DNA of 64,000 bases, taken from Fervidicoccus fontis Kam940. GTDB taxonomy: Archaea; Thermoproteota; Thermoprotei_A; Sulfolobales; Fervidicoccaceae. Under the pieces are notes generated by a model. It worked only from the letters and a program-made list of their open reading frames with translations. It ran no database searches and was not told where the DNA came from. Of the stretch, positions 1 to 64,000 are shown in pieces. A program made the position numbers and the translations under genes. The stretch's first letter is position 1, and each line of letters begins with the position of its first letter. The stretch covers positions 434,001-498,000 of the forward strand of contig NC_017461.1 of the NCBI RefSeq assembly GCF_000258425.1. Reading direction: 5' to 3'.

Positions 1-853
1 GTTCTTCAATAATTCTTGCAGCAACAGCATATTCTTCTTTTCCTAATCCCTTTTTCCCTAGTATACTGATTAGTTTGTTTCTTTCTTCTTTATTGGATAA
101 GGCAAGAGCTCTTATTATAAGCAAAGTCTTTTTCCCTTCTCTTATATCACTGTAGACTGGCTTTCCCGTTTCTTCTTCTTTTCCAAATATTCCAAGAATA
201 TCATCAACAATCTGAAAGGCAATGCCAATTTTTCTTCCAAATTCTGATATATGCATCAAATCCTTTTCGTCTGCTCCTCCAATTGTTGCCCCAATATATG
301 CAGAGCTTTCAATTAATGCGGCTGTCTTTTTTTCTATCATATTCATATATTCTTCCTCACTTACACTTTCTTTTTTCTCAAAGCTCATATCTAGCGCCTG
401 ACCTTCTGCTACCGTAAGCGAAGCCCATGCAAGCTTCTTTGAAGCTTTTATGCATCTATCTTTTATCTCAAAGTCATCACAGGAATGTAAAGGAAGATAT
501 AAAGAGTATGAAAATAGAAGATCTCCAGCCAAAATAGCTGTAGGAATCCCCCAGAGCTTATGAACAGTTGGAACGCCTCTTCTATAATCGTCGTTATCCA
601 TAATATCATCGTGAATTAAGGTAAAGTTGTGAAGCAATTCGACGCCTGCAGCAAACGGCAAGAGGTATTTTTCACTACCTCCAAATGCATATCCAGAGGC
701 AAAAACTAGTGCAGGTCTCAACCTTTTTCCTCCTGCTTTTAATATGTAAAGAGATGATTCGTAAAAATCTGGAGGCTCTCCGACAAGCTTCTCTTTTATG
801 TAGCTATCTATATTAATTGAAACACTTTTTAGAAAGTCATTCAAGCTAATCAT
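1..853 (-). CDS. Polyprenyl (geranylgeranyl-type) diphosphate synthase, 3' end cut by window edge
   Basis: A short-chain trans-prenyltransferase that condenses IPP with allylic diphosphates to make the C20/C25 precursors of archaeal lipids. The frame is open for 284 codons from an ATG at 853 and runs off the left edge, so the C-terminus is missing. The first aspartate-rich motif (HDDIMDND, residues 81-88) and the second (DDILG, 217-221) are both present, as is the substrate-binding GGKRLRP at 41-47. It follows IPP isomerase by 30 bases on the same strand, consistent with the end of the isoprenoid part of this operon. Product chain length cannot be judged from sequence alone. Confidence 0.93.
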   Translation of the reverse strand, partial: MISLNDFLKSVSINIDSYIKEKLVGEPPDFYESSLYILKAGGKRLRPALVFASGYAFGGSEKYLLPFAAGVELLHNFTLIHDDIMDNDDYRRGVPTVHKLWGIPTAILAGDLLFSYSLYLPLHSCDDFEIKDRCIKASKKLAWASLTVAEGQALDMSFEKKESVSEEEYMNMIEKKTAALIESSAYIGATIGGADEKDLMHISEFGRKIGIAFQIVDDILGIFGKEEETGKPVYSDIREGKKTLLIIRALALSNKEERNKLISILGKKGLGKEEYAVAARIIEE

Positions 854-883
854 AAGTATAACACCTTTTTATTTTTTCATTTT

Positions 884-1987
884 TTACGAAAATTTTTTAA
901 TTTTTCTATTTTCTAAAAATTTTATTGGATCTATACCCCTTTGGCTCAGCCAATTTGTAATTTTTTCATCAAAAACTATAGGCACATTTTTTAGCTCTTC
1001 GACATCTTTAGCCGAAGTTAATAGCATAGCTATTTTAAGTTCCATTATAATGTTTCGAACGTATCTATCTAAGCATTCTTTAGACCTTGCAGCTTCTTTT
1101 AAAGCAGGTAACGCAAAGCCTGCAATATCAGCTCCTATAGCTATTGACTTCGCAACTTCAACTCCATTCCTTATTCCCCCGCTCGCAATTATCTTTATTT
1201 CACTCGAAACACTTCTCGTTTCAATTATAGATAATGCCGTTGGTATTCCCCAATTGTAAAATTCATAGATGCCGGGCAGATCCACTTTTTCACCTCTCAG
1301 CTTTCGTCTTAAAATTTCTACCTTTATCCAGCTAGTCCCCCCGGCACCAGCTACATCTATATATTTAACACCTGCTTTTACGAGCGCTGATGCAACTTCT
1401 TTTGATATTCCATATCCAATTTCTTTTACTATAATGGGAACTGACAGTTCGTTTCTTAATATTTCAATATTTTTTAGTATATTTCTGAAATCTCTATCTC
1501 CTTCCAATTGAAAAAGCTCCTGTGCTACATTTAAATGTATAGCTATAGCATCAGCATCAATCATCTTGATAGCTTTTTCGGCAATTTCTACAGGCTTATC
1601 GCCGAGTTGTTGCGCTCCTAAGTTTGCTATAACCGGCACGCTAATCGCTTCTTCTCTTACAACCCTGTATGTCCAGGAAACTGAAGGATCTACTAATGCC
1701 GCTCGTTGACTCCCCACTTCAATTGCTATCTTATTCTCTTCTGCTACTTTTGCCAAAACTCTATTAATATCACCTGCATATACATGTCCTCCCGTGATGC
1801 CGGTAAACATCAATGGAGCAGAAAGCTTTTTCCCTAAGAACTCAACAGTGGTATTAATAGAATCAAAGGAAAGTTCGGGAAGAGCTTGATGTATTAATTG
1901 AATATTCTTAAGTAAAGTGTCGCTAGTTTCAATTTTTTTACTTAAGGCTATTATAATGTGATCCAGCTTTCTATTTGCAATATTCAT
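884..1987 (-). CDS. fni: Type 2 isopentenyl-diphosphate delta-isomerase (FMN-dependent)
   Basis: Interconverts IPP and DMAPP, supplying the primer for the prenyltransferase that follows. It is a 367-aa TIM-barrel protein of the FMN/NADPH family. Family landmarks are the N-terminal RKLDHI, the FTGITGG segment, GSQRAA, and the glycine-rich flavin phosphate loops GAGGTSW and ASGGIRNG. I prefer the ATG at 1987: the GTG at 1999 lies in a GAGTGA stretch that looks like its ribosome binding site. It sits between isopentenyl phosphate kinase and the prenyl synthase, as in other crenarchaeal isoprenoid operons. Confidence 0.95.
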   Translation of the reverse strand: MNIANRKLDHIIIALSKKIETSDTLLKNIQLIHQALPELSFDSINTTVEFLGKKLSAPLMFTGITGGHVYAGDINRVLAKVAEENKIAIEVGSQRAALVDPSVSWTYRVVREEAISVPVIANLGAQQLGDKPVEIAEKAIKMIDADAIAIHLNVAQELFQLEGDRDFRNILKNIEILRNELSVPIIVKEIGYGISKEVASALVKAGVKYIDVAGAGGTSWIKVEILRRKLRGEKVDLPGIYEFYNWGIPTALSIIETRSVSSEIKIIASGGIRNGVEVAKSIAIGADIAGFALPALKEAARSKECLDRYVRNIIMELKIAMLLTSAKDVEELKNVPIVFDEKITNWLSQRGIDPIKFLENRKIKKFS

Positions 1988-2043
1988 AAATGTTCTCACT
2001 CGCTAATGACATTAAAGAAAATTCGTAGTCATGCTTTAAAAAT

Positions 2044-2838
2044 TTATGGAATTATTTTTGTTCCATTGACAGTCTTGCCAGAAATTAGATTATATATATT
2101 TCCCTCTATAAGTCCGTTTGATATCCATACTTCTTTTATCGACGAGCTAGTTGAAAGATATTGATATGTTTTTTTCAGCTTTCCTAGCAAGCCGCTTGTC
2201 ACATCGACTACGTTATTGTATATAGAGGCTTTTTTAATAACACTGTCAATTTCATTCAAACGAATTTCCTTTAAAATAGTCTCTGGATGACCTAATTCTA
2301 AAAAGACACCATCTACATCTGTAAAAAATATAATTCTTTCGGCATTGATGTAGCTTCCTATCATTAGAGCCAAATCATCCCCAGAAATTATAGCTGGATC
2401 ACAAAAGTTATCCCCGTAGACAATATCGCCAAATAGGATAGGAACGCTTCCTTTTTCAATTGCAGTTTTGACGATCTTCAGATCACATGAAAATCTTTCT
2501 CCAATATTACATAAGTTCACGCATAAAGAATGTGGAGGGAAAGATACTGCCTTTATTCTATTTGAAACCAATATTGAGGTCATCATATAATTGAGCTCTT
2601 GCATAGAAAAAGCTATCGGAGAGATAGTCTCATTTGATATTCTTCCATATATATCTATGGCTCTTTTTGCCTCTACGTGACCGAATGATCCTCCTCCATG
2701 TATTACGACCAAATCGATCTTTTCATCAATTGCACGCTTTATCTCTTTTGCAATGCGGATGACAACCTCTTTTCTAAACGAGTATGGTTTTGATTTATCT
2801 GTTATCAAGCTTCCTCCAAGCTTTATAACGACTTTCAA
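2044..2838 (-). CDS. ipk: Isopentenyl phosphate kinase
   Basis: Phosphorylates isopentenyl phosphate to IPP, the last step of the archaeal modified mevalonate pathway. It is an amino-acid-kinase-fold protein with the N-terminal KLGGSLITDKSKP loop and the IPK hallmark HGGGSFGHVEA, whose GHV histidine is the substrate-binding residue known in this family. The C-terminal half contains FTDVDGVF and the DVTSGLLGK motif. I chose a TTG start at 2838; the ATG at 2847 overlaps the upstream stop and abuts the GAGGA ribosome binding site too closely. Confidence 0.94.
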   Translation of the reverse strand: MKVVIKLGGSLITDKSKPYSFRKEVVIRIAKEIKRAIDEKIDLVVIHGGGSFGHVEAKRAIDIYGRISNETISPIAFSMQELNYMMTSILVSNRIKAVSFPPHSLCVNLCNIGERFSCDLKIVKTAIEKGSVPILFGDIVYGDNFCDPAIISGDDLALMIGSYINAERIIFFTDVDGVFLELGHPETILKEIRLNEIDSVIKKASIYNNVVDVTSGLLGKLKKTYQYLSTSSSIKEVWISNGLIEGNIYNLISGKTVNGTKIIP

Positions 2839-2843
2839 ACAGA

Positions 2844-3617
2844 TCATTCCTCAGCGTTTTTTATTTCTACCGATAAAAGCTCATTTTTATAAGACGGGAC
2901 TATGAGGTTCTCCTTTTCCGGCAAAACATCATATATGGCATAATAAAGGGAATTTAACCCTCTTATTGATTGCTCAAATTTTTCCTTATTTTTTTCCACA
3001 ATTCCATTGACATTAAGGATAAGAAGATAAGAATTAAGCTTGGAATACATATCAAGAAGACCGCTATCGATTTCTTTCTCAACGCTTATGCTTCCTTTTT
3101 CCTTTATGCCATTACATCTCACTTTCAAATCTTCCAGAAATATTTCTCCATCGGTATCAGAATATATCAAGGATTTTTCTCTCACTGTAGCTCTAATGAG
3201 AGATTGCAGAATTTCTTCTGGAAAAATTCCAACACTGTTCATAACTCCGTTTAAAATTTCTATTTTTTCGTCATTTGAAAATTTTTCTTCATAGTATTCT
3301 TCTAGGGAAAGTATGACACCTTTTAATATTAATGCGACAGCGGATGGAAGATTAGAACAATTTCCAATTCCTCTCGCTTCAATATCAACTTTCAATGGTA
3401 AAGGAGATCCCTTCTTTATCAAATATGATACATGTTCCATACTCGCTTTTGCGATTCTTTCATCGAGTCCTCTTATTTCTATACTAAATTCGCTTGATTG
3501 CTTTATTTTATAGCTAATTTCTAAATAACTATCGGTTAGATAAGCAAGAAATGGTGTGTTCCTTTTCGGTATTAAAACTCCTAAAGTAAGTGGTATTTTT
3601 GAGAGAATTTCCATCTC
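2844..3617 (-). CDS. Divergent GHMP-kinase-like protein at the mevalonate kinase position
   Basis: By position (MEMO, this gene, IPK, isomerase, prenyl synthase) and overall pattern this is the mevalonate kinase slot of crenarchaeal isoprenoid operons. The N-terminus SKIPLTLGVL...NTPFLAYLTDSYLEI lines up with the usual AxAPGKVxLFGEH...GxPAL strand pattern, and GIGNCSNLPSAVAL lines up with the GLGSSAA phosphate-binding motif. The key residues are altered: the motif-1 lysine context and GEH are gone, motif 2 lacks GxxSS, and I find no clear catalytic aspartate or C-terminal motif 3. Length from the internal ATG is 257 aa, short for the family. I prefer ATG 3617 because the longer frame from 3683 overlaps MEMO by 35 bases. 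Activity is doubtful. Confidence 0.6.
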   Translation of the reverse strand, partial: EMEILSKIPLTLGVLIPKRNTPFLAYLTDSYLEISYKIKQSSEFSIEIRGLDERIAKASMEHVSYLIKKGSPLPLKVDIEARGIGNCSNLPSAVALILKGVILSLEEYYEEKFSNDEKIEILNGVMNSVGIFPEEILQSLIRATVREKSLIYSDTDGEIFLEDLKVRCNGIKEKGSISVEKEIDSGLLDMYSKLNSYLLILNVNGIVEKNKEKFEQSIRGLNSLYYAIYDVLPEKENLIVPSYKNELLSVEIKNAEE

Positions 3618-3648
3618 AAGCCAACTCTTTTTAAAAATATGCTGAAAT

Positions 3649-4512
3649 TCAAATAGGGAATTTTGCCGAAAGATATCCCACAACTGCGTCTTTATCTCCA
3701 GTCAAGTCACCTGAAGTCGCATATTTAAGAATTTCCGGTTCCCTTCCGTTTTTCATTTTTGATATCGTCATTAATATCATCACTCCTCCAGGTCCACACA
3801 TCGAAACGTTCTCGGTCTCTAAGTAGTTATAAAACAAATTAATGTCTCTTTTTTTAATCATCTCAAATGCTTTTAGATCTTTCCTCTTTGCGACATCATA
3901 AGGCTCATAATGGCTCATATCGCTACTTGCAATGATGGTAAAATCTCTACCTAGATGTTCGGTTGCATCTAATAATTCTTCCGCAATCTTTTCAACAACC
4001 TTTGGAGTCTGCCTCATTAATACAATTGGTAGTATTTGAAAATCCTTTTGAAATATGTATTGCAGAAATGGTAGCTGAACTTCGATGCTATGTTCATATA
4101 AATGAGCATTGTAATCTGGAACTAAAACTTTTGATTTTGTAATAAGATAATCTCTTAATTCTATATCAACATTGATAAGCCCTAATGGTGTTCTCCACTG
4201 TTTCCATGGAGCAAGAGATACTTGTGCACCTAAGCCGGTATGATTTGGTCCGATTATTATAAATGTGTCCGGCTTTTTTTCTAGAGAAATATTATAATAT
4301 GTATGTGCGGCTACCGGTCCAGAATAAATGTAACCTGCATGAGGAGCTATATATCCAAAATTGTTTTTTGTTATTGAGTTTGAAAAAATTGCTTCTTTCC
4401 CAGGGCCAATAGGGTGAAGAAAAGCCCACCTGATCTGTTCTAATAATTTTTCTTTTCTTAATTCATAAAATTCTCCGGCTACGACTGGATCTCTTACAAG
4501 ATCACCGCTCAA
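3649..4512 (-). CDS. MEMO family protein (AmmeMemoRadiSam system protein B type)
   Basis: A 287-aa homologue of human MEMO1, a family structurally related to extradiol dioxygenases; its archaeal function is unknown. Conserved metal-site-like histidine segments are visible: [19 protein letters not shown], and the S-S-D-M-S-H segment near residue 200. The start is a TTG whose last two bases overlap the S2 stop (TTGA), preceded by GGTGG six bases upstream, so it is translationally coupled to S2. Its place between S2 and the isoprenoid genes is conserved in crenarchaea. Confidence 0.92.
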
Positions 4513-5162
4513 GCTTTTCCACCGACTCTAGCTTCAAAGGCATCTGGAGGTTCTTGCAAATCAGCATTCTGTAACAATAGCCCTTTTTCTCTCAATATCT
4601 GCCTTGTCAAAATCCAATATAGCAAAGCTAAGCTTTTTCTTCCTTTATTGTTTGCAGGAATTATAAGATCAATATTATCTATCCTGTTATCTGTATCTGT
4701 AAACGAAATTATCGGAATGCCAATTTTTGATGCCTCATTTATTATTTGCTGATCTGCTCTTGGATCAGTAACAACAACTATATCTGGTTCTATATACCAT
4801 TCAAGGTGAGGATTTGTAAGGATACCTGGTATGACTCTTCCTGCTATATATTTAGAGCCCACGTATTGAGAGAACTTCTTCACAGGATTGTGTCCGTATT
4901 GCCTGACACTTACGACCAAAATCTTTTGAGGTTCATATCTTGCGAGCATTTTTGAAGCTATTCTAAGTCTTTCATCAATTTTTCTAACATCGAGAACATA
5001 GAGTCCATCAGGTCTAATTCTATATACAAATTCCTTCATGTTTTTATTGCAAACGTAAGTTCCAATGTGAACTCCCGCAGCTAAATATTGTTCAATTGGA
5101 ACAAGCAATTCAAAAGCCTTCTCATGAATTTCACTAACCATCTTAGATTCTTCATTACTCAA
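4509..5162 (-). CDS. rps2: 30S ribosomal protein S2 (uS2)
   Basis: Small-subunit protein of the S2 family, about 217 aa. Recognisable segments are [16 protein letters not shown] near the N-terminus and the [30 protein letters not shown] block (written here only as a landmark region near residues 130-160). An upstream GTG at 5171 overlaps the RpoN stop but is itself the end of the GAGGTG ribosome binding site; the TTG at 5162, six bases beyond it, is the better start. The acidic eukaryote-like tail is absent. Confidence 0.96.
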
Positions 5163-5167
5163 ATTTT

Positions 5168-5368
5168 TCACCTCATAGGTTTGAACTTGATTACCTGTTC
5201 AATCAAATCTACATGAGAAATGAGAGTTCTCCTGCAACAATACCTGTCAATTCCTAGATCATCAAGCACTTTCTCAGGGTCCTCGCCTTTGCTCACTCTT
5301 TCTTTAAAAGGCTCCCAATATTGCCCTAAAGGCTTTCCGCATGTATAGCATCTTACAGGTATAATCAT
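5168..5368 (-). CDS. rpoN: DNA-directed RNA polymerase subunit N (Rpb10)
   Basis: Small 66-aa zinc-binding subunit that helps hold the D/L assembly platform of RNA polymerase. The start [15 protein letters not shown] is the universal Rpb10 N-terminus, so the ATG at 5368 is used rather than an in-frame ATG 14 codons upstream. The zinc ligands are CxxC at residues 7-10 and the adjacent CC pair in RYCCRR. It lies between S9 and S2, the normal archaeal arrangement; the RpoK and enolase genes often found nearby are not here. Confidence 0.96.
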
Positions 5369-5375
5369 GGTTATC

Positions 5376-5777
5376 TCACCTATATGATTTTTGCCATCTC
5401 CTTCTTGCACTGTATCTCATGTATTTCTCCGGCTCTGTTCTCCTGGGATCTCCAGCAAGAAGAACTCTATCATATTCTTGGAAAATTGTCTTCAATCTTT
5501 CACTTTCAAAGTATTTTACTAATCCTCTAGCAATCGCAGTCCTAGTAGCGTCAGCTTGAGCCATAAATCCTCCTCCATTTACAGAAGCAATGATATCTAC
5601 CTGTTCTCTATGGTCTTTTCCAAGAAGCTTAAGGACTTCAACTATCTTGTTTCTAAAAAGCTCTACTGGATGTAGTTCTATAGGCATTTCATTTACAAGT
5701 ACTCTTCCTTTTCCTGGCTTTATTACAACTTTAGCTATTGCACTTTTCCTTTTTCCAACAGATAAGACCACCTTCAA
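5376..5777 (-). CDS. rps9: 30S ribosomal protein S9 (uS9)
   Basis: 133-aa S9 protein with [11 protein letters not shown] at the N-terminus and the basic C-terminal tail ending in RRRWQKSYR, which reaches the tRNA in the P site in known ribosomes. The start is placed at TTG 5777, whose bases overlap the L13 stop (TTGA) and which follows GAGAGGTG by seven bases. The GTG at 5795 that would lengthen the protein by six residues is inside a region overlapping L13 and upstream of that SD. Confidence 0.95.
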
Positions 5778-6223
5778 GCGATAACACCTCTCCACCCTAA
5801 TGCTTCTGATAATTCCCCTACAGATATGTATCTTCCCTTACTAAGATCAGCAACTACATCTTCAAATTTTATCATTTCTTTTCCATGAAATTCTTTTGGA
5901 ATACCAATATAAACTTTCAAGTTAGATAGGGCTTCTTTTCCTTTAGGCTTTCTAGGAAGCATTCCTCTAACAGCTCTTTTTACAATATTTCTTGGAGATT
6001 GCGGCCTTCTTGGACCCTGTTTGTCTGGATTTCTAAGGGTCCTCACGCTCCACAATTTTTTATAACCTTCAATAACCATATTTCTTTCTCCGCTTATCAT
6101 TGCCTTCTCAGCATTGACAACGACAACTCTTTTCCCAGTAAGAAGCATTTTAGCTATTTTTGAAGCCATCCTTCCGAGTATCAAATTTTCAGCGTTGACT
6201 ATTACAATTTCTTTTTCGCTCAA
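5774..6223 (-). CDS. rpl13: 50S ribosomal protein L13 (uL13)
   Basis: 149-aa L13 homologue. Landmarks are VNAENLILGRMASKIAKMLL at the N-terminus, the VVVNAEKAMISGER segment, and the AVRGMLPRKPKGKEAL motif in the middle, all standard in archaeal/eukaryotic L13. It is followed immediately by S9 with a TTGA overlap, the same L13-S9 pair found across life. Confidence 0.97.
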   Translation of the reverse strand: MSEKEIVIVNAENLILGRMASKIAKMLLTGKRVVVVNAEKAMISGERNMVIEGYKKLWSVRTLRNPDKQGPRRPQSPRNIVKRAVRGMLPRKPKGKEALSNLKVYIGIPKEFHGKEMIKFEDVVADLSKGRYISVGELSEALGWRGVIA

Positions 6224-6241
6224 AATAATTCACACCTCTAT

Positions 6242-6619
6242 TTAAACTATTATTCTTTTTGGAAGAGAATCTATTTTGTCTTTCAATTCTTTATTTCTCA
6301 ATAAGTCGTCTAATAAGTAAATCTCCGCTCCGCTTTTTTTGAGCTTCTCATATGCTTTCATAGAATATGACTCGGCGATTATTACTATTTTTTTAGTTAA
6401 TTTGCCTGAGCCTAGAACTTTTCCGGGTACTACTACTACTTCTCCCTCATTAGCATTCCGATTAATTTTTGATATATTCGCTTCAACCATCTTTCTCCTC
6501 GGTGCTGAAAGCTCCTCACTTATTCTTTCCCATATATTAGCTTGCTCATCCTTTGACAATTTCTTCAAACCTTTAATGAGCTTTCTTTTTAGTAAATTTG
6601 TAGGACCAGTTCTTGCCAT
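6242..6619 (-). CDS. rpl18e: 50S ribosomal protein L18e (eL18)
   Basis: 125-aa archaeal/eukaryotic large-subunit protein with no bacterial counterpart. Recognised by the N-terminal RTGPTNLLKRKLI segment, the central VVVPGKVLGSGKLTKKI motif and the SMKAYEKLKKSGAE region. Its ATG shares one base with the RpoD stop codon (TAATG), and a GGAGGT ribosome binding site lies nine bases upstream. Confidence 0.96.
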   Translation of the reverse strand: MARTGPTNLLKRKLIKGLKKLSKDEQANIWERISEELSAPRRKMVEANISKINRNANEGEVVVVPGKVLGSGKLTKKIVIIAESYSMKAYEKLKKSGAEIYLLDDLLRNKELKDKIDSLPKRIIV

Positions 6620-7464
6620 TATTTTAATACCTCCATTTCTTTTATTACTTCTTCAAAAGCTTCTGCTTTTTTATTCAAAATTTCTAAAGCCTTTTCAATT
6701 ATTAATTTTGTTGAAAGCGAACCCGTTGATTCTACTCTAAGTATTTTCTTATTTTCAAGATAATTAATCTTCATGCATTTCCTACAGACTTTATCCTCGC
6801 AAAATCTAAGAAGGCTTGTATTTTTGAAATTTTCGAGCTCGATTTTTCCTTTTTTCATTTCCATCATTTTTTCTGCAAGCTCTTCACTAAATTCACCGAT
6901 ACATTTTAAGCATTCATTAGATTCTTGTTCCTCGCATTGTTCAAATGAAAAAATAATTTCGGGCACAGAAATTAAAGCTGATATAGATACAGGGCTCCAT
7001 TTTATATGCTCTTTTCCTCTCCCCAATCTAGCCTCAGCTTCAAGAACAATTTTTTGCCCTTTTCCTAAAACCACTATTGGAATATCTTTAAACACTGGAT
7101 AAATGTCAGGATCTTCTGACTTCAATTCTCCCGTGTATACTACTTTTTTATCTTCATCTTTATTCTCTACTTCTAAGTGAAGAATATCAAAGCAGTTTTC
7201 GCAATTTGTACATTCTGCGCATTCCTCAGGCGCCCTATATTTTTCCAGCGCTCTATCACTGTAAAGAGGGATCATCCCTAAACGATGGGCTAAGACTTCG
7301 TCATGTAAGACACTGTTATTTTCCAAAATTAGAACGTTGTCTACTGCCATTGTAGGGACTTCTTCAATTATAATTCTTCTCAGAGAAGTGAGCACCTCTT
7401 GAGGTGCATCTTCAATATATAGTTCTAAAAAATTTTCTTTAATATTTATCGGTTTGATCTTCAT
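6619..7464 (-). CDS. rpoD: DNA-directed RNA polymerase subunit D (Rpb3/alpha-like)
   Basis: 281-aa assembly-platform subunit, functional partner of subunits L, N and P. The alpha-like dimerisation segment LTSLRRIIIEEVPTMAVD is at 25-42. A CxxCxxCxxC cluster (C82, C85, C88, C91) lies in the loop after HRLGMIPL. A ferredoxin-like insert then follows with Cys 177, 185, 188, 222, 227 and 230, consistent with the iron-sulfur-containing D subunits known from some archaea; spacing is irregular, so cluster type cannot be called. Located between S11 and L18e as expected. Confidence 0.95.
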   Translation of the reverse strand: MKIKPINIKENFLELYIEDAPQEVLTSLRRIIIEEVPTMAVDNVLILENNSVLHDEVLAHRLGMIPLYSDRALEKYRAPEECAECTNCENCFDILHLEVENKDEDKKVVYTGELKSEDPDIYPVFKDIPIVVLGKGQKIVLEAEARLGRGKEHIKWSPVSISALISVPEIIFSFEQCEEQESNECLKCIGEFSEELAEKMMEMKKGKIELENFKNTSLLRFCEDKVCRKCMKINYLENKKILRVESTGSLSTKLIIEKALEILNKKAEAFEEVIKEMEVLK

Positions 7465-7476
7465 AACCTTGACCCT

Positions 7477-7878
7477 TTACACTCTTCTACCTCTTCTGCC
7501 ACCAGGTCTTCTTGTTGTATCATGCGGAATAGGCGTTACGTCCTCTATCCTTCCAATAATAAATCCTGATCTTGCTAAAGCTCTAATAGCTGCTTGTGCA
7601 CCAGGTCCTGGAGTTTTTGGACCGTGACCTCCTGGAGCTCTTACTTTTATATGTATTGCTGTAATTCCTCTTTCCATAGCTTGTTGAGCCGCCCTCGCGG
7701 CACTGATCATTGCAGCATATGGAGATGGCTTCTCTCTATCAGCTTTAACTACCATACCTCCTGAAACTCTAGATGCCGTTTCTGCCCCAGACAAATCTGT
7801 GATATGAACTATAGTATTGTTTAAACTGCTGTAAATATGAGCTATACCCCATTTCAATTCTCTACTACTTGAAGACAT
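7477..7878 (-). CDS. rps11: 30S ribosomal protein S11 (uS11)
   Basis: 133-aa protein with the S11 signature [20 protein letters not shown] near residues 88-107 and the basic C-terminus [11 protein letters not shown]. The N-terminal [22 protein letters not shown] is typical of archaeal S11. It lies between S4 and RpoD in the conserved S13-S4-S11-RpoD order. Confidence 0.97.
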
Positions 7879-7891
7879 GCTCTATCACCAT

Positions 7892-8398
7892 TTACTGGCT
7901 TGCTTCTAATTCTCTCTTAAAAGGACTACTGCTGATTATATCGATTAAATCTTCCTCGCTTCTCTTTACTAAATATCCAGGACTGGTTACTCTTCTTCCA
8001 TTTATACCAATATGCCCATGAACTATCATTTGCCTTGCCTGGTAGATTGTTTTTGCTAAGCCTTTTTGATATACAATTGTCTGAAGCCTTCTGTTCAATA
8101 TATGCTCTGCATTAATAGAAAGTAAGTCATCTAAAACAGCATTTGACTGAACAATTCCCTGAGAGTACAACCTTTTTAATAAGTTCTCTTCTTCCTTTTT
8201 CCTTACATCTTCAGGCAAAGCTAATAGCTCTCTGGCCCTATGTCTAATTTTTCTTGCCATTGTTTGGGCTATCCACAACTCCTTTTTATTCCTGAGACCA
8301 AACTTACCTAATAATCTCAGCTCATTTTCTAGTCTTGTTTTATCCCAAGGATGACCAGGCCCTTCCCATTTTTTTCTAAGCTTTCTCGGATCGCCCAT
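7892..8398 (-). CDS. rps4: 30S ribosomal protein S4 (uS4)
   Basis: 168-aa archaeal S4 with the N-terminal GDPRKLRKKWEGPGHPWD block and an S4 RNA-binding domain in the second half (RRLQTIVYQKGLA through RQMIVHGHIGINGRRVTSPGYLV). Length and order are normal. It is separated from S13 by 11 bases and S11 by 13 bases. Confidence 0.97.
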   Translation of the reverse strand: MGDPRKLRKKWEGPGHPWDKTRLENELRLLGKFGLRNKKELWIAQTMARKIRHRARELLALPEDVRKKEEENLLKRLYSQGIVQSNAVLDDLLSINAEHILNRRLQTIVYQKGLAKTIYQARQMIVHGHIGINGRRVTSPGYLVKRSEEDLIDIISSSPFKRELEASQ

Positions 8399-8409
8399 TT
8401 AATACCACC

Positions 8410-8904
8410 TTATGACTTTTGCTCAGAAGACTGAGGCTTTGCTGCAGTCTTCTTTTTAGACACACCTACAGTGACTCCAAGCCTACCAGTAGTATGAGTC
8501 CTCTGACCCCTAACTTTCAATCCTAGCGAATGTCTAATTCCTCTCCAGCTCTTAATTTTCTTTTCCCTCTCTATGTCTTGCTTTACTTTGAAAATAAGCT
8601 CTGAACCAATGAGATGAATATCATCTCCAGTTTCATAATCTTTTCTTCTGTTAAGCATCCATTTTGGCAATAAGTTACTTGCGGAAATTTCGCTAATTGC
8701 TTTTTCAATCCTGCTTATTTCTTCATCACTCAGAAAACCTGTCCTCTTCTCAGGATCAATATTTAACATTCTCAATAAACATACAGCAGTTGTATATCCT
8801 ATTCCTTTAATGCCTGCTAATCCGTAAGCAAGCTTTTTTCTTCCATCAAGATCTGTACCAGCTACTCTAACAATATACCGAAATTGTCCTGCTTCTTCGG
8901 CCAT
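8410..8904 (-). CDS. rps13: 30S ribosomal protein S13 (uS13)
   Basis: 164-aa S13, first gene of the left ribosomal/RNA polymerase/isoprenoid operon. Landmarks are FRYIVRVAGTDLDG at the N-terminus, the helix-hairpin-helix-like GIKGIGYTTAVCLL, and the C-terminal SWRGIRHSLGLKVRGQRTHTTGR block. The last 15 or so residues form a Lys/Ala/Ser-rich tail. An AGGTG ribosome binding site lies six bases upstream of the ATG, with a TATA box about 70 bases upstream. Confidence 0.97.
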   Translation of the reverse strand: MAEEAGQFRYIVRVAGTDLDGRKKLAYGLAGIKGIGYTTAVCLLRMLNIDPEKRTGFLSDEEISRIEKAISEISASNLLPKWMLNRRKDYETGDDIHLIGSELIFKVKQDIEREKKIKSWRGIRHSLGLKVRGQRTHTTGRLGVTVGVSKKKTAAKPQSSEQKS

Positions 8905-8970
8905 TTTTTACACCTTTACTTCCATATTACAGCAAAATCCTATTAATTGATAAGATCATGAAACCAACAA

Positions 8971-8983
8971 GCATATATTTTAA
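8971..8983 (-). promoter_or_regulatory. Archaeal TATA promoter of the S13 operon
   Basis: On the minus strand TTAAAATATATGC reads as a TATA box. Transcription would start about 25 bases downstream (near 8945), leaving a leader of about 40 bases before the S13 ATG at 8904 and its AGGTG site. This is the only plausible promoter in the divergent S13/MATE gap on this strand. No transcript data are available, so it is a prediction. Confidence 0.55.
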
Positions 8984-9080
8984 TATCTCAAGGGGGTTTT
9001 TATTTGTTTCATGCTTTGAAACTTTATTTGTTTTTCGGTATTTATTAGGTTTTTGAAATTATTATTTGTTTATCCGATTG

Positions 9081-9090
9081 TTATAAATAA
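9081..9090 (+). promoter_or_regulatory. TATA box upstream of the MATE transporter gene
   Basis: TTATAAATAA at this position is a canonical archaeal TATA element, 66 bases before the start of the rightward MATE gene. The expected start site near 9112 leaves a 40-base leader. That leader holds a seven-codon frame beginning with ATG at 9136, whose TGA overlaps the TTG start of the transporter. Confidence 0.55.
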
Positions 9091-9155
9091 TGCTATAACG
9101 AGTTGGTACATTGTTGAAAAATTGAGACAAGGATAATGAAGAGAGTGAATCTATA

Positions 9156-10532
9156 TTGAAAAAGCTAATATCTAATGTATCACCTCAGGAGATACAGAGC
9201 GGAAATGTTTACAAAGTATTAGTTAAACTAGGTACGCCATTAGCTTTAAGCGAGATGGTGCAGGTAGCTTATGATCTTGCAAATCTCTATTGGCTTGGCC
9301 GGGTTGGAAAAGATGCTGTAGCGGCACCTTCAGCTTCATGGCCTTTCACATATACTTTTATCGCAGCAATGAATGGACTCCTTGCTTCCGGCACAACTTT
9401 AGTTAGCCAGTACAGAGGAGCAAATAATATAAATATGATGAATAAAAGTGTCGCTCAGACTTTTGTTTTGGCAATTATCTCGAGCCTTATAATATCTGTT
9501 TCTGGAATATTAACCATTCCATACATTTTATATGCGGCTGGAATACCAAGTGACGTCTATCCTTTGTCAGTAGTTTACTCAAGAATAATGTTCGTCGCTC
9601 TAATCTTTATTTCTCTCTGGGAATCGTTCAGAGCTGTCGTCTCTGCTTCAGGCAATACAATTACACCTATGAAGTACAATTTCTTTGGAGTAGGACTCAA
9701 TATGATATTTGACCCATTTCTAATATTGGGAATAGGTCCTTTCCCTATGCTTGGAGTAGCAGGGGCTGGAATTTCTACATTGATTTCAAGAGCAATAGTA
9801 GCATTCATTTCTCTCAACAACATTATTCAAGGAAAAAGCGATGTAAGGTTGATAAAAAGTGAAATGAAAATTGACAAAAATATTTTGAAAATGATGGTAA
9901 AAATCGGAACTCCGTTGTCTGTAGCGTGGGTAATGGAGGCGCTGGGTTTTTCCATTTTGACGGCGATAATAAGCATGGAAGGCAGCACAGCATTAGCTGC
10001 ATGGGGGATTGGGGACAGACCATTGAACTTGCTAAATTTTGCTACGATCGGTTTTATAAATGCAACGGGGATAATGGTAGGACAGAGCCTTGGGGCAAGC
10101 AACAGGAAAAGGGCAGAGGAAAGCGCTGAAAAATCATTGATGATAATCTCTTTAATTGGAGTGATTGGTGGGCTTATTTTTGGCGCTTTTGGGAGGCATA
10201 TCGCTAGCTTTTTCATACAAGACCCTGATGTTATTGAGGCGACAATATATTACTATATATACATGGGTTCAACAATTGTGTTTTTCTATTATATTCAGCT
10301 AATGGGCGCAATTGCCCAAGGAAGCGGACATACTAGGTTTGTAATGGTGGTAAGTATTCTCAGAATTTGGATAATCCGAAATGTTTTAGCTTATATTTTT
10401 GGACCAGGTCCTTTAAATATGGGCATTCCTGGCATCTGGATAGGAATGAGCTTAAGCAATATCATCTCTGGATTGGTAGCTTTAATCTGGATATTCAAAG
10501 CAGATTGGAAAAAAGGAGTGATTAAAAAATAA
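9156..10532 (+). CDS. MATE family multidrug/toxin export protein
   Basis: 458-aa polytopic membrane protein with about twelve predicted membrane segments in two repeats: each half starts with a MxxxGxPLxxxxxxxxxxxLx pattern (LVKLGTPLALSEMVQ near 20 and MVKIGTPLSVAWVME near 248). The MATE family exchanges sodium or protons for cationic drugs or metabolites; the substrate cannot be told here. The start is a TTG, since no in-frame ATG or GTG precedes the first conserved residues. It is transcribed divergently from the S13 operon and convergently with the M42 peptidase, two bases away. Confidence 0.92.
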   Translation: MKKLISNVSPQEIQSGNVYKVLVKLGTPLALSEMVQVAYDLANLYWLGRVGKDAVAAPSASWPFTYTFIAAMNGLLASGTTLVSQYRGANNINMMNKSVAQTFVLAIISSLIISVSGILTIPYILYAAGIPSDVYPLSVVYSRIMFVALIFISLWESFRAVVSASGNTITPMKYNFFGVGLNMIFDPFLILGIGPFPMLGVAGAGISTLISRAIVAFISLNNIIQGKSDVRLIKSEMKIDKNILKMMVKIGTPLSVAWVMEALGFSILTAIISMEGSTALAAWGIGDRPLNLLNFATIGFINATGIMVGQSLGASNRKRAEESAEKSLMIISLIGVIGGLIFGAFGRHIASFFIQDPDVIEATIYYYIYMGSTIVFFYYIQLMGAIAQGSGHTRFVMVVSILRIWIIRNVLAYIFGPGPLNMGIPGIWIGMSLSNIISGLVALIWIFKADWKKGVIKK

Positions 10533-10533
10533 A

Positions 10534-11637
10534 TCATTTGATTATCTTCTCCTTTATACTATCAATCCACTCAGGCTTTAAGCTTTCATAAAAAGCCTTA
10601 AGGAGCTCAACGCTATAATGAATATCGACAAGATCGATGACCTCAACTGGACTATGAATATATCTTGCAGGTATGCTTATAGTCCCAGCTGGAACTCCCT
10701 CTTTAGTTAGTTGAATTGCTGAGGAGTCCGTTGTTCCCCCAGTGAGAACTTCTGCCTGATAAGGTATTCCGCGCTCTTTCGCTACAGATATCATTTTTTC
10801 GAGAACAGCAGTGTTGGTTATTAGCCCAGAACCGCTTCTTCCATCAATTATTTTTATTGCAGGACCTTTGCCCAATTTAGCAACCTGATCCTGCTCATCC
10901 ACATCTGGAACGTCATTTGCCGTGGTTACATCTAAGGCTATAGCTACATCTGGAGATATTTGATATGCACTTGTTCTTGCTCCTTTTAATCCAACTTCTT
11001 CTTGAACAGTTGCAACAAAATAAAGATCTATGTCATTTGGCTCAACTTCCATAAACGTTTTTAAAGCGACAACCAATCCAGCTCTGTCGTCAAAAGCTTT
11101 CCCTGTTACCCTATTACCTATCAAATCGGCGAAATCGTAATCAAGCAACACTCTAGAGCCGTGTTCAATTCCCATGGACAATGCTTCCTGCCTCGATGAT
11201 GCCCCTACATCTATAAACAGCTTGTTCATCTCAATAACTTTCTTCTCCTCTTCAGGAGTTATTAGATGAGGTGGCTTAACGCCTATAACTCCAGGAATCC
11301 AATCGCCTTTATTTGTTCTGACTTTTACCCTAGTCGCGGGAAGTATTCTTTCACTCCACCCTCCTACTGGAGAGAATCTTAGAAATCCGTTATCATCTAT
11401 GTATTTAACTATTAAGGAAATCTCATCCATATGCGCAGCAATCATCAGTTTTTTCCCGCTTACACCTTTCTTAAGCGATATCACATTTCCCATGCTATCA
11501 ATCCATATCCTATCAGCATACGGCTTCAAATCTTCAATTAACAGATCTCTTACTTCATCTTCCATACCGCTTGGACCATTTGCCTGAGAATATTTTCTTA
11601 AACATTTTTTGTATTCGTCTTTGTTAAAATTCTGCAT
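10534..11637 (-). CDS. M42 family metallopeptidase (TET-type aminopeptidase)
   Basis: A 367-aa cytosolic dinuclear-metal peptidase of the tetrahedral aminopeptidase/glutamyl aminopeptidase family, which trims short peptides. Visible active-site elements in order are AAHMDEISLIV (metal His and catalytic Asp), GKAFDDRAGL (bridging Asp), TVQEEVGLKGA (catalytic Glu pair), ALDVT and the C-terminal TGGTTDSSA and RYIHSPVEVID (last metal His). I use the ATG at 11637; a TTG five codons upstream is possible. Its neighbour on the same strand is an M20 peptidase, which suggests peptide catabolism. Confidence 0.94.
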   Translation of the reverse strand: MQNFNKDEYKKCLRKYSQANGPSGMEDEVRDLLIEDLKPYADRIWIDSMGNVISLKKGVSGKKLMIAAHMDEISLIVKYIDDNGFLRFSPVGGWSERILPATRVKVRTNKGDWIPGVIGVKPPHLITPEEEKKVIEMNKLFIDVGASSRQEALSMGIEHGSRVLLDYDFADLIGNRVTGKAFDDRAGLVVALKTFMEVEPNDIDLYFVATVQEEVGLKGARTSAYQISPDVAIALDVTTANDVPDVDEQDQVAKLGKGPAIKIIDGRSGSGLITNTAVLEKMISVAKERGIPYQAEVLTGGTTDSSAIQLTKEGVPAGTISIPARYIHSPVEVIDLVDIHYSVELLKAFYESLKPEWIDSIKEKIIK

Positions 11638-11703
11638 ATAACTCAACCCCAAATGTTAAGATAAAAAATAGTTATATTAAAAGTTATCATTTAAGAAGGT
11701 TTC

Positions 11704-12879
11704 TTACCTTTTCATGAGCTCCAATGCCCCAGCGACAAAAACAGATGATCCTATCGGCAGTATCTTTTCGTTTAGATTAAACTTGGAGGTATGCACTCCG
11801 TAGATGTATCCCATCTTTTCATTGTAGGTACCTAAGAACATAAAGGTTCCTGGAACCTTTTCCAAATAGTATGCAAAGTCTTCTCCACCCATTGTTGGCT
11901 TTGATTCCACTACCTTTTCCTTGCCAAGCAAACCTTCAACTACATTTTTCATAATCTCAGTTACTTCTTGATGATTTATAAGAACTGGATAGCCATATAA
12001 ATATTCTAAAGAGAAGTCTCCATTAAATGCAGATGTAACTCCTCTAATTATCCTCCTAAGCCTCTCCTCCATGCTGTCTCTAAGCTCCTTGCTCAAAGTT
12101 CTCACAGTCCCAAGCATTTCTACCTTATCTGGAATGATATTATGCGCAGTTCCTCCATGTATTGAACCTATAGTTATCACAAAAGGCTCTAGAGGATCTA
12201 CCTCTCTGCTAGATATTGTGTGAAGAGCATCTACCACCTTTGCCGAGATCATAATAGGATCAACTGCGAGATTCGGCTTAGCCCCATGACCTCCTTTGCC
12301 CTTAACGGTAATTTTTATCGTATCCGCCGCTGCGAAAAACGGTCCCTTTCTGTACCCTATAACTCCTTCTGGGAGTTCAGGCCAGACGTGCATTCCTAGT
12401 ATGTAGTCTACGCCATCCAAAGCTCCTTCCTCAATCATTGGTTTTGCTCCTCCAAGCGTTCCTTCTTCTTCAGCAGGCTGATATAGCAGTCTCACTCTTC
12501 CATTTAACTTGTCCCTGAGCTCATTTAGGATTAAAGCTGCTCCATAGACCATGCTCATATGAGCATCATGTCCACATGCATGCATGAATCCCTCGTTTAG
12601 AGATTTGTATGGAACATCGTTCTCCTCCTTTATCGGCAAAGCATCCATATCAGCTCTTATTGCTACAGTCTTTCCCCCTTTCTCTTTGCCCTCTATATCT
12701 GCTATTATTCCAGTTCCCGCGAGAGTTCTCGGATGCAATCCTATCTTCTCCAAGTGCTCTACCAAGATCTTGTGAGTCTCATATTCTTTGTGAGCAATTT
12801 CTGGATGCTGGTGAAGGAGTCTTCTAAGCTCGACTATTTCCTTCTCCTTTTCCCTAGCTAATTCCAAAATATTTACCAT
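11704..12879 (-). CDS. M20 family amidohydrolase/carboxypeptidase
   Basis: 391-aa zinc-dependent amidohydrolase of the M20D group (carboxypeptidase CpsA, hippurate hydrolase and N-acyl-amino-acid hydrolases). Motifs are RADMDALPI, ACGHDAHMSMVYG (metal ligands), QPAEEEGTLGGAKPMIEEG (catalytic Glu), MHVWPELPEG, GGEDFAYYL and the terminal GVHTSKFNLNE. An interface domain lies between about residues 180 and 290. ATG 12879 follows GGTGA by five bases; the GTG at 12888 is part of that SD. Exact substrate is not determinable. Confidence 0.93.
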   Translation of the reverse strand: MVNILELAREKEKEIVELRRLLHQHPEIAHKEYETHKILVEHLEKIGLHPRTLAGTGIIADIEGKEKGGKTVAIRADMDALPIKEENDVPYKSLNEGFMHACGHDAHMSMVYGAALILNELRDKLNGRVRLLYQPAEEEGTLGGAKPMIEEGALDGVDYILGMHVWPELPEGVIGYRKGPFFAAADTIKITVKGKGGHGAKPNLAVDPIMISAKVVDALHTISSREVDPLEPFVITIGSIHGGTAHNIIPDKVEMLGTVRTLSKELRDSMEERLRRIIRGVTSAFNGDFSLEYLYGYPVLINHQEVTEIMKNVVEGLLGKEKVVESKPTMGGEDFAYYLEKVPGTFMFLGTYNEKMGYIYGVHTSKFNLNEKILPIGSSVFVAGALELMKR

Positions 12880-12934
12880 TAAATTCACCCACTATTAATA
12901 TTTTAAAATAAAAATAAAAATTTTTTTAATATTA

Positions 12935-14425
12935 TTAAGCATGTACATCATAGTCTGTGAATTCTTCTGGAGCGATGCCTGATTCGTACTTAATTTTAGC
13001 CATTCTGACAATAGCATAAACTGCTAGAAGAACTACTAAATTAAGTGCTAACCCCACTAGTCCTACGTATGCATATTTGAACCATGGGAGCAATGAAGAT
13101 GCGAACTTCACTGTATATAGGCCATATGTAGTGAAAGTAACGCCAACAGCCCAACCTGCAGCTACGCTGTATTTGTCAAGGCTGTGCCAGTACATAGAAA
13201 GAATTATTGCAGGAAGCGTTTGAAGTAGCCACGCATAGCTCATAGTGAGTAGATAGAATATTAGACCAGAAGCTGCCGGTGTCAAGACAAAAATAAGGCT
13301 TGCAACTATCATTATAAACACCGAAATTCTCCCTACAAGCACCTGCTTCCTTTCGCTTGCCTGCTTATTGATGTATTGAAGATAAATATTTCTGGTTATT
13401 AAATTAGCCGCAGAAAGTGCCTGCAATGATGCAGGTATCATCGCTCCAATTATTATTGCTGCAAAAGCTATGGACACGAATGTTGGAGAGAAGTATGTAG
13501 TAAGTACGCTTGGAAATGCCAGACTTGAAACCTTATTTGGAACGAGATTTTCGCTCAAAGCTACTAATCCGAATATCGCAAGGATCAGCATCCATACCTG
13601 ATATACTGGAAGTAGTACGGAGTTTTTCTTTATTGTTTTTGCATCCTTTGAACCCAAAATTCCTGTCAATAAGTTGGGGAACAGCAGCCATGCTATACCA
13701 TTTCCAAAAGCAAGTGTCATATATCCAATCATGAGGTTAGGAGGTATCATGTAGTTTAGTCCTTGAGCATCTAAGCTTTTAAAGACCAAGCTAAATCCAT
13801 CGAACCTTATTGCAAGGACGACAGTTATTGTGATTATAACTGCCCATAGTAGAATGTCTTTTATTATCGCGCCTAGTGCTGGACCCCTTAACCCAGCGAC
13901 AACGGTAAACGCTGCTACAATTAAAAAAGCTATTATATAGCTTTCCACAATAGGAAAATTCATTGCCTGAAGAACATATTTGATACCTACTATTTGAAGT
14001 GCTATGTAAGGAAGCATTGCGATAATTCCTGTCAAAGATATCAAAAGAGATAATGTATCGCTCTTGAACCTTTCCCTTACATAATCTCCTCCTGTAATCA
14101 TTCCCTTTTTCTTCGCAATTAGATAAAGCCTAGGTGCAACGTAATACAAAAATGGATATGCCATAGCACCGTAGACCGCTGAATATAGTATAAAACCTCC
14201 CTGACCATATGCTCCTCCAGGAACAGAAATCAAAGCATAAGCAGTGTATATATCTCCACCCATTAAGAACCAAACTATTAATGTGCCAAACTTTCTGCCT
14301 CCTATACTCCACTCACTAATTTTAGACATATCAGCTGCTCTCCACCTTGCTCCTAAAAATGCTACTATTATAGTTGAAGCGACTATTAAGAAGAACAGTG
14401 CTATATCAAATGTAGAAAATTCCAC
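12935..14425 (-). CDS. Sodium:solute symporter (SSS family)
   Basis: 496-aa inner-membrane transporter with about thirteen hydrophobic segments, typical of the SSS/PutP-PanF family that uses a sodium gradient to import amino acids, sugars or carboxylates. Segments such as WSIGGRKFGTLIVWFLMGGDIYTAYA near the N-terminus and IPASLQALSAANLITRN near residue 340 fit the family. The start is placed at GTG 14425, six bases after GAGGTG; the earlier GTG at 14434 belongs to that SD. It follows a DUF3311 gene, a pairing common in prokaryotes. Proximity to two peptidases makes amino acids or peptide products a reasonable but unproven substrate. Confidence 0.92.
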   Translation of the reverse strand: MEFSTFDIALFFLIVASTIIVAFLGARWRAADMSKISEWSIGGRKFGTLIVWFLMGGDIYTAYALISVPGGAYGQGGFILYSAVYGAMAYPFLYYVAPRLYLIAKKKGMITGGDYVRERFKSDTLSLLISLTGIIAMLPYIALQIVGIKYVLQAMNFPIVESYIIAFLIVAAFTVVAGLRGPALGAIIKDILLWAVIITITVVLAIRFDGFSLVFKSLDAQGLNYMIPPNLMIGYMTLAFGNGIAWLLFPNLLTGILGSKDAKTIKKNSVLLPVYQVWMLILAIFGLVALSENLVPNKVSSLAFPSVLTTYFSPTFVSIAFAAIIIGAMIPASLQALSAANLITRNIYLQYINKQASERKQVLVGRISVFIMIVASLIFVLTPAASGLIFYLLTMSYAWLLQTLPAIILSMYWHSLDKYSVAAGWAVGVTFTTYGLYTVKFASSLLPWFKYAYVGLVGLALNLVVLLAVYAIVRMAKIKYESGIAPEEFTDYDVHA

Positions 14426-14427
14426 GT

Positions 14428-14649
14428 CTACCACCTCTCCCTATCAATGAACTTGAAGACAATAAATGTCAACACAGGCTGTATGAATATCCATGAAAAT
14501 AAGTACCAATATAGAAAAGGCCATCCTCCTAAGTAAGGTTCTTTTCTGTTATAAATAGGCGCTGTAAATACTAGTGCAGTCCATGGTATTAGCATTAATA
14601 GCAATATTTTTATGAAATGCTTACCTTTTGATAATTTTCCTCTTTCCAC
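14428..14649 (-). CDS. DUF3311 small membrane protein, symporter partner
   Basis: 73-aa protein with two predicted membrane helices (about residues 8-27 and 42-64) around an APIYNRKEPYLGGWPFLYWY segment, the DUF3311 signature. Members are almost always encoded beside an SSS symporter, as here, and are thought to be accessory subunits. The start is GTG 14649 with AGGTGATATT upstream. Its stop lies two bases before the symporter start, so the two are co-translated. Confidence 0.9.
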   Translation of the reverse strand: MERGKLSKGKHFIKILLLMLIPWTALVFTAPIYNRKEPYLGGWPFLYWYLFSWIFIQPVLTFIVFKFIDRERW

Positions 14650-14801
14650 AATATCACCTTAAATTATTTTTTAAAAACCTTTTGTTTTTAAATTTTTTTA
14701 TCGTTTTTTTGTTTTAACAAAATTTCCTTTTTTATTTTAATATTTTAATAATTAAAATGTAAAAAATTTTCATAATTAATAACTAATAAAATAAGAAGAA
14801 G

Positions 14802-14887
14802 CGCCGGGGGCGGGATTTGAACCCGCGCTCCCCGTATGGGGAACTGGCTCTCAAGGCCAGCCCCTTAGTCCGCTCGGGCACCCCGGC
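14802..14887 (-). tRNA. tRNA-Ser, anticodon UGA
   Basis: Class II tRNA of 86 nt on the minus strand. The acceptor stem GCCGGGG pairs with CCCCGGC followed by discriminator G. The anticodon arm is CTGGC / loop CTTGAGA / GCCAG, giving anticodon UGA that reads UCA. The long variable arm pairs CCCC with GGGG around ATAC, and the T arm is GCGGG TTCAAAT CCCGC. The 3' CCA is not encoded and there is no intron. A T-rich run follows the gene as a likely terminator. Confidence 0.97.
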
Positions 14888-14973
14888 TTTTTGCAAAAAT
14901 ATCAATTATTATAGAAGGTAAAAAAGTTTTTAATTTTTTAAAAATAATGTTTAAAAATAATAAAGTTATGTTG

Positions 14974-17900
14974 CTAAGAGTAGAAAAGCCACTGGGATCC
15001 GCTAGTTATCCAATCTTCAAATGTATATGTTGAAGCATACAGTTTGTATTGTCCCATATATTTATAATATACAGGAAGACCTGAAGACGTCGGCATGTTA
15101 AACTGTATTATTAGAGGAATATCTGCTCTGTATGGATAAATATAGTTGTTGAACTTCACAGTAAATGTTACCGTACTACCAGCAGGAATTAGCCCAGAAT
15201 ATGATCCAGGAGTTACATTAGCATTCCATGATGAATATGCAAAGAGTGGGTAAATCGAAGGAGCAACTACAGCATAATATTGAGTTGCCGCATATGGAAG
15301 CTTGATTGTATAAGTTACTGTACCCTGAGGTCCTAATTTAGATATTGGCAATCCTGAGATCTGAAGTGGAGTGACTGAGACTAAGAATCTTTCAGCATTA
15401 GTTGAACCGTCAAATAAAGCAGTTCTTACAATGAGCGTATATATGCCTGTATTAGACTTCTGTGTGGGATACTCGAAATATCTATACCTCGTGCTCGGAA
15501 ACGTTATTGCAGAAAGGTTCTTCCCATCTATACCACCTGTTGCAGTCCATAGGAAAGTTCCCGCCCATAAGTTCTCATGATATGATACAGATTCTCCGAA
15601 GAATCCGCCTGCAAACTGTCCATCAGGACCTAATGCATAAGTGATTAAGCTTGTATTACTATAAGTCCATGTTGCTTTGAACTCGAATGCAGATAACGAA
15701 GGAGATTGGACGTTTACATAGAAATATCTCCAATCTCCGGCTTCGTATCTCCAGTCCCAATCGTTGTCCCCTCTGATGTTTGATGGACTCAGCATTAGGC
15801 TTGTATCTGTCGTCGGATTGAGGTATAATGTGCCGCTCATCGGCATGTTTGTATACACAGTGTAGCTAATAGGGACGTCATAGACTCTATACGAACCATC
15901 TGAGAAAGTAGCTCTTACCCTCATAAAGGACTCATATGCGGTAGGTGCTAATGAATATGCAAAGACAGTTCCTTGCAGAGTTACTGACTTACCAGGTAGC
16001 AAATTCATACTAATAGAAGGAACGTAGACTGCAGGATCTTTAACTAACATAAATTGAGAGATCGTCAATGTTGCAGGGAAGTTGACAAGTGGTACAGAGC
16101 TATAATCTCTATGTATGAACACCCTTATAGCGAGCTTAGCATTCGGTCCAAATTCTTGTAGTAACTGTCTCGGATTGCTTATCTCTATGGAATTGTAGTT
16201 GGATGTCGCATAACCTACGTTTATGAACGCCAACTCGTTTCTATCAGGCACACCGTTTCCATTAGTATCATTTATCCAGACATATGCATAAACATCAATG
16301 TCGAAATCTGGATTATAATCGTCATTGTTGTCCAGCAACCTGAAGGGGGCATTAACTTCTGCTAATAATATGCTCGTGCCTGAGCTGATATTATTTGGAG
16401 AAAGGATTATCCATTGGTTTGATATTGTTGTTGATCTTGAAACATTGAACAGCAACTGGTAAGTAACTGGAGCGAGTATCCTTTTCATTGTATAAACGCC
16501 ATCTATACTGAAGGTTGCAAATGAGGTTGATGGATTCTGAATAGTAAAGGTGAAGCTCTTCATCCCGTTTAATGGAACATCTGGGACATAAATGCCGTAA
16601 TAATTCTGTGAAGAGAATGCACTAGGAATGTTTGGATTTTGAACTTGGAGGTATGCTCCATAAAATCCTAAAAATGACCCTGGCATATAGTCCTGGAAAG
16701 TCCAGTACCACATGCTAGACATTTTAGATGCACTTAGTGAATACTCGCTTTGAGATGAAATTAAAAGCTCATCGGACTTTCCAAGTACATATTGTACAGC
16801 TCTCGTAATGTTGATCCTGCCGGCCCCCTGATCATAAGGCATGTATCCTAAGCTGTCAGCTGTATTCATTAGTATTTCCTTGAGCATTGATGGCGGAACA
16901 CTATTGGCAGATGATCCCACTTTTTCTTCGAGCGCCTGTATCAAAAGTGCGACAGCACCAGCAGTTAAGGGGGTTGCATAGCTTGTCCCTCCAAAGATGT
17001 TATAATAAATAGGTATTGGAGCCGCTGTAATTCCCCAGGCACCAACATCAACTATATCTGGCTTTAAGTATCCCATTGGAACGGGGCCTCTGGCAGACCA
17101 CATAATTATGTTATCTTGCGTATATCCACCATATCCATATCCAACCTGGTAAACTTTCCACAATGTAGATGCACTCACTGTAAGTGCTCCTACAGCGGCA
17201 CCCGGAGAGGTGACAGTTCCAAATCCAGGCCCCCCGTTTCCTGCAGCTTGCACTACGAGTATTCCTGGGAATGAGGGATCTAAGAACCCTGGAGTTGTTA
17301 GAGCATTGATAAGCATTGATTCAATATCATAACCAAATCCAGAAATATCATATATGAAGTTGCTAATTCCCCAGCTATCGCTTATTACATCTGCTCTCTT
17401 TTCGCCTGTATAATAGATTGTACCGTTATTATTTACATCAAAACCTGAAGCCCACAAAAGTCCCATTTCAACATCTCCATACCATAAAGCCTTGACACCA
17501 ATAACATTAGCATCCTTTGCAATTCCATTAACAATTCCATTGCCAGCTGCAGCGGAAGCACATGATGTACCGTGACCTTCAAAATCATAGAAGAGACTTA
17601 TATAATCGCCGTTCAGATCCCATCCAGGATAATATGCACCATAACTATTAAACCAAAGTCCGACGTCATAGAAAAATCCACCAGCAACTCCTAAGCTAAG
17701 ATCCTCTTCAGGAGAGTATAGTATTCTATTTCCATCATATGTGACAACAATATCTCCATTATCTCCAAATACACCATCATTATTTGCATCAATTACCAAT
17801 AACGTATAGTTTCCTGGAGTATCAGGATCTGACATCAAGACACCAACACTAACGAGTCCTGCTACAGTATATTCAAGGGTCATTCCAAACTTATAGATTC

Positions 17901-18747
17901 CGCTGGATGATGGAATGTTTCCAACATAGTAAGATGAGTAGCTTGGAGGAACTGTCTCGTAATATGGGTCAAGAACGACGAAATAATTCTGACCGACATT
18001 TATATATCCGCTACTGTTGGCCTGAAAGCTGTTTGTGAGTATAACCTGAGATTCGTCTGCATCCAATACCATTGGCTCTCTGATATTTGAAGTTGTCCCA
18101 TAAACCGTTCTATAACTCCCAACATAGTAGATCAATTTGCTTTGCAGATCTGGATGTGCATAATCAACACCAGTGTCTACAATTGCTATTTTCACTCCAC
18201 TACCAGTAATTCCATAAGAATTTTCTACAAAACTAGCACCGATAAGATTCCTCACGTCATTTGTTTCAGGTTGAATAGAATTGTTTACTCCAATCTGCGT
18301 ATAATTATCGAAAGGACTAAAAGTACTGGGCTCGAAAGTTGGAACGGCACTAGCATATATATTTGTTATATATGTTAATCCAACTGCTTGTATTTGGTTA
18401 TAAAGCAATTTAGCCGGACCATATAACCTAATTGTATACCCCCCATCTTTGTTCTTAACAGGATTTCCAAGTATTATTGGAACTTGTGAACCGTGAAATG
18501 AAAATGTATATCTGCTTAACTCTGATACAATTTTTGAAATTTGCTGTGAAGATTGTGGGGATAAGTACAACGAAACCATAACAGTACTATTTCCAAGCTG
18601 AGAGAGTGAACCTAGTTCCTTTGAAATTCCGCTCAAATTACTGCCTGTTGTACCAGTATTGTTATATGCAAACGCATTTATTGGTGCAGACATAATTACT
18701 ATTAATATAATTGAAATCAACTTAAATAATATATTTCTATTTACCAA
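14974..18747 (-). CDS. Large secreted subtilisin-like serine protease (S8 family)
   Basis: 1257-aa extracellular protease. A hydrophobic signal peptide ends near AFA at about residue 27, followed by a roughly 130-residue region that may be a propeptide. The catalytic triad is Asp in KIAIVDTGVDYAHPDL (about 190), His in EGHGTSCASAAAG (about 391) and Ser in GGTSYATPLTAGAVALL (about 587). The 200-residue insert between Asp and His contains DxNxDG calcium-site-like loops (DANNDGVFGDNGD). The last 600 residues are beta-rich with many N-x-S/T sites and no membrane anchor. The start is TTG 18747 after AGGTGA. It lies just downstream of the stalk-like surface protein gene on the same strand. Confidence 0.94.
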   Translation of the reverse strand: MVNRNILFKLISIILIVIMSAPINAFAYNNTGTTGSNLSGISKELGSLSQLGNSTVMVSLYLSPQSSQQISKIVSELSRYTFSFHGSQVPIILGNPVKNKDGGYTIRLYGPAKLLYNQIQAVGLTYITNIYASAVPTFEPSTFSPFDNYTQIGVNNSIQPETNDVRNLIGASFVENSYGITGSGVKIAIVDTGVDYAHPDLQSKLIYYVGSYRTVYGTTSNIREPMVLDADESQVILTNSFQANSSGYINVGQNYFVVLDPYYETVPPSYSSYYVGNIPSSSGIYKFGMTLEYTVAGLVSVGVLMSDPDTPGNYTLLVIDANNDGVFGDNGDIVVTYDGNRILYSPEEDLSLGVAGGFFYDVGLWFNSYGAYYPGWDLNGDYISLFYDFEGHGTSCASAAAGNGIVNGIAKDANVIGVKALWYGDVEMGLLWASGFDVNNNGTIYYTGEKRADVISDSWGISNFIYDISGFGYDIESMLINALTTPGFLDPSFPGILVVQAAGNGGPGFGTVTSPGAAVGALTVSASTLWKVYQVGYGYGGYTQDNIIMWSARGPVPMGYLKPDIVDVGAWGITAAPIPIYYNIFGGTSYATPLTAGAVALLIQALEEKVGSSANSVPPSMLKEILMNTADSLGYMPYDQGAGRINITRAVQYVLGKSDELLISSQSEYSLSASKMSSMWYWTFQDYMPGSFLGFYGAYLQVQNPNIPSAFSSQNYYGIYVPDVPLNGMKSFTFTIQNPSTSFATFSIDGVYTMKRILAPVTYQLLFNVSRSTTISNQWIILSPNNISSGTSILLAEVNAPFRLLDNNDDYNPDFDIDVYAYVWINDTNGNGVPDRNELAFINVGYATSNYNSIEISNPRQLLQEFGPNAKLAIRVFIHRDYSSVPLVNFPATLTISQFMLVKDPAVYVPSISMNLLPGKSVTLQGTVFAYSLAPTAYESFMRVRATFSDGSYRVYDVPISYTVYTNMPMSGTLYLNPTTDTSLMLSPSNIRGDNDWDWRYEAGDWRYFYVNVQSPSLSAFEFKATWTYSNTSLITYALGPDGQFAGGFFGESVSYHENLWAGTFLWTATGGIDGKNLSAITFPSTRYRYFEYPTQKSNTGIYTLIVRTALFDGSTNAERFLVSVTPLQISGLPISKLGPQGTVTYTIKLPYAATQYYAVVAPSIYPLFAYSSWNANVTPGSYSGLIPAGSTVTFTVKFNNYIYPYRADIPLIIQFNMPTSSGLPVYYKYMGQYKLYASTYTFEDWITSGSQWLFYS

Positions 18748-18780
18748 ATTTTATTCACCTAAAAATCTTATTTCATTGTC

Positions 18781-18798
18781 ATAATATTTAAATATTAT
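18781..18798 (-). promoter_or_regulatory. Palindromic TATA region upstream of the subtilase
   Basis: ATAATATTTAAATATTAT is a perfect 18-bp palindrome about 34 bases before the protease start codon, exactly where the TATA box should be. A start near 18764 would leave a very short leader that still includes the AGGTGA ribosome binding site. The symmetry could be chance in such AT-rich DNA or could be an operator overlapping the TATA box. Confidence 0.4.
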
Positions 18799-18938
18799 CT
18801 TATTAAAATAAAATTCACTTACAGAGGGAAAAATACAATTATCAAAATTTTATTATAAAAATATAATAGAAATAGAAAAATTAAAAAAATATAAAAAATA
18901 AAAATTAAAAAAATTAAAATATTGATATATTTTTTTAC

Positions 18939-21620
18939 TTATTTACTTGGAGTAGTTGCTAGAGATTTCTTAAGGGTATTGTATACCATTGTAGATATTG
19001 CAAGCGCTACTAATACAAGTATCAAGGTTACCAAGCTAATGTACAGTGCATATGCTGCTTTGCTTGCAGCATCGCTTGCTTGCGTAGTAGCTGCATTAGC
19101 TGCAGAAACCGCATTGCTTACTTGACTGCTTAAATTACTCACTTGTGAAGATAATGCATTGATTTGGTTAGCAGCATTAGATGCTGCAGTAGCTGCATTC
19201 TGAGCCTGGGTCGCTGCACTGCTTGCAGAGGTTGCTGCATTCTGAGCTGCAGTTACTGCCTGCGAAACTTGGCTAGATAGCTGGTTAACTGATGTGCTTA
19301 AACTATTGACATTATTAGATAAAGTGCTTAATTGAGAGCTCATAGTATTTAATGAACTATTAATACCGTTTAACGCATTGTTTATTGTGCCTACCGCTGC
19401 ATTGAGATTGTTCTGCAGTGTTGTTAAACTGTTTGAAAGTTGAGTGCTAACGCTAGTTAACTGACTAGAGAGAGCACTTTGAGCACTGTTAATGCTACTT
19501 GTAATGGTACTGACTGCATTCTGCAAATCACTATAAGTCGCAACCTCTGTCAAATTGTTAATTACATACGCATAGCTTGCATCAGTCGCCTGAATTACTG
19601 GCGTGCTAGTGCTTGATGGCACATAATATGTTAAATTAACCATATATGCACCTGGTTCGACGAATGGAATCCACAATCCTAGTACGTTAGTAAATTGACT
19701 TGTCAGTAAACCATTGCTCGTTGAAGTCCATCTCTGAACGTTGGTAGTTACAGCCATTATAGCATCTGTGTTGTTTATCAGCACTCCAGCCATAGCAACA
19801 CCAGCTGGGAATCCAGTACCAATTACTCTTACTATGCCAGAACCTACTAATATTGGTGCAATATCTTTATTGAGATCTAGTAGCAATATCTTTGGAACTA
19901 CTTGAGCAGGCGTGTTAGGTAATATATTAGTACCATTGTAGAATCCTAAGGTAATCGTTCCAATCGATGAACCTGCAGCTTGCAATAAATAGGTACCTTC
20001 AGGAACTGTTGGTACAGTGAAACTAAAGGTAGCCGAGCCACTGTTATCTGCTGTAGCTGTTCCTACTTGTATATCACCAAAGTATATATTAATTGTGTCT
20101 CCTGGTACCAATCCGGTAACTGTAACTAATACTTTATCTCCAACATAGTCGCATGTACCGCTTACTGCTGCACACTGAGAGCAGTATTTCTCACCAACAT
20201 ATTGCTCACATGGACATACTATTACAGTTTGATTATTATAGCCTGCATAAGCAATTGGACTGCTTTTCGGTTGCATCGTAATTGGGTTAATGATCTCATA
20301 ATATCCTCCTGCACCAACTACTATAGCTGCTCTGTACTCGAAGCCCCAGCTATCTTTTCCCCATATGTAGTGGGCGCCAAATGTAATATTCGAAGATGGC
20401 ATAGTAACATTAAATGTTAAGTTTCCATCTTTGCCCAAAGTAAATGTTCCTAGATTTATTGACTGATCAAGGGTCACTGTCAAGTAGTTTGTCTGATATC
20501 CATAGTAAGTTCCTGGACCGTAACCGTAAGCTACTACCGTTATTGTTTGTCCCGGAGTTACAATTGCGTTAGATGGATAATATATTATGAGAATTCTCTG
20601 CACGAGATAGTAATCATCGGGGAATGTTATATTATTGCCATTTGATTCGACTACAGTTGGTATGTATAAGCCAGCAGTCATGTTTGTTGGATAGTATTGA
20701 TAAAGGTTAGAGAAGTTAAAGAACCCGTAGCTGTTAGTCGTTATATTACCAGAGGAAACATTAAAAGTATATGATACATTTGTAAAGTTCTTGTTGTGCA
20801 ATGTTACATTCATTACTTGAACATTTGGATCGAAGCCGATGCCAATTAATGTTAGATTCTGAAGTTGCTGGTCAATACCATTTCCGGTATTTGGAGATAG
20901 TACCAGTTGTGGAAGGACTGTAAATGTTCCAGGTTTCTGATTACTTATATAGGTAGCACCAGAGCCAATAAAGTATACCGAATATTGCCCCATCGGAATA
21001 CCTTCAGTGAAGTTTGAGCTTGAACCGTATAATGGTAGAGTTATACTTGCAGTTCCATTAGAGTTCACAGTTAAATATGTACTTAAATTATACACTGCAG
21101 TGAATGTATTGCTGGTAAAGTTAAATGCTGTAATAACTGCATTTGGATCTACACCATAAACGTTGACGGTAATGCTATTTGGATTGCCTAAAGTATCAGC
21201 ACATGGAGTTTGAATCGGAGATATTTCAACTTTTGGATATATATTGAGATAGCTGTATTCGCTAGTAAGAAATCCTGAAACTAGAACATATACTACAGGT
21301 GGAGATTGTATGCCTGGAAGAGACTTTGGTAAAGTCAATGTCACATTATACAATCCAGTCGTAGAGGGACTTATTGTTTGTGTTACCCATACATTAGATC
21401 CAACTGAATCACTAGCCAGTTTTATTGTATATGTACCTGGCAAATTAATTTGCAGACTTACTGTGATTGGTTCTCCTGGATAAGCACTGCCATCTGGCGC
21501 GGTTCCAGTAACGCTTATTATAGTTGCTCCTCCTTGTTGAGCTACTGCAATTGGTAATGCAAGTATTACTATAGGTATAATAGCTAATAATATTAGACTA
21601 ATTTTTTTCATATTGTCCAT
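18939..21620 (-). CDS. Membrane-anchored coiled-coil surface (S-layer stalk-like) protein
   Basis: 893-aa secreted protein. A signal peptide (about residues 4-27, ending AVA) precedes a beta-sandwich-like region to about residue 685 with repeated Ig-like units (for example GEPITVSLQINLPGTYTIKL and GDKVLVTVTGLVPGDTINIYFG) and many N-glycosylation sequons. Residues about 690-855 are a Ser/Ala/Asn/Gln-rich heptad coiled coil (SQLSTLSNNVNSLSTSVNQL and similar), followed by one membrane helix (about 860-882) and a short basic tail. This layout matches crenarchaeal stalk proteins (SlaB, tetrabrachion). A cysteine-rich loop (CPCEQYVGEKYCSQCAA) near 465 is unusual for such a protein. The GGAGGT ribosome binding site is strong, as expected for an abundant product. 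Confidence 0.88.
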   Translation of the reverse strand: MDNMKKISLILLAIIPIVILALPIAVAQQGGATIISVTGTAPDGSAYPGEPITVSLQINLPGTYTIKLASDSVGSNVWVTQTISPSTTGLYNVTLTLPKSLPGIQSPPVVYVLVSGFLTSEYSYLNIYPKVEISPIQTPCADTLGNPNSITVNVYGVDPNAVITAFNFTSNTFTAVYNLSTYLTVNSNGTASITLPLYGSSSNFTEGIPMGQYSVYFIGSGATYISNQKPGTFTVLPQLVLSPNTGNGIDQQLQNLTLIGIGFDPNVQVMNVTLHNKNFTNVSYTFNVSSGNITTNSYGFFNFSNLYQYYPTNMTAGLYIPTVVESNGNNITFPDDYYLVQRILIIYYPSNAIVTPGQTITVVAYGYGPGTYYGYQTNYLTVTLDQSINLGTFTLGKDGNLTFNVTMPSSNITFGAHYIWGKDSWGFEYRAAIVVGAGGYYEIINPITMQPKSSPIAYAGYNNQTVIVCPCEQYVGEKYCSQCAAVSGTCDYVGDKVLVTVTGLVPGDTINIYFGDIQVGTATADNSGSATFSFTVPTVPEGTYLLQAAGSSIGTITLGFYNGTNILPNTPAQVVPKILLLDLNKDIAPILVGSGIVRVIGTGFPAGVAMAGVLINNTDAIMAVTTNVQRWTSTSNGLLTSQFTNVLGLWIPFVEPGAYMVNLTYYVPSSTSTPVIQATDASYAYVINNLTEVATYSDLQNAVSTITSSINSAQSALSSQLTSVSTQLSNSLTTLQNNLNAAVGTINNALNGINSSLNTMSSQLSTLSNNVNSLSTSVNQLSSQVSQAVTAAQNAATSASSAATQAQNAATAASNAANQINALSSQVSNLSSQVSNAVSAANAATTQASDAASKAAYALYISLVTLILVLVALAISTMVYNTLKKSLATTPSK

Positions 21621-21690
21621 AGAGGATTTACCTCCTTTGCATTTTACTATTAATTTAATTTCAGGTATTTAAGAGATATGTGTCTTTATG

Positions 21691-21700
21691 TATATATAAA
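21691..21700 (-). promoter_or_regulatory. TATA box and strong SD of the stalk-protein gene
   Basis: TTTATATATA on the minus strand is a strong TATA box, giving a start near 21665 and a 45-base leader. The leader ends with GGAGGT (21635-21630), nine bases before ATG 21620. GAGG and CCTC flank TAAAT, so a small hairpin could cover the ribosome binding site. Confidence 0.55.
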
Positions 21701-21720
21701 AGAATTTATTGTATACAATT

Positions 21721-21732
21721 GCTTATAATAAT
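21721..21732 (+). promoter_or_regulatory. TATA box for the rightward RHH-like gene pair
   Basis: GCTTATAATAAT is a TATA element on the plus strand, with expected initiation near 21755 and the ATG at 21807. The same GCTTATAATAAT core recurs at 30275-30286 before another rightward gene, so it is probably the local promoter consensus. It lies back to back with the stalk-protein promoter. Confidence 0.5.
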
Positions 21733-21764
21733 GCATGCATAAAACAATTAATTTTTAATAAGAA

Positions 21765-21804
21765 TTTAAATAATGATTATATTAAAAATTTAAATGATGA
21801 TTAT
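21765..21804 (+). repeat. Tandem imperfect direct repeat before the RHH-like gene
   Basis: TTTAAATAATGATTAT (21765-21780) and TTTAAATGATGATTAT (21789-21804) differ at one of 16 bases and are spaced 24 bases start to start. They lie between the predicted transcription start and the ATG at 21807. Because the encoded protein has a ribbon-helix-helix-like N-terminus, this could be an autoregulatory operator; that is inference. Confidence 0.5.
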
Positions 21805-21806
21805 CA

Positions 21807-22391
21807 ATGAGCGAAAGAGGAAAAAAGAGGTTTCTCGCTATTTCTGAAGATATAATTACAGAGGCAATGAACATAAGTGAAAAAGTTGGAATCCCCTTCA
21901 CTACACTAATAGAGAGAGCTCTCAGCGATGTTTTCAAAGTAATGAAGTACAAACCGCAACTGATTGATGCGCTTTCATACGCTGATGCGGTAGATGATAT
22001 ACGAAAGCTGGGAGGAATTGTTATTCCAATGACTTTTTTCAAAAAAAACATTGAAAAGTTAAGCGATAAGGAGCTGGAGGATTTAGCCAATGAGTTGTAT
22101 AAGATGAGCCTATGGTATGGAGAGCTTGCAAAGGTAAAAAGAGGAATAAGCGTAGATGAGTTAAAGAGAGCTATATCATTATGGATACCTAGCTCAAATA
22201 TTGAGGTGATTGAAAATGGATCAGAGATGAAGATCATTGTCTCTCTATTAGATGCAAATGATAAAGTTTTGTCTGTAAGTAAGAGAATCATTGAGGGATT
22301 GCTCGAAGGTTTTGACTTAAAAGTTAAGGAAATTTCCTTAGGAAACAGTCTTATAATAGCAAAGGTGCACGGAAAAATTGAGGAAAAATAG
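21807..22391 (+). CDS. RHH-like N-terminal domain protein, unknown function (paralogue A)
   Basis: 194 aa, family not recognised. The first 50 residues fit a ribbon-helix-helix pattern: strand KKRFLAIS, helix EDIITEAMNISEKVG, turn IPF, helix TTLIERALSDVFKVM. A segment KLGGIVIPMTFF at about 70 and an amphipathic helix follow. The last 70 residues look alpha/beta (NIEVIENGSEMKIIVSLL ... GFDLKVKEISLGNSLIIAKV). The same three-part layout is seen in the next gene and in the gene at 26214. It overlaps the next gene by 14 bases. A DNA-binding regulator with a C-terminal sensing or oligomerisation domain is the likeliest reading, without proof. Confidence 0.75.
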   Translation: MSERGKKRFLAISEDIITEAMNISEKVGIPFTTLIERALSDVFKVMKYKPQLIDALSYADAVDDIRKLGGIVIPMTFFKKNIEKLSDKELEDLANELYKMSLWYGELAKVKRGISVDELKRAISLWIPSSNIEVIENGSEMKIIVSLLDANDKVLSVSKRIIEGLLEGFDLKVKEISLGNSLIIAKVHGKIEEK

Positions 22392-22899
22392 GAAGAGCAT
22401 TGCAGCTGACTATGATTTAGCTGAAAGGTTGAAAGAATTTTCAAAAAATAGAGGAATGAATTTTTCTAAATATTTAAATGAGATTTTGGAGCAGTGCGTT
22501 TATGCTGAAAAGCAGGGCCTTTACCCACCAAACCTCCTAAAGGAGAAGAGGAGGCAGTATGTGCTTGAAAAGCTAGGATTTGTCTTGTTGCCTTCTGATA
22601 TAATTGAAAAAGCTAAAGATGTAGGAGAGCTTGAAAAATATGGAGAATCAATAGGGAAAACCATTTCTGAGCTCAGTGATGAGTCATTTGAAATTGTAGA
22701 GATGCTTGTAAACAACATGAAAATTGGCTTTTCGCAGAGTGACTCCGTAATGCTTATACCTTCCTACGGCTACCAAGAATTTCTAAGAATTTTTGTCGTT
22801 GGAATAGCAAAGGGGGCGGGTTTAAGAGTTGAGAAAAAGGGGGAGTTTTACTTAATATATCGAAATATAGATGAAGCTATGAAAAGTGAAAGTTCCTGA
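22378..22899 (+). CDS. RHH-like N-terminal domain protein, unknown function (paralogue B)
   Basis: 173 aa starting at TTG, within the end of paralogue A, with GGTG ten bases upstream; the overlap suggests translational coupling and perhaps a hetero-oligomer. The N-terminus NRKSIAADYDLAERLKEFSK is very similar to that of the gene at 26214 (NRKIMAADQELAEKLSKLAE). Then come KLGFVLLPSDIIEKAKDVG and a glycine-spaced helix, and a C-terminal alpha/beta part ending GAGLRVEKKGEFYLIYRNI. No catalytic motif is visible. It converges on the isochorismatase gene, one base away. Confidence 0.75.
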   Translation: MRKNRKSIAADYDLAERLKEFSKNRGMNFSKYLNEILEQCVYAEKQGLYPPNLLKEKRRQYVLEKLGFVLLPSDIIEKAKDVGELEKYGESIGKTISELSDESFEIVEMLVNNMKIGFSQSDSVMLIPSYGYQEFLRIFVVGIAKGAGLRVEKKGEFYLIYRNIDEAMKSESS

Positions 22900-22900
22900 T

Positions 22901-23458
22901 CTAAAGGTTTTGATTTTCCTCAATTATCCTTTTTATTTCATCCTTCGAAAGAACCTTTGCCCCGTAAACTTGGGACATATATACTAAAGCGTAACCGTGA
23001 TCGCTTTCACTAAATGCTGCAACGCATTCTTTTGGTATAATTATCTTATACCCTCTGAAAAATGCATCTGCAGCTGTATGAAGAACGCATATATGAGTAC
23101 TTGTTCCAGTTAAAATCAAAGTATCTACATCCAGCTCCCTCAATAACAGATCTAAACCTGTAGAGAAAAATGCGCTGTACCTCCTTTTCTTAATAATGAA
23201 TTCCCCATTTTGGGGCTCTAGCTCTTCAATTATTTTGCTTCCCCACTCTCCTTCAATCGCATGTTCTCCCCATACTTCAATTTCTCTATCAACCCCTTTG
23301 ATATGAGAGTCAACAGCATATATCACCGGTATACTGTTCTTTTTTGCAAATTCCTTAAGCTCCCTTATGCAGGGAATAATTTTCTTTACATTTTCATTAC
23401 CGAATTTTCCATCGACAAAATCGTGGATCATATCTATTATTATTAGGGAAAATTTCAT
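22901..23458 (-). CDS. Isochorismatase-like (nicotinamidase family) cysteine hydrolase
   Basis: 185-aa hydrolase of the nicotinamidase/isochorismatase superfamily. The catalytic triad is Asp in IIIDMIHDF (residue 9), Lys in KKRRYSAF (about 94) and Cys in TGTSTHICVLHTAADA (about 128), with the usual cis-peptide GTST before it. The short spacing and the lack of the nicotinamidase DxHxxxH metal signature leave the substrate open; DSHIKGVDREIEVWGEH is where metal ligands would lie. The ATG at 23458 follows GGAGGT by nine bases. Confidence 0.85.
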   Translation of the reverse strand: MKFSLIIIDMIHDFVDGKFGNENVKKIIPCIRELKEFAKKNSIPVIYAVDSHIKGVDREIEVWGEHAIEGEWGSKIIEELEPQNGEFIIKKRRYSAFFSTGLDLLLRELDVDTLILTGTSTHICVLHTAADAFFRGYKIIIPKECVAAFSESDHGYALVYMSQVYGAKVLSKDEIKRIIEENQNL

Positions 23459-23512
23459 TTGAAGCATACCTCCATAGTAAAAAATTTCCTTATATTGATA
23501 AAAATTTTTCAG

Positions 23513-24115
23513 TTAAAGTCTTATTTCCCTATCAAGTTCTTCTAAAAACCGCTCAACAAACTTACTTCTCTCTTCCGCAATTTCCTTTCCGGGTTTCGTA
23601 TACATCTTATCTTTAAGCTTTAGAATTTTCCTGGAAAAATGCTCAAAACTCTCATTCAAGCTCCTTTCATGCTTTCCACTATATGCAAAAACTCTAGCTA
23701 TTCCAACCGCTCCGATTGCATCAATCTTGTCTGCATCGCTTAATATTTTGGCCTCAATAGATCCAGGCTCGATACCAGAAGAGAATGAGTGCGCTCTTAT
23801 AGCATGCGAGATTTTTTTGATTTTTTCCTCTCGGATCCCGAATTTCCTCAAAATATCTTCAGAAATCTCTGAAGCTAAAGCTTCGTGATTTTCATCATCG
23901 CTTACTCTTGATATGTCATGGAGATAGGCTGAGGCAAGGAGTACAAATGTGTCGACTTCCTCTTCCACCTTTTCGCCAATATATAGGCATAACCTTACAA
24001 CCCTTTCAACATGCTCAATTCCATGTGTTATGTCTTTCTGTGGCATGACCGACCTTGCTAATAATTTAAGAACTTCCAGCACATTTCTTTCTTCTTCCTT
24101 TAATTCGGTTAACAT
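23513..24115 (-). CDS. HD domain metal-dependent phosphohydrolase
   Basis: 200-aa HD-superfamily protein. Motifs are HGIEHVERVVRLC (H of motif I), LASAYLHDISRV (HD), ISHAIRAHSFS (helical H) and KILSDADKIDAIGAVGIARVFAYSG (motif V Asp), a pattern matching the YedJ/YpgQ-like HD hydrolases that act on nucleotides. The substrate is unknown. It stands alone with a 115-base gap upstream. Confidence 0.88.
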   Translation of the reverse strand: MLTELKEEERNVLEVLKLLARSVMPQKDITHGIEHVERVVRLCLYIGEKVEEEVDTFVLLASAYLHDISRVSDDENHEALASEISEDILRKFGIREEKIKKISHAIRAHSFSSGIEPGSIEAKILSDADKIDAIGAVGIARVFAYSGKHERSLNESFEHFSRKILKLKDKMYTKPGKEIAEERSKFVERFLEELDREIRL

Positions 24116-24231
24116 ATTCCTCTCTCTTCTTAAAAACGTTTTGAAATATTTTGCTTAAAGTATTTTAAAACTTTTGCGATATTGCGTCTCATTAGCATTG
24201 ATAAATCAAAAAACTATCTAAATAAAAAGGA

Positions 24232-24645
24232 TCATTCGCCGATTACTTCTATTAGAACTTGTCTTCTGTTTCTTGGTCCATCAAGCTCAAACAGCATAAT
24301 TTCCTGCCATGTTCCCTTTATGAGTTTTCCATTCACTAAAGGAAACACTTTTGAAGGACCGAAAAATGAAGCCGCTATATGGCTATCTGCATTATTATCT
24401 ATCAGATTGTGATAGTATTTTCTTTCTTTATCAAGAAACTCATCAATCCAGTTAATTATATCTTTCTTTAACCCTTGTTCGTCCTCATTAACTACTATAG
24501 TAGCAGTGGCATGGAGCACAAAGATTAGAACAATTCCATTATTAATTCCACTTTCTTTTACAGCCTGTTCGACAAAAGATGTAATGTTTACAAGCTCTCT
24601 TCTATTTTTAGTATCAATAGAAATGCTCTTTACGAATGTCTTCAT
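24232..24645 (-). CDS. YjbQ/UPF0047 family protein (secondary thiamine-phosphate synthase type)
   Basis: 137-aa small protein of the YjbQ family. Family landmarks are VLHATATIVVNEDEQGLKKDI, HNLIDNNADSHIAASFFGPS, and GTWQEIMLFELDGPRNRR at the C-terminus, including the conserved His residues thought to form the active site. Some members show weak thiamine-phosphate synthase activity, but the physiological role is unclear. It follows the MBL-fold gene by 13 bases on the same strand. Confidence 0.92.
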   Translation of the reverse strand: MKTFVKSISIDTKNRRELVNITSFVEQAVKESGINNGIVLIFVLHATATIVVNEDEQGLKKDIINWIDEFLDKERKYYHNLIDNNADSHIAASFFGPSKVFPLVNGKLIKGTWQEIMLFELDGPRNRRQVLIEVIGE

Positions 24646-24658
24646 TAAAGAGCACCCT

Positions 24659-25327
24659 TTAAGATTGAATTATAGAATTGAAGAAATCTATATACTTTGC
24701 TAGTCTAAACTCGATGCCATGTCCAGGTAAAACAAGTGCATCTGCGTTTACTCTTTCAAGTATTAATTTGATGCTCTTCTTCATCTCCTCCTCATTACCG
24801 CCGAAGAAATCAGTTCTTCCTATGCTCCCTGCGAAAATTGTGTCGCCAGAAAAAGCTAAATCAACCTCTCTTAAATAGAGGAGTATGCTTCCTGGTGTAT
24901 GTCCTGGAGTCTTGAGCACTTCTATTTCTTGATCGTCAAACTCTATTTTTTCTAAATCTTTTAAATCAATATCAGGATCTAAAGGGCAATCCTTTTCATT
25001 CAAATTAAATCTTTTTAGAACTTTTTTATTGTGTTCTTTCAAGAACAAATCCTCGCTACTCATGAAAAATTTTGCATTATATGCACTTTTGATTTCGTCT
25101 ACTCCGCAAACATGATCAAAATGACCGTGTGTTCCAATAACCCATATAGAATTTAAATCTCTATTTTTTAAAAAATCAACAATTACATTGCTACTTTCTC
25201 CTGGATCTATCATGAGAGCCTTTTTCGGATCTTTGCTGAAAATAATATAAGTGTTCGTTCTCAAAACTCCGTGCTTTATTGCATATATAGCTAAATTACC
25301 AATACTAAATTTCTTTATTGCTTGCAT
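24659..25327 (-). CDS. MBL-fold metallohydrolase (glyoxalase II-like)
   Basis: 222-aa metallo-beta-lactamase-fold hydrolase. The metal motif THGHFDHVCGV (HxHxDH), the second His in KTPGHTPGSILLYL, the bridging Asp in FSGDTIFAGSIGRTDFFGG and the last His in VLPGHG are all present, in the arrangement of glyoxalase II/persulfide dioxygenase-like proteins. Which thioester or thiol substrate it takes is unknown. It is probably co-transcribed with the YjbQ gene downstream. Confidence 0.92.
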   Translation of the reverse strand: MQAIKKFSIGNLAIYAIKHGVLRTNTYIIFSKDPKKALMIDPGESSNVIVDFLKNRDLNSIWVIGTHGHFDHVCGVDEIKSAYNAKFFMSSEDLFLKEHNKKVLKRFNLNEKDCPLDPDIDLKDLEKIEFDDQEIEVLKTPGHTPGSILLYLREVDLAFSGDTIFAGSIGRTDFFGGNEEEMKKSIKLILERVNADALVLPGHGIEFRLAKYIDFFNSIIQS

Positions 25328-25439
25328 AATTGTAGTCTACCGATTATTATTAAAATTGTCTGAATTTACAAATTTTTCGATTATACTATCTTTGCTCCTA
25401 TATAAGACAGAAAAGCTCTCATTTGATTTTTATCATTAC

Positions 25440-26123
25440 TCACAAACCAAAAGAGAAGAATTTTGCTATTATAAGTATTATTGAAGACGAGAGAACTATC
25501 AAGATATTGTCATCTAATGGATTATACTCGTATCTTTCTACAAAAGATGCGACAACTGAGGCGATAACTCCCCAGTACCCAGCATATATATATCCAATTG
25601 GTATCATTAATGCTGCCATAGCGAGATTGCCTGCCCAGTGCTTAGTCCTCTTTCCAAAGAGGAGGTTCCTCACTATACCGGTTATTCCGTCTCCAAAGCT
25701 TATAAGCATAGGCGGCAACATCGCAACGAAAGGGTTGCCCAGGTATAGCCACAGAATCAGTATGGAAAAACCCCAAGCAAATGCGAAATTCACTTCATAT
25801 TTATTCTCATCGACTTGAAACCAATAATACTTTTTCCTGCTTTTGTGCTTGTAGAGGAGAAAAGATCCTAGCAAAACTGCAAATAAAAATGGCGTAAAAG
25901 GTTCTTTAAAGATAAATGGGATAAAGGCAGAAACAACCCCTCCAACAAAAATGTGTATTATCTTCCTGTTGTAATATACAGCTTTCCTTTCTTTTACTCC
26001 TCTTTTTATCATAGCATCATATGTTTTCCTAGTCACATAACATATTAATAAAAAAACGTATATAGCTAATGGAATTGCAACAGCTAAGTCTCTAATAAAT
26101 ACATCTATACTGTACGTTTCCAA
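25440..26123 (-). CDS. Polyprenol/dolichol kinase-like integral membrane protein
   Basis: 227-aa protein with six or seven membrane segments in the SEC59/DGK1/VTE5 family of CTP-dependent lipid kinases, related to phosphatidate cytidylyltransferases. Landmarks are YNRKIIHIFVGGVVSAFIP (conserved RKxxH) near residue 48 and GDGITGIVRNLLFGKRTKHWAGNLAM near 145, the probable nucleotide-binding loop. It may make polyprenyl phosphate carriers for glycosylation, which would fit the flippase, PAP2 and glycosyltransferase genes in this window. The start is TTG 26123 eight bases after GGTG. Confidence 0.85.
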   Translation of the reverse strand: METYSIDVFIRDLAVAIPLAIYVFLLICYVTRKTYDAMIKRGVKERKAVYYNRKIIHIFVGGVVSAFIPFIFKEPFTPFLFAVLLGSFLLYKHKSRKKYYWFQVDENKYEVNFAFAWGFSILILWLYLGNPFVAMLPPMLISFGDGITGIVRNLLFGKRTKHWAGNLAMAALMIPIGYIYAGYWGVIASVVASFVERYEYNPLDDNILIVLSSSIILIIAKFFSFGL

Positions 26124-26213
26124 GCGATAAACACCATGGCAAAATATATTAAATTATTCCTGACGAAAGTATTAAATCTTTTTCTAAAGAAAAAATTACA
26201 AGATGATGCAAAA

Positions 26214-26747
26214 ATGCCACTTAACAGAAAGATAATGGCTGCCGACCAAGAATTAGCGGAGAAGCTTTCAAAGCTTGCTGAAAAATATAATACTAGCCTT
26301 TTCAACTTAACAAATAAGGCAATTTCTTCTTATATAATAATGGAAAAGTCTGGGTATGGAGATCCTGTAGATGGAGCAGTAGATTTGACAATTTTTCAAA
26401 CGCTCTTGTCCTTCGGCTTCAAGCTAGAAATTCCCAATCTAGAGGGTGATGAAGCGAAAAAAGCTGGAAGAGCTGTTTGGATTTTAATATCCAGCAGGGT
26501 CGATGGGGCTGACAAAGATAAAGTTCTCCTCAGACTTTTAAGCTTATTTGTTGGCGAGAAGAATGTTTTCACTGAGACTAAAAATGGAGAAAAGAGATTT
26601 GTAGTTTCCCTTCCTATAAATCCCAAGGTAAATGAAGAAGCTTTAAAAGATATCATATATGGATTTTTAGAAGAAGCTTATGGAAGAAACAGGTTCGAAA
26701 TTGAGAATAAGGCTAAGCTTTTAATAATCAGTATTTTTTCAGATTAA
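26214..26747 (+). CDS. RHH-like N-terminal domain protein, unknown function (paralogue C)
   Basis: 177 aa from the ATG at 26214. This start makes its N-terminus (NRKIMAADQELAEKLSKLAE) match that of paralogue B residue for residue, and a TATA-like AATATATTAA at 26143-26152 sits the right distance upstream. An in-frame ATG at 26136 would add 26 basic, amphipathic residues and cannot be excluded. The rest follows the same layout as A and B: SFGFKLEIPNLEG, a glycine-spaced helix, then an alpha/beta domain ending EIENKAKLLIISIF. Family and function not recognised. It converges with the NUDIX gene (4-base overlap). Confidence 0.72.
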   Translation: MPLNRKIMAADQELAEKLSKLAEKYNTSLFNLTNKAISSYIIMEKSGYGDPVDGAVDLTIFQTLLSFGFKLEIPNLEGDEAKKAGRAVWILISSRVDGADKDKVLLRLLSLFVGEKNVFTETKNGEKRFVVSLPINPKVNEEALKDIIYGFLEEAYGRNRFEIENKAKLLIISIFSD

Positions 26748-27217
26748 ATTCTATCTATCTTTTCGATATATTTGTTGAGCACAGGAAGTCCGCAGATAAT
26801 ATCTCCATTTATGTACTTTTTCAGGAAGTTAATAGTAGAGTACGAAGTGTCCTTGCTATTAATTGCCTCTGATGGAGAGAAAAATTTTGCGTCTCCTGCA
26901 TCACTTCCAGCCTTAAGCTCTCCTCTGACATTCTCAAAAAGCACATCTATGAGAATATAATGCCTCCAAACGCTTTTATCCTCTTTTAACACTATAAGCT
27001 CATCGACATTAACTATACACTTAGCATCTCCAATAAGCCCAGTTTCTTCATAAAGCTCTCTTTTTGCTCCGTCAAAGATCGTCTCTTCAAGCTCCAAGTG
27101 CCCTCCTGGAATCGCCCACTTTCCTTCTTGCGGTGGGTAAATTCTCTTAACAAGCAAAATCTCTCCTTTTTCATTAAATACGACAGCACCTACACCTACA
27201 AGAGGTCTAGCACTCAT
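26744..27217 (-). CDS. NUDIX hydrolase
   Basis: 157-aa NUDIX protein. The NUDIX box is intact: GGHLELEETIFDGAKRELYEETGL fits Gx5Ex7REUxEExGU (residues about 38-61). The N-terminal RPLVGVGAVVFNEKGEILLVKR is like ADP-ribose pyrophosphatase and MutT-type house-cleaning enzymes. Substrate not determinable. It overlaps the flavoprotein gene upstream by 11 bases, so the two are co-translated. Confidence 0.92.
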   Translation of the reverse strand: MSARPLVGVGAVVFNEKGEILLVKRIYPPQEGKWAIPGGHLELEETIFDGAKRELYEETGLIGDAKCIVNVDELIVLKEDKSVWRHYILIDVLFENVRGELKAGSDAGDAKFFSPSEAINSKDTSYSTINFLKKYINGDIICGLPVLNKYIEKIDRI

Positions 27218-27926
27218 CACCTTTCGCCTTTTCTATCCTCTTCTCTAGGCTGTCATTCTTTCCATCTCTTTCTGCCATTCTCTTCGCATAATTTTTTATT
27301 TCATTCAGATCATATTCAAAGCTATACCAAGGTTCTTTCTCTTTTTTCATAATTTCAGCAGCCCTGCATACATTTATCCCTAAATTATACGCATCATATA
27401 CAGCAAAGCCGTTGTCTAGTGAATCGTCAATTGAATGGTGATAAGCAAGTGACCAAGGAGGAATATGATATCCGAAGCTATTGAATACGTCCATCAAATA
27501 TGCAATTGTCATTGAGGTTCCAGTGTCTGATCCTGTAGCAATGAATGCAGCAACTTTTCCGTCGACTAGGCTTTTACCAGTGTGGAAAAGCATGTTTTCT
27601 AAGCTTGTGAGCCTGTCTATAAAATTCTTCATTATGCCTGATACCATGTACCAATAAACAGGTGTTGCTATTACGACTCCATCACTCTCAATCAGTTTCC
27701 TTGCTAAAGAATTAAAGTCGTCATCGTCTATAACACAGGGGAACTTGCATGCCATTATATCATCTGATACGCATCCTGCACATGGCTTTATCTTATGATC
27801 TTTAAGGTAAATTATCTCAGTCTCGCATCCTCTTTTCCTTGCCCCAAGCTCTGCTACATACATAAGCTTCGTGCTATTTCCCCCCTTTCTAGCTGATGCA
27901 TCAATAAATAGTATCTTCGCACTCAT
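27207..27926 (-). CDS. Flavodoxin-fold NAD(P)H-dependent oxidoreductase
   Basis: 239-aa protein of the NADPH-dependent FMN reductase/iron-sulfur flavoprotein superfamily. The FMN phosphate loop is DASARKGGNSTKLM at 8-21. A CAGCVSDDIMACKFPC segment near 55 carries four cysteines in the place where iron-sulfur flavoproteins bind a 4Fe-4S cluster. TPVYWYMVSGIMKNFIDRL is the typical isoalloxazine-contacting region. The ATG at 27926 follows GGTGA; an upstream ATG would add seven residues. Confidence 0.88.
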   Translation of the reverse strand: MSAKILFIDASARKGGNSTKLMYVAELGARKRGCETEIIYLKDHKIKPCAGCVSDDIMACKFPCVIDDDDFNSLARKLIESDGVVIATPVYWYMVSGIMKNFIDRLTSLENMLFHTGKSLVDGKVAAFIATGSDTGTSMTIAYLMDVFNSFGYHIPPWSLAYHHSIDDSLDNGFAVYDAYNLGINVCRAAEIMKKEKEPWYSFEYDLNEIKNYAKRMAERDGKNDSLEKRIEKAKGDEC

Positions 27927-28016
27927 ATTTTTCACCAAATGGATCAAAAATCAATAAAAACGATAAAGCAAAATCCCTTAATTTTATTTTTCATTTTGAA
28001 AATTCAAAAATGAGTA

Positions 28017-29501
28017 TTATTCGAACAGAGGCTCAAGTATTGGCCTCATTTTCTGATATAACAGTGAAGTCCTCTCTTCTCCCAGTAATGCTCTCGATAT
28101 CTCCTTAAGATCCTCTTTGGTGACTATCTTCTCTTTTATGTAAATTAAGTAGGAAGATGCCATAATTAGCATGCCAAGATACCAAGATAACCTTACAAAA
28201 AACAGTAGTACCGAAAAGATGAGAGGCACGCTTATTAGAATAGCTATTTCTTTTTTCTTAAACTGAACTTGAAGCTTGTATGCAATGTACAATAAATATA
28301 AAGCACCTAAGTAGGAGCCTGTAGTAAAGCTTATAGCAGCTCCTATTCCACTCATTTTTGGAACTAGGATAAAATAAAGGATTACTCTAGGCACGTTTGT
28401 TATTAGTCCGCTTTTTAAAATTGTGAGATAGTCACCATAAGCATACACAAGGCTTGAAACGAATCCGGAAAAAGCTACAGGTATACTTCCAAAGAGAAGA
28501 ATTACCAGCGGAATCGAACCTGAGGACAGCTCTTTTCCAAATATATCCAAAAGCAGAGTTGGGTAGACCATTATATAAAAGCTCACTGGTAGCATTAGGG
28601 CAAGACTTATCCTGAAAACTCTAGAACCTACCCTTTTTCTCCCATCGCTCAGTCCTGAAAGTACAGGGAGGAGAAGGCCATTTAAAATATTTGATATGTT
28701 TAATACTACATTTGCTAGCTGAGATGCGATGAAGTATGAACCTGTCTCAAGACTTCCTATGGTTCCATAAAGCAATATTACACCGAACCACTGACCAATT
28801 GTGGAAATAACACCCGGAAGCCAGCTCGGAATGCCTGCCCTCAACAGCTCTTTGAGCTTATCCTTGCTGAAGTATATTTTAAATCCTGTGATTTTTAAAG
28901 AATGATAAGAATTTATTACGAATTGAACTACAGTGCTGACAAAGTATCCTAATGCCGCACCGACCCATCCGTAACCAAAATACACAAGCAGTACGCCCAA
29001 TGTAAACTTGAAAATTGCAGCTGCAACTACAGATATAAAAATGTACTTTGTCAGCAGTAAGCTTTGAAGAAATGAGGTGAAGGATCCGGCGAAACCCACA
29101 AATACAAGCAAAGCTGCTATTGTTAACTCTTCAGTACTATAAGAACCTGCCCCTCCGAAGAACTTGCTGTAGATAAAAACGAGGATCCCGCCTATTATGT
29201 AAATTAAAAGGGAAAAGTAAACAGAAGTCCATAAATATTCACTTGCACATTCATTGCTTTTCTTTATCCCTATACACAGACCTGTATATCTTGATAACCC
29301 AGTAGTAATGCCTAAACTAATAAGCCCTGAAATTAGGCTTGATAGACCAACTATTGCTGAAACTGTTCCAACAACGCTTCCTCCTGCAATCCTTGAGATG
29401 ATCAACCAATAGAAAAATCCCTGAAGATTACTAATTATGGTTGAAAGATATAGCCAAAAGCCACTTGAAATTACCTTACCGACATGACTTTCTCTGCTCA
29501 A
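28017..29501 (-). CDS. Oligosaccharide flippase family membrane protein (MOP superfamily)
   Basis: 494-aa protein with about fourteen predicted membrane helices, of the Wzx/polysaccharide biosynthesis branch of the MOP superfamily, which flips lipid-linked oligosaccharides across the membrane. The N-terminal GFWLYLSTIISNLQGFFYWLII is typical. It is different from the MATE exporter at 9156 in sequence. The TTG start overlaps the PAP2 stop (TTGA), so the flippase is coupled to a phosphatase that could recycle the polyprenyl carrier. A role in N-glycan assembly is an inference from this pairing. Confidence 0.88.
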   Translation of the reverse strand: MSRESHVGKVISSGFWLYLSTIISNLQGFFYWLIISRIAGGSVVGTVSAIVGLSSLISGLISLGITTGLSRYTGLCIGIKKSNECASEYLWTSVYFSLLIYIIGGILVFIYSKFFGGAGSYSTEELTIAALLVFVGFAGSFTSFLQSLLLTKYIFISVVAAAIFKFTLGVLLVYFGYGWVGAALGYFVSTVVQFVINSYHSLKITGFKIYFSKDKLKELLRAGIPSWLPGVISTIGQWFGVILLYGTIGSLETGSYFIASQLANVVLNISNILNGLLLPVLSGLSDGRKRVGSRVFRISLALMLPVSFYIMVYPTLLLDIFGKELSSGSIPLVILLFGSIPVAFSGFVSSLVYAYGDYLTILKSGLITNVPRVILYFILVPKMSGIGAAISFTTGSYLGALYLLYIAYKLQVQFKKKEIAILISVPLIFSVLLFFVRLSWYLGMLIMASSYLIYIKEKIVTKEDLKEISRALLGEERTSLLYQKMRPILEPLFE

Positions 29502-29914
29502 TTATTACCATCTTCTTTATTTTTAAGCTGAATTCTATTCTTTCCAAATAATTTTATATATAATTTATCTAGTTGTGGGGATAAAATCTCGACTAACAAA
29601 GAGGACTCTATTCCTAAAAATATTCCAAAAACTACATCGCTGAACCAGTGGACTCCCAGCATTATTCTAGATATAGCGATCAAAATTGTGTATATCCAAC
29701 TTAGAATGCTGGCTATTTTCCCTTTTTTGCTTAAATAATAGCTTGCCACGGACGCTCTTGTAGAGTGTCCGGAAGGGAAGCTATAATAGTCACTTAAGAG
29801 CGATAAGAATCCAGCGGGAGGAGGGACAGTTGCATTTGGCCGCGGAACTTTAGTTACATCCTTCAAAATTAGTACAAGAACCGAACTTATAATAAACGCA
29901 GAAGCAAAATCCAA
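29498..29914 (-). CDS. PAP2 family phosphatase, minimal frame from TTG
   Basis: Type 2 phosphatidic acid phosphatase-like membrane enzyme. The three motifs are present: KDVTKVPRP (KxxxxxxRP), PSGHSTRAS (PSGH) and SRIMLGVHWFSDVVFG (SRxxxxxHxxxD). From the TTG at 29914 the protein is 138 aa and motif 1 begins only about 17 residues in, so the N-terminal membrane helices of the family are missing. The frame stays open another 83 codons upstream and encodes two hydrophobic segments (next entry), so the true protein is probably longer. Likely role: dephosphorylating polyprenyl diphosphate, given the coupled flippase. Confidence 0.85.
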   Translation of the reverse strand: MDFASAFIISSVLVLILKDVTKVPRPNATVPPPAGFLSLLSDYYSFPSGHSTRASVASYYLSKKGKIASILSWIYTILIAISRIMLGVHWFSDVVFGIFLGIESSLLVEILSPQLDKLYIKLFGKNRIQLKNKEDGNN

Positions 29915-30163
29915 TAGGTTTTTAGAGAACTTTTTTTTACGCGTGATTTGATAGATCGCAATTAAGCCTCCTATTATGACAAATGAATATATGCTCGCCG
30001 TTTCAGAAAAAATTTCAACAAATGAATTGTATTTTCCTCCATAAGAGCTATTAATGCTAATATCTAGAAAAGAAAAAAAGCCATAAATTCGTAAAATTAA
30101 TAGCGCTAGAATTACAGCTGTATTAATAATCAGTGATACTTTAATTTTCTTATTTATATTTCT
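29915..30163 (-). other. In-frame upstream extension of the PAP2 gene without a normal start codon
   Basis: The minus strand is open in the PAP2 frame from a TGA at 30166-30164. It reads two hydrophobic segments (VSLIINTAVILALLILRIYGF and IYSFVIIGGLIAIYQI-like stretches) joined by a polar loop, then continues directly into the phosphatase. No ATG, GTG or TTG occurs in this frame upstream of 29914. In a neighbouring frame GTG GTG AAG AAA TAT AAA begins at 30170 and stops at 30152; dropping one base there would give a continuous gene. Either a one-base frameshift (real or sequencing) or a rare start codon is involved. Confidence 0.6.
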
Positions 30164-30275
30164 TCACCACACTATTAGAACTTAAAAATAATAATTCATT
30201 TTTTGTTAAAATTTTTTCTTATTAGTAATCAAAAAAGTGAACATTCTGATCATAACATGCATATGGTACGACTGC

Positions 30276-30287
30276 TTATAATAATTA
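30276..30287 (+). promoter_or_regulatory. TATA box before the aminotransferase-like gene
   Basis: CTTATAATAATT sits 50 bases before the TTG start at 30338, with initiation expected near 30312. It shares the GCTTATAATAAT core seen at 21721. The rest of the 170-base divergent gap holds nothing else I recognise. Confidence 0.5.
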
Positions 30288-30337
30288 ATTTTAAGCATGA
30301 AAACTATTAATATTACTTTCAAATCAAAATAACTTCA

Positions 30338-31291
30338 TTGAACAAACTGAAAGAGGTGCCTGCCATTAAGCTCATTCCGACTTGGGCATTTAAGGATGTC
30401 ATTGGAGATGAAATGGGGAGAACACGGAATCTAGAATACATAAACACGATAAAAGAAAGATTGAAAAAGTTTGGACTGGAATTTGCTTTATTTCACGAAG
30501 TCCCTCTAACAAGCATTGCGATATCTTCAGATTCGGATTGCATTCAAACTTTTTCCCCCACTACAGGAGAGGAGGATTTAAGTCTAATAGCTACTTTTAC
30601 GGGAAAAAGGATTATATTCTCTAATCCTTATTATTTTAACGGTAATTCAATCGTCTTTAAAGAAGATGAGCTTAAAGAAGAGGGATGCATGAGCTACGCT
30701 TCTAATCCTAACATACCCCTTGGTTTTTTCATGAATGAAGAGAAAATTGTAGAAATTGCAAAGAAACTAAACGGATTAGTTGTCGTAGATTCAACATATG
30801 ATTTCCTTTTTGATAATGATCTCAATCAAATTATAATAAATGAAAAGCTTGCAAGATTACTAGACCAATTCAGAGAAGCTGAAGTTCTAGTAATTAAAAA
30901 ACTTCATAAGATATTTGGTCTTTATGAGAACCCATTGATTTTATTGTACACTAATTCTCACAGAGTTTTTGAGACATTGAGCTTAATAACTAACAACGAA
31001 GAAAGACTATGCATTGATTGTCTTTCACTTTACGGAAGGATACTTTCAGATAATGAATTGCTAAACAGAATCAATATAATTAAAGAAAAGCTAGAAGAAA
31101 AGAAGAAAGAGCTTATTAACGTGATAAGATCGAATGGGGGAATAGTATTTGAATCACTAGCTCCGTATTTTGTCGCCAGTTCGTTAAATGAAAAGGTTTT
31201 AAAAGAGCTTTCAAAGAAAGCAGAGCTCGAAAAAGCTGGAGAGTACTTGTTTCTAGGAGAAAAGTATTATGTAATTTTTCCAAAATTATAA
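30338..31291 (+). CDS. Divergent class I/II PLP-dependent aminotransferase-like protein
   Basis: 317 aa, recognisable as a HisC/CobD-type fold-type I enzyme. SNPNIPLGFFM (122-132) corresponds to the NPNNPTG motif, LVVVDSTYDF (147-156) to the vvvDEAYxxF strand, and LHKIFGL (189-195) to the SKxFGL loop with K191 as the likely PLP lysine. Departures are clear: the second NPNNP residues are changed, the DEAY glutamate is Ser, the serine before the lysine is His, and the protein is about 40 aa shorter than HisC. The start is TTG 30338. Whether it binds PLP or has become a non-enzymatic relative is open. Confidence 0.68.
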   Translation: MNKLKEVPAIKLIPTWAFKDVIGDEMGRTRNLEYINTIKERLKKFGLEFALFHEVPLTSIAISSDSDCIQTFSPTTGEEDLSLIATFTGKRIIFSNPYYFNGNSIVFKEDELKEEGCMSYASNPNIPLGFFMNEEKIVEIAKKLNGLVVVDSTYDFLFDNDLNQIIINEKLARLLDQFREAEVLVIKKLHKIFGLYENPLILLYTNSHRVFETLSLITNNEERLCIDCLSLYGRILSDNELLNRINIIKEKLEEKKKELINVIRSNGGIVFESLAPYFVASSLNEKVLKELSKKAELEKAGEYLFLGEKYYVIFPKL

Positions 31292-31295
31292 TTTA

Positions 31296-31787
31296 TCAAC
31301 TTTTCTTGCTTTTTCTCGATTTTCTTATATGACCCTTTTCTTTTTTAACCACTTCACCGACGGCGTCCTCATTACCTTTTCCGCTATTGCTATCTTTTTC
31401 TTCATCTTTAAGTAGTGAAGAGACTTCTTTTTGTTCAACCGCTTTGGCTGTCTGATCACTATAATTGCCAACAATGTTTTCTTTCTTCTCTCCCTGTGCA
31501 TTACCTTCGCTCCGCGTTTTCTGCTCCACATTCTGCTCCTGCTCTAATTTCTTAAGCTCCTCATCTATCTCCTTCTCTATCTCCTCTATAGGCTTTGGAG
31601 GAGGAGTTGTTGCGAGAGTGTATCCTATCCATCCAACGATTCCGAATATCCCTAATATAGCTATGAATGCCGTCAGCTCAATAAGTATTCCTGAGTAGCT
31701 CGTTAAAAATAGTATGTACCCGTAGAGAACTATTACTATTGCGGAAACCGCGATAAGTAGAATGCCTATATACTTGTCCTTTGACAT
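31296..31787 (-). CDS. Small membrane protein with charged cytoplasmic tail, unknown
   Basis: 163 aa, not recognised. Residues 6-30 and 35-58 are two strongly hydrophobic segments forming a helical hairpin. The next residues PPPKPIEEIEKEIDEELKKLEQEQ start an acidic, probably coiled tail, and the protein ends in a Lys/Arg-rich stretch (KKEKGHIRKSRKSKKS). Composition of the tail is low complexity. It converges with the aminotransferase-like gene, four bases away, and is divergent from the sugar phosphate isomerase. Confidence 0.7.
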   Translation of the reverse strand: MSKDKYIGILLIAVSAIVIVLYGYILFLTSYSGILIELTAFIAILGIFGIVGWIGYTLATTPPPKPIEEIEKEIDEELKKLEQEQNVEQKTRSEGNAQGEKKENIVGNYSDQTAKAVEQKEVSSLLKDEEKDSNSGKGNEDAVGEVVKKEKGHIRKSRKSKKS

Positions 31788-31926
31788 GATAGCTTTACCA
31801 TCTTAAAAATTATTTTAATACAATTTGTTATTTCTGGTAATATTAAGTATTTAAGCAAAATCGCGCGTTTAAACATAATTGATCTTTTGGAGATGTTTCG
31901 AAATAAAAAGATATTTAAAAAAGCGA

Positions 31927-31940
31927 TTTATAATTATAAA
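31927..31940 (+). promoter_or_regulatory. TATA box of the phosphosugar isomerase gene
   Basis: TTTATAATTATAAA ends 31 bases before ATG 31971, so transcription should begin only about 10-15 bases before the start codon. The leader would be very short, with at best a weak GGGA site. Confidence 0.5.
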
Positions 31941-31970
31941 ATGCGATACGAATAAGCAAGGGAATCTATA

Positions 31971-32966
31971 ATGAATAAATTGAACAAAATTTTTGAAAAA
32001 TGGTACGAACTTGCAAAAATCGGGCTTGAAAAAGGACTTAACGAAGAATGCATAGATTTTTCGCCTAGGGAAATAGTGATTGTTGGAATGGGAGGCTCGG
32101 GAATAGTAGGGAATACTTTAGAAGATATTTCACATTTTTACGGTATGAATGCTAAAGTTACTACAGTAAAATCGAATGTTATACCATTCAAACCAGATGA
32201 AAGGTCATTATTTATTGTGATATCTTATTCAGGCAATACAATTGAAACTCTTTCTGCCTACAAGCAATTATTAGAAGAAAACGCTAAAACTCTTGTTATC
32301 ACAAGCGGAGGCCTACTTGAGAAATTTGCAATAGAAAACAAAAGCTGTATGATAAAACTAACTCCCAAACTCCTTCCAAGGGGCGATTTTCCTGAGATCT
32401 TCTATAGCATCCTTGGGTTATTAGTGAAAAATAACGTTCTAAGAGCAATTAATAACGAAAAACTTCATTCTTCGATAGAAGTATTAAAGGAAGACCTTGA
32501 AAATTACGCTAAAAATATTGCTAACGAAGCAAAGGACAAAATCGTTATATTTATATCTTCTAAACCATACTTATCCGTAGCTATTAGGTTCAAAAACGAT
32601 TTCGCTGAAAATTCAAAATCAATCTCCTTTGTCGAAGAGATCCCGGAGTTCTTGCATAATTCTATTGAAGGCATTAATAGGCTTCTGATGTTCTACAAAG
32701 ATAGAATAAAAATTTTAAGCATAGGAGGAAAAATGCTTTTCAATAACATATTCTACGAGTCTTTTAAAGAGGCTTTAAATTTAAAAATAACTGAGGTAGA
32801 CTTAGGAAGTGATGGTGTTTTAAATGAAATCGTGAGAGGATTTAAATTGTCTGGATTGGTAAGCTTAAAATTAGCATCAATTTATGACATAGATCCGGAT
32901 GAAACCTCTTCTATAGATGTTTACAAGGAAAAACTTAGCTCTGTTTTAGGTAATAGAAGCTTCTAA
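31971..32966 (+). CDS. Bifunctional phosphoglucose/phosphomannose isomerase
   Basis: 331-aa SIS-domain enzyme interconverting fructose 6-phosphate with glucose 6-phosphate and mannose 6-phosphate, a family characteristic of crenarchaea. The first SIS domain has IVGMGGSGIVGNTLED and VISYSGNTIETLS, which bind the phosphosugar; the second contains FISSKPYLSVAIRFKNDFAENSK and the EEIPEFLHNSIEG segment with the catalytic Glu and His. Length is normal. It supplies gluconeogenic hexose phosphates and mannose for glycan synthesis. Confidence 0.93.
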   Translation: MNKLNKIFEKWYELAKIGLEKGLNEECIDFSPREIVIVGMGGSGIVGNTLEDISHFYGMNAKVTTVKSNVIPFKPDERSLFIVISYSGNTIETLSAYKQLLEENAKTLVITSGGLLEKFAIENKSCMIKLTPKLLPRGDFPEIFYSILGLLVKNNVLRAINNEKLHSSIEVLKEDLENYAKNIANEAKDKIVIFISSKPYLSVAIRFKNDFAENSKSISFVEEIPEFLHNSIEGINRLLMFYKDRIKILSIGGKMLFNNIFYESFKEALNLKITEVDLGSDGVLNEIVRGFKLSGLVSLKLASIYDIDPDETSSIDVYKEKLSSVLGNRSF

Positions 32967-32988
32967 TATCTCCTTATAAAAATTTTAT

Positions 32989-33582
32989 TCACTTTTTAAA
33001 AATGATTATTGCATATCCTTTCTTTTTTTCTATAATCTCAACGGATTTGTAAATTTTCTTTCCGACTTCTAATGCTCTTTCGTGCCCAACAGAAAGAACC
33101 ATCTGGAGAACCCCTTTCTCCTGTAAATATTTAATCCCATCTGTAATTATTTTCTCAATTGTTTCCCAGCCGGCAGAGATAGGTGGGTTTGTGTAAATAG
33201 CAACAAAGAAATTCTCCTTAAACTTTTCGTATAAGTTACATTCAACAACTACAGTATTTTTCTCTACGTTATTTTCCTTTATGTTTTTCTTTGAAAGCTT
33301 AATTGCGATGGGATTGACATCGCTCATATATACGTGGAGTTTTGGGTTGGCTTTTGCTAAGTATATACCGATAATTCCTATGCCTGTGCCTAAATCCAGC
33401 ACATTTCCTTTTTCAGGAATAATCAAATTTTTAAGCAGAAGGTCAGTTCCTGGATCTATTTCATCACTTGAAAAGACAGAAGGCGAAGAATAAAGTTTTA
33501 GCTGAATATTATTCAATGTATATGTAATCATATAATCTATGTAGGTGTATTTTTGCTTTTTTGAAAAATAATGAGGACTCAA
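32989..33582 (-). CDS. Class I SAM-dependent methyltransferase, RsmC/PrmA-like
   Basis: 197-aa methyltransferase with motif I VLDLGTGIGIIGIYLA (about 55-70), the acidic strand VYMSDVNPIAIKLSKKN, and a TNPPISAGWETIEKII motif IV like the NPPF of RsmC-type rRNA guanine-N2 methyltransferases. The target is not determinable but N2-guanine of RNA is plausible. It is the last gene of the ribosomal superoperon; its TTG start overlaps the cbf5 stop (TTGA). Confidence 0.9.
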   Translation of the reverse strand: MSPHYFSKKQKYTYIDYMITYTLNNIQLKLYSSPSVFSSDEIDPGTDLLLKNLIIPEKGNVLDLGTGIGIIGIYLAKANPKLHVYMSDVNPIAIKLSKKNIKENNVEKNTVVVECNLYEKFKENFFVAIYTNPPISAGWETIEKIITDGIKYLQEKGVLQMVLSVGHERALEVGKKIYKSVEIIEKKKGYAIIIFKK

Positions 33583-34633
33583 ATTTTTTTACCCCAGTTC
33601 TTAGGATATGAGTTTCTTTCCATAATTACTGCGAGAGGTCTTCCAACTACTTTTCCGTTTTTGTTCTTTTTTGGATTGTTTAAAATTTCATATATACCGA
33701 TCAGCTCAATTTTTGAGGTAAATACTGCTGCAATTTTGTTTGTCTGCAGATCCTCGCTATAAGCTGCAACACCTCCTTTAGCGAGGGGCGCTCCATACAA
33801 AAGGGAAGAAATTGCGCTGTCCTTAACTAATATTTTTGGCAATATACATGTGCTTAATTCTACTGGTAAAATCATTTTCCTCAAAGCGCTGTCATTACCG
33901 TAGTTTTTCCACAAATAAATAGCCTCACTCAACTCCTGCATTCTTACTGCGTGATCTTCCGTAAAAGGTCCACTTACGGTTCTTCTGAGCTCTCTCATAT
34001 GTGCTCCAACTCCTAAAAGCAACCCAATATCATGGCAAAGCTTTCTCATATATGTACCCGCATCGCATTTAATTCTCATCAGCACATGATTGCCTTTTCT
34101 TTCTAATAATTCTATATCATGAATCTTTCTAATTCTTATCCTTCTTTTAACGTTTGACCTCACCGGGGGTCTCTGATAAATTCTTCCCTTAAACATTTCA
34201 ATTACTCTTTTTAGCTCCTCATTATTAACTTCATCATGAAGCTCCATAACGCATACATACTCTTTAACAGAATGAACCACATATGGCATTACTTTTGCTG
34301 ACTTTTCTAATCCAACAGGCAGGACACCTGTGACTTTGGGGTTTCCCCGGGATCTCCATCGAGGAGCCCCTCTAGAGTACCCCCGTGCCCTACCTTTTTT
34401 ACTCCAAGCATTCTTTTTACCCATGCAACAACCTCATGGCTAGTTGGACCGGGTGGTTTGTCAATAACTATAATTCCTCTTTCAATTAAAGAATTAATGT
34501 CCCTCTCAAAAGGATTAGAGGCTTTTCCCTCAATCTCAACAATTTCCTCTGCTAAGATGTTCCACCACTCGCTCTTTCCACAGAATTCCGAGATCCTATT
34601 TTCAATTTCATTTATTACATCTGCCGTCTTCAA
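33579..34633 (-). CDS. cbf5: Cbf5/TruB-type tRNA and rRNA pseudouridine synthase, split by a 29-nt intron
   Basis: Catalytic subunit of archaeal H/ACA RNPs. Exon 1 (34633-34372) encodes [20 protein letters not shown] and VGHGGTL; exon 2 (34342-33579) encodes [17 protein letters not shown], the catalytic domain rest and the PUA domain ([22 protein letters not shown] onwards). Removing 34371-34343 joins them as [13 protein letters not shown], the invariant catalytic-aspartate motif, in a continuous 341-aa protein. The Asp codon itself (G|AC) spans the junction. Unspliced, the frame ends 24 codons later. The start is TTG with AGGTG upstream. Introns in crenarchaeal cbf5 mRNAs removed by the tRNA splicing endonuclease are established. 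Confidence 0.95.
34343..34371 (-). other. Archaeal BHB-type intron in cbf5 pre-mRNA
   Basis: A 29-nt intron with a bulge-helix-bulge: outer helix ACTCT/AAAGT (one C-A mismatch), 3-nt bulge AGA cut AG^A, central 4-bp helix GGGG/CCCC, 3-nt bulge AAA cut AA^A, and an inner helix CTCC/GGGG. Cleavage gives exon end CTAG and exon start ACCCCAAAG. An alternative inner hairpin CTCC-TCGAT-GGAG is possible. Because 29 is not a multiple of three, splicing is required for frame. Confidence 0.9.
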
Positions 34634-34748
34634 ATCTTACACCTTTATAAAATTTAAAAAATCAGCTAATTTAATGTTTTATTAAATTAAAAAGCAGAAA
34701 TTTTCCCAAAAAATTTTCTTGAAACAAAGAAATCTTTATGTTAAGATG

Positions 34749-35045
34749 TCAGATAACCGCAGGAAGTTTAGAAATTTTAATCCTCTCTCTCATGAACTGA
34801 GTAAGTCCAGCAGCATTTATTGCCTTCTCTACTTCTTCATCGCTTGCACCTTTGTTTATCGGAACCTTGGCATCTAAAACTTCTATATGATTAATGTTGA
34901 CTTTTCTTCTCCTAACTCCACTTATGTTCTTTGGACCAGTTACCAGAACAAAATTTTCGTCAACTATATCTATTATTACACATTTTCTACCAGCTTCTCT
35001 ACCATACGTCTTTACACAAACCCTACCAATTTCTATAGCAGGCAC
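34749..35045 (-). CDS. rpl14e: 50S ribosomal protein L14e (eL14)
   Basis: 98-aa archaeal/eukaryotic large-subunit protein. The N-terminus PAIEIGRVCVKTYGREAGRK and the KOW-like ENFVLVTGPKNISGVRRRKVN strand region identify it. The start is GTG 35045, six bases after GAGGTG; the GTG three codons upstream is part of the SD. It lies between cytidylate kinase and cbf5, the usual crenarchaeal order. Confidence 0.96.
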   Translation of the reverse strand: MPAIEIGRVCVKTYGREAGRKCVIIDIVDENFVLVTGPKNISGVRRRKVNINHIEVLDAKVPINKGASDEEVEKAINAAGLTQFMRERIKISKLPAVI

Positions 35046-35155
35046 CCTACACACCTCTTTGTAAAAAATTTTTGTATTATGTTCTTAAAGCCTACAAAAT
35101 CTAATAAATATATTTTCAAACAAATTAATTTAAAAAACAGTTTAATATTTTTATT

Positions 35156-35725
35156 TTAAATGCTTGCAGGCTGTATTTTTTTATTCTCTATTGCATATTC
35201 AATAATTTGATCGACAATAAATTTTACCTGTTCTATTGTCAGTTTTTCTGTGCTTACAATGAAGTCGAAAATACTTAGATCTAGCACATCTATGCCATAC
35301 ATTTTTTTAAACCTCATTGCCTGGCTGTACTCTCTCTTTGCAGTTTCAATCAAAACGTCCTTCCAATTCCTCTTCTCCCTCTCAGCTATTCTCATAACCC
35401 TAGTTTTCAAAGAAGCATTGAAGTAAATTTTCAAGTCAGCTATATTTGAAACAATCCAGGGAGCTAAATGACCCTCTAAAACCACATTGCCCTTCATCGC
35501 TTCTTCCAAAGTCCTTCTGTCAATATAATAATCAATGCTACTATCCTTTTCAGCGAGTTCATTAAGCTCAGAAATGCTCAAGCCCCTTTCTTTAGCAATA
35601 CTTCTAAATATCATTCCAGAACTAACATAGGAAAAACCCAGCTTTTTAGCTATATAAGTTGAATAAGTAGTCTTTCCGCTTCCAGCTGGACCACCTATAA
35701 CAATGACGTTGTTAGGCAATTGCAT
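35156..35725 (-). CDS. cmk: Cytidylate kinase (archaeal type)
   Basis: 189-aa P-loop kinase that phosphorylates CMP/dCMP. The Walker A loop GGPAGSGKTTYS is at 10-21, FSYVSSGMIFRSIAKERG is the NMP-binding region, and a LEGHLAPWIV strand with the lid segment RIAEREKRNWKD follows. It is embedded in the ribosomal superoperon between L34e and L14e, as in other crenarchaea. Confidence 0.94.
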   Translation of the reverse strand: MQLPNNVIVIGGPAGSGKTTYSTYIAKKLGFSYVSSGMIFRSIAKERGLSISELNELAEKDSSIDYYIDRRTLEEAMKGNVVLEGHLAPWIVSNIADLKIYFNASLKTRVMRIAEREKRNWKDVLIETAKREYSQAMRFKKMYGIDVLDLSIFDFIVSTEKLTIEQVKFIVDQIIEYAIENKKIQPASI

Positions 35726-35778
35726 CAACCTTTTAAAAATTAATAAAAGACAGCTTATTAAAAAATATATTTAAGGCC

Positions 35779-36060
35779 TCAACTGGTTGCGACTAACTTT
35801 CTTGCTTCATTTTTAATTATTTTTGCCAAGCATTCGGGACAGACCACACCGCCGAAAATTCTATTAGGTCTTTTCTTAGTTTTGCTTAATCTTTTAATCT
35901 CTACATAGCTACCATTTGGAGTACCGCCAAGCGGTCTTCCACAGTACATACATCTATGCAAAGACCTTTTCCTTTCCTTGTAATGGATTTTGTTTATTCC
36001 TCCTGGAGTTCTTATTTTAACTTTTGCTTTACTATTTGTCCTTTGAGATGGGCGAGGCAA
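35779..36060 (-). CDS. rpl34e: 50S ribosomal protein L34e (eL34)
   Basis: 93-aa archaeal/eukaryotic protein. Two CxxC pairs (CMYCGRPLGG and VVCPECLAKI) form a zinc site, and RTPGGINKIHYKERK near the N-terminus is typical. I place the start at TTG 36060, giving MPRPSQRTN, six bases after GAGGTG; the GTG at 36069 is the end of that SD. Confidence 0.95.
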   Translation of the reverse strand: MPRPSQRTNSKAKVKIRTPGGINKIHYKERKRSLHRCMYCGRPLGGTPNGSYVEIKRLSKTKKRPNRIFGGVVCPECLAKIIKNEARKLVATS

Positions 36061-36128
36061 AAAACCCACCTCTACGATTAAAAATTAACTTTTATGAAAA
36101 TTTTGCAGAAAAGATTAAAAAATTTTGA

Positions 36129-36749
36129 TCATAGATTCATAGCTAGCTCAAGTATTTTTTGTGCCGCTTCATTTGCTTTCCCCTGGGGATTTTCAACAAT
36201 AAAAACGCTAGCGCCAACCAAGGTTGCACTGCTCATAGCAGCAATTCTGGCCATATTCATTAGCTCTACTAGATCTTGAATTCCTTTTCCTGAAATATCC
36301 TTTCTTTCCCTTGTTGTATCTTTAGCTTGCCTATCAATTATTTCCCTCGGTTCTGCTTCAATAAGAACTATTGAATCTGGATAGAGCTGTGTTATAACGT
36401 GTTGCGGCAGACCAGGCCAAAAACCAGTTTTAGTCTTTACTACAGCATGTGTATCTATTATAAGCACATCATTTGCTTTAAGCGAAACATTAGCTTCATC
36501 GATTATTTTCCGAGCTGCTACCTCTTGAAGTTGAAGTTGGACTCTATGTGGTAATTTTCTCAGCTCATCTCTGTTATTTACAAGCTTGCTTTTTTGCGCT
36601 TCAAAAAACATGTAATCTCCAAAGTTCAGTACTTTTATATAAATGCTTTTCTTTGATGCTTCTAATTTTAATTCATTCAATACTGTTGTTTTTCCTACAC
36701 CAGGAACTCCGGTTACAATTATTGTTTTGAATGCATTTCTGGTAACCAA
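36129..36749 (-). CDS. adkA: Archaeal adenylate kinase
   Basis: 206-aa archaeal-type adenylate kinase (ATP + AMP to 2 ADP). The P-loop VTGVPGVGKTTVLNEL is at 14-29, and IDTHAVVKTKTGFWPGLP and the lid-like AEPREIIDRQAKDTTRERKD are conserved features of the family. The start is TTG 36749 six bases after GGTG. It follows SecY, as in many superoperons. Confidence 0.95.
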   Translation of the reverse strand: MVTRNAFKTIIVTGVPGVGKTTVLNELKLEASKKSIYIKVLNFGDYMFFEAQKSKLVNNRDELRKLPHRVQLQLQEVAARKIIDEANVSLKANDVLIIDTHAVVKTKTGFWPGLPQHVITQLYPDSIVLIEAEPREIIDRQAKDTTRERKDISGKGIQDLVELMNMARIAAMSSATLVGASVFIVENPQGKANEAAQKILELAMNL

Positions 36750-36832
36750 TTAAAACACCTACTTAGTTATTAACCTGTTTTAACTTTGATTCCCAACTCA
36801 ATCAAGCATGAGTTATGTTGAAAAAAGAAAAA

Positions 36833-38230
36833 TTACTCTCCCATTATTCTCTTTAATAACGGATATGCTTCTAATGCCCTCTCTCTCGCTATCATCATAT
36901 AGTATTGATTAATAATTCCAACTGCCAGGAGTATACCTGTTCCTGAGCCGTATGCTCCAAATATATCAGCTACTATTGCTATGAAAGCGACTATTAAACT
37001 GCTGAGAACAGTCAACGGATATATGTACTTTGCTAACATCTTCTCAAAGAATTTTGGGTTTCTTCTCACACCGGGGATGTCAAGCTCTCCCTTTATTAAT
37101 CTATCTGCTTGCTCCTTAGGCCCTAGTCCTGCTATTTCGACCCACATATATCCAAATAATACGCTTAAAACCACCCAGCTTATAATGAAAATGAAAAGCT
37201 TTGTTAAGTCAGCAGTAGCAGAATATAAGCCTCTTGGAGGGCTAAGATAGTAAGATAGTTCATATAAAATTCTATATCCTAAATTCTGCGTTCCAGAAAT
37301 CGAAGCAAAAGCGTTAGCAAACAGCTGGAAATCCGATACTATTATCCCCACAAGAAGTATAGGTATATTAGTAACGTACAAGAATTGCAATGGGATTTTG
37401 CTCCTTATCCCTCCGTATTTTTGGCTGGTAACAGGTATTTCCACTCTCATTCCTTGCAAATAGACCAACCCAATAATTGCTATAATAGTCGCCAATAATC
37501 CTACTACATCTGGAAGACCTTGCCTTACAACTATGCTGGTAAGATTGTTTGCTTCTGTAGCCTGAACAATATACGGTATGAGACCTATTTGCTGTGCATA
37601 TTGTGGAGTATAACCGAAAAGATCCCAAAACATTGTCTTAGCTACTCCAGCAAGAATAAACAATGATATTGCACTTCCGATTCCCCAACCCTTTTGAAGC
37701 ATCTCATCGAAAACCATAACAAGATAAGTAGCAAAAGTAAGTTGCAATAATACACCTATCCTTATTGCCCAGCTAGCCTGAGAACCGGTTATTGGATTAC
37801 CTACGTATGGCCAATACCTGCTAGCAAGCACATATGCTAGCGCTTCAAAAATACCAAATAGAAATGAAAGAGTTTTTTGAGCCTCAGTAAACTTTCTCCT
37901 ATCGTCAACATCTGAAAGGTCTAAGTCTATGAGTTTTGCTCCAACCAATATCTGGAGTATCAAACCGCCTGTGACGATAGGTCCGATTCCTAGCTCCATT
38001 AATGTACCTGTATTCGCAGCAAACAAAATCTGAAAAAGAGAAATCTGAGACTGAGAAGTATATGGCACACCGTATAATGGCGTGTCAGCCATAATTAAAT
38101 ATAGAACTAAAACTAAACCAGTAATTCCTAATCTTCTATACAATGACAACTTTCTTGAGGGTTTTTTCACAGTTGGAAGAATATAAGAAAATTTTGCTAA
38201 AGCATCTAGAAAACCCAAGTAATTGCTCAC
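36833..38230 (-). CDS. secY: Preprotein translocase subunit SecY
   Basis: 465-aa ten-helix protein-conducting channel, homologue of Sec61 alpha. Landmarks are YLIMADTPLYGV, the MELGIGPIVTGGLILQILVGAKLI region in helix 2 (as a landmark), GWGIGSAISLFI, and EIAGLGPKEQADRLIKGELDIPG in the cytosolic loop before helix 9. It exports the secreted protease and surface protein encoded in this window among others. Start is GTG 38230; a TTG five codons downstream is possible. Confidence 0.97.
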   Translation of the reverse strand: MSNYLGFLDALAKFSYILPTVKKPSRKLSLYRRLGITGLVLVLYLIMADTPLYGVPYTSQSQISLFQILFAANTGTLMELGIGPIVTGGLILQILVGAKLIDLDLSDVDDRRKFTEAQKTLSFLFGIFEALAYVLASRYWPYVGNPITGSQASWAIRIGVLLQLTFATYLVMVFDEMLQKGWGIGSAISLFILAGVAKTMFWDLFGYTPQYAQQIGLIPYIVQATEANNLTSIVVRQGLPDVVGLLATIIAIIGLVYLQGMRVEIPVTSQKYGGIRSKIPLQFLYVTNIPILLVGIIVSDFQLFANAFASISGTQNLGYRILYELSYYLSPPRGLYSATADLTKLFIFIISWVVLSVLFGYMWVEIAGLGPKEQADRLIKGELDIPGVRRNPKFFEKMLAKYIYPLTVLSSLIVAFIAIVADIFGAYGSGTGILLAVGIINQYYMMIARERALEAYPLLKRIMGE

Positions 38231-38244
38231 TCTCCAAAAATTTT

Positions 38245-38700
38245 CTAGCCTTCTGTTATAACCTCTCCGCCAACACTTTTGACCTTTTCAATTGCCTTCT
38301 CACTAGCCTCTTTTACCACTACTTTAATAGGCCTACTAATTCTTCCTGTTCCAAGAAGCTTCGTAAACCCCAGCTTATCTAGTTCAATAATCGGTTTCCC
38401 TGAATCTTCCTTTAGTACTCCCTTTGACGCCAATTCTTCTACTAGCTCGTCTAATTGTAACAGATTTATTTCATAAACCTTTTCTTTCTTTTCGTATGGA
38501 CTTGTAAATCCATGCTTGCCAATCCATCCAGGAGCGTATTTCCTCATCCAGCTTTCTTTATGCTTCAGCATTCCAGCAGCTCCTCTTCCTCCTTTACTTC
38601 CTGTTTTTCTATGCTGTCCAATTCTTCCCCAACCCATCGTTCTGGTTCTTCCTCTAAGCTTCCTAACTTTTCTCCTAAATCTAACAACCATATTCTGCAC
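38245..38700 (-). CDS. rpl15: 50S ribosomal protein L15 (uL15)
   Basis: 151-aa archaeal L15 with a strongly basic N-terminal half (RRKVRKLRGRTRTMGWGRIGQH, KGGRGAAGMLKHKE) that threads into 23S rRNA, followed by INLLQLDELVEELASKG and a C-terminal globular part ending KVKSVGGEVI. It directly precedes SecY, matching the conserved L30-L15-SecY order. Confidence 0.97.
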   Translation of the reverse strand: MQNMVVRFRRKVRKLRGRTRTMGWGRIGQHRKTGSKGGRGAAGMLKHKESWMRKYAPGWIGKHGFTSPYEKKEKVYEINLLQLDELVEELASKGVLKEDSGKPIIELDKLGFTKLLGTGRISRPIKVVVKEASEKAIEKVKSVGGEVITEG

Positions 38701-38701
38701 C

Positions 38702-39217
38702 TCAGATCATTTTTTTCAAAAGTTCGTTGATTTCATTGCCTCTATAACCTAACTCTCCTCCTTCACTAAAAGTCTTCCTAGTGCTCCTCTTAAATCCCTT
38801 CTTTGGAGGTCTTAATCTAAATACAGGCTTTATCAATTCCTGTTCATGCAATATTATTTCTCCGTTAATAATTTTATCAGCCAACTCTTCTATGCTTTTA
38901 ACATTCAATTTTTCGGAAAGAATTGACTGCGTGAACTTCTCTCCGCCTACTATTCTTCCTCTCTTTTTCAAAAGCTCTATTAGCATCTCTCTGCTGATCT
39001 CTCCCCATGTAGCGTAATTCTTTATTTTGTTCAGCATTCCGCTTAATCCTGGAAAATTTGATGGATAAATTGAAGCGTGATATTTTCTATATAGCCTGAA
39101 GAGCCTAAGAGTGTATTCTGCATCATGTCTAATATTTGTCCTTCCCTTCATCCGAATAATGACAATAAGACTATTCTTATTATTATCTATATTTTGGTTA
39201 ACAGCTTGTATCTGCAT
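38702..39217 (-). CDS. rpl30: 50S ribosomal protein L30 (uL30)
   Basis: 171-aa archaeal/eukaryotic-type L30 (L7-like), longer than bacterial L30. SLIVIIRMKGRTNIRHDAEYTLRLFRL and YATWGEISREMLIELLKKRGRI are diagnostic, shown here as regions near residues 17-43 and 80-100. ATG 39217 follows GGTG by eight bases; the ATG nine codons upstream lies inside S5. Confidence 0.96.
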   Translation of the reverse strand: MQIQAVNQNIDNNKNSLIVIIRMKGRTNIRHDAEYTLRLFRLYRKYHASIYPSNFPGLSGMLNKIKNYATWGEISREMLIELLKKRGRIVGGEKFTQSILSEKLNVKSIEELADKIINGEIILHEQELIKPVFRLRPPKKGFKRSTRKTFSEGGELGYRGNEINELLKKMI

Positions 39218-39231
39218 CTTTAATTCACCTT

Positions 39232-39870
39232 TTATGCCTTCCAATCATCTTGTGTTACAAATGAATACGTATTCTTCAGAGCATTATACGTTGCCTTTGC
39301 AAAGTTATATGTTGACCTCGTTTCACCAAAACTCTTTGACCATACGTCCTTTATTCCAGCTAACCTCAAAACTATCTTAGCAATATCGCCAGCAACTAAT
39401 CCTGTACCTTTCGGAGCAGGATAGAGAACGATCTCTACGCTACCACTTTTTCCTCTTGTTATAAATGGAACGCTGTGGGGGGAGCCACACATACACTCCC
39501 AGCTTCCGCAACCCCTCCTTATTGGAACGATATTCAGTTTTGCATTAGTAATTGCCTTTTCGATTGAATATCTTAGCTGTTTAGCCTTTCCAGTTCCTAT
39601 TCCAATAAATCCATTTCCGTTTCCTATCACTACTACTGTTTTAAATCTAGAAAGCTCACCTGCGTCGGTCTGCTTTTGTACAATGCCTACATCAATTACT
39701 TCATGCTGAAGGTTTGGAAGAAGAAAATCAACAATTTCAGGTTCTAGTATAGGAAGGTTCATTTCAAATAGCTCATTAATGCTAGTAATTTTTCCCTCCT
39801 TTACCATCTTCCCTACTTTGGTTCTAGGAACCCATTCTTCTAAAGATACGCCTTGAGCTTCGAAAGCCAT
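39232..39870 (-). CDS. rps5: 30S ribosomal protein S5 (uS5)
   Basis: 212-aa S5. The N-terminal double-stranded RNA-binding-like domain holds [20 protein letters not shown] and the C-terminal domain [21 protein letters not shown] and [20 protein letters not shown]. The CGSWECMCG cysteine cluster is typical of archaeal/eukaryotic S5. Position between L18 and L30 is standard. Confidence 0.97.
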
Positions 39871-39876
39871 CCGTTT

Positions 39877-40476
39877 TCACCCCTTCTTTTCATTTTTTAT
39901 TGCATTTAATACTGATTCGAAATGTGCTACATATTCTTCGGGCAATAGCCCACTATTTATAATCTTTGAAAATTGCCTATTATAGCGTTCAGGATTGCTT
40001 TCTTTAAGCATTTTTGCATAATTTGCTATATGCTCTCCTCTTATTCTTCCTTCCGAAGGAAGCATTTCCTCGGAAACTGGCACTTTTAAGCCTGCATCAA
40101 TTGCACCCTTTACGACCGCAAAAAGCTTTGACTGCTTTACCACTCTATATAATCCGATGTCTAATACAGCATCTTTCAAGCCTTTCTCAATTGCCCTCTT
40201 TCCAATGAGATACCCTAGCAAGTAAGCGGCTGGTGTTGATTTACCTGAACCCTTCCACCCGTATTTTTTTATAAGTTCTATGCTATGAGCAGATACTTTC
40301 ACTAAATCTCCTTTAGGATCGCAATCAACTATTTTCGCTTCGATATACTTATTCGTCTTTCTTACAACTAACCTTATCCTTCCAGAGAAAACATAAGTAT
40401 ACCTTTTTCTATAATTCGTTTTTCCCTCTCTTCTCCTCCGCCTAGCTACTTTGTATCTAGGTCCTCCTACTACCAT
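39877..40476 (-). CDS. rpl18: 50S ribosomal protein L18 (uL18)
   Basis: 199-aa archaeal L18 (eukaryotic L5-like), the 5S rRNA-binding protein. GPRYKVARRRRREGKTNYRKR at the N-terminus, STPAAYLLGYLIGKRAIEKG in the middle and RGEHIANYAKMLKES near the C-terminus are typical. ATG follows AGGTGA. Confidence 0.97.
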   Translation of the reverse strand: MVVGGPRYKVARRRRREGKTNYRKRYTYVFSGRIRLVVRKTNKYIEAKIVDCDPKGDLVKVSAHSIELIKKYGWKGSGKSTPAAYLLGYLIGKRAIEKGLKDAVLDIGLYRVVKQSKLFAVVKGAIDAGLKVPVSEEMLPSEGRIRGEHIANYAKMLKESNPERYNRQFSKIINSGLLPEEYVAHFESVLNAIKNEKKG

Positions 40477-40483
40477 ATCACAA

Positions 40484-40945
40484 TCACCTCTTCTGACCTA
40501 TTTCCTTTTCTATATGCATTCTCAATACTGACAATGAAGAGAATGCTCCACCTTTCGCCAGCTTGTAGTATCTCCTGTACTGTTGCGTTGTTATAATTTT
40601 TTTGTCTCTAAGGTATTTCAGATATCTTCTCATCTTCCTAATGCTACTTATCCACCTTCTCTTAGGATCGATCCTTGCAGATGCCACACCTTTTCTTTTT
40701 CCAGGTCCCCTCCTCTGCCCTTTGCTTCTCTTCTCCTTTAGCTCTCTCCACCTTCCTCTGCTATTGCTTTTTTCAGGCTCTTCAGTGATTACCCCTCTTT
40801 TTATAAGCTTTTTGATATCTTCAGCAGTTATTGCATTTTCCAGATCCTCTCTATCGTCATCGCTTTTAATATATATCCTCACCCTGCTTTCGCCAATGCC
40901 CAAAATCTTCGAAGCAAGCCTTTTTTGCAGTGTATAATCACTCAA
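40484..40945 (-). CDS. rpl19e: 50S ribosomal protein L19e (eL19)
   Basis: 153-aa archaeal/eukaryotic protein with LQKRLASKILGIGESRVRI at the N-terminus, the GRWRELKEKRSKGQRRGPGKRKG linker and the C-terminal helical RWISSIRKMRRYLKYLRD. It begins at TTG 40945 after GGTGA and overlaps the L32e stop by eight bases. Confidence 0.97.
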   Translation of the reverse strand: MSDYTLQKRLASKILGIGESRVRIYIKSDDDREDLENAITAEDIKKLIKRGVITEEPEKSNSRGRWRELKEKRSKGQRRGPGKRKGVASARIDPKRRWISSIRKMRRYLKYLRDKKIITTQQYRRYYKLAKGGAFSSLSVLRMHIEKEIGQKR

Positions 40946-41327
40946 TAACTTTCACCTCATTCGCAATCCTTAATCCCTTTTCTCTAGCCAATTTCATAAG
41001 CTCAATTTTTTTCTTTAATCCAAGCTTTGAAGATAAATAAACTATATGAATTTTTGGATCTAAATTTTCGAGCTGAGATCTGCTCTCAATGACAACTGGC
41101 CTCAAGCCAGAAGGATGTACTCCTCTTACTATTTCAGGATTCTTATATCCTATTTCCACTGGTTTCGCATAACCTTTATATTTTAGCCTCATTTTGTTAT
41201 CAATTCCTTTTGGCTTTCTCCAGCTGTCTTGGTTTCTAAATTTTATAAACATGTGGAACAGATGCCTTTTGAATTCTGGCTTACTTTTTTTCAATTTCAA
41301 TAGCAACTTTTTCATCTCCTTGCTCAT
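40938..41327 (-). CDS. rpl32e: 50S ribosomal protein L32e (eL32)
   Basis: 129-aa protein with FRNQDSWRKPKGIDNKMR near residue 31 and the KNPEIVRGVHPSGLRPVVIE block, both diagnostic of eL32. The ATG overlaps the L6 stop (ATGA) and the end overlaps L19e. Located in the archaeal-specific insertion L6-L32e-L19e-L18. Confidence 0.97.
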   Translation of the reverse strand: MSKEMKKLLLKLKKSKPEFKRHLFHMFIKFRNQDSWRKPKGIDNKMRLKYKGYAKPVEIGYKNPEIVRGVHPSGLRPVVIESRSQLENLDPKIHIVYLSSKLGLKKKIELMKLAREKGLRIANEVKVIE

Positions 41328-41872
41328 TTAGCCTCACCTTTCTCGTAGATATATATACCATCCATGAACACTCTTCTATCGTATTCTTTAACTTTTGTAG
41401 CCTGTTCTAAATTAGCTGCAGTCTGACCAACAGCTTCAATATCTAATCCTTCAACAATTACGTCTTCCTTTTCAATCTTCACTTTAACCCCAGGCATGAT
41501 TCTTGCTTTCCTGGGAGATTTTTCCCCTAAGAAATTTTTTACTAGGATCACATCTCCTTTCTGTTCAAGCGAGATAGGGAAGTGTGAAGATATGATCTTA
41601 AGTTTATATCTATATCCTTTCTGCACCCCTGTTATCATGTTTCTTATATGGGCTGCTATTGTTCCAACCAAAGCTTTTTGCTCCCTTCTAGCAAAATAAC
41701 TTTCAACAACCACCTTTCCATCACTTAATGATATGGCTACATTCCTTGTATGTGAAAAATCTTTCTCGATTTTCCCCTTTGGACCCTCGACCACGACTTT
41801 CATTCCCTCAATACTAATTTTTACTCCCTCAGGAATCTCAACTTCCTCAACTACATGTACGCTCTTAACCAA
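41324..41872 (-). CDS. rpl6: 50S ribosomal protein L6 (uL6)
   Basis: 182-aa L6 with two similar domains. VEIPEGVKISIEGMKVVVEGPKGKIEKDF is the first domain signature region and PRKARIMPGVKVKIEKEDVIVEGLD leads into the second, ending VKEYDRRVFMDGIYIYEKG. The TTG at 41872 lies six bases after GAGGTG; the GTG at 41881 is inside that SD. Confidence 0.96.
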   Translation of the reverse strand: MVKSVHVVEEVEIPEGVKISIEGMKVVVEGPKGKIEKDFSHTRNVAISLSDGKVVVESYFARREQKALVGTIAAHIRNMITGVQKGYRYKLKIISSHFPISLEQKGDVILVKNFLGEKSPRKARIMPGVKVKIEKEDVIVEGLDIEAVGQTAANLEQATKVKEYDRRVFMDGIYIYEKGEAK

Positions 41873-41887
41873 GGACTCCACCTCTTC

Positions 41888-42283
41888 TTAGTAAACATAT
41901 CCTAACAATATACCTCCAATGTTCTCTTTTATTGTCTGATGGTGTGACATGATCCCTTTCGATGTTGAAATTATTAGGATTCCGATCTCTCTAGAGGGTA
42001 ATTTCTTCTTCAGCCATTCCGGCAAAGCGCTTAGTTCACTTACCTTCAAACTATACCTCGGCTTTATTGCAGCAGCTTTATTGATTCTTCCTAGAAGCTG
42101 TATCTTCAGCTTTCCCTGCCTGCCATCATCTATATATTCGATCTCTCCTATGTATCCTTCACTCTGCAGAAGCCTCATAGTTTGAATTATAAGCCTTGAA
42201 GCAGGTGATATGATTACCTCTTTTTTAGCTCTTCTGTCTGCATTGGTCAATTCATTCAAAGCATTTGACAGCGTATCTAACAT
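41888..42283 (-). CDS. rps8: 30S ribosomal protein S8 (uS8)
   Basis: 131-aa S8, binds the central domain of 16S rRNA. The N-terminal DTLSNALNELTNADRR and C-terminal SREIGILIISTSKGIMSH are diagnostic. ATG 42283 is used; a TTG two codons upstream is possible. It follows S14 with 17 bases between. Confidence 0.96.
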   Translation of the reverse strand: MLDTLSNALNELTNADRRAKKEVIISPASRLIIQTMRLLQSEGYIGEIEYIDDGRQGKLKIQLLGRINKAAAIKPRYSLKVSELSALPEWLKKKLPSREIGILIISTSKGIMSHHQTIKENIGGILLGYVY

Positions 42284-42300
42284 TACCAATGAGGATCACC

Positions 42301-42465
42301 TCAACTATACTTCTTAAACCCCATTTCATAGGCCAATTCTCTAAAGCACTGCCTGCAGAGATAGAGGTTATATCTCCTAATAACCCCCTTCCTAGATCCA
42401 CATCTTTGGCATTTAATTACTGCTTTTCCATATTTTCTTTCCCTCGGTTGAACATATTTTGTCAA
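42301..42465 (-). CDS. rps14: 30S ribosomal protein S14 (uS14), zinc-binding type
   Basis: 54-aa protein between L5 and S8, the conserved S14 position. Four cysteines (C19, C22, C37, C40) form the archaeal zinc site in [12 protein letters not shown] and [12 protein letters not shown]. The C-terminal GFKKYS is typical. TTG 42465 lies seven bases after GAGGTG; an in-frame ATG five codons earlier overlaps the L5 stop and the SD itself. The gene is short and easily missed. Confidence 0.95.
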
Positions 42466-42476
42466 GTATAAACACC

Positions 42477-43034
42477 TCATACAATTCTTACATTAAATTC
42501 ATTTGAAAGAAGAGCTATTGCTTCTTCCTTTTTTACTCTATGCCTTCTTGGAATCCTTTTCGCTTTTTTAACCCTCCTTCTTTTTATCCTATATCCAGGT
42601 CTCTCTATTGTTATGCAGACGTCCATTCCAAAAACTCCTATCTCTGGATCATACTTAACTCCTGGAATGCTAATATGTTCTTTTATTCCAAATGAAACAT
42701 TCCCGTTATCATCAAAGCTATCCTTATTAATTTTATTCCCTACAGCTTCAAGAGCCTTTTTTAAAAATTTTGTAGCTTTTTCTCCCCTAAGTGTCACCGC
42801 TACTGCGATATTTTCACCTTTTCTTATGCCGAAATCTCTTATTGTTCTCTTTGCTTTTCTAAGTTTTGGCTCCTGGTTGGTTATTTCCTTAAGAACTTCA
42901 GCAATTTTAGCAAGCCTCTCTCCTCCCTGACCTAAAGAAACGTTTACCGTTACTTTTGTTATTCTCGGCTTTAGCATAGGATTCTCGTTCCAAGCTTCTA
43001 TGAATTTATTGACTTCCTCTGTGACTGTACTCAA
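42477..43034 (-). CDS. rpl5: 50S ribosomal protein L5 (uL5)
   Basis: 185-aa L5, contacts 5S rRNA and the P-site t[24 protein letters not shown] and [19 protein letters not shown] are diagnostic, as is [24 protein letters not shown] in the C-terminal half. The TTG at 43034 follows GGTGA by five bases; the GTG at 43043 is part of that SD. Confidence 0.96.
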
Positions 43035-43044
43035 ACTTATCACC

Positions 43045-43791
43045 CTACATCAATTTTATAATGGGTTTTTCTCTTCCAATAGCTAGGACATAGTCTAAAC
43101 TTGTTTGAGCGATAGAGCCGTCATCTGTTTCAATAACTACCAAGCTCCTATATCTTTTCATACCTTTTCTTATCTCCTTCACTTTTCCCATAATCCCCGT
43201 GTTCTTTCCACCGAATATAATTGCATATACTCCTTCTTCCAAAGGAATATAATCGATTATTTCCCTTTCTGGAATTTTCACTATAACAGTTGAAAGAGTT
43301 CTGTATGGAACTTCTGTTGGGTTCTTTGGATCTGAAACTTTTATCAATATATTGCTTCCATCGAACAAATTCAGCTGTATATGTCCATGATTTACCGTTG
43401 TCTTGTTCTCAATTCTCAATGGTTTTATCGAGGCCTCTTCCTTCGGGATCTCTACAAAGCTGATAAACTTATCCATGTTGGGGACTGCCCTAAAGAAGAG
43501 GGAAGACGGGACAATTTCGATTACGTCCATAGCTCCTACTGGGTACTTATAGTCCTTTCTTACTTTTCCATCAACCTTTACAAGTCCCATCGATAATGCT
43601 CTAATAACTTCCCTTTTTGTTCTAGCATATTTGAGATAATCTCTTAATACTATTCCTAACGGTATTGAGGATGAAAGGCTATGTGGGCCTGGGCTTGGTT
43701 TTATGGCCCAGAATCGCTCCTTTGTACTAATTGGCCAAAAATCTGGCGCAGAGTAACTTCTTAAATGTTTACTTCCTCCCATTCTAGCCAT
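43045..43791 (-). CDS. rps4e: 30S ribosomal protein S4e (eS4)
   Basis: 248-aa archaeal/eukaryotic protein. It has an S4 RNA-binding segment (RTKREVIRALSMGLVKVDGKVRKD), a central domain with FDGSNILIKVSDPKNPTE and a C-terminal KOW-like FGGKNTGIMGKVKEI. ATG 43791 coincides with the end of L24. Confidence 0.97.
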   Translation of the reverse strand: MARMGGSKHLRSYSAPDFWPISTKERFWAIKPSPGPHSLSSSIPLGIVLRDYLKYARTKREVIRALSMGLVKVDGKVRKDYKYPVGAMDVIEIVPSSLFFRAVPNMDKFISFVEIPKEEASIKPLRIENKTTVNHGHIQLNLFDGSNILIKVSDPKNPTEVPYRTLSTVIVKIPEREIIDYIPLEEGVYAIIFGGKNTGIMGKVKEIRKGMKRYRSLVVIETDDGSIAQTSLDYVLAIGREKPIIKLM

Positions 43792-44267
43792 TACTTTCCA
43801 ACCTCCTCAGATTTCTCAACTTTACTCTCTTCTTTTTCTTCTTTTGCTTCAGCTGTTTCGGTTTCCTTCTTTTCTTCCTCCTTCTCCTCTATTACTTTTC
43901 TACCAGTCTTTCTCTCAATTATTTGCTTTCTCTCTTTATCGCTAAGATCTAGCTTAGTAATCATAACCTTACTCGCATGAATTGGAATGAAAACAGGCGT
44001 TCCGTCTGCTCTATCTCTAGTAACTTTTTCAATATGCACTCTTCCAGTTTTTCTGTTTACTTTCACAACTTTGCCTTCTAAGCCTGCATTATTTCCTCTC
44101 ATTATTTTTACTGTATCCCCACTTCTGACAGGAAGCCTTTTTATTCCATATTTGTTTCTTAGCTCCTTTGAAAGCGGTGATGTAACGAGTTTCTCTCTGA
44201 TATGGAGTGGAGCATTAAATAAAATCTTCCTCTGTTTCTTAGGTTTTATGCTTTTTGTGAGCGACAT
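43791..44267 (-). CDS. rpl24: 50S ribosomal protein L24 (uL24)
   Basis: 158-aa L24 with the KOW motif RSGDTVKIMRGNNAGLEGKVVKVN. The N-terminus SLTKSIKPKKQRKILFNAPLH matches archaeal L24, so the ATG at 44267 (eight bases after GGAGGTG) is used rather than an upstream ATG inside L14. The last 35 residues are a Glu/Lys-rich low-complexity tail that makes it longer than most relatives. Confidence 0.96.
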   Translation of the reverse strand: MSLTKSIKPKKQRKILFNAPLHIREKLVTSPLSKELRNKYGIKRLPVRSGDTVKIMRGNNAGLEGKVVKVNRKTGRVHIEKVTRDRADGTPVFIPIHASKVMITKLDLSDKERKQIIERKTGRKVIEEKEEEKKETETAEAKEEKEESKVEKSEEVGK

Positions 44268-44281
44268 CCTATATACACCTC

Positions 44282-44698
44282 CTAAATTATAATTGAAGCC
44301 ATATTTGCCAAGCTTGGCCACCTTTCAGCAGCTTCCTTAGCGACAGGACCTCTAATCTCGCTCCCTTTTAGAGTCCCCTCAGGGGTGATTATTACTACAG
44401 CATTGTCCTCAAATGCTACCCAAGTTCCATCGCTTCTTCTATATGGTCTTCTCTGCCTTATCACAACAGCAGGAAGTACCTGCTTTCTGATTTCAGGTAT
44501 TCCTTTTTTTACCGAAACAATTACCTTATCTCCAATTCCAGCCTTCGGTATCCTCCTCAACCTTCCCCTATAACCAGGAACTCCTATTATCATTGCTTCT
44601 CTAGCACCACTGTTGTCGGAAACAACTACTCTGGTTCCTACTTGAACACCATACGTGGTTTTTCTTCTGCTAAATGCTGTACCAGTTCTTTTTGCCAT
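44282..44698 (-). CDS. rpl14: 50S ribosomal protein L14 (uL14)
   Basis: 138-aa L14. [25 protein letters not shown] and the signature region around [27 protein letters not shown] (residues about 80-106) are present, ending [22 protein letters not shown]. It lies at the 30S interface near the factor-binding site in known ribosomes. Confidence 0.97.
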
Positions 44699-44705
44699 TT
44701 ATTTC

Positions 44706-45056
44706 TCACCCTTGAGCAGTTGGCTTCCCTAAAACTACAAAGGAGACAGTCTTGCTTATAGGCCTGGTCTCTCCTATTATTACGGTGTCTCCAATTTTAA
44801 CGTCTAGGCAAGGTGAAACATGTGCGTGTATCTTACTCTTTCTTTTTTCGTATCTTTTATATTTTTTGTCGTAATAGAGATAATCGTGTACTACAACTAC
44901 TGTTCCATCCATCTTATCTGAGACTACTTTTCCAGTAATAAGCATACCTCTTACCTTTATAGTTCCATGAAAAGGGCAATTAGGATCATTACACTTTTTT
45001 TCCGGTATGGAAACGCCTGGAATACCTGGGTTCTTTACTTCTTTCTTAACACCCAT
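44706..45056 (-). CDS. rps17: 30S ribosomal protein S17 (uS17)
   Basis: 116-aa archaeal S17 with a cysteine pair [17 protein letters not shown], the signature [31 protein letters not shown] region in the OB fold, and a C-terminal [12 protein letters not shown] 45056 after GAGGTG. Confidence 0.97.
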
Positions 45057-45063
45057 TAGTTGC

Positions 45064-45348
45064 TCACCTCAAACCTATTTTTTTCTTTATTACTTCCTTT
45101 GTTCTATCTTCAGGTCTACCAACGATTTCATTCCCATATATTACTGTTTCGGAATTTTTTGACCTAATTTTAAAAACAATATAATCTTTAAAAAGTGTAA
45201 TAGTTTTTTCATTTCTATAAATAGAAATTGTTTTTTGAGTTTCATTTTCAACTATACCAATTAAACCAATCACATTCCTATCTGGATACATTAAAACTTC
45301 AACCTCTGAACCAAACAAGTCTCCAAATGTTATATTTGATTTTTTCAT
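45064..45348 (-). CDS. rnp1: RNase P protein component 1 (Rpp29/Pop4)
   Basis: 94-aa Sm-like barrel protein of archaeal RNase P, which processes tRNA 5' ends. [31 protein letters not shown] and [11 protein letters not shown] correspond to the conserved strands. The position between L29 and S17 is typical for archaea. Confidence 0.92.
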
Positions 45349-45354
45349 TTGCCG

Positions 45355-45558
45355 CTACCCTTTTTTTCTCTTTTCTTCGTTTTCTATAGTCAAAATTCTG
45401 GCTATCGTCTTCCTAAGCACCTTTATCTTTCCAGGATTGTCAACTGTCCCAACATGTGCTTGCATTTGAAGTTTTGAAAGCTCAAGCCTAAGTTCATTGA
45501 GCTTTTCCTTTCTTTGTTCAGGAGTAAGCTTTCTAATTTCATCTGCATTCATGCTCAT
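45355..45558 (-). CDS. rpl29: 50S ribosomal protein L29 (uL29)
   Basis: 67-aa two-helix protein at the tunnel exit. [20 protein letters not shown] and [18 protein letters not shown] are diagnostic. The ATG follows GGTGA within the end of S3 (four-base overlap). Confidence 0.96.
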
Positions 45559-46310
45559 TGAGTTTCACCTTCTCCTTCTTCTTCTGTGCTTTCCTCTTGC
45601 GGCTGTAATACCTGTTGTGAACTAGATTCTTGCGCTTGAGTGCTAATCTGTTCACCCATTTCCTCCTTTTGTTCCTTTTCTTTTGCAGTGCTTTCTTTGT
45701 TTATCCCAATTTCCTCAGGCGACTTTATTATTATAGAATCCTTTGTTCTCTCCGGTTTTACGATAATGACTTTTACACCATAGATTCCAGGCTTAAGAAG
45801 TGCATGAGCTACTGCTTTATCAACTATATAAGTGGCTTGCTCTCCAGTCTTGTAGATCTTTCCTGCCCTAAACTTCTCATACCTTGCTCTTTCGCTTGTA
45901 ATTTTCCCGCTTATTATTATTTCTGCACCTGCAGCACCTGCGGCCATAATTCTTCTTAAAGCCGCAAATGCGAGCTTTCTAAAGTGGAAACCTCTTTCAA
46001 GAGAGACAGCCAACCTGAATGCAACTACTCTTGCGTTCAGATCGGGATTTTCTACTGGCATAACTGTAATTTGAGGATTTTCAAGACCGAAATAATTTTC
46101 AAATACGTTGGAAAGAGTCTTTATTGTCTGACCTCTCCTTCCTATTATAAATGCTGGTCTTTCTGCACGAATAACTACTCTAGTGCCTAGCGGAGTCCTA
46201 TATACATCAACACCAGCATAGCCAGCTCTATAGAACTGCTTAGCTAAGTACTCATCAACCTTCACAACGGACATGTTTTTTTCGATAAAATACCTTTTTA
46301 TATTAACCAT
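45555..46310 (-). CDS. rps3: 30S ribosomal protein S3 (uS3)
   Basis: 251-aa S3. The KH domain carries [21 protein letters not shown], and the C-terminal domain [24 protein letters not shown]. The final 50 residues are an acidic Gln/Glu/Ser tail ([13 protein letters not shown]) beyond the conserved core. Located between L22 and L29. Confidence 0.97.
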
Positions 46311-46321
46311 AATATCACCGT

Positions 46322-46792
46322 TTAAACCTCCTTTACTATTACTTCGATGTTAGAATATCTCTTAAATTTAGGTGTTGATCTTCCAAATGCTCTTGGCATA
46401 TACCTCTTTAATGTATACCCCTGCTGAACGCTTAAGTGAATTATTTTCAGCTTTTCGGCATCCAACTCTTTGCTTTCCGCATTTGCTTCAACATTGTTCA
46501 ATGCTTTCAGCAAAAACTTTGCTGCCTTTACTGGATACTTGCCCACAGGTATCCCCCATCTTTCACTTAACCCTTTGTGATGAGGTATTTTCTTTCTGTG
46601 AATGAAATGAGGGACTGCCTCCTCCTTTGCAATAACTCTTTCTAGGTATTTTTTCGCATCTTGAAGCATCATGCCGTTAACTGCCCTTGCTAAGTTATGG
46701 ACCTTCTTAGGACTGATTGGAAGATCTCTCATAACAGCCTTTGCTATTTTGCTTTCATCCTCTAGTTTTAAGCTATAGTTCCATCCACCCAT
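46322..46792 (-). CDS. rpl22: 50S ribosomal protein L22 (uL22)
   Basis: 156-aa L22 lining the exit tunnel. [21 protein letters not shown] at the N-terminus and the tunnel hairpin [20 protein letters not shown] near the C-terminus are typical archaeal features. It follows S19 by eleven bases. Confidence 0.97.
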
Positions 46793-46803
46793 AAAATATC
46801 ACC

Positions 46804-47220
46804 TTACTTAATTGCTGTAAACATTGAGCTTCTAGTCGCTTTAAGCCCGGGCTCTCCATGCTTTACTGACTTTGTAGTTGGAGCAAATTCTCCTAGCCTT
46901 TTACCAAGCATTTCAGGTGTGATCCTCACGGGAATGAACTCCTTTCCATTGTATACAGCGATTGTCAGCCCAATCATTTCTGGAAGTACTATCATATTTC
47001 GCAGATGGGTTTTTATGACCTTTTTACCTTCCTTTTTACCTCTTCTTATTTTCTGGAGGAATCTGATCTGTTCTGGTGTGAATCCCCTAGTTATGCTTCT
47101 TCTTTCTCTTGCTGGAAACAGTGAAACGAGCTCATCCATTGATATTTCTATAAGCTTATCAAACTTAATCCCTCTATATCGGAAATTTTTCCACTCGCTC
47201 TCTATCTCTGGCTTGCTCAT
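46804..47220 (-). CDS. rps19: 30S ribosomal protein S19 (uS19)
   Basis: 138-aa S19. [23 protein letters not shown] and the signature [21 protein letters not shown] are present, ending [22 protein letters not shown] prefer ATG 47220 because [17 protein letters not shown] matches family N-termini; ATG 47250 would add ten residues. Unusually it is not directly after L2 and has its own promoter upstream. Confidence 0.95.
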
Positions 47221-47302
47221 GACAAAATCATTCCTCTTTGAGGTACGCATAAACTTTCTAAGCTAGATTTTAATCTGAATGCTATAATTGGTTTCTAAAT
47301 TC

Positions 47303-47312
47303 CGGTTTATAA
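47303..47312 (-). promoter_or_regulatory. TATA box of the S19-led part of the superoperon
   Basis: CTTATAAACC on the minus strand is a TATA element, with initiation expected near 47280. It follows the VWA gene end by about 30 bases in the opposite sense of position, that is, it lies in the 95-base gap between the VWA stop and S19 ATG. It would let S19 through cbf5 be transcribed independently of L3-L4-L23-L2. Confidence 0.5.
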
Positions 47313-47345
47313 GCATTAACTATTTTTCTTGATATAGCTTAAAAG

Positions 47346-48653
47346 CTATAGAATAAGTTTCACATTCACAGAACTTGGAAAAATCTGCTTGAATATCTTA
47401 GCATATTCCTCAGAAGTGAATATGATCAGTCTGACTTTTTTCCGTATTAGTTTGTCTATTAATGATATATAAAATTCGTCTTCTACTGTTTGCTCCATGT
47501 CACTTATTATTATGACGGTATCTTTCGGTTTTGAAATTTCTATTACTTGCCTTAATGCCTTACTTATATTTGTATAGCCAGAGAAGTTCATCGAAAGAAG
47601 ATCTTTAACTATGTTCCATCTCGAGCTCGATCTGCTTATTTTTTTCACCTTTACTTCGGTATCAAATAGAATCAAGGATTTAAGAAAGGGATAGTATTGA
47701 GAAGCTATTTTAATAACTGAAGTTGACCTCTTTCTCATGCTATCGCTTTTATCTATTACTAAAATAGCACCGTTCTCTCTCTTTTTCTGCTTAAATACGA
47801 GCTCTTCGGGGTGGTTTCTTGAAAGCTCAAACAGCGTTTTTCTAATATCAACCCTTCCATAGATATACCCTTTTTCATATTTTTTCCCTTTGAGAAGCCC
47901 GCCTGACCTCTTAAATATAGAAGCCGCAATTTTTTCAACCAAAAACGTTTTCCTTTTCTTAACAAAATATTTGATCGCTTCTATAGGTAAATCGCTCCCT
48001 GTAATTTTTGAAAGAGCCAATAAAGCATTTGCATTATCGGGATTCTCTACAATTCTAAAAAGCAACTTTTCTATTGCCTCATACCTGCTAGAAGCCGAAT
48101 AAGAATCTTTACTTTCATAGCTTCCTTTCTTTTTTTGCGAAGCTTTCAGCTCACTTTCAAGTAAATCTATATACCCTCTGTTTCCTGTTTCATAGTATTT
48201 CTGTAAGGTGTTTATTTTTCTCGCAATCTCAAGCTTTCTCTTATTCTCCTCATTGAACTTTCCCATTTTTCTTAATTTTCCAACGCTTAGTTTTTGCATT
48301 CTAGCTATATCTAAACTTTCATGCTCTTCTTTTTCCTCTATCCTTTTTCCCTTCAAGAGTTTTTCCTTCGGTTTTTCTGAAGCTCTTATTTTCTCTCCAT
48401 AAGAAACTTTGCTAATGTCCCTCCAAGCATCATTAAATATTTCCTCATCATATTTCCTCTTCACAAATACAGATTCAATCACTGGCTTCAACGGAAAATA
48501 GCCATATGGAGAAAGTTGAGTTGCAGTAATATATAATTTTACAGCATTTTCAATTTCACTTGTACTTACCAATACGTTTCTCTCTCTCAGCCTACCTGCA
48601 ATTCCTTGTACAATACTAATTACTTCATCCAAATTAATTTCATCAGAAAGCAT
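47346..48653 (-). CDS. VWA (CoxE-like) domain protein paired with MoxR ATPase
   Basis: 435-aa cytosolic protein. The C-terminal von Willebrand A domain starts near residue 295 with AILVIDKSDSM, an intact DxSxS MIDAS metal motif, followed by NFSGYTNISKAL (MIDAS Thr) and DTVIIISDMEQ (MIDAS Asp). The N-terminal 280 residues are charged and helical and not recognised. The preceding gene is a MoxR AAA+ ATPase, the usual partner; such pairs assemble or remodel protein complexes. The location between L2 and S19 suggests, but does not show, a ribosome-related target. Confidence 0.88.
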   Translation of the reverse strand: MLSDEINLDEVISIVQGIAGRLRERNVLVSTSEIENAVKLYITATQLSPYGYFPLKPVIESVFVKRKYDEEIFNDAWRDISKVSYGEKIRASEKPKEKLLKGKRIEEKEEHESLDIARMQKLSVGKLRKMGKFNEENKRKLEIARKINTLQKYYETGNRGYIDLLESELKASQKKKGSYESKDSYSASSRYEAIEKLLFRIVENPDNANALLALSKITGSDLPIEAIKYFVKKRKTFLVEKIAASIFKRSGGLLKGKKYEKGYIYGRVDIRKTLFELSRNHPEELVFKQKKRENGAILVIDKSDSMRKRSTSVIKIASQYYPFLKSLILFDTEVKVKKISRSSSRWNIVKDLLSMNFSGYTNISKALRQVIEISKPKDTVIIISDMEQTVEDEFYISLIDKLIRKKVRLIIFTSEEYAKIFKQIFPSSVNVKLIL

Positions 48654-48657
48654 AATC

Positions 48658-49599
48658 TTACCCGAAGAATCTCTTTATAATTTTTATTACTGCTTCTTCC
48701 TCATCATTTCTCTTGAGTAGAGTGGCTTTTGCGCCTTCCAGCAGGTCTTCTTCACTGACTCTCTCATGCCCTCTCAGCATCGCGATCCTCGCGCTAATTC
48801 CCATCCATCTAACGCTATCAGCGATTCCTGGTTTGTACATCAAATCTGATTTTCGCAATACATTAATGGCTTCTATTCCCTTCATCATCATGTCTTCTGA
48901 TATTAAAGAAGAAACTGTTCCAAGTCTTAATCTAATGATCTCAATCTCTTTGTCTGGTGGCGGATAGTCGAGCTTGATCCTCACTACCCTCCTCATAAAT
49001 GCGTCGCTTAGCTCATTTTGTGCTAGGTCTTCAGGATTGCTAGTAAAAATCAGCTGAAAGCCGATTCCCTTAGCTTTATATACCTTTTTTAGTTCCGGGA
49101 TGATTATTCTTCTCTTGTCTATGACGTCGAGCAATAGGTTTTGAAATTCTTCGCTACTCCTTCTAATCTCATCAATGAGTATTCCGCTGTCCAGTATTAA
49201 AGCAGCAAGCAGAGGCCTTGGAATAAAAGATTCCTCGTTAAATCCTTCTTTGTAAGCTTTCATAGGATGGAAGTCTCCTAGGACTCTATACTCATCATAG
49301 TTCTCGCTGCAAGGAAGGATAATGGCCTTTCTCCCAGCCCAAAGGCTTAAAAGTGCTTCTCCAATTTCAGTTTTACCTGTACCTGGAGGACCTTCAAAGA
49401 GAACGGGGAGACCATCAATAAATGCTGCAAATACAAGCGTTATTAGTCCCTCGCTTACGATCAGCTTGTACTCTTCTCTCAAAATTTTCTTTGCTTCAAT
49501 AGGATTTCTTACTTCTCTTATTCTCGGATATGCCTGTTCATAAATGTCTCTTACTTTAACTTCTATAGGATCAGTCTCACTTGTAAGAGAATCAGCCAT
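48658..49599 (-). CDS. MoxR family AAA+ ATPase
   Basis: 313-aa ATPase. Walker A is FEGPPGTGKTEIGEALL (about 70-86), Walker B GILIDEIRRSSEEFQNLLLDVI (about 140), sensor 1 IFTSNPEDLAQNE, and the arginine finger region SDAFMRRVVRIKLDYP. The WMGISARIAMLRGHE lid helix is typical of MoxR. It is followed by the VWA gene four bases later, a classic two-gene chaperone module. Confidence 0.94.
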   Translation of the reverse strand: MADSLTSETDPIEVKVRDIYEQAYPRIREVRNPIEAKKILREEYKLIVSEGLITLVFAAFIDGLPVLFEGPPGTGKTEIGEALLSLWAGRKAIILPCSENYDEYRVLGDFHPMKAYKEGFNEESFIPRPLLAALILDSGILIDEIRRSSEEFQNLLLDVIDKRRIIIPELKKVYKAKGIGFQLIFTSNPEDLAQNELSDAFMRRVVRIKLDYPPPDKEIEIIRLRLGTVSSLISEDMMMKGIEAINVLRKSDLMYKPGIADSVRWMGISARIAMLRGHERVSEEDLLEGAKATLLKRNDEEEAVIKIIKRFFG

Positions 49600-49620
49600 T
49601 TTTTAACTTCCTTTTTTTAA

Positions 49621-49632
49621 ATTATATAAAAG
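49621..49632 (-). promoter_or_regulatory. TATA box of the MoxR-VWA genes
   Basis: CTTTTATATAAT on the minus strand lies about 25 bases before the MoxR ATG at 49599, so the transcript would begin at or very near the start codon (leaderless), although a GGAAG stretch is also present. It implies that the pair can be expressed separately from the ribosomal genes. Confidence 0.5.
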
Positions 49633-49655
49633 CTCAATCAATTATTAAATAAAAG

Positions 49656-49898
49656 TTAAAGACTAATAAAATCAACTTTTATATAGGATTTCTTACCTAA
49701 AACTTCCTCTGCTATCCTCCTTATTTCTTCTTCAAGACCTGGCTTCAAAGATTCTGAACGGTATTCTAAATATCTGAATTCCTTTACGAACGACTTATGA
49801 TCTAACGCTTCTATTCCTATTAATTCATTCAGCTTCTTTTTTACATTTTCGTGATCATCGTCATAAAAAGTTGTATAGAAAATTCTGTAAGCCTTCAT
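49656..49898 (-). CDS. Small conserved-looking protein between L2 and MoxR, unknown
   Basis: 80 aa, not recognised. The pattern strand (AYRIFYTTFY), helix (HENVKKKLNELIG), strands (SFVKEFRYLEYRS), helix (GLEEEIRRIAEEVLG), strand (SYIKVDFISL) suggests a ferredoxin-like alpha/beta fold, common in RNA-binding proteins. A GGAGG site lies ten bases upstream of the ATG. Co-transcription with L2 is likely, since the 78-base gap has no clear promoter. Confidence 0.75.
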   Translation of the reverse strand: MKAYRIFYTTFYDDDHENVKKKLNELIGIEALDHKSFVKEFRYLEYRSESLKPGLEEEIRRIAEEVLGKKSYIKVDFISL

Positions 49899-49976
49899 CT
49901 CTTTCTAGCCTCCAGTCCCTGTTTGCACCCATCTACACCTATTTCAGATTAAAAATTAGGTCATCCTAGAGGGGAA

Positions 49977-50708
49977 TTACTGCTGAACTTTTCCTTTTCT
50001 CCTTCCAGTTCTCCTAGCAGCAATATGACCAACCTTTCTCCCTGGAGGAGCATTCCTAGACACAGTAGTTGGCTTACTTTCAGACTGGTGGTGACCTCCA
50101 CCGAACGGATGAGATACTACGTTCATAGCTACTCCTCTGACTTTTGGATACTTTCTTGCTTTCGGCTTCCATTTCCAATAGCTGTTTCCAGCTTTTAATA
50201 AGGGTTTTTCTATTCTTCCTCCTCCTGCTGCAACTCCTATTGTAGCTCTCGACCTACCATCAATTTCCTTTGACTTGCCGCTAGGAAGCACAACTGTCAC
50301 TGTATTTACACCTTTACTTATTATTTGGGCATATCCGCCACCTGTCCGCACAAGCTTTCCCCCATCCATTGGCTTTATCTCAATATTGAATACCTGCGTG
50401 CCTTCGGGTATTGACTGAAGCGGGAGTATATTTCCATTTACAGGTTTAGCATTTGGTCCTATTTCGATTTCCTGACCAATATATGATCCTTCTGATGCTA
50501 TTGTATAGAATTCAACCCCATTTTCTAGCTTCACTTTTGCCAGAGGAACCCATCTTCCAGGATCGTGAATGATCTCTACGATATGTCCTTTGAATGTCTC
50601 ATCTTCTTTTATTGCAGGATATGCTGCAGGCGCTTCATGCAGATGCTTTCTGCTCCTAAATGTAGGTGAGCCTCTTCCGGCTCTCTGTTGCCTTATTTTC
50701 TTACCCAT
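49977..50708 (-). CDS. rpl2: 50S ribosomal protein L2 (uL2)
   Basis: 243-aa L2, needed for subunit joining and the peptidyl transferase centre. GKKIRQQRAGRGSPTFRSRKH at the N-terminus and GVAMNVVSHPFGGGHHQSE with the catalytic-centre His in the C-terminal domain are diagnostic. ATG 50708 follows GAGGTG by six bases; an in-frame ATG three codons earlier lies in the SD. Confidence 0.97.
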   Translation of the reverse strand: MGKKIRQQRAGRGSPTFRSRKHLHEAPAAYPAIKEDETFKGHIVEIIHDPGRWVPLAKVKLENGVEFYTIASEGSYIGQEIEIGPNAKPVNGNILPLQSIPEGTQVFNIEIKPMDGGKLVRTGGGYAQIISKGVNTVTVVLPSGKSKEIDGRSRATIGVAAGGGRIEKPLLKAGNSYWKWKPKARKYPKVRGVAMNVVSHPFGGGHHQSESKPTTVSRNAPPGRKVGHIAARRTGRRKGKVQQ

Positions 50709-50718
50709 ATTTTCCACC

Positions 50719-50979
50719 TCATAATAGTCCTAATCTTGTAGCTACTTCCTCAGCCTTATATTCTGGGGTAAGTTTAACAAAAGCTCTTTTCTCTCCTTTT
50801 GGAGTTATTTCTGTTCTGACCTTTTCAACTTTTACGCCAAATCTTTTCTCAACTTCCTCTTTTATCCTTAGCTTTGTTGCCTTTCTATCAACTACAAAGA
50901 CGATTGTATTATACTTTTCTATGTAATTGAGCGCAAGCTCAGTGTGAAGTGGTGAAATTATTACAAATTCTTCGCTCAT
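50719..50979 (-). CDS. rpl23: 50S ribosomal protein L23 (uL23)
   Basis: 86-aa L23, docking site for SRP at the tunnel exit. [26 protein letters not shown] and [15 protein letters not shown] are the conserved blocks. It overlaps the end of L4 by four bases (ATGA-type). Confidence 0.97.
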
Positions 50980-51794
50980 CTCAATACCACCCTAATATTT
51001 TTAAATCTTTCTTGAAGCTTTAATAGAGAATCTTTTGTATAGATAGTCAATCTGCCAGGAACGCCCCCAGGAGCTAAATGCAGTATTGACAGATTATCAG
51101 CGCTTACCACATCAACTCCAGGCAAGTTTCTCACCGCTTTTGCAAAAGGAGTATTGATTGAAGAAAGTACAAATAGCAAGCTTTTAGGCTCAATATATCT
51201 TCTTCCTCTCATTTTTCCCTTTCCTGACCTTATCCTTATTCTGCTATACGATCTTTCGACATCCTCCCAGACGCCTAATTTTTTCAGGAGCTCTTTTGCC
51301 TCTGAAAGTTTGGTGATCTCTTTTTCTATGCTACTATCTAGTACAATTGGAAGAGCAGTAGACGTGAACTTATGTCCTCTTTTCTTCACAAATTCTATCG
51401 AAGATGTTGCAGCAACTGCAGAAGCTGTGGCTAACAATCTTTCTTTTTTGTTTATTTCTTCAACTATTTTTTCCTCAGTCTTTATAGGATGAGCAACTCT
51501 TCCTCCGACCGTCATCGGAGCAAAGGCTCCTTCTGATGTTCCCGGTACTCTAGGTACTCTGGCCAACCCTCTTCCTACACCTAAACTTTCAGCTGGGGTT
51601 CTTTTTCCTGCCATCGGATCTCTTCCTTTCGGCTGTAGTCCCGCTGTAAACTCAGCATGAAAGGCTCTTCTTATTAGATCTTTTCTTATCGGAATGTAAA
51701 ATACTAGTGGTAGTTCTGTTTTCTCCTTAGGCTGAGCATTTTTGTCAAATACATCGACCTCTATTTTTGCGCTATTATTAACAACTATAACCAT
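50976..51794 (-). CDS. rpl4: 50S ribosomal protein L4 (uL4, archaeal L4e)
   Basis: 272-aa L4. The tunnel loop carries [20 protein letters not shown] and [13 protein letters not shown], and the C-terminal domain RKGKMRGRR-like segment [21 protein letters not shown] follows GGTGA. Order L3-L4-L23-L2 is conserved. Confidence 0.97.
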
Positions 51795-51806
51795 TACTCA
51801 CTCACC

Positions 51807-52850
51807 TCACAACTCACCAATTTTGTGGAGATAAGTTATCTTAGGCGCGCCCTCAGGTATCCAACTTGGAGGTCTCACAGGTTGCCTTAATATCACTGGT
51901 CTTTTTCTTGAACCAGGAATGCTTCCTGCAAGAATCACGAAATCTGTTCTGATTAATCCATATTTATGCCATCCACTGGAGGGGTTTATTTTTGCTAACA
52001 GTTCCTTATCTTTTCCTTCTGTATCAGCTATATACAGAATTCTTTTGTTGTAGTCCACTCTCTGGTGGAATCCCATTTGACCTGCCTGAGGAGCTGTAGA
52101 GAGAGCGCCCATACCTGGACCCCTAGCTCCAATTTTTCTCGCTGCCTTTCTATGCTTATGCCATCTCGGCAATACTTTTATTCCAAATCTTTTCACAGGA
52201 CCTTGAAATCCCTTTCCTTTAGTTACTGCAATGATGTCGACAAATTTTCCAGGATTAAATATTTCAGAAATCTTAATAGTTTTCCCCAATTTCTCAACTG
52301 CATAACTGAACTGCGCCTTTAAGTCTTTTCCTGACAATCCAACTTCAATTAATTCAGGTTTCTTCTTTGAGATGCCTCCCGCTAAAGTCGGCTGAGATAA
52401 AAGAAGCGCTCTCAATTCGGCCATTTCGGAGAGAGATTTCTCTAGCTCTTCTAATTTTTGTTGTGTTGAATTTGGAGAAAAGCTTTTTATTAGCCTTTCT
52501 ATGTTCGTGTTCTTTAAGGTATCACCGGTTGCCCATGCCTCAGTTAATGGTTGCTTGCCTTCATTTATATCAAAGCTGTAACCTCTTATTCCAGCCAGGA
52601 TCATTGGAGGAGTCTCTAGCAAAGTCACTGGAGTGAAGATCTGCTTCCCGAATGTTATAGATGTTTTTCTATCATCTACCACAAGTGCATGTGTCATTCC
52701 TACCTTATATCCTATAAAACCTAAAGGAAAAATTTTCTTTTCTTCTAATACAGGCCAAGTCCTTACTCTTGGTACAATTCCTTCAAATCTCTGCCTTGGC
52801 CTTACCCCTAGAGTTCCTCTTCTAGGAGCGCTTTTCTTTCTATGACCCAT
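51807..52850 (-). CDS. rpl3: 50S ribosomal protein L3 (uL3)
   Basis: 347-aa archaeal L3, first gene of the large superoperon. GHRKKSAPRRGTLGVRPRQRF at the N-terminus, GYKVGMTHALV, and the TKGKGFQGPVKRFGIKVLPRWHKH core with RGPGMGALSTAPQAGQMGFHQR are diagnostic. ATG 52850 is preceded by AGGTGAAAG. The gene is 123 bases from the SPOUT gene upstream. Confidence 0.97.
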   Translation of the reverse strand: MGHRKKSAPRRGTLGVRPRQRFEGIVPRVRTWPVLEEKKIFPLGFIGYKVGMTHALVVDDRKTSITFGKQIFTPVTLLETPPMILAGIRGYSFDINEGKQPLTEAWATGDTLKNTNIERLIKSFSPNSTQQKLEELEKSLSEMAELRALLLSQPTLAGGISKKKPELIEVGLSGKDLKAQFSYAVEKLGKTIKISEIFNPGKFVDIIAVTKGKGFQGPVKRFGIKVLPRWHKHRKAARKIGARGPGMGALSTAPQAGQMGFHQRVDYNKRILYIADTEGKDKELLAKINPSSGWHKYGLIRTDFVILAGSIPGSRKRPVILRQPVRPPSWIPEGAPKITYLHKIGEL

Positions 52851-52866
52851 CTTTCACCTACCATCC

Positions 52867-52935
52867 GAGAGTAGCCCGGTCAGCATGTATTTGCCAACTA
52901 AACTAAATATAAATATAAGTTTTACCGGGACTCTC
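52867..52935 (-). promoter_or_regulatory. L3 superoperon promoter flanked by an inverted repeat
   Basis: On the minus strand a TATA-like TTATATTTA (52918-52910) predicts initiation near 52885, 35 bases before the L3 ATG. It is bracketed by arms GAGAGTAGCCCGG (52867-52879, plus strand) and CCGGGACTCTC (52925-52935), complementary over 11 bases with a two-base bulge. One arm is in the predicted leader and the other upstream of the TATA box. It could be an operator, or a hairpin in readthrough RNA from the SPOUT gene. Confidence 0.5.
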
Positions 52936-52973
52936 TTTTATTTTCAAATAAGATAGGCATTTATAAAACTTAT

Positions 52974-53810
52974 TCAAGAAGAAAGTACGTTCAACAGTGA
53001 AAGAGCTATAAACAATGCCTCTTCCATTCTGATCGTTTTAGTGCCCTGATCTCTTACAAGATTATAAATTCCGTGAAAGAGGTCATCGGTATTCCCACCA
53101 AGCTGCTTAAATATCTCAAATATTCCTCTGTAAGGCTCTCCAAACACGACTACAACTTTATCGCTACTCTTAAGCTTTTCTTCAACTTCTTTTAGATTTT
53201 CCCAAATAGGATCGCCGAACTTTGAAGTACCTATTACCAGTCCATCCTTCTTTTTTTCCTTTAAATAATCTAATGGGTTCTCGCATTCTCTTACTGAATA
53301 CCCTACATATATATCGGGATTTTTAATGATTTCGAGCTCAGAAAGATCGCCTTTCTTCACCTTGACGAAAATGAGATCCCCCCTTTTCAATTCATAATTG
53401 CTATTTGAAATCTTAACCTGTTTTCCAACTCCGATGTCTGCGAATATTGCACTTTCCTTAACTCTCTCAACCAACCCTACTCTTATGTCACCTTCTTTTG
53501 CCTTTTTAGATAGGCTGTGCGTTGGTATTTGTAGAGGATACGCCATCCCAACGTATTTTAATTCTTTTCTCTTTCCAAAGATTTTCTTCTTAAGGTATGG
53601 AGGAGTGACAAAATACCTTAAAAGAAGCCCTAGAATTTCTTTCTGGTCTTTGCAAGATTTCTTGTCGCTCCTGCTTCTATAGAGGGTTATTCTTTCAACT
53701 TTAAAAATTGATGCTGCTCTTGCAATTATATTAGCTTTTAAGGTAATTCTTATTTGGTCAGGTTCGTTTTCCAAAGAACAATATGGCAATAAAATTTCAA
53801 TGCTTTTCAT
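52974..53810 (-). CDS. SPOUT-fold RNA methyltransferase (DUF171/C9orf114-like)
   Basis: 278-aa putative RNA methyltransferase. The N-terminal IEILLPYCSLENEPDQIRITL and the QKEILGLLLRYFVTPPYLKKKIF region are typical of this archaeal/eukaryotic SPOUT family. An OB-fold insertion (about 110-165: KEGDIRVGLVERVKESAIFADIGVGK and GDLIFVKVKKGD) is characteristic. The C-terminal knot region is VVVFGEPYRGIFEIF. The gene is commonly next to rpl3 in archaea; the proposed target is N3 of uridine or cytidine in rRNA, not proven here. Confidence 0.88.
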   Translation of the reverse strand: MKSIEILLPYCSLENEPDQIRITLKANIIARAASIFKVERITLYRSRSDKKSCKDQKEILGLLLRYFVTPPYLKKKIFGKRKELKYVGMAYPLQIPTHSLSKKAKEGDIRVGLVERVKESAIFADIGVGKQVKISNSNYELKRGDLIFVKVKKGDLSELEIIKNPDIYVGYSVRECENPLDYLKEKKKDGLVIGTSKFGDPIWENLKEVEEKLKSSDKVVVVFGEPYRGIFEIFKQLGGNTDDLFHGIYNLVRDQGTKTIRMEEALFIALSLLNVLSS

Positions 53811-53995
53811 TTTGCAAACGTCACCTTAAGTGAAGATCATCAGCTAAATTTTGCGTTTAGAAAAACTTGCAAAAAGTATACATTTAAGTTTTGCTCATTA
53901 AATAAAAAGCTTTTATCGAACAATTCCTAAGTAAGCATTCCGCCCTGAAGGTGACACCTTCGATTGTAAGAATATTAATTTGTATACTTAAAATG

Positions 53996-54127
53996 TTATT
54001 TGCTCTTTTTCTCTGCTTTCTTCCCTTTAGAGGCTTTTTCCTCCGTCTGAGTGCTTTCTGTCTTTTTTACTCTTTCTGTAGGTCCTCCTACGCCCATAAA
54101 CAAAGTTGTTTTCTGTCTTCCTCCCAT
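53996..54127 (-). CDS. Small basic protein of 43 aa, unknown
   Basis: A short frame with a good start context: ATG 54127 lies eight bases after GGAGGT. It reads MGGRQKTTLFMGVGGPTERV and then a Lys/Glu/Ser-rich tail ending KKAEKKSK. The N-terminal MGG plus basic composition recalls archaeal ribosomal protein S25e, but the winged-helix body of S25e is absent and no continuation is seen in other frames downstream. It may be a small ribosome-associated protein or a truncated gene. Confidence 0.5.
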   Translation of the reverse strand: MGGRQKTTLFMGVGGPTERVKKTESTQTEEKASKGKKAEKKSK

Positions 54128-54190
54128 TCAAAACTACCTCCATGATGATTTTTATTTTTATATTCTTTTGTTTAAGGATTAATATTATTT

Positions 54191-54246
54191 GGGATGATGA
54201 TTTTGCCGAGTACAGAAAAACAATGATGATGAAAAATTCCTGACCC
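54191..54246 (+). ncRNA. Box C/D guide RNA (predicted 2'-O-methylation guide)
   Basis: About 56 nt with box C ATGATGA (54194-54200), a D'-like box CAGA (54213-54216), C' ATGATGA (54223-54229) and box D CTGA (54240-54243), closed by a GGG/CCC terminal stem. The D' guide TTTTGCCGAGTA is complementary to TACTCGGCAAAA, which matches the conserved GGCAAAA region of domain IV-side 23S rRNA as I recall it. By the N plus five rule the target would be the C in TACTC. The D guide is AT-rich and short. A TATA-like TTTTTATATT lies at 54155-54164. The variant D' box lowers certainty. Confidence 0.7.
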
Positions 54247-54294
54247 TTTTACTTGGAAACCGATTCTAATTATTTTTTAATTTTTTTAAAAAAT

Positions 54295-54303
54295 TATTTA
54301 TAA
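54295..54303 (+). promoter_or_regulatory. TATA box of the hexapeptide-repeat transferase gene
   Basis: ATTTATAAT precedes the TTG start at 54340 by about 37 bases, with initiation near 54325. The short leader contains GGTGAT (54329-54334), a ribosome binding site that supports the TTG start. Confidence 0.5.
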
Positions 54304-54339
54304 TCCAAATAAAATTTAATTTTATTTTGGTGATTTATT

Positions 54340-55029
54340 TTGAGTACTAAAAAATCCGTAATTTCTAAGGACGCAATAGTAAGAGAAGGCGCTTTAATAT
54401 TAGGTTCTTCTATAATTGGAAGCAGAGCTTTCATAGATACTGGAACTGTAGTAGGGTACCCTATTAGAAGTAGAATTAAAATGCTTCAAGAAGGAAAAAA
54501 AGGGGAAATAGAAAGCGAAGGTGCTACTATTGGAGATAATTCTGTTATAAGAAGCAATTCTATAATATATGAAAGAGTAAAAATTGGGAAAAACGTTGAA
54601 ACGGGACATAGAATATTGATCAGAGAAGACACTGAAATAGGAGACAACAGCATTATTGGAACAGATACAGTAATTGATGGTAGGGTGAAAATAGGGGAAT
54701 TCGCCAGAATAGAAACTGGCGTTTACATACCTCCATATACAATAATTGGAAAAAATGTATTCCTAGGTCCAAGGGTAGTATTTACCAATGATAAGTACCC
54801 TGTAAGCAAGAGACTACTCGGAGCAATAGTTGAAGATAACGTAGCTATTGGTGCAAATGCTACAATCATAGCTGGTGTCAGAATTGGCAAAGGTGCTGTA
54901 ATAGCATCCGGTGCAGTTGTTACGAAAGATGTAGAGCCTAACACTGTAGTCGCTGGAGTGCCTGCGAGAAAGCTGATGAGCAAAGATGAATATAATAGAA
55001 AGAGGGAAAAATATGAATCAGAAGCATGA
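54340..55029 (+). CDS. Left-handed beta-helix (hexapeptide repeat) acyltransferase-like protein
   Basis: 229 aa made almost entirely of imperfect [LIV]GxxxxI hexapeptide turns (for example AILGSSIIGSRAFIDTG, IGDNSVIRSNSIIYERVKIG, AIVEDNVAIGANATIIAGV, IGKGAVIASGAVVTKD), ending in the VPARKLM cap of sugar O/N-acetyltransferases of the WbbJ/PglD type. The putative general-base His is not obvious. Likely modifies a nucleotide sugar or glycan. Start TTG 54340 after GGTGAT. Confidence 0.88.
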   Translation: MSTKKSVISKDAIVREGALILGSSIIGSRAFIDTGTVVGYPIRSRIKMLQEGKKGEIESEGATIGDNSVIRSNSIIYERVKIGKNVETGHRILIREDTEIGDNSIIGTDTVIDGRVKIGEFARIETGVYIPPYTIIGKNVFLGPRVVFTNDKYPVSKRLLGAIVEDNVAIGANATIIAGVRIGKGAVIASGAVVTKDVEPNTVVAGVPARKLMSKDEYNRKREKYESEA

Positions 55030-55034
55030 ATTTG

Positions 55035-57836
55035 TCAATCCCAATATTTTCTCGTCCTGAAGTAATTTCTTTCCTCTTCGTAAAGCGTTCTTAAGAACTC
55101 ATTCCATCCTAATTTAAGCATGCTTAACGCCCTTGAGGCTCCTTTTGGGCCTACTCCATAGGGAGTCAAAGCCATAACTGCAGTCTTTCCATGCGTAATT
55201 ACCAGTTTGGCTCTCTTTACAGCATCCTCAAAGTATTCCTTTTCTTTCCCCTTCAGAGATTTTTTCCCTTCTTTGAAGTATTTTCTGATAGCATTTACGA
55301 ATTCTTCGTTACTCGGAGGTAACGGTGCTACAGCTCTTGCACCGCATTTTTCACATGAAATTATATCCGGCAGTTCAGAGACTTTTACTGACTTTTCCCA
55401 GCCGCAGTTCATGCACTTGAGGAGTACGGTCTTTTCCAATATCCTTTTTTCCAAAACTTTAATTAAAAGCTCTTGAGGAAGAGTCTCCAGTGCGTATCCT
55501 ACAGGTCTCGGCGCGCTAGAGCTATTTACAACTAGGGGACTCAAACCTTCTATGGGTTGCGCAACGATTCTCACTTTACCGCTTTTAATATCTTTCAGCA
55601 TTTCTATAACTGATCGGATATCAAGCTTTTCATAGAAAACTTCCCTAAAAGCCTCCTCACCTATTAAAGTGTCTTTATAATATTTAAGCACTTTTTTAAC
55701 TTCACTAAGCGTTGCATTTTTAGATATTGCTCCCATTTTCTTTGCAACAGTAGATAGCTTATACATAAAAATATTTGATTTTTTGAGCTGGGATTTAATC
55801 ATCTCTTCTATTTCATCTTTTTCTTTCAAAGAAAGACTGTACAGCGCTTCAATCAGATCATTTAGAGTCAGAGGAAATGTGGATTCCATGTAGATTCTAT
55901 ATGGGTCACTCGATGTAGAAACTGACCTCCCTGTTTTGGAAAAAATATAATTTGAAATGAGAAGTGAAAGGGTCTCGTTCCCGTTTGAACCTAGCGGATA
56001 AGTTAAAACTAATAATCCCGTTTTTGTCCAGTCAATTAAAGCGATGTTCTGGCTTGGAAACTCGAAGCCTTGTTTCCTTGTATCTTCGCAGACCTTCTTT
56101 ACAAAATCATATGCTTCAATAGTTATAGATTGATACTGAGATTTAATTTTTTCATAGACTTCTCCTCTGCAGATTCTCGACAGAAGAGATATTGCTTCTC
56201 TTGCAACATTTCTTGAAACCGGGATCATCTCTCCTATCCAAGACGGCGGTGCACCCATCCTTTCGGTTACTTCTTCTACAACTAGCTTTTCATCATCAAT
56301 TGATACGACAGACCACTCCCTACCCTGCAGGATGAAACTTGAGCCCTCATCAAGCTTTGATAAAACAAAATCAGAATCTAAATATCCTATTCTATCGCCA
56401 TATACAGTTACAACAGGAATCTTCTGTACGTCTGGAATCATTGTTGTTGAATAATAATACTCTCTTGCTCTTCTGCTAGCTACAAGCTCTCCATTTTCTT
56501 TTCTAATAATCAGCTTGATGCCTTCGCAAAATTCAATCGCTTTTTTGAGCTCTTCCTCAGTGAGGTTTCTGAACGAAAAAGTTGCGTTCAGAAACTTTAA
56601 AATCTCTTCTTCTTTTCTCTGTTCAGCGGAAAGCAACATTCCTACTAATTGATGTACCAAAACATCAAAGGGCTTTTCATGAGGGATGAGGCTTTCAAGC
56701 TCACCTTTCAAGGTCCTCCTTGCTATAACAACAGACTCGATTATTTCGTCTAAGTTTTTCGTTGTAACTATTATTCCTCTAGCCTTCTTTACTATTGAAT
56801 GTCCGCTTCTTCCTACTCTCTGGAGCATCCTTATAGCCTGCCTCGGCGAGCCGTACTGAATAACAAGGTCAACGCTACCAATATCAATGCCAAGCTCTAG
56901 ACTTGATGTTGCAATTATCCCCTTTATTTCGCCTCCTTTAAGCTTTTTTTCGACGCTTTTTCTGACTTCCGTTGCTAAAGATCCATGGTGAATTTCGATG
57001 TCATCTCTACCTAATTCCCTAAGCTTATACGTAAGAAATTCTGCCATGTCCCTTGTATTAGTAAAGATGATAGATGATTTAGCTCTTTCAATTTCCTCAT
57101 TTATTATTTTTAGAATTTCGCTGAATTCATCTTCTCCCTTGCTACTTGTTCCTGAACCTGGAATCCTCACTTTTATCTCAATATCCTTTTTAACATCATC
57201 CTCTATAACTTCGCAAAAAGGACATGAGTAAAATTTCTTTATTATAGATGCATCCGGAATTGTAGCAGAAATGCCAATGAACTGGTACTTTTTTACTATT
57301 CTTTTAAGCCTCTTCAAAACAACCTCAAGCGTATTACCCCTCTCGCTATCTATAAGCTCGTGAACTTCATCGATGACCACAAATTTAATATCTGTGAGCA
57401 TATCTCTCGTAGCGCTATGAGTTATCAACATTGAAAGGCTTTCAGGAGTAGTAATAAACCAGTGATAAGAAGAACGAAGGAAATCACCCCTTTCTCTTTT
57501 ACTAGAATCTCCGTGCCTGACTATGCTTTTCAAGCCAATTTTATTTGATATATCTTCGAGTCTAACGAAAATATCTCTATTCAATGCTCTAAGTGGAGTG
57601 ACGTAGACCATCAGCGGTTTCCCATTCCAACTTTCATCCTTCAGCATTAGGGAAAAAATTGGAAAAACTGCAGCTTCTGTTTTTCCACTTCCAGTTGGCG
57701 CGGTAATTATCAGATCTCTTCCCTGAAGAATCTTAGGTATTGCCTTATTTTGAATTGAAGTAGGCTCGCGGTATCCATACTCCGTTATGACTTTTAAAAG
57801 CCTTTCATCTAGAAGATCGAATGCATTTTTTTCCAT
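55035..57836 (-). CDS. Lhr-type superfamily 2 DNA/RNA helicase
   Basis: 933-aa ATP-dependent helicase of the archaeal Lhr family, implicated in DNA repair or RNA remodelling. Motif I is APTGSGKTEAAVFP, motif II VVIDEVHELID (DEVH), motif III GISATIPD, motif IV-V SIIFTNTRDMAEFL and ATSSLELGIDIGSVDLVI, motif VI MLQRVGRSGHS. An unusual C4 zinc-ribbon-like segment (LLKCMNCGWEK and ISCEKCGARA) lies near residue 815. The ATG at 57836 follows GGAG by nine bases; an upstream ATG would add 18 residues. Confidence 0.92.
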   Translation of the reverse strand: MEKNAFDLLDERLLKVITEYGYREPTSIQNKAIPKILQGRDLIITAPTGSGKTEAAVFPIFSLMLKDESWNGKPLMVYVTPLRALNRDIFVRLEDISNKIGLKSIVRHGDSSKRERGDFLRSSYHWFITTPESLSMLITHSATRDMLTDIKFVVIDEVHELIDSERGNTLEVVLKRLKRIVKKYQFIGISATIPDASIIKKFYSCPFCEVIEDDVKKDIEIKVRIPGSGTSSKGEDEFSEILKIINEEIERAKSSIIFTNTRDMAEFLTYKLRELGRDDIEIHHGSLATEVRKSVEKKLKGGEIKGIIATSSLELGIDIGSVDLVIQYGSPRQAIRMLQRVGRSGHSIVKKARGIIVTTKNLDEIIESVVIARRTLKGELESLIPHEKPFDVLVHQLVGMLLSAEQRKEEEILKFLNATFSFRNLTEEELKKAIEFCEGIKLIIRKENGELVASRRAREYYYSTTMIPDVQKIPVVTVYGDRIGYLDSDFVLSKLDEGSSFILQGREWSVVSIDDEKLVVEEVTERMGAPPSWIGEMIPVSRNVAREAISLLSRICRGEVYEKIKSQYQSITIEAYDFVKKVCEDTRKQGFEFPSQNIALIDWTKTGLLVLTYPLGSNGNETLSLLISNYIFSKTGRSVSTSSDPYRIYMESTFPLTLNDLIEALYSLSLKEKDEIEEMIKSQLKKSNIFMYKLSTVAKKMGAISKNATLSEVKKVLKYYKDTLIGEEAFREVFYEKLDIRSVIEMLKDIKSGKVRIVAQPIEGLSPLVVNSSSAPRPVGYALETLPQELLIKVLEKRILEKTVLLKCMNCGWEKSVKVSELPDIISCEKCGARAVAPLPPSNEEFVNAIRKYFKEGKKSLKGKEKEYFEDAVKRAKLVITHGKTAVMALTPYGVGPKGASRALSMLKLGWNEFLRTLYEEERNYFRTRKYWD

Positions 57837-58044
57837 TTTTAATTGCTCCTTTTTAAATATCGAATTGTAAATCTTGTAAGTAAAGAGCACTTCTAAAATA
57901 TCTAATTGTGGCGGTTTTTATAATTTTATAGATGAAGCTAGGAACTTTTTTGCTGATTAAAATGAAGACATCCCACAATAGATTTTAAATGTTTTTCTAT
58001 GCAGGAATGAGTAAGATCTAATCATCTAAGTAAAACATTTCAAG

Positions 58045-59337
58045 CTATATTTGAGGTATAGGTTTAGAACTGATGTTTTTCCTACTCCTTTCAAAATAAA
58101 GCATGATCCATGTACTTAATCCCAAAGGAAGGAATACTATAGCTAAGATAAGCAATAAAGTTTCTAGTCCAAATACGTCATAAATTTTTCCACCGAGAGA
58201 TTCACCTAATGCTATTCCTATACCCATACTCGTCACATATACACCTGAGGATGGACCCCTAATTCTAGATAAATCTGTAAAGTCTGCAAGCAATGAGAGT
58301 AAAGTAGGTGGTATCGATAAAGCTAGCACAGAAAAAATCAATAATATCAATGTAAAGAAAAACATGCTGATTCCCTTAATATTGCTGCCATAGCTTACGA
58401 GAATGGATAACATTACGAGAGTTGATGGAAGGGAAAGCGAGCCAGCCAATAGAGAGTTAACTTTTCCCAGAATGCTTGCAATATAGCTTCCTCCCATAAC
58501 ACCTAAGGACAAAATTATAAGTGCAAAAAGTAGCATAAAGCTTGAGAAGAGTTTCAAACCTGGGTTAGAAACTTCTATTGGACTGAAAAGCTCGCTTAGA
58601 AACTTTGGGCTTATGAACGCAACTCCCATCACAATAGAAAAACCGAACCACATAGGAACAAGCTTTAAAACCTTGCCCTCTATTTTAGCTTTAAGGTGAA
58701 AGGTTATCTTCTTGTTCTTAAATTCACTGATATTTCTTCTACCCATGCTTTTCGATAAAATAATGCTCGATAGGAATGCCAAAAAAGAGAACAGAAATGA
58801 CGGGGAAAAACCCTTTATTGCTGAAGGAAGGATAAGCTGGAGAGTCCCAGCAAAAGTAAAACCAACAGCATAGCCTATTATATTTGACACCTCTAGCCCC
58901 CCGACTCCAAACAGCCTTCCCTTTGTTGATGCCTTTATGGTTTCTTCTGAAATTACCGCTAATGAAGACGTTAGCAAGAATGAAGCAGAAAGTCCTGCTA
59001 GAGCTGAGGGGATAGTAAAAGCTTCAGCACTGATGCTCATATCAGCAAAAACGGTCATAATAGCATAAGAAATAAAGAGAAGTGAAGATGAAAATATAAT
59101 AGAAATTGAACTCCCCAAATATTCGTAGATGATCCCGCTGAATATTCCAAATAGTGCTTCAGTAAATGAATATGACGCTTGTATAATTCCCTGCATCCAA
59201 GCAGATATATCTGGAAATGCTGTAGTTAGTGAAATTATAAAACTCGCATTTGCTGCCCTCATTAGAACTACAGAAATGTAAATTAGTAGCGATGGCGTGA
59301 GCTTCATACCTGCTTTTTCTAAGCTCTTTTCTATCAT
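58045..59337 (-). CDS. Major facilitator superfamily transporter
   Basis: 430-aa membrane protein with about twelve predicted helices in two halves separated by a basic loop (GRRNISEFKNKKITFHLK near residue 200). The loop STKGRLFGVGGLEVSNIIGYAVGF between helices 4 and 5 is MFS-like. Substrate unknown. ATG 59337 lies six bases after GAGGAG; the GTG at 59361 would add eight residues. Confidence 0.88.
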   Translation of the reverse strand: MIEKSLEKAGMKLTPSLLIYISVVLMRAANASFIISLTTAFPDISAWMQGIIQASYSFTEALFGIFSGIIYEYLGSSISIIFSSSLLFISYAIMTVFADMSISAEAFTIPSALAGLSASFLLTSSLAVISEETIKASTKGRLFGVGGLEVSNIIGYAVGFTFAGTLQLILPSAIKGFSPSFLFSFLAFLSSIILSKSMGRRNISEFKNKKITFHLKAKIEGKVLKLVPMWFGFSIVMGVAFISPKFLSELFSPIEVSNPGLKLFSSFMLLFALIILSLGVMGGSYIASILGKVNSLLAGSLSLPSTLVMLSILVSYGSNIKGISMFFFTLILLIFSVLALSIPPTLLSLLADFTDLSRIRGPSSGVYVTSMGIGIALGESLGGKIYDVFGLETLLLILAIVFLPLGLSTWIMLYFERSRKNISSKPIPQI

Positions 59338-59749
59338 TTTCAGCTCCTCTACTGCAACCACATCAGCGATGAAAGAGTACTAAGAATCTTAAAAAATGCT
59401 AGTCATAATAACTAAAATATTCATTTAATTAATAAAATTATATCTGAAGGCCCTGTCTTTCAGGATAGGGAGTAAGACCTATAAGCTTTTCTAGTTTTTT
59501 GTTGATAATGAATATTGAAACAGTGTATGTATTGAATGAATGGTTGTTCTAAGAAAAAAGATATTGGATAAATAGGCTCCGATAAATTTTCAAAACGAGA
59601 ATCTCTGATTGCATTTACTTTCCCGCATTTATTTGGTTTTACATCTTTCATTTGCGGGGAATCTCCCACTCTTTAAGACTGGAAAAAGATCAGATATATG
59701 CAAAAATAATTTTTCCTTAATTAGAAACTTTAATGAATAGTGATAAGTT
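59338..59749. other. Intergenic region with an IS605-end-like hairpin and possible tnpB relic
   Basis: About 400 bases without an intact gene. CCCTGTC-TTTCAG-GATAGGG (59451-59470) is a seven-base-pair hairpin (one G-T pair) followed by GAGTAAGACC, similar in style to transposon ends of IS200/IS605 elements. Next to it on the minus strand an open frame with GDSPQMKDVKPNKCGKVNAIR faintly resembles a TnpB C-terminal tail. No transposase body or matching second end is present. The aldo/keto reductase promoter should lie at the right end (GATATATGC near 59692). Confidence 0.35.
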
Positions 59750-60568
59750 ATGGAGAAAAAATGCTTTAAGAACATAGGATGCGTATCTGCCCTTGGAATT
59801 GGAACGTGGGGCATTGGTGGAGGATTCTGGACTCCTGATTATTCCCAAGATCTTGAAAACGAGAAAATTTTGAAATATGCAATAAGAAATGGTATAACTT
59901 TGATTGATACTGCTGAAATGTATGGAGGAGGACACTCAGAGGAAATTGTTGGGAATGCAATAAAGGGAGAAAGAAGGGATGAGTTATTCATAGTAACAAA
60001 AGTATGGAATGCAAATGCGAGCTACGATAGAGTTTTGAAGTCTGCAGAAATGAGTTCTAAAAGATTAGGTACATATATAGATTTGTACCTTTTGCATTGG
60101 CCTTCAGACACAGTTAATATTTGTGAAACTATAAGAGCTTTTGAAGAGCTTGTTGAAAGAGGAATTATAAGATACTACGGTGTAAGTAACTTCTCAGTTG
60201 AAAGATTGGAAGGAGCTATGAATTGCCAGAAAAAGTTTGAAATTGTAGCTGTTGAAAATCAGCTTAGCTTGAAGAACAAAGAAGATCTTTATAATGTCGT
60301 TGAATATGCTAAAAGGAAAGGAATGCTCTATTTAGCTTATACACCAATAGATAAAGGTACCATAGCTAATAGCGGGATATTAAAAGAGATCGGACAGAAA
60401 TATAACAGAAGTCCTGTCCAGGTTGCTTTAAACTGGCTTATTTCAATTCAACCAGTTGTTCCTATACCAAAAGCCTCAAATTTGAAGCACCTCAAAGAAA
60501 ACTTAGGAGCAGTAGGTTGGAGGATCAGCGAAGAAGATTGGAAATTGCTTGAAAAAGCTTATATATAG
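59750..60568 (+). CDS. Aldo/keto reductase
   Basis: 272-aa NADPH-dependent TIM-barrel reductase. The catalytic tetrad is Asp in TLIDTAEMYGGGHSE (Asp50 region and Tyr55), Lys in FIVTKVW and His in YLLHWP. The coenzyme site is the C-terminal VPIPKASNLKHLKENLGA. The region GVSNFSVERLE is also typical. Substrate unknown; length is at the short end for the family. ATG 59750 after GTGAT. Confidence 0.93.
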   Translation: MEKKCFKNIGCVSALGIGTWGIGGGFWTPDYSQDLENEKILKYAIRNGITLIDTAEMYGGGHSEEIVGNAIKGERRDELFIVTKVWNANASYDRVLKSAEMSSKRLGTYIDLYLLHWPSDTVNICETIRAFEELVERGIIRYYGVSNFSVERLEGAMNCQKKFEIVAVENQLSLKNKEDLYNVVEYAKRKGMLYLAYTPIDKGTIANSGILKEIGQKYNRSPVQVALNWLISIQPVVPIPKASNLKHLKENLGAVGWRISEEDWKLLEKAYI

Positions 60569-60576
60569 CAATTTTT

Positions 60577-61518
60577 TTATCTTCCTCGACTCTTCCTTAT
60601 CAATCTAAGAAACCTTATTTCCATCCTCTTTATGAATAAAGTGAGGACGGCTAAAAGAAGAGATTGAAAGCCAGCAAGTGTTAGCATAATGGCTACTAAG
60701 CCTTTAACATAATAAGTAATATCAGTGAAAAAGTAATAGTATGCTACGTATAATCCAAGTGCTAATCCTGGTATCAATAGAAGAGAGCCCAAAATGAATA
60801 TGAAGAAAGTTGGGTTGTAGTTGAGCATAAGTTTTATCATATCAACAAAAATGTGAAACCCGTGAAGAACTCCTAATTTCTTCTTTCCAATCCTCTTCCT
60901 GTATTCTATTTGAATCTCCCCCGCATATCCTCCTTCAGAAACTACATGAGCCAAAATCTCAGACTCAATTCCAAAGTTTTTAGAATTGAACGATATCTCC
61001 CTCAGTATATCTGTTCTTACAACGTACATTCCACTAAGAACATCTGAAATTCTCGTTCCGAAGAGTATATTAAATGTTAAAGTAAGGCCGAAATTTCCGA
61101 TTTTATATATAAGTCCTTGTGCACCCTTCTCAAGCTTTTTTCTGCTACCTATAACTATGTCTTTTTCCTTCTTGATTTCTCTATACAAATCTACAATATA
61201 TTTTGCAGGATATGTGTAATCGCCATCCATAATGAGAATATACTCTGTCCCAACGTAATTTAATGCTGTTTTTATTGCCATGGACTTACCTATACCTTCC
61301 TGCTCAATGACTTTTACCCCGTAGGATTTTGCGATCTCGACGGTCTTATCTGTGCTTTTTCCATCTACTATCAATATCTTATCCTTGGGTACTTTCGCCT
61401 GGTTGATTACTTCTTCAAGCACTTTACCGATTGCTTCCTCCTCATTCAAAACAGGAATAACAACAGTTAAATTTTTGTATTGTTCAGCTTCTTCCATTCC
61501 ATCCAGCTCCAAGGCCAT
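60577..61518 (-). CDS. Family 2 glycosyltransferase with C-terminal membrane helices (DPM1-like)
   Basis: 313-aa enzyme that probably transfers a sugar from a nucleotide donor to a polyprenyl phosphate. The GT-A domain shows VVIPVLNEEEAIGKVLEEV at 17-35, IVDGKSTDKTVEIA, and the metal motif MDGDYTYPAKYI near 98. SDVLSGMYVVRTDIL is the acceptor loop. Two membrane helices follow at about 232-258 and 268-292. It may start at ATG 61497. It heads the downstream end of the DUF58/DUF1616 operon, suggesting surface-protein glycosylation. Confidence 0.9.
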   Translation of the reverse strand: MALELDGMEEAEQYKNLTVVIPVLNEEEAIGKVLEEVINQAKVPKDKILIVDGKSTDKTVEIAKSYGVKVIEQEGIGKSMAIKTALNYVGTEYILIMDGDYTYPAKYIVDLYREIKKEKDIVIGSRKKLEKGAQGLIYKIGNFGLTLTFNILFGTRISDVLSGMYVVRTDILREISFNSKNFGIESEILAHVVSEGGYAGEIQIEYRKRIGKKKLGVLHGFHIFVDMIKLMLNYNPTFFIFILGSLLLIPGLALGLYVAYYYFFTDITYYVKGLVAIMLTLAGFQSLLLAVLTLFIKRMEIRFLRLIRKSRGR

Positions 61519-61566
61519 ATGTTTTCATCAAATATGCATTATAATTTTAAAATTTAAAAAGATAAG

Positions 61567-62115
61567 TTATGCCTTTTTTTGAGAAGCAACAAGTAATGAA
61601 TTTATGGAAAATTTTCTATATAATGCATAAACAGATAATATAATTATAAACATGGATAAGGAAGCGGCTATCGGCAGAAGCCTTATCCCGAAAGGAGTAT
61701 AGTTGAGTAGGAGGCCTATAAGGGGGACGACAGCGAGAGAAAGCCCTATGCTCAAAGCCAATCTCTCCAAAGGAGATAAATCCCCCTCACCTGGATACAG
61801 GGCTTCAACCAATGAGTACCCAGGAAGGAAAAGCACAAAAATGCTTCCAAAGATATATCTCAGTGGCATTAATATGCTTAAAAAGTTTGTCACATATATC
61901 AGAGTCAAGGATACCAAAGTAAATGACAATACAGTCCAAAACCATAAAGAATATTCCATTCTAGTTATATAGTTTGAAAACTTAAGTGGGGGGTTAGGAT
62001 CAACTAGATATATATTTCTGCTAGAGAACTCATTAAATACTTCTTTTTTTAATTCAAATTCAGTCTTTTTATTCTTCTTTTTCCTTGCAATATAATCCTC
62101 AAGTGTTTCTTCCAA
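61567..62115 (-). CDS. DUF1616 membrane protein (N-terminal half type)
   Basis: 182 aa: a charged cytosolic N-terminus of about 55 residues, then four membrane segments with the DUF1616 landmark PLRYIFGSIFVLFLPGYSLVEALYP and ALSIGLSLAVVPLIGLLLNYTPFGIRLLP. The TTG at 62115 follows AGGTG by six bases. In many archaea this part is fused to an extracellular beta domain; here the latter appears to be the separate upstream gene. Confidence 0.85.
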   Translation of the reverse strand: MEETLEDYIARKKKNKKTEFELKKEVFNEFSSRNIYLVDPNPPLKFSNYITRMEYSLWFWTVLSFTLVSLTLIYVTNFLSILMPLRYIFGSIFVLFLPGYSLVEALYPGEGDLSPLERLALSIGLSLAVVPLIGLLLNYTPFGIRLLPIAASLSMFIIILSVYALYRKFSINSLLVASQKKA

Positions 62116-62116
62116 G

Positions 62117-62617
62117 CTACCCACCTGGAAAAGTTATGTTTACATAAAGGTGATTCCAAATTCCTGTATACTGCCACTCATTTGTCGTTAAGTTGTATAT
62201 CCAGAGCTCGAATATTAAGGCTACGCTCGTTTCATTATTATTAGCGTATACAGGTACACTCACGTGAAATGTTTCATTGTCATCATTATTGAGAACCCCC
62301 CTCCAATTCTTTATTGCTAGTGATGAAGATGGAGTAGTATTAGTCGGAATTGTAAGGTTGTTGCCTATTTTATAGACCACTTCATAGTATATAGGATGGC
62401 CCATATGATTATATACGAAAAGACAAAGGTTCACATTTGTTCCGTTAACTACAGTTGAGGGGTAGCTTCCTATTTGGCAGTTTTGGTCTAACAGGCCTAA
62501 TGCAGTAAATGGCTCTTCAGATGATGGTCTTATTATCATAGCGACTCCAAGAACTGATCCTACTACGATTATAGCCAATATAACTGCAAAAACTTCTTCA
62601 TCCATAATAAAGCTCAT
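62117..62617 (-). CDS. Membrane-anchored extracellular beta domain, DUF1616 partner
   Basis: 166 aa with one N-terminal membrane anchor (AVILAIIVVGSVLGVAMIIR) followed by an extracellular domain with FTALGLLDQNCQIGSYPSTV, NHMGHPIYYEVVYKIGNNLT and several N-x-S/T sites. This resembles the C-terminal half of fused DUF1616 proteins. The ATG at 62617 overlaps the upstream stop (ATGA) and the gene ends one base before the DUF1616 start. Confidence 0.75.
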   Translation of the reverse strand: MSFIMDEEVFAVILAIIVVGSVLGVAMIIRPSSEEPFTALGLLDQNCQIGSYPSTVVNGTNVNLCLFVYNHMGHPIYYEVVYKIGNNLTIPTNTTPSSSLAIKNWRGVLNNDDNETFHVSVPVYANNNETSVALIFELWIYNLTTNEWQYTGIWNHLYVNITFPGG

Positions 62618-63048
62618 TTTTTCTTCACCAACCACTTTCTCCTACTGCGATACCAAATGCTCAAGTAGATCCGTGGCAGAAATACATAAGTCAAAACTGG
62701 TATAGATAATAAAAGGATGATTTCTATAATCTTCAATGCTATTATTTTATAATAATTGCTTTCTGCACTAGGCATAAGTGCTGATATGTTCTCCTGCAAT
62801 TGAGATATAATTAAAGATGATGCCGTAATGTTTCCTTCCTGCTCAAGCTTTACTGCATAGTTCAGTTTATTTACAAGCTGAGATACATTCACACCATGAT
62901 CATATAAGTAAACAATTTCACCCAGCAACTGAGTGATTGTACTATTTGTCCCGATTACATCTTCGCTACTTTGAGAACTTACAATAATAAAGGGAGAAAT
63001 GATCACTATTAGTAATATAATTACGCTATAAACTTTGTAAGCTTTCAT
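62614..63048 (-). CDS. Secreted/membrane protein with two terminal helices, unknown
   Basis: 144 aa, not recognised. An N-terminal signal-like helix (YKVYSVIILLIVIISPFIIV) is followed by an extracellular helical segment STITQLLGEIVYLYDHGVNV with glycosylation sequons, then a second membrane helix (KIIEIILLLSIPVLTYVFLP) and a very basic C-terminal tail. The ATG at 63048 overlaps the DUF58 stop (ATGA). It is part of the tightly coupled surface operon. Confidence 0.72.
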   Translation of the reverse strand: MKAYKVYSVIILLIVIISPFIIVSSQSSEDVIGTNSTITQLLGEIVYLYDHGVNVSQLVNKLNYAVKLEQEGNITASSLIISQLQENISALMPSAESNYYKIIALKIIEIILLLSIPVLTYVFLPRIYLSIWYRSRRKWLVKKK

Positions 63049-64000
63049 TTTTCTAGACCCTTCCAACTTATAACTTTCACGCCAAGCTTTTCAATTTTCT
63101 TTTTTGCTAGCGAATAGCTTGTAAATATCCTATAAGCATCCTCAATGTCAACCTCATCTTTCCAAGGCGAGTCTGGAGTGATAACAACAGCATTGTATCT
63201 TTTAATCCTGGATATTAAGTCTAAAATTCTTGAAGGGTCGTGAAATATATTTGAAACGAATATTGCAGTATCTGAACTACTACTGAGCTTTTCTCCTTTC
63301 TCATCAATAAGTAAAGAACCTTTATAGAACCTCGAAAGAATTTCATAAAGTTCTTGGAGCGTAAGCGGATAGACGTATTCGTGAAGCTTCATATCCTCTA
63401 CTGGAACAATTTTCTTTTCTAAAATTTTCCCAGTCAAATAACCTAAAAGTTTGAGGGGACTATCGAATCTCATAACCTTACTGCTGTCGTTTTCATAAAG
63501 CTGAATATCATTAATTCCTTCTTCATATATAAGTTGAGAAATAGAGAGAATTGATGAAGCCAAAAGATCACAGTTTCTCAACCCTGCACATGTATAGTCA
63601 ACCAGTAACATAACTGAGCCGTGAGGGTTTTCACCATATTCTCTAATAATAAGCCTCAAGTTTTTCATGCTGGACTTCCAGTCAATTCTCTTTGGAACAT
63701 CTCCGGGCTCAAAGAATCTGTTTCTTATGTACTCCCCGCTTCTGACATTTGGAATTAGAGCGATACCTTCCCCGAGATAGGTCACTTCAAAATAAGATGT
63801 TTTTCCAGAAGAAGCTAACCCAAGCAATCTGAGTCCTCTAACAATCCATACAAGCGTCTGCGGGAGAACTTTAATAGCAAGCTCTCTTTCAAAGCTTTTT
63901 TCAAGCCTGAATACATCAAATATAGATGACTGAAATATGTTGCCTGAAATTATATCATACTCACCTGAGGAATTAAAAAGAAGCTTAGCAGAGATGCTTA
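63045..64000 (-). CDS. DUF58 domain protein, 5' end beyond the right edge
   Basis: The frame is open from the window edge to a stop at 63045, about 318 residues of the C-terminal part. Typical DUF58 features are ERELAIKVLPQ, SGEYIRNRFFEPGDVPKRIDWKSSMK and VMLLVDYTCAGLRNCDLLAS, a VWA-like domain whose metal motif is partly changed. DUF58 proteins are usually encoded with MoxR ATPases and transglutaminase-like genes, which may lie to the right. An internal TTG at 63827 is not the start, since homology extends upstream. Confidence 0.88.
   Translation of the reverse strand, partial: SISAKLLFNSSGEYDIISGNIFQSSIFDVFRLEKSFERELAIKVLPQTLVWIVRGLRLLGLASSGKTSYFEVTYLGEGIALIPNVRSGEYIRNRFFEPGDVPKRIDWKSSMKNLRLIIREYGENPHGSVMLLVDYTCAGLRNCDLLASSILSISQLIYEEGINDIQLYENDSSKVMRFDSPLKLLGYLTGKILEKKIVPVEDMKLHEYVYPLTLQELYEILSRFYKGSLLIDEKGEKLSSSSDTAIFVSNIFHDPSRILDLISRIKRYNAVVITPDSPWKDEVDIEDAYRIFTSYSLAKKKIEKLGVKVISWKGLEK

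Follow-up and report, generated by a model that had tools for sequence, protein, structure and literature searches.

The three genes A, B and C of the window, which is the whole stretch of 64,000 nucleotides analysed here (bases 434001-498000 of a 1,319,206-bp single-contig genome), encode paralogous proteins with an N-terminal ribbon-helix-helix (RHH) domain and a helical and beta-beta-alpha-beta-beta C-terminal domain. From the company their genes keep and from a palindromic DNA motif found at S-layer promoters, it is likely that this family represents dedicated S-layer regulators of the Sulfolobales (in the broad GTDB sense), which would bind TGTATACA and would, most likely, activate S-layer transcription. 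In these archaea the S-layer serves as the cell wall. The predicted main target of A, B and C in the window is the slaB-like gene, whose promoter region carries two putative sites (Table 1). What appears to be new is an unnamed RHH family with a distinct C-terminal domain and a putative tie to an S-layer promoter motif; the RHH part itself is of a known kind.

Table 1. S-layer and RHH features of the window, in window positions
Feature	Position	Strand	Description
Large subtilase of the S-layer cluster	14974..18747	-	
SlaB-like S-layer stalk protein	18939..21620	-	signal peptide, long coiled coil, C-terminal membrane helix; divergent from A
Predicted slaB TATA box (CTTAAATA)	21666..21673	-	by consensus score only
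Second site, one mismatch (TATATACA)	21689..21696	-	21 bp nearer the slaB TATA box
Predicted operator TGTATACA	21710..21717	.	between slaB and A
Gene A	21807..22391	+	RHH protein, 194 aa, C-terminal beta-beta-alpha-beta-beta domain; first in conserved pair
Gene B	22378..22899	+	RHH paralogue, 173 aa, TTG start; second in conserved pair
Gene C	26214..26747	+	third RHH paralogue

Genes A, B and C and their surroundings

The three open reading frames and the 14-base overlap of A and B, all described in an earlier sequence-only reading of this DNA, were found again. That reading had placed the start of gene C at 26214; the longest open reading frame begins at 26136, and the starts of the relatives back 26214. 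A metagenome bin of Fervidicoccus holds the closest named relative of A (48% identity). The three genes had been described as lying near surface-protein and lipid-carrier genes. The first part holds, given the SlaB-like and subtilase genes, whereas the supposed lipid-carrier gene (25440-26123) is without a Pfam match and lies outside the widely conserved context. The layout of subtilase and coiled-coil stalk gene recalls the tetrabrachion of Staphylothermus with its bound subtilisin-family protease (PMC5744192), and the same pair of genes is found again in f9 genomes (L088, L110, L118 and L215).

A family with an RHH end and a shared C-terminal domain

The RHH signal is weak in single sequences: A matches Pfam RHH_3 at E=4e-4, just under the cut-off, the best RHH_1 match among 69 relatives has E=7e-6, and a search of the PDB with the family profile brings up AvtR and CopG (E about 0.002-0.004). 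The models that AlphaFold gives for A (mean pLDDT 89.1, pTM 0.78) and B (mean pLDDT 87.2, pTM 0.68) have a common order of two RHH helices, four further helices and the beta-beta-alpha-beta-beta unit. These are monomer models and do not show the RHH strand, whose formation requires the dimer. The profile matches (RHH_1, RHH_3, CopG) and the modelled helices thus bear out the RHH end proposed from sequence. Profile-profile alignment joins A and B over 156 columns (E=2e-6) and B and C over 161 columns (E=8e-17). The three thus have the C-terminal region in common, as had also been proposed; A aligns with a Sulfolobaceae subfamily over 172 columns (E=6e-8). Within the genome B against C is weak (E=0.05), and the kinship of the two is therefore clear only when relatives are included.

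Pfam, NCBIfam and PHROGs gave sensible matches to the RHH end only, mostly below the cut-off, in agreement with the earlier remark that the family was not a recognised one. Neither the lack of an RHH fold or of a common C-terminal fold nor a match to a characterised family, each of which had been named as a reason to give up the reading, turned up. For the C-terminal domain Foldseek gave no convincing natural match, the top matches being designed proteins, and weak fold matches to BcsD/CesD and H-NOX at E about 0.005-0.02 (in A, H-NOX at E about 0.01 and TM about 0.33, BcsD/CesD at TM about 0.4; B is weaker). A V4R or H-NOX identity, suggested by the sequence pattern, remains speculation: the V4R profile matched none of 69 members nor any of 10 members, no V4R gene is present in the genome, and the fold matches are weak. 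Among ligand-binding families the domain found no match. Of the two roles offered in the sequence-only reading, the regulatory one is now strongly supported, with the S-layer promoter as the predicted target, while a sensor/adaptor role has neither gained nor lost support. The C-terminal domain may have a sensing or TFB/TBP-contacting function.

Searches by sequence found no viral relatives. The best viral fold match to A is BFVD Q70LC9, the uncharacterised ORF221 of Acidianus filamentous virus 1 (E=8e-4, but TM 0.27).

At E<=0.001 the family profile matches 108 of 165 genomes of the class, the weakest of these probably being matches to the RHH domain only, and each of the 31 tested genomes of the Sulfolobaceae has relatives. 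A tree of 121 members separates an A clade (36), a B clade (31), a C clade (6) restricted to the family of this genome, single-gene clades and a Sulfolobaceae clade. The overlapping A-B pair is found repeatedly across the order; the fetched loci hold 39 tandem pairs, and most of the overlaps that were measured are 8-20 nt long. In L083 (G040) the only RHH gene found is of the C type, and the S-layer promoter lies unreadable at the contig end.

Linkage to S-layer genes and a palindromic promoter motif

Outside the Sulfolobaceae, 31 of 47 RHH loci contain a gene for a SlaB-like stalk protein, often accompanied by a gene for a large subtilase or for a SlaA-like protein of about 1100-1400 aa. The labels SlaB-like and SlaA-like follow the architecture, the layout of the operon and homology inside the order, as none of the solved S-layer structures was matched by sequence. 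Gene order and orientation of the RHH and S-layer genes vary between lineages, so the linkage is more than preserved synteny. In the Sulfolobaceae, however, the RHH genes are not adjacent to slaAB, which counts against a role in S-layer regulation.

The motif TGTATACA was noticed upstream of slaB in three discovery loci (the window, L079 and L103). It is present in 16 of 26 other operon-leading S-layer promoters vs 6 of 916 other upstream regions (p=2e-23; the promoters are related by descent, and this and the other p-values given here overstate independence), and it ranks first of 256 palindromic 8-mers for enrichment at S-layer promoters. Each of the six exceptions is itself an S-layer gene, an RHH gene or a gene adjacent to an RHH gene: two lie beside an RHH pair (L094, L096), two are divergent from an RHH gene (L098, L099), one is itself an RHH gene (L195) and one is a slaB fragment (L104). 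The looser form TGTNNACA, the best of 64 palindromes of that form, occurs in 37 of 44 S-layer promoters of genomes with the family, leaving out the discovery loci, vs 34 of 909 others (p=1e-39); sampling is uneven and several genomes are incomplete. Some S-layer promoters of such genomes, e.g. in L231, have no clear site. The variants TGTGCACA and TGTGTACA recur in some lineages. In L097, L114, L223 and L224 TGTGCACA replaces TGTATACA, and these lineages offer a natural test of whether the RHH strand and the operator change together.

In L094 (6925-8898) and L096 (11045-13033), the RHH pair has as its neighbour a gene of about 650 aa that encodes a pilin-like N-terminus and has TGTATACA upstream; these genes are a possible second surface target.

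Position of the sites and proposed mode of action

The two sites of the window begin 44 and 23 bp upstream of the predicted slaB TATA box. Across the promoters, the distance of perfect TGTNNACA sites from the TATA box is mostly 12-15, 22-25, 34-36 or 43-46 bp, the boxes being set by a simple consensus score which leaves a few doubtful, and a 10-bp spacing of sites occurs in 50 pairs in 52 promoters vs 10 in 909. The sites are thus on one helical face, in register with TATA, and the nearest is just upstream of the BRE. Three genomes of the Sulfolobaceae have an RHH-family gene with a perfect TGTATACA-AT-TGTATACA at its start codon.

A usual form of RHH operator is a short tandem of 8-bp palindromes, as for MetJ, and archaeal repressor sites are typically downstream of TATA. 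RHH dimers of the family would bind the 8-bp palindromes TGTATACA, in general form TGTNNACA. Heterodimers of A and B, suggested by their strict pairing, are probable in the paired lineages and homodimers in the single-gene lineages. Bound at the upstream sites the proteins would most likely assist the recruitment of TBP/TFB and thereby activate the S-layer genes; among the Sulfolobaceae relatives there are some with sites across the start codon of the regulator's own gene, which suggests autorepression. The family appears to use both placements, upstream of the BRE and of repressor type. Characterised RHH proteins are mostly repressors, which counts against activation. The sites of archaeal activators are typically directly upstream of the BRE (EarA, PMC5512572; TrmBL1, PMC4706686).

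Repression of the S-layer promoter by the same proteins is the alternative to be weighed first. RHH dimers could nucleate on the upstream TGTATACA and polymerise towards BRE and TATA, blocking TBP/TFB, as proposed for the viral SvtR; repression is the effect of the known RHH regulators of archaeal viruses, polymers that grow from upstream sites to the promoter have been described (PMC5569661), and the sites over the start codons of RHH genes in Sulfolobaceae have the look of repressor sites. We regard this as rather unlikely, since at S-layer promoters the sites keep helical phase and end just upstream of the BRE, leaving BRE, TATA and start site uncovered, and since the transcription of S-layer genes is described as constitutive (PMC5744192).

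Activation is the more likely reading. A more far-reaching proposal, which we hold tentatively and with somewhat less than even confidence, is an order-wide S-layer regulon in the Thermoproteota, in which heterodimeric RHH activators with a new C-terminal sensor domain would read a helically phased TGTATACA array at slaA/slaB and adjust coat production, perhaps to the state of the envelope or to the cell cycle, with feedback on their own genes.

Association of the motif with the RHH family

The motif might also be read by some other regulator, with the RHH proteins being neighbours with a different job, as motif and family are joined by linkage and co-occurrence only and the genes are apart in the Sulfolobaceae. 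This we consider quite improbable. The motif is present at the starts of RHH genes, including the perfect tandem where the S-layer genes lie elsewhere, palindrome and tandem spacing suit an RHH protein, and where the family is absent the motif is absent too. In genomes without a full-length member TGTNNACA is found at none of nine S-layer promoters, and at none of six when the comparison is limited to clear SlaB homologues, G062, G046 and G061 having been dropped from the nine controls as their SlaB match is in the coiled coil only; 37 of 44 promoters of genomes with the family vs 0 of these 6 gives p=1e-4. Against the tie stands G025, where the motif is present and no RHH gene was found in the fragmented assembly.

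Where S-layer operons are unlinked to RHH genes, TGTNNACA is present in six of eight: G007 and G039 have exact TGTATACA, G079 has two exact copies 50 kb away, and the others have variants. The slaA promoters of the Sulfolobaceae carry exact TGTATACA in nine of eleven cases and TGTGTACA in one, with one lacking a full match, and the family probably acts on S-layer genes in Sulfolobus too. In 98 whole genomes the tandem TGTATACA-NN-TGTNNNCA occurs in 18 places, nine of which are S-layer or RHH promoters; the other nine match the expectation from the reversed-pattern control, about eight. A broad regulon was considered and rejected, since whole-genome matches to TGTANNCA-N6-TTWAAA are little above the reversed control and ten that were inspected showed no consistent target.

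A toxin-antitoxin-like module or mobile-element regulator, to which the weak matches of most members to Pfam CopG_antitoxin might point, was rejected as an explanation of the A-B pair and has a negligible probability, given that there is no recurring toxin-type partner (the neighbours are the paralogue and S-layer genes), that A and B are paralogues of the same architecture, and that the pair is kept across the order beside S-layer genes, with no viral relatives found by sequence.

Comparison with known regulators

With the MetJ, CopG and Arc repressors and the viral SvtR, AvtR and F55 the family shares the N-terminal RHH, short tandem operator sites (here candidate sites) and probable cooperative binding (PMC5569661). 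It differs from them in the additional C-terminal domain, which is about 100-140 aa long and matches no known family, and in being chromosomal, conserved across an order, tied to S-layer promoters and often encoded by two genes, with a placement of sites which suggests activation. Three other archaeal regulators were compared by description. EarA, the archaellum activator of Euryarchaeota, is likewise a dedicated regulator of a surface structure, and its short, repeated sites adjoin the BRE on the upstream side (PMC5512572), but it is found in other organisms, has other sites and targets the archaellum operon. TrmBL1 of Pyrococcus also has a palindromic site whose position sets the effect, activating upstream of the BRE and repressing downstream of TATA (PMC4706686), as the position would here; unlike the present family it is a global sugar regulator. 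CdrS is a chromosomal archaeal RHH transcription regulator as well (PMC7439475), but a haloarchaeal one with the cell-division target ftsZ2.

In the open-access literature searched, which covered S-layer regulation, RHH proteins in connection with the S-layer and the slaA promoter, no transcription regulator of S-layer genes was found described. With a predicted regulator family and DNA site in the Sulfolobaceae, which are genetically tractable, direct tests become possible of how the S-layer is regulated, of the links of this regulation to cell division and virus entry, and of whether RHH proteins activate.

Subfamilies of the Sulfolobaceae

Two subfamilies are found in the Sulfolobaceae, the names of the neighbouring genes being read from sequence and not from profiles. 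The first, present in nearly all Sulfolobaceae, is a single RHH member convergent with a nep1-like gene (L182-L187, L189, L193, L194, L198, L211-L213), and has a conserved Cys and a GTGFSLEST motif in its C-terminal domain. The second adjoins a conserved cluster of four genes of about 300, 300, 300 and 160 aa (L098:6140-9880, also L099, L188, L190, L192, L195 and L196), of which the third appears CitG-like and the fourth metallophosphoesterase-like by eye. In several loci of this second subfamily TGTATACA is present at the start of the RHH gene.
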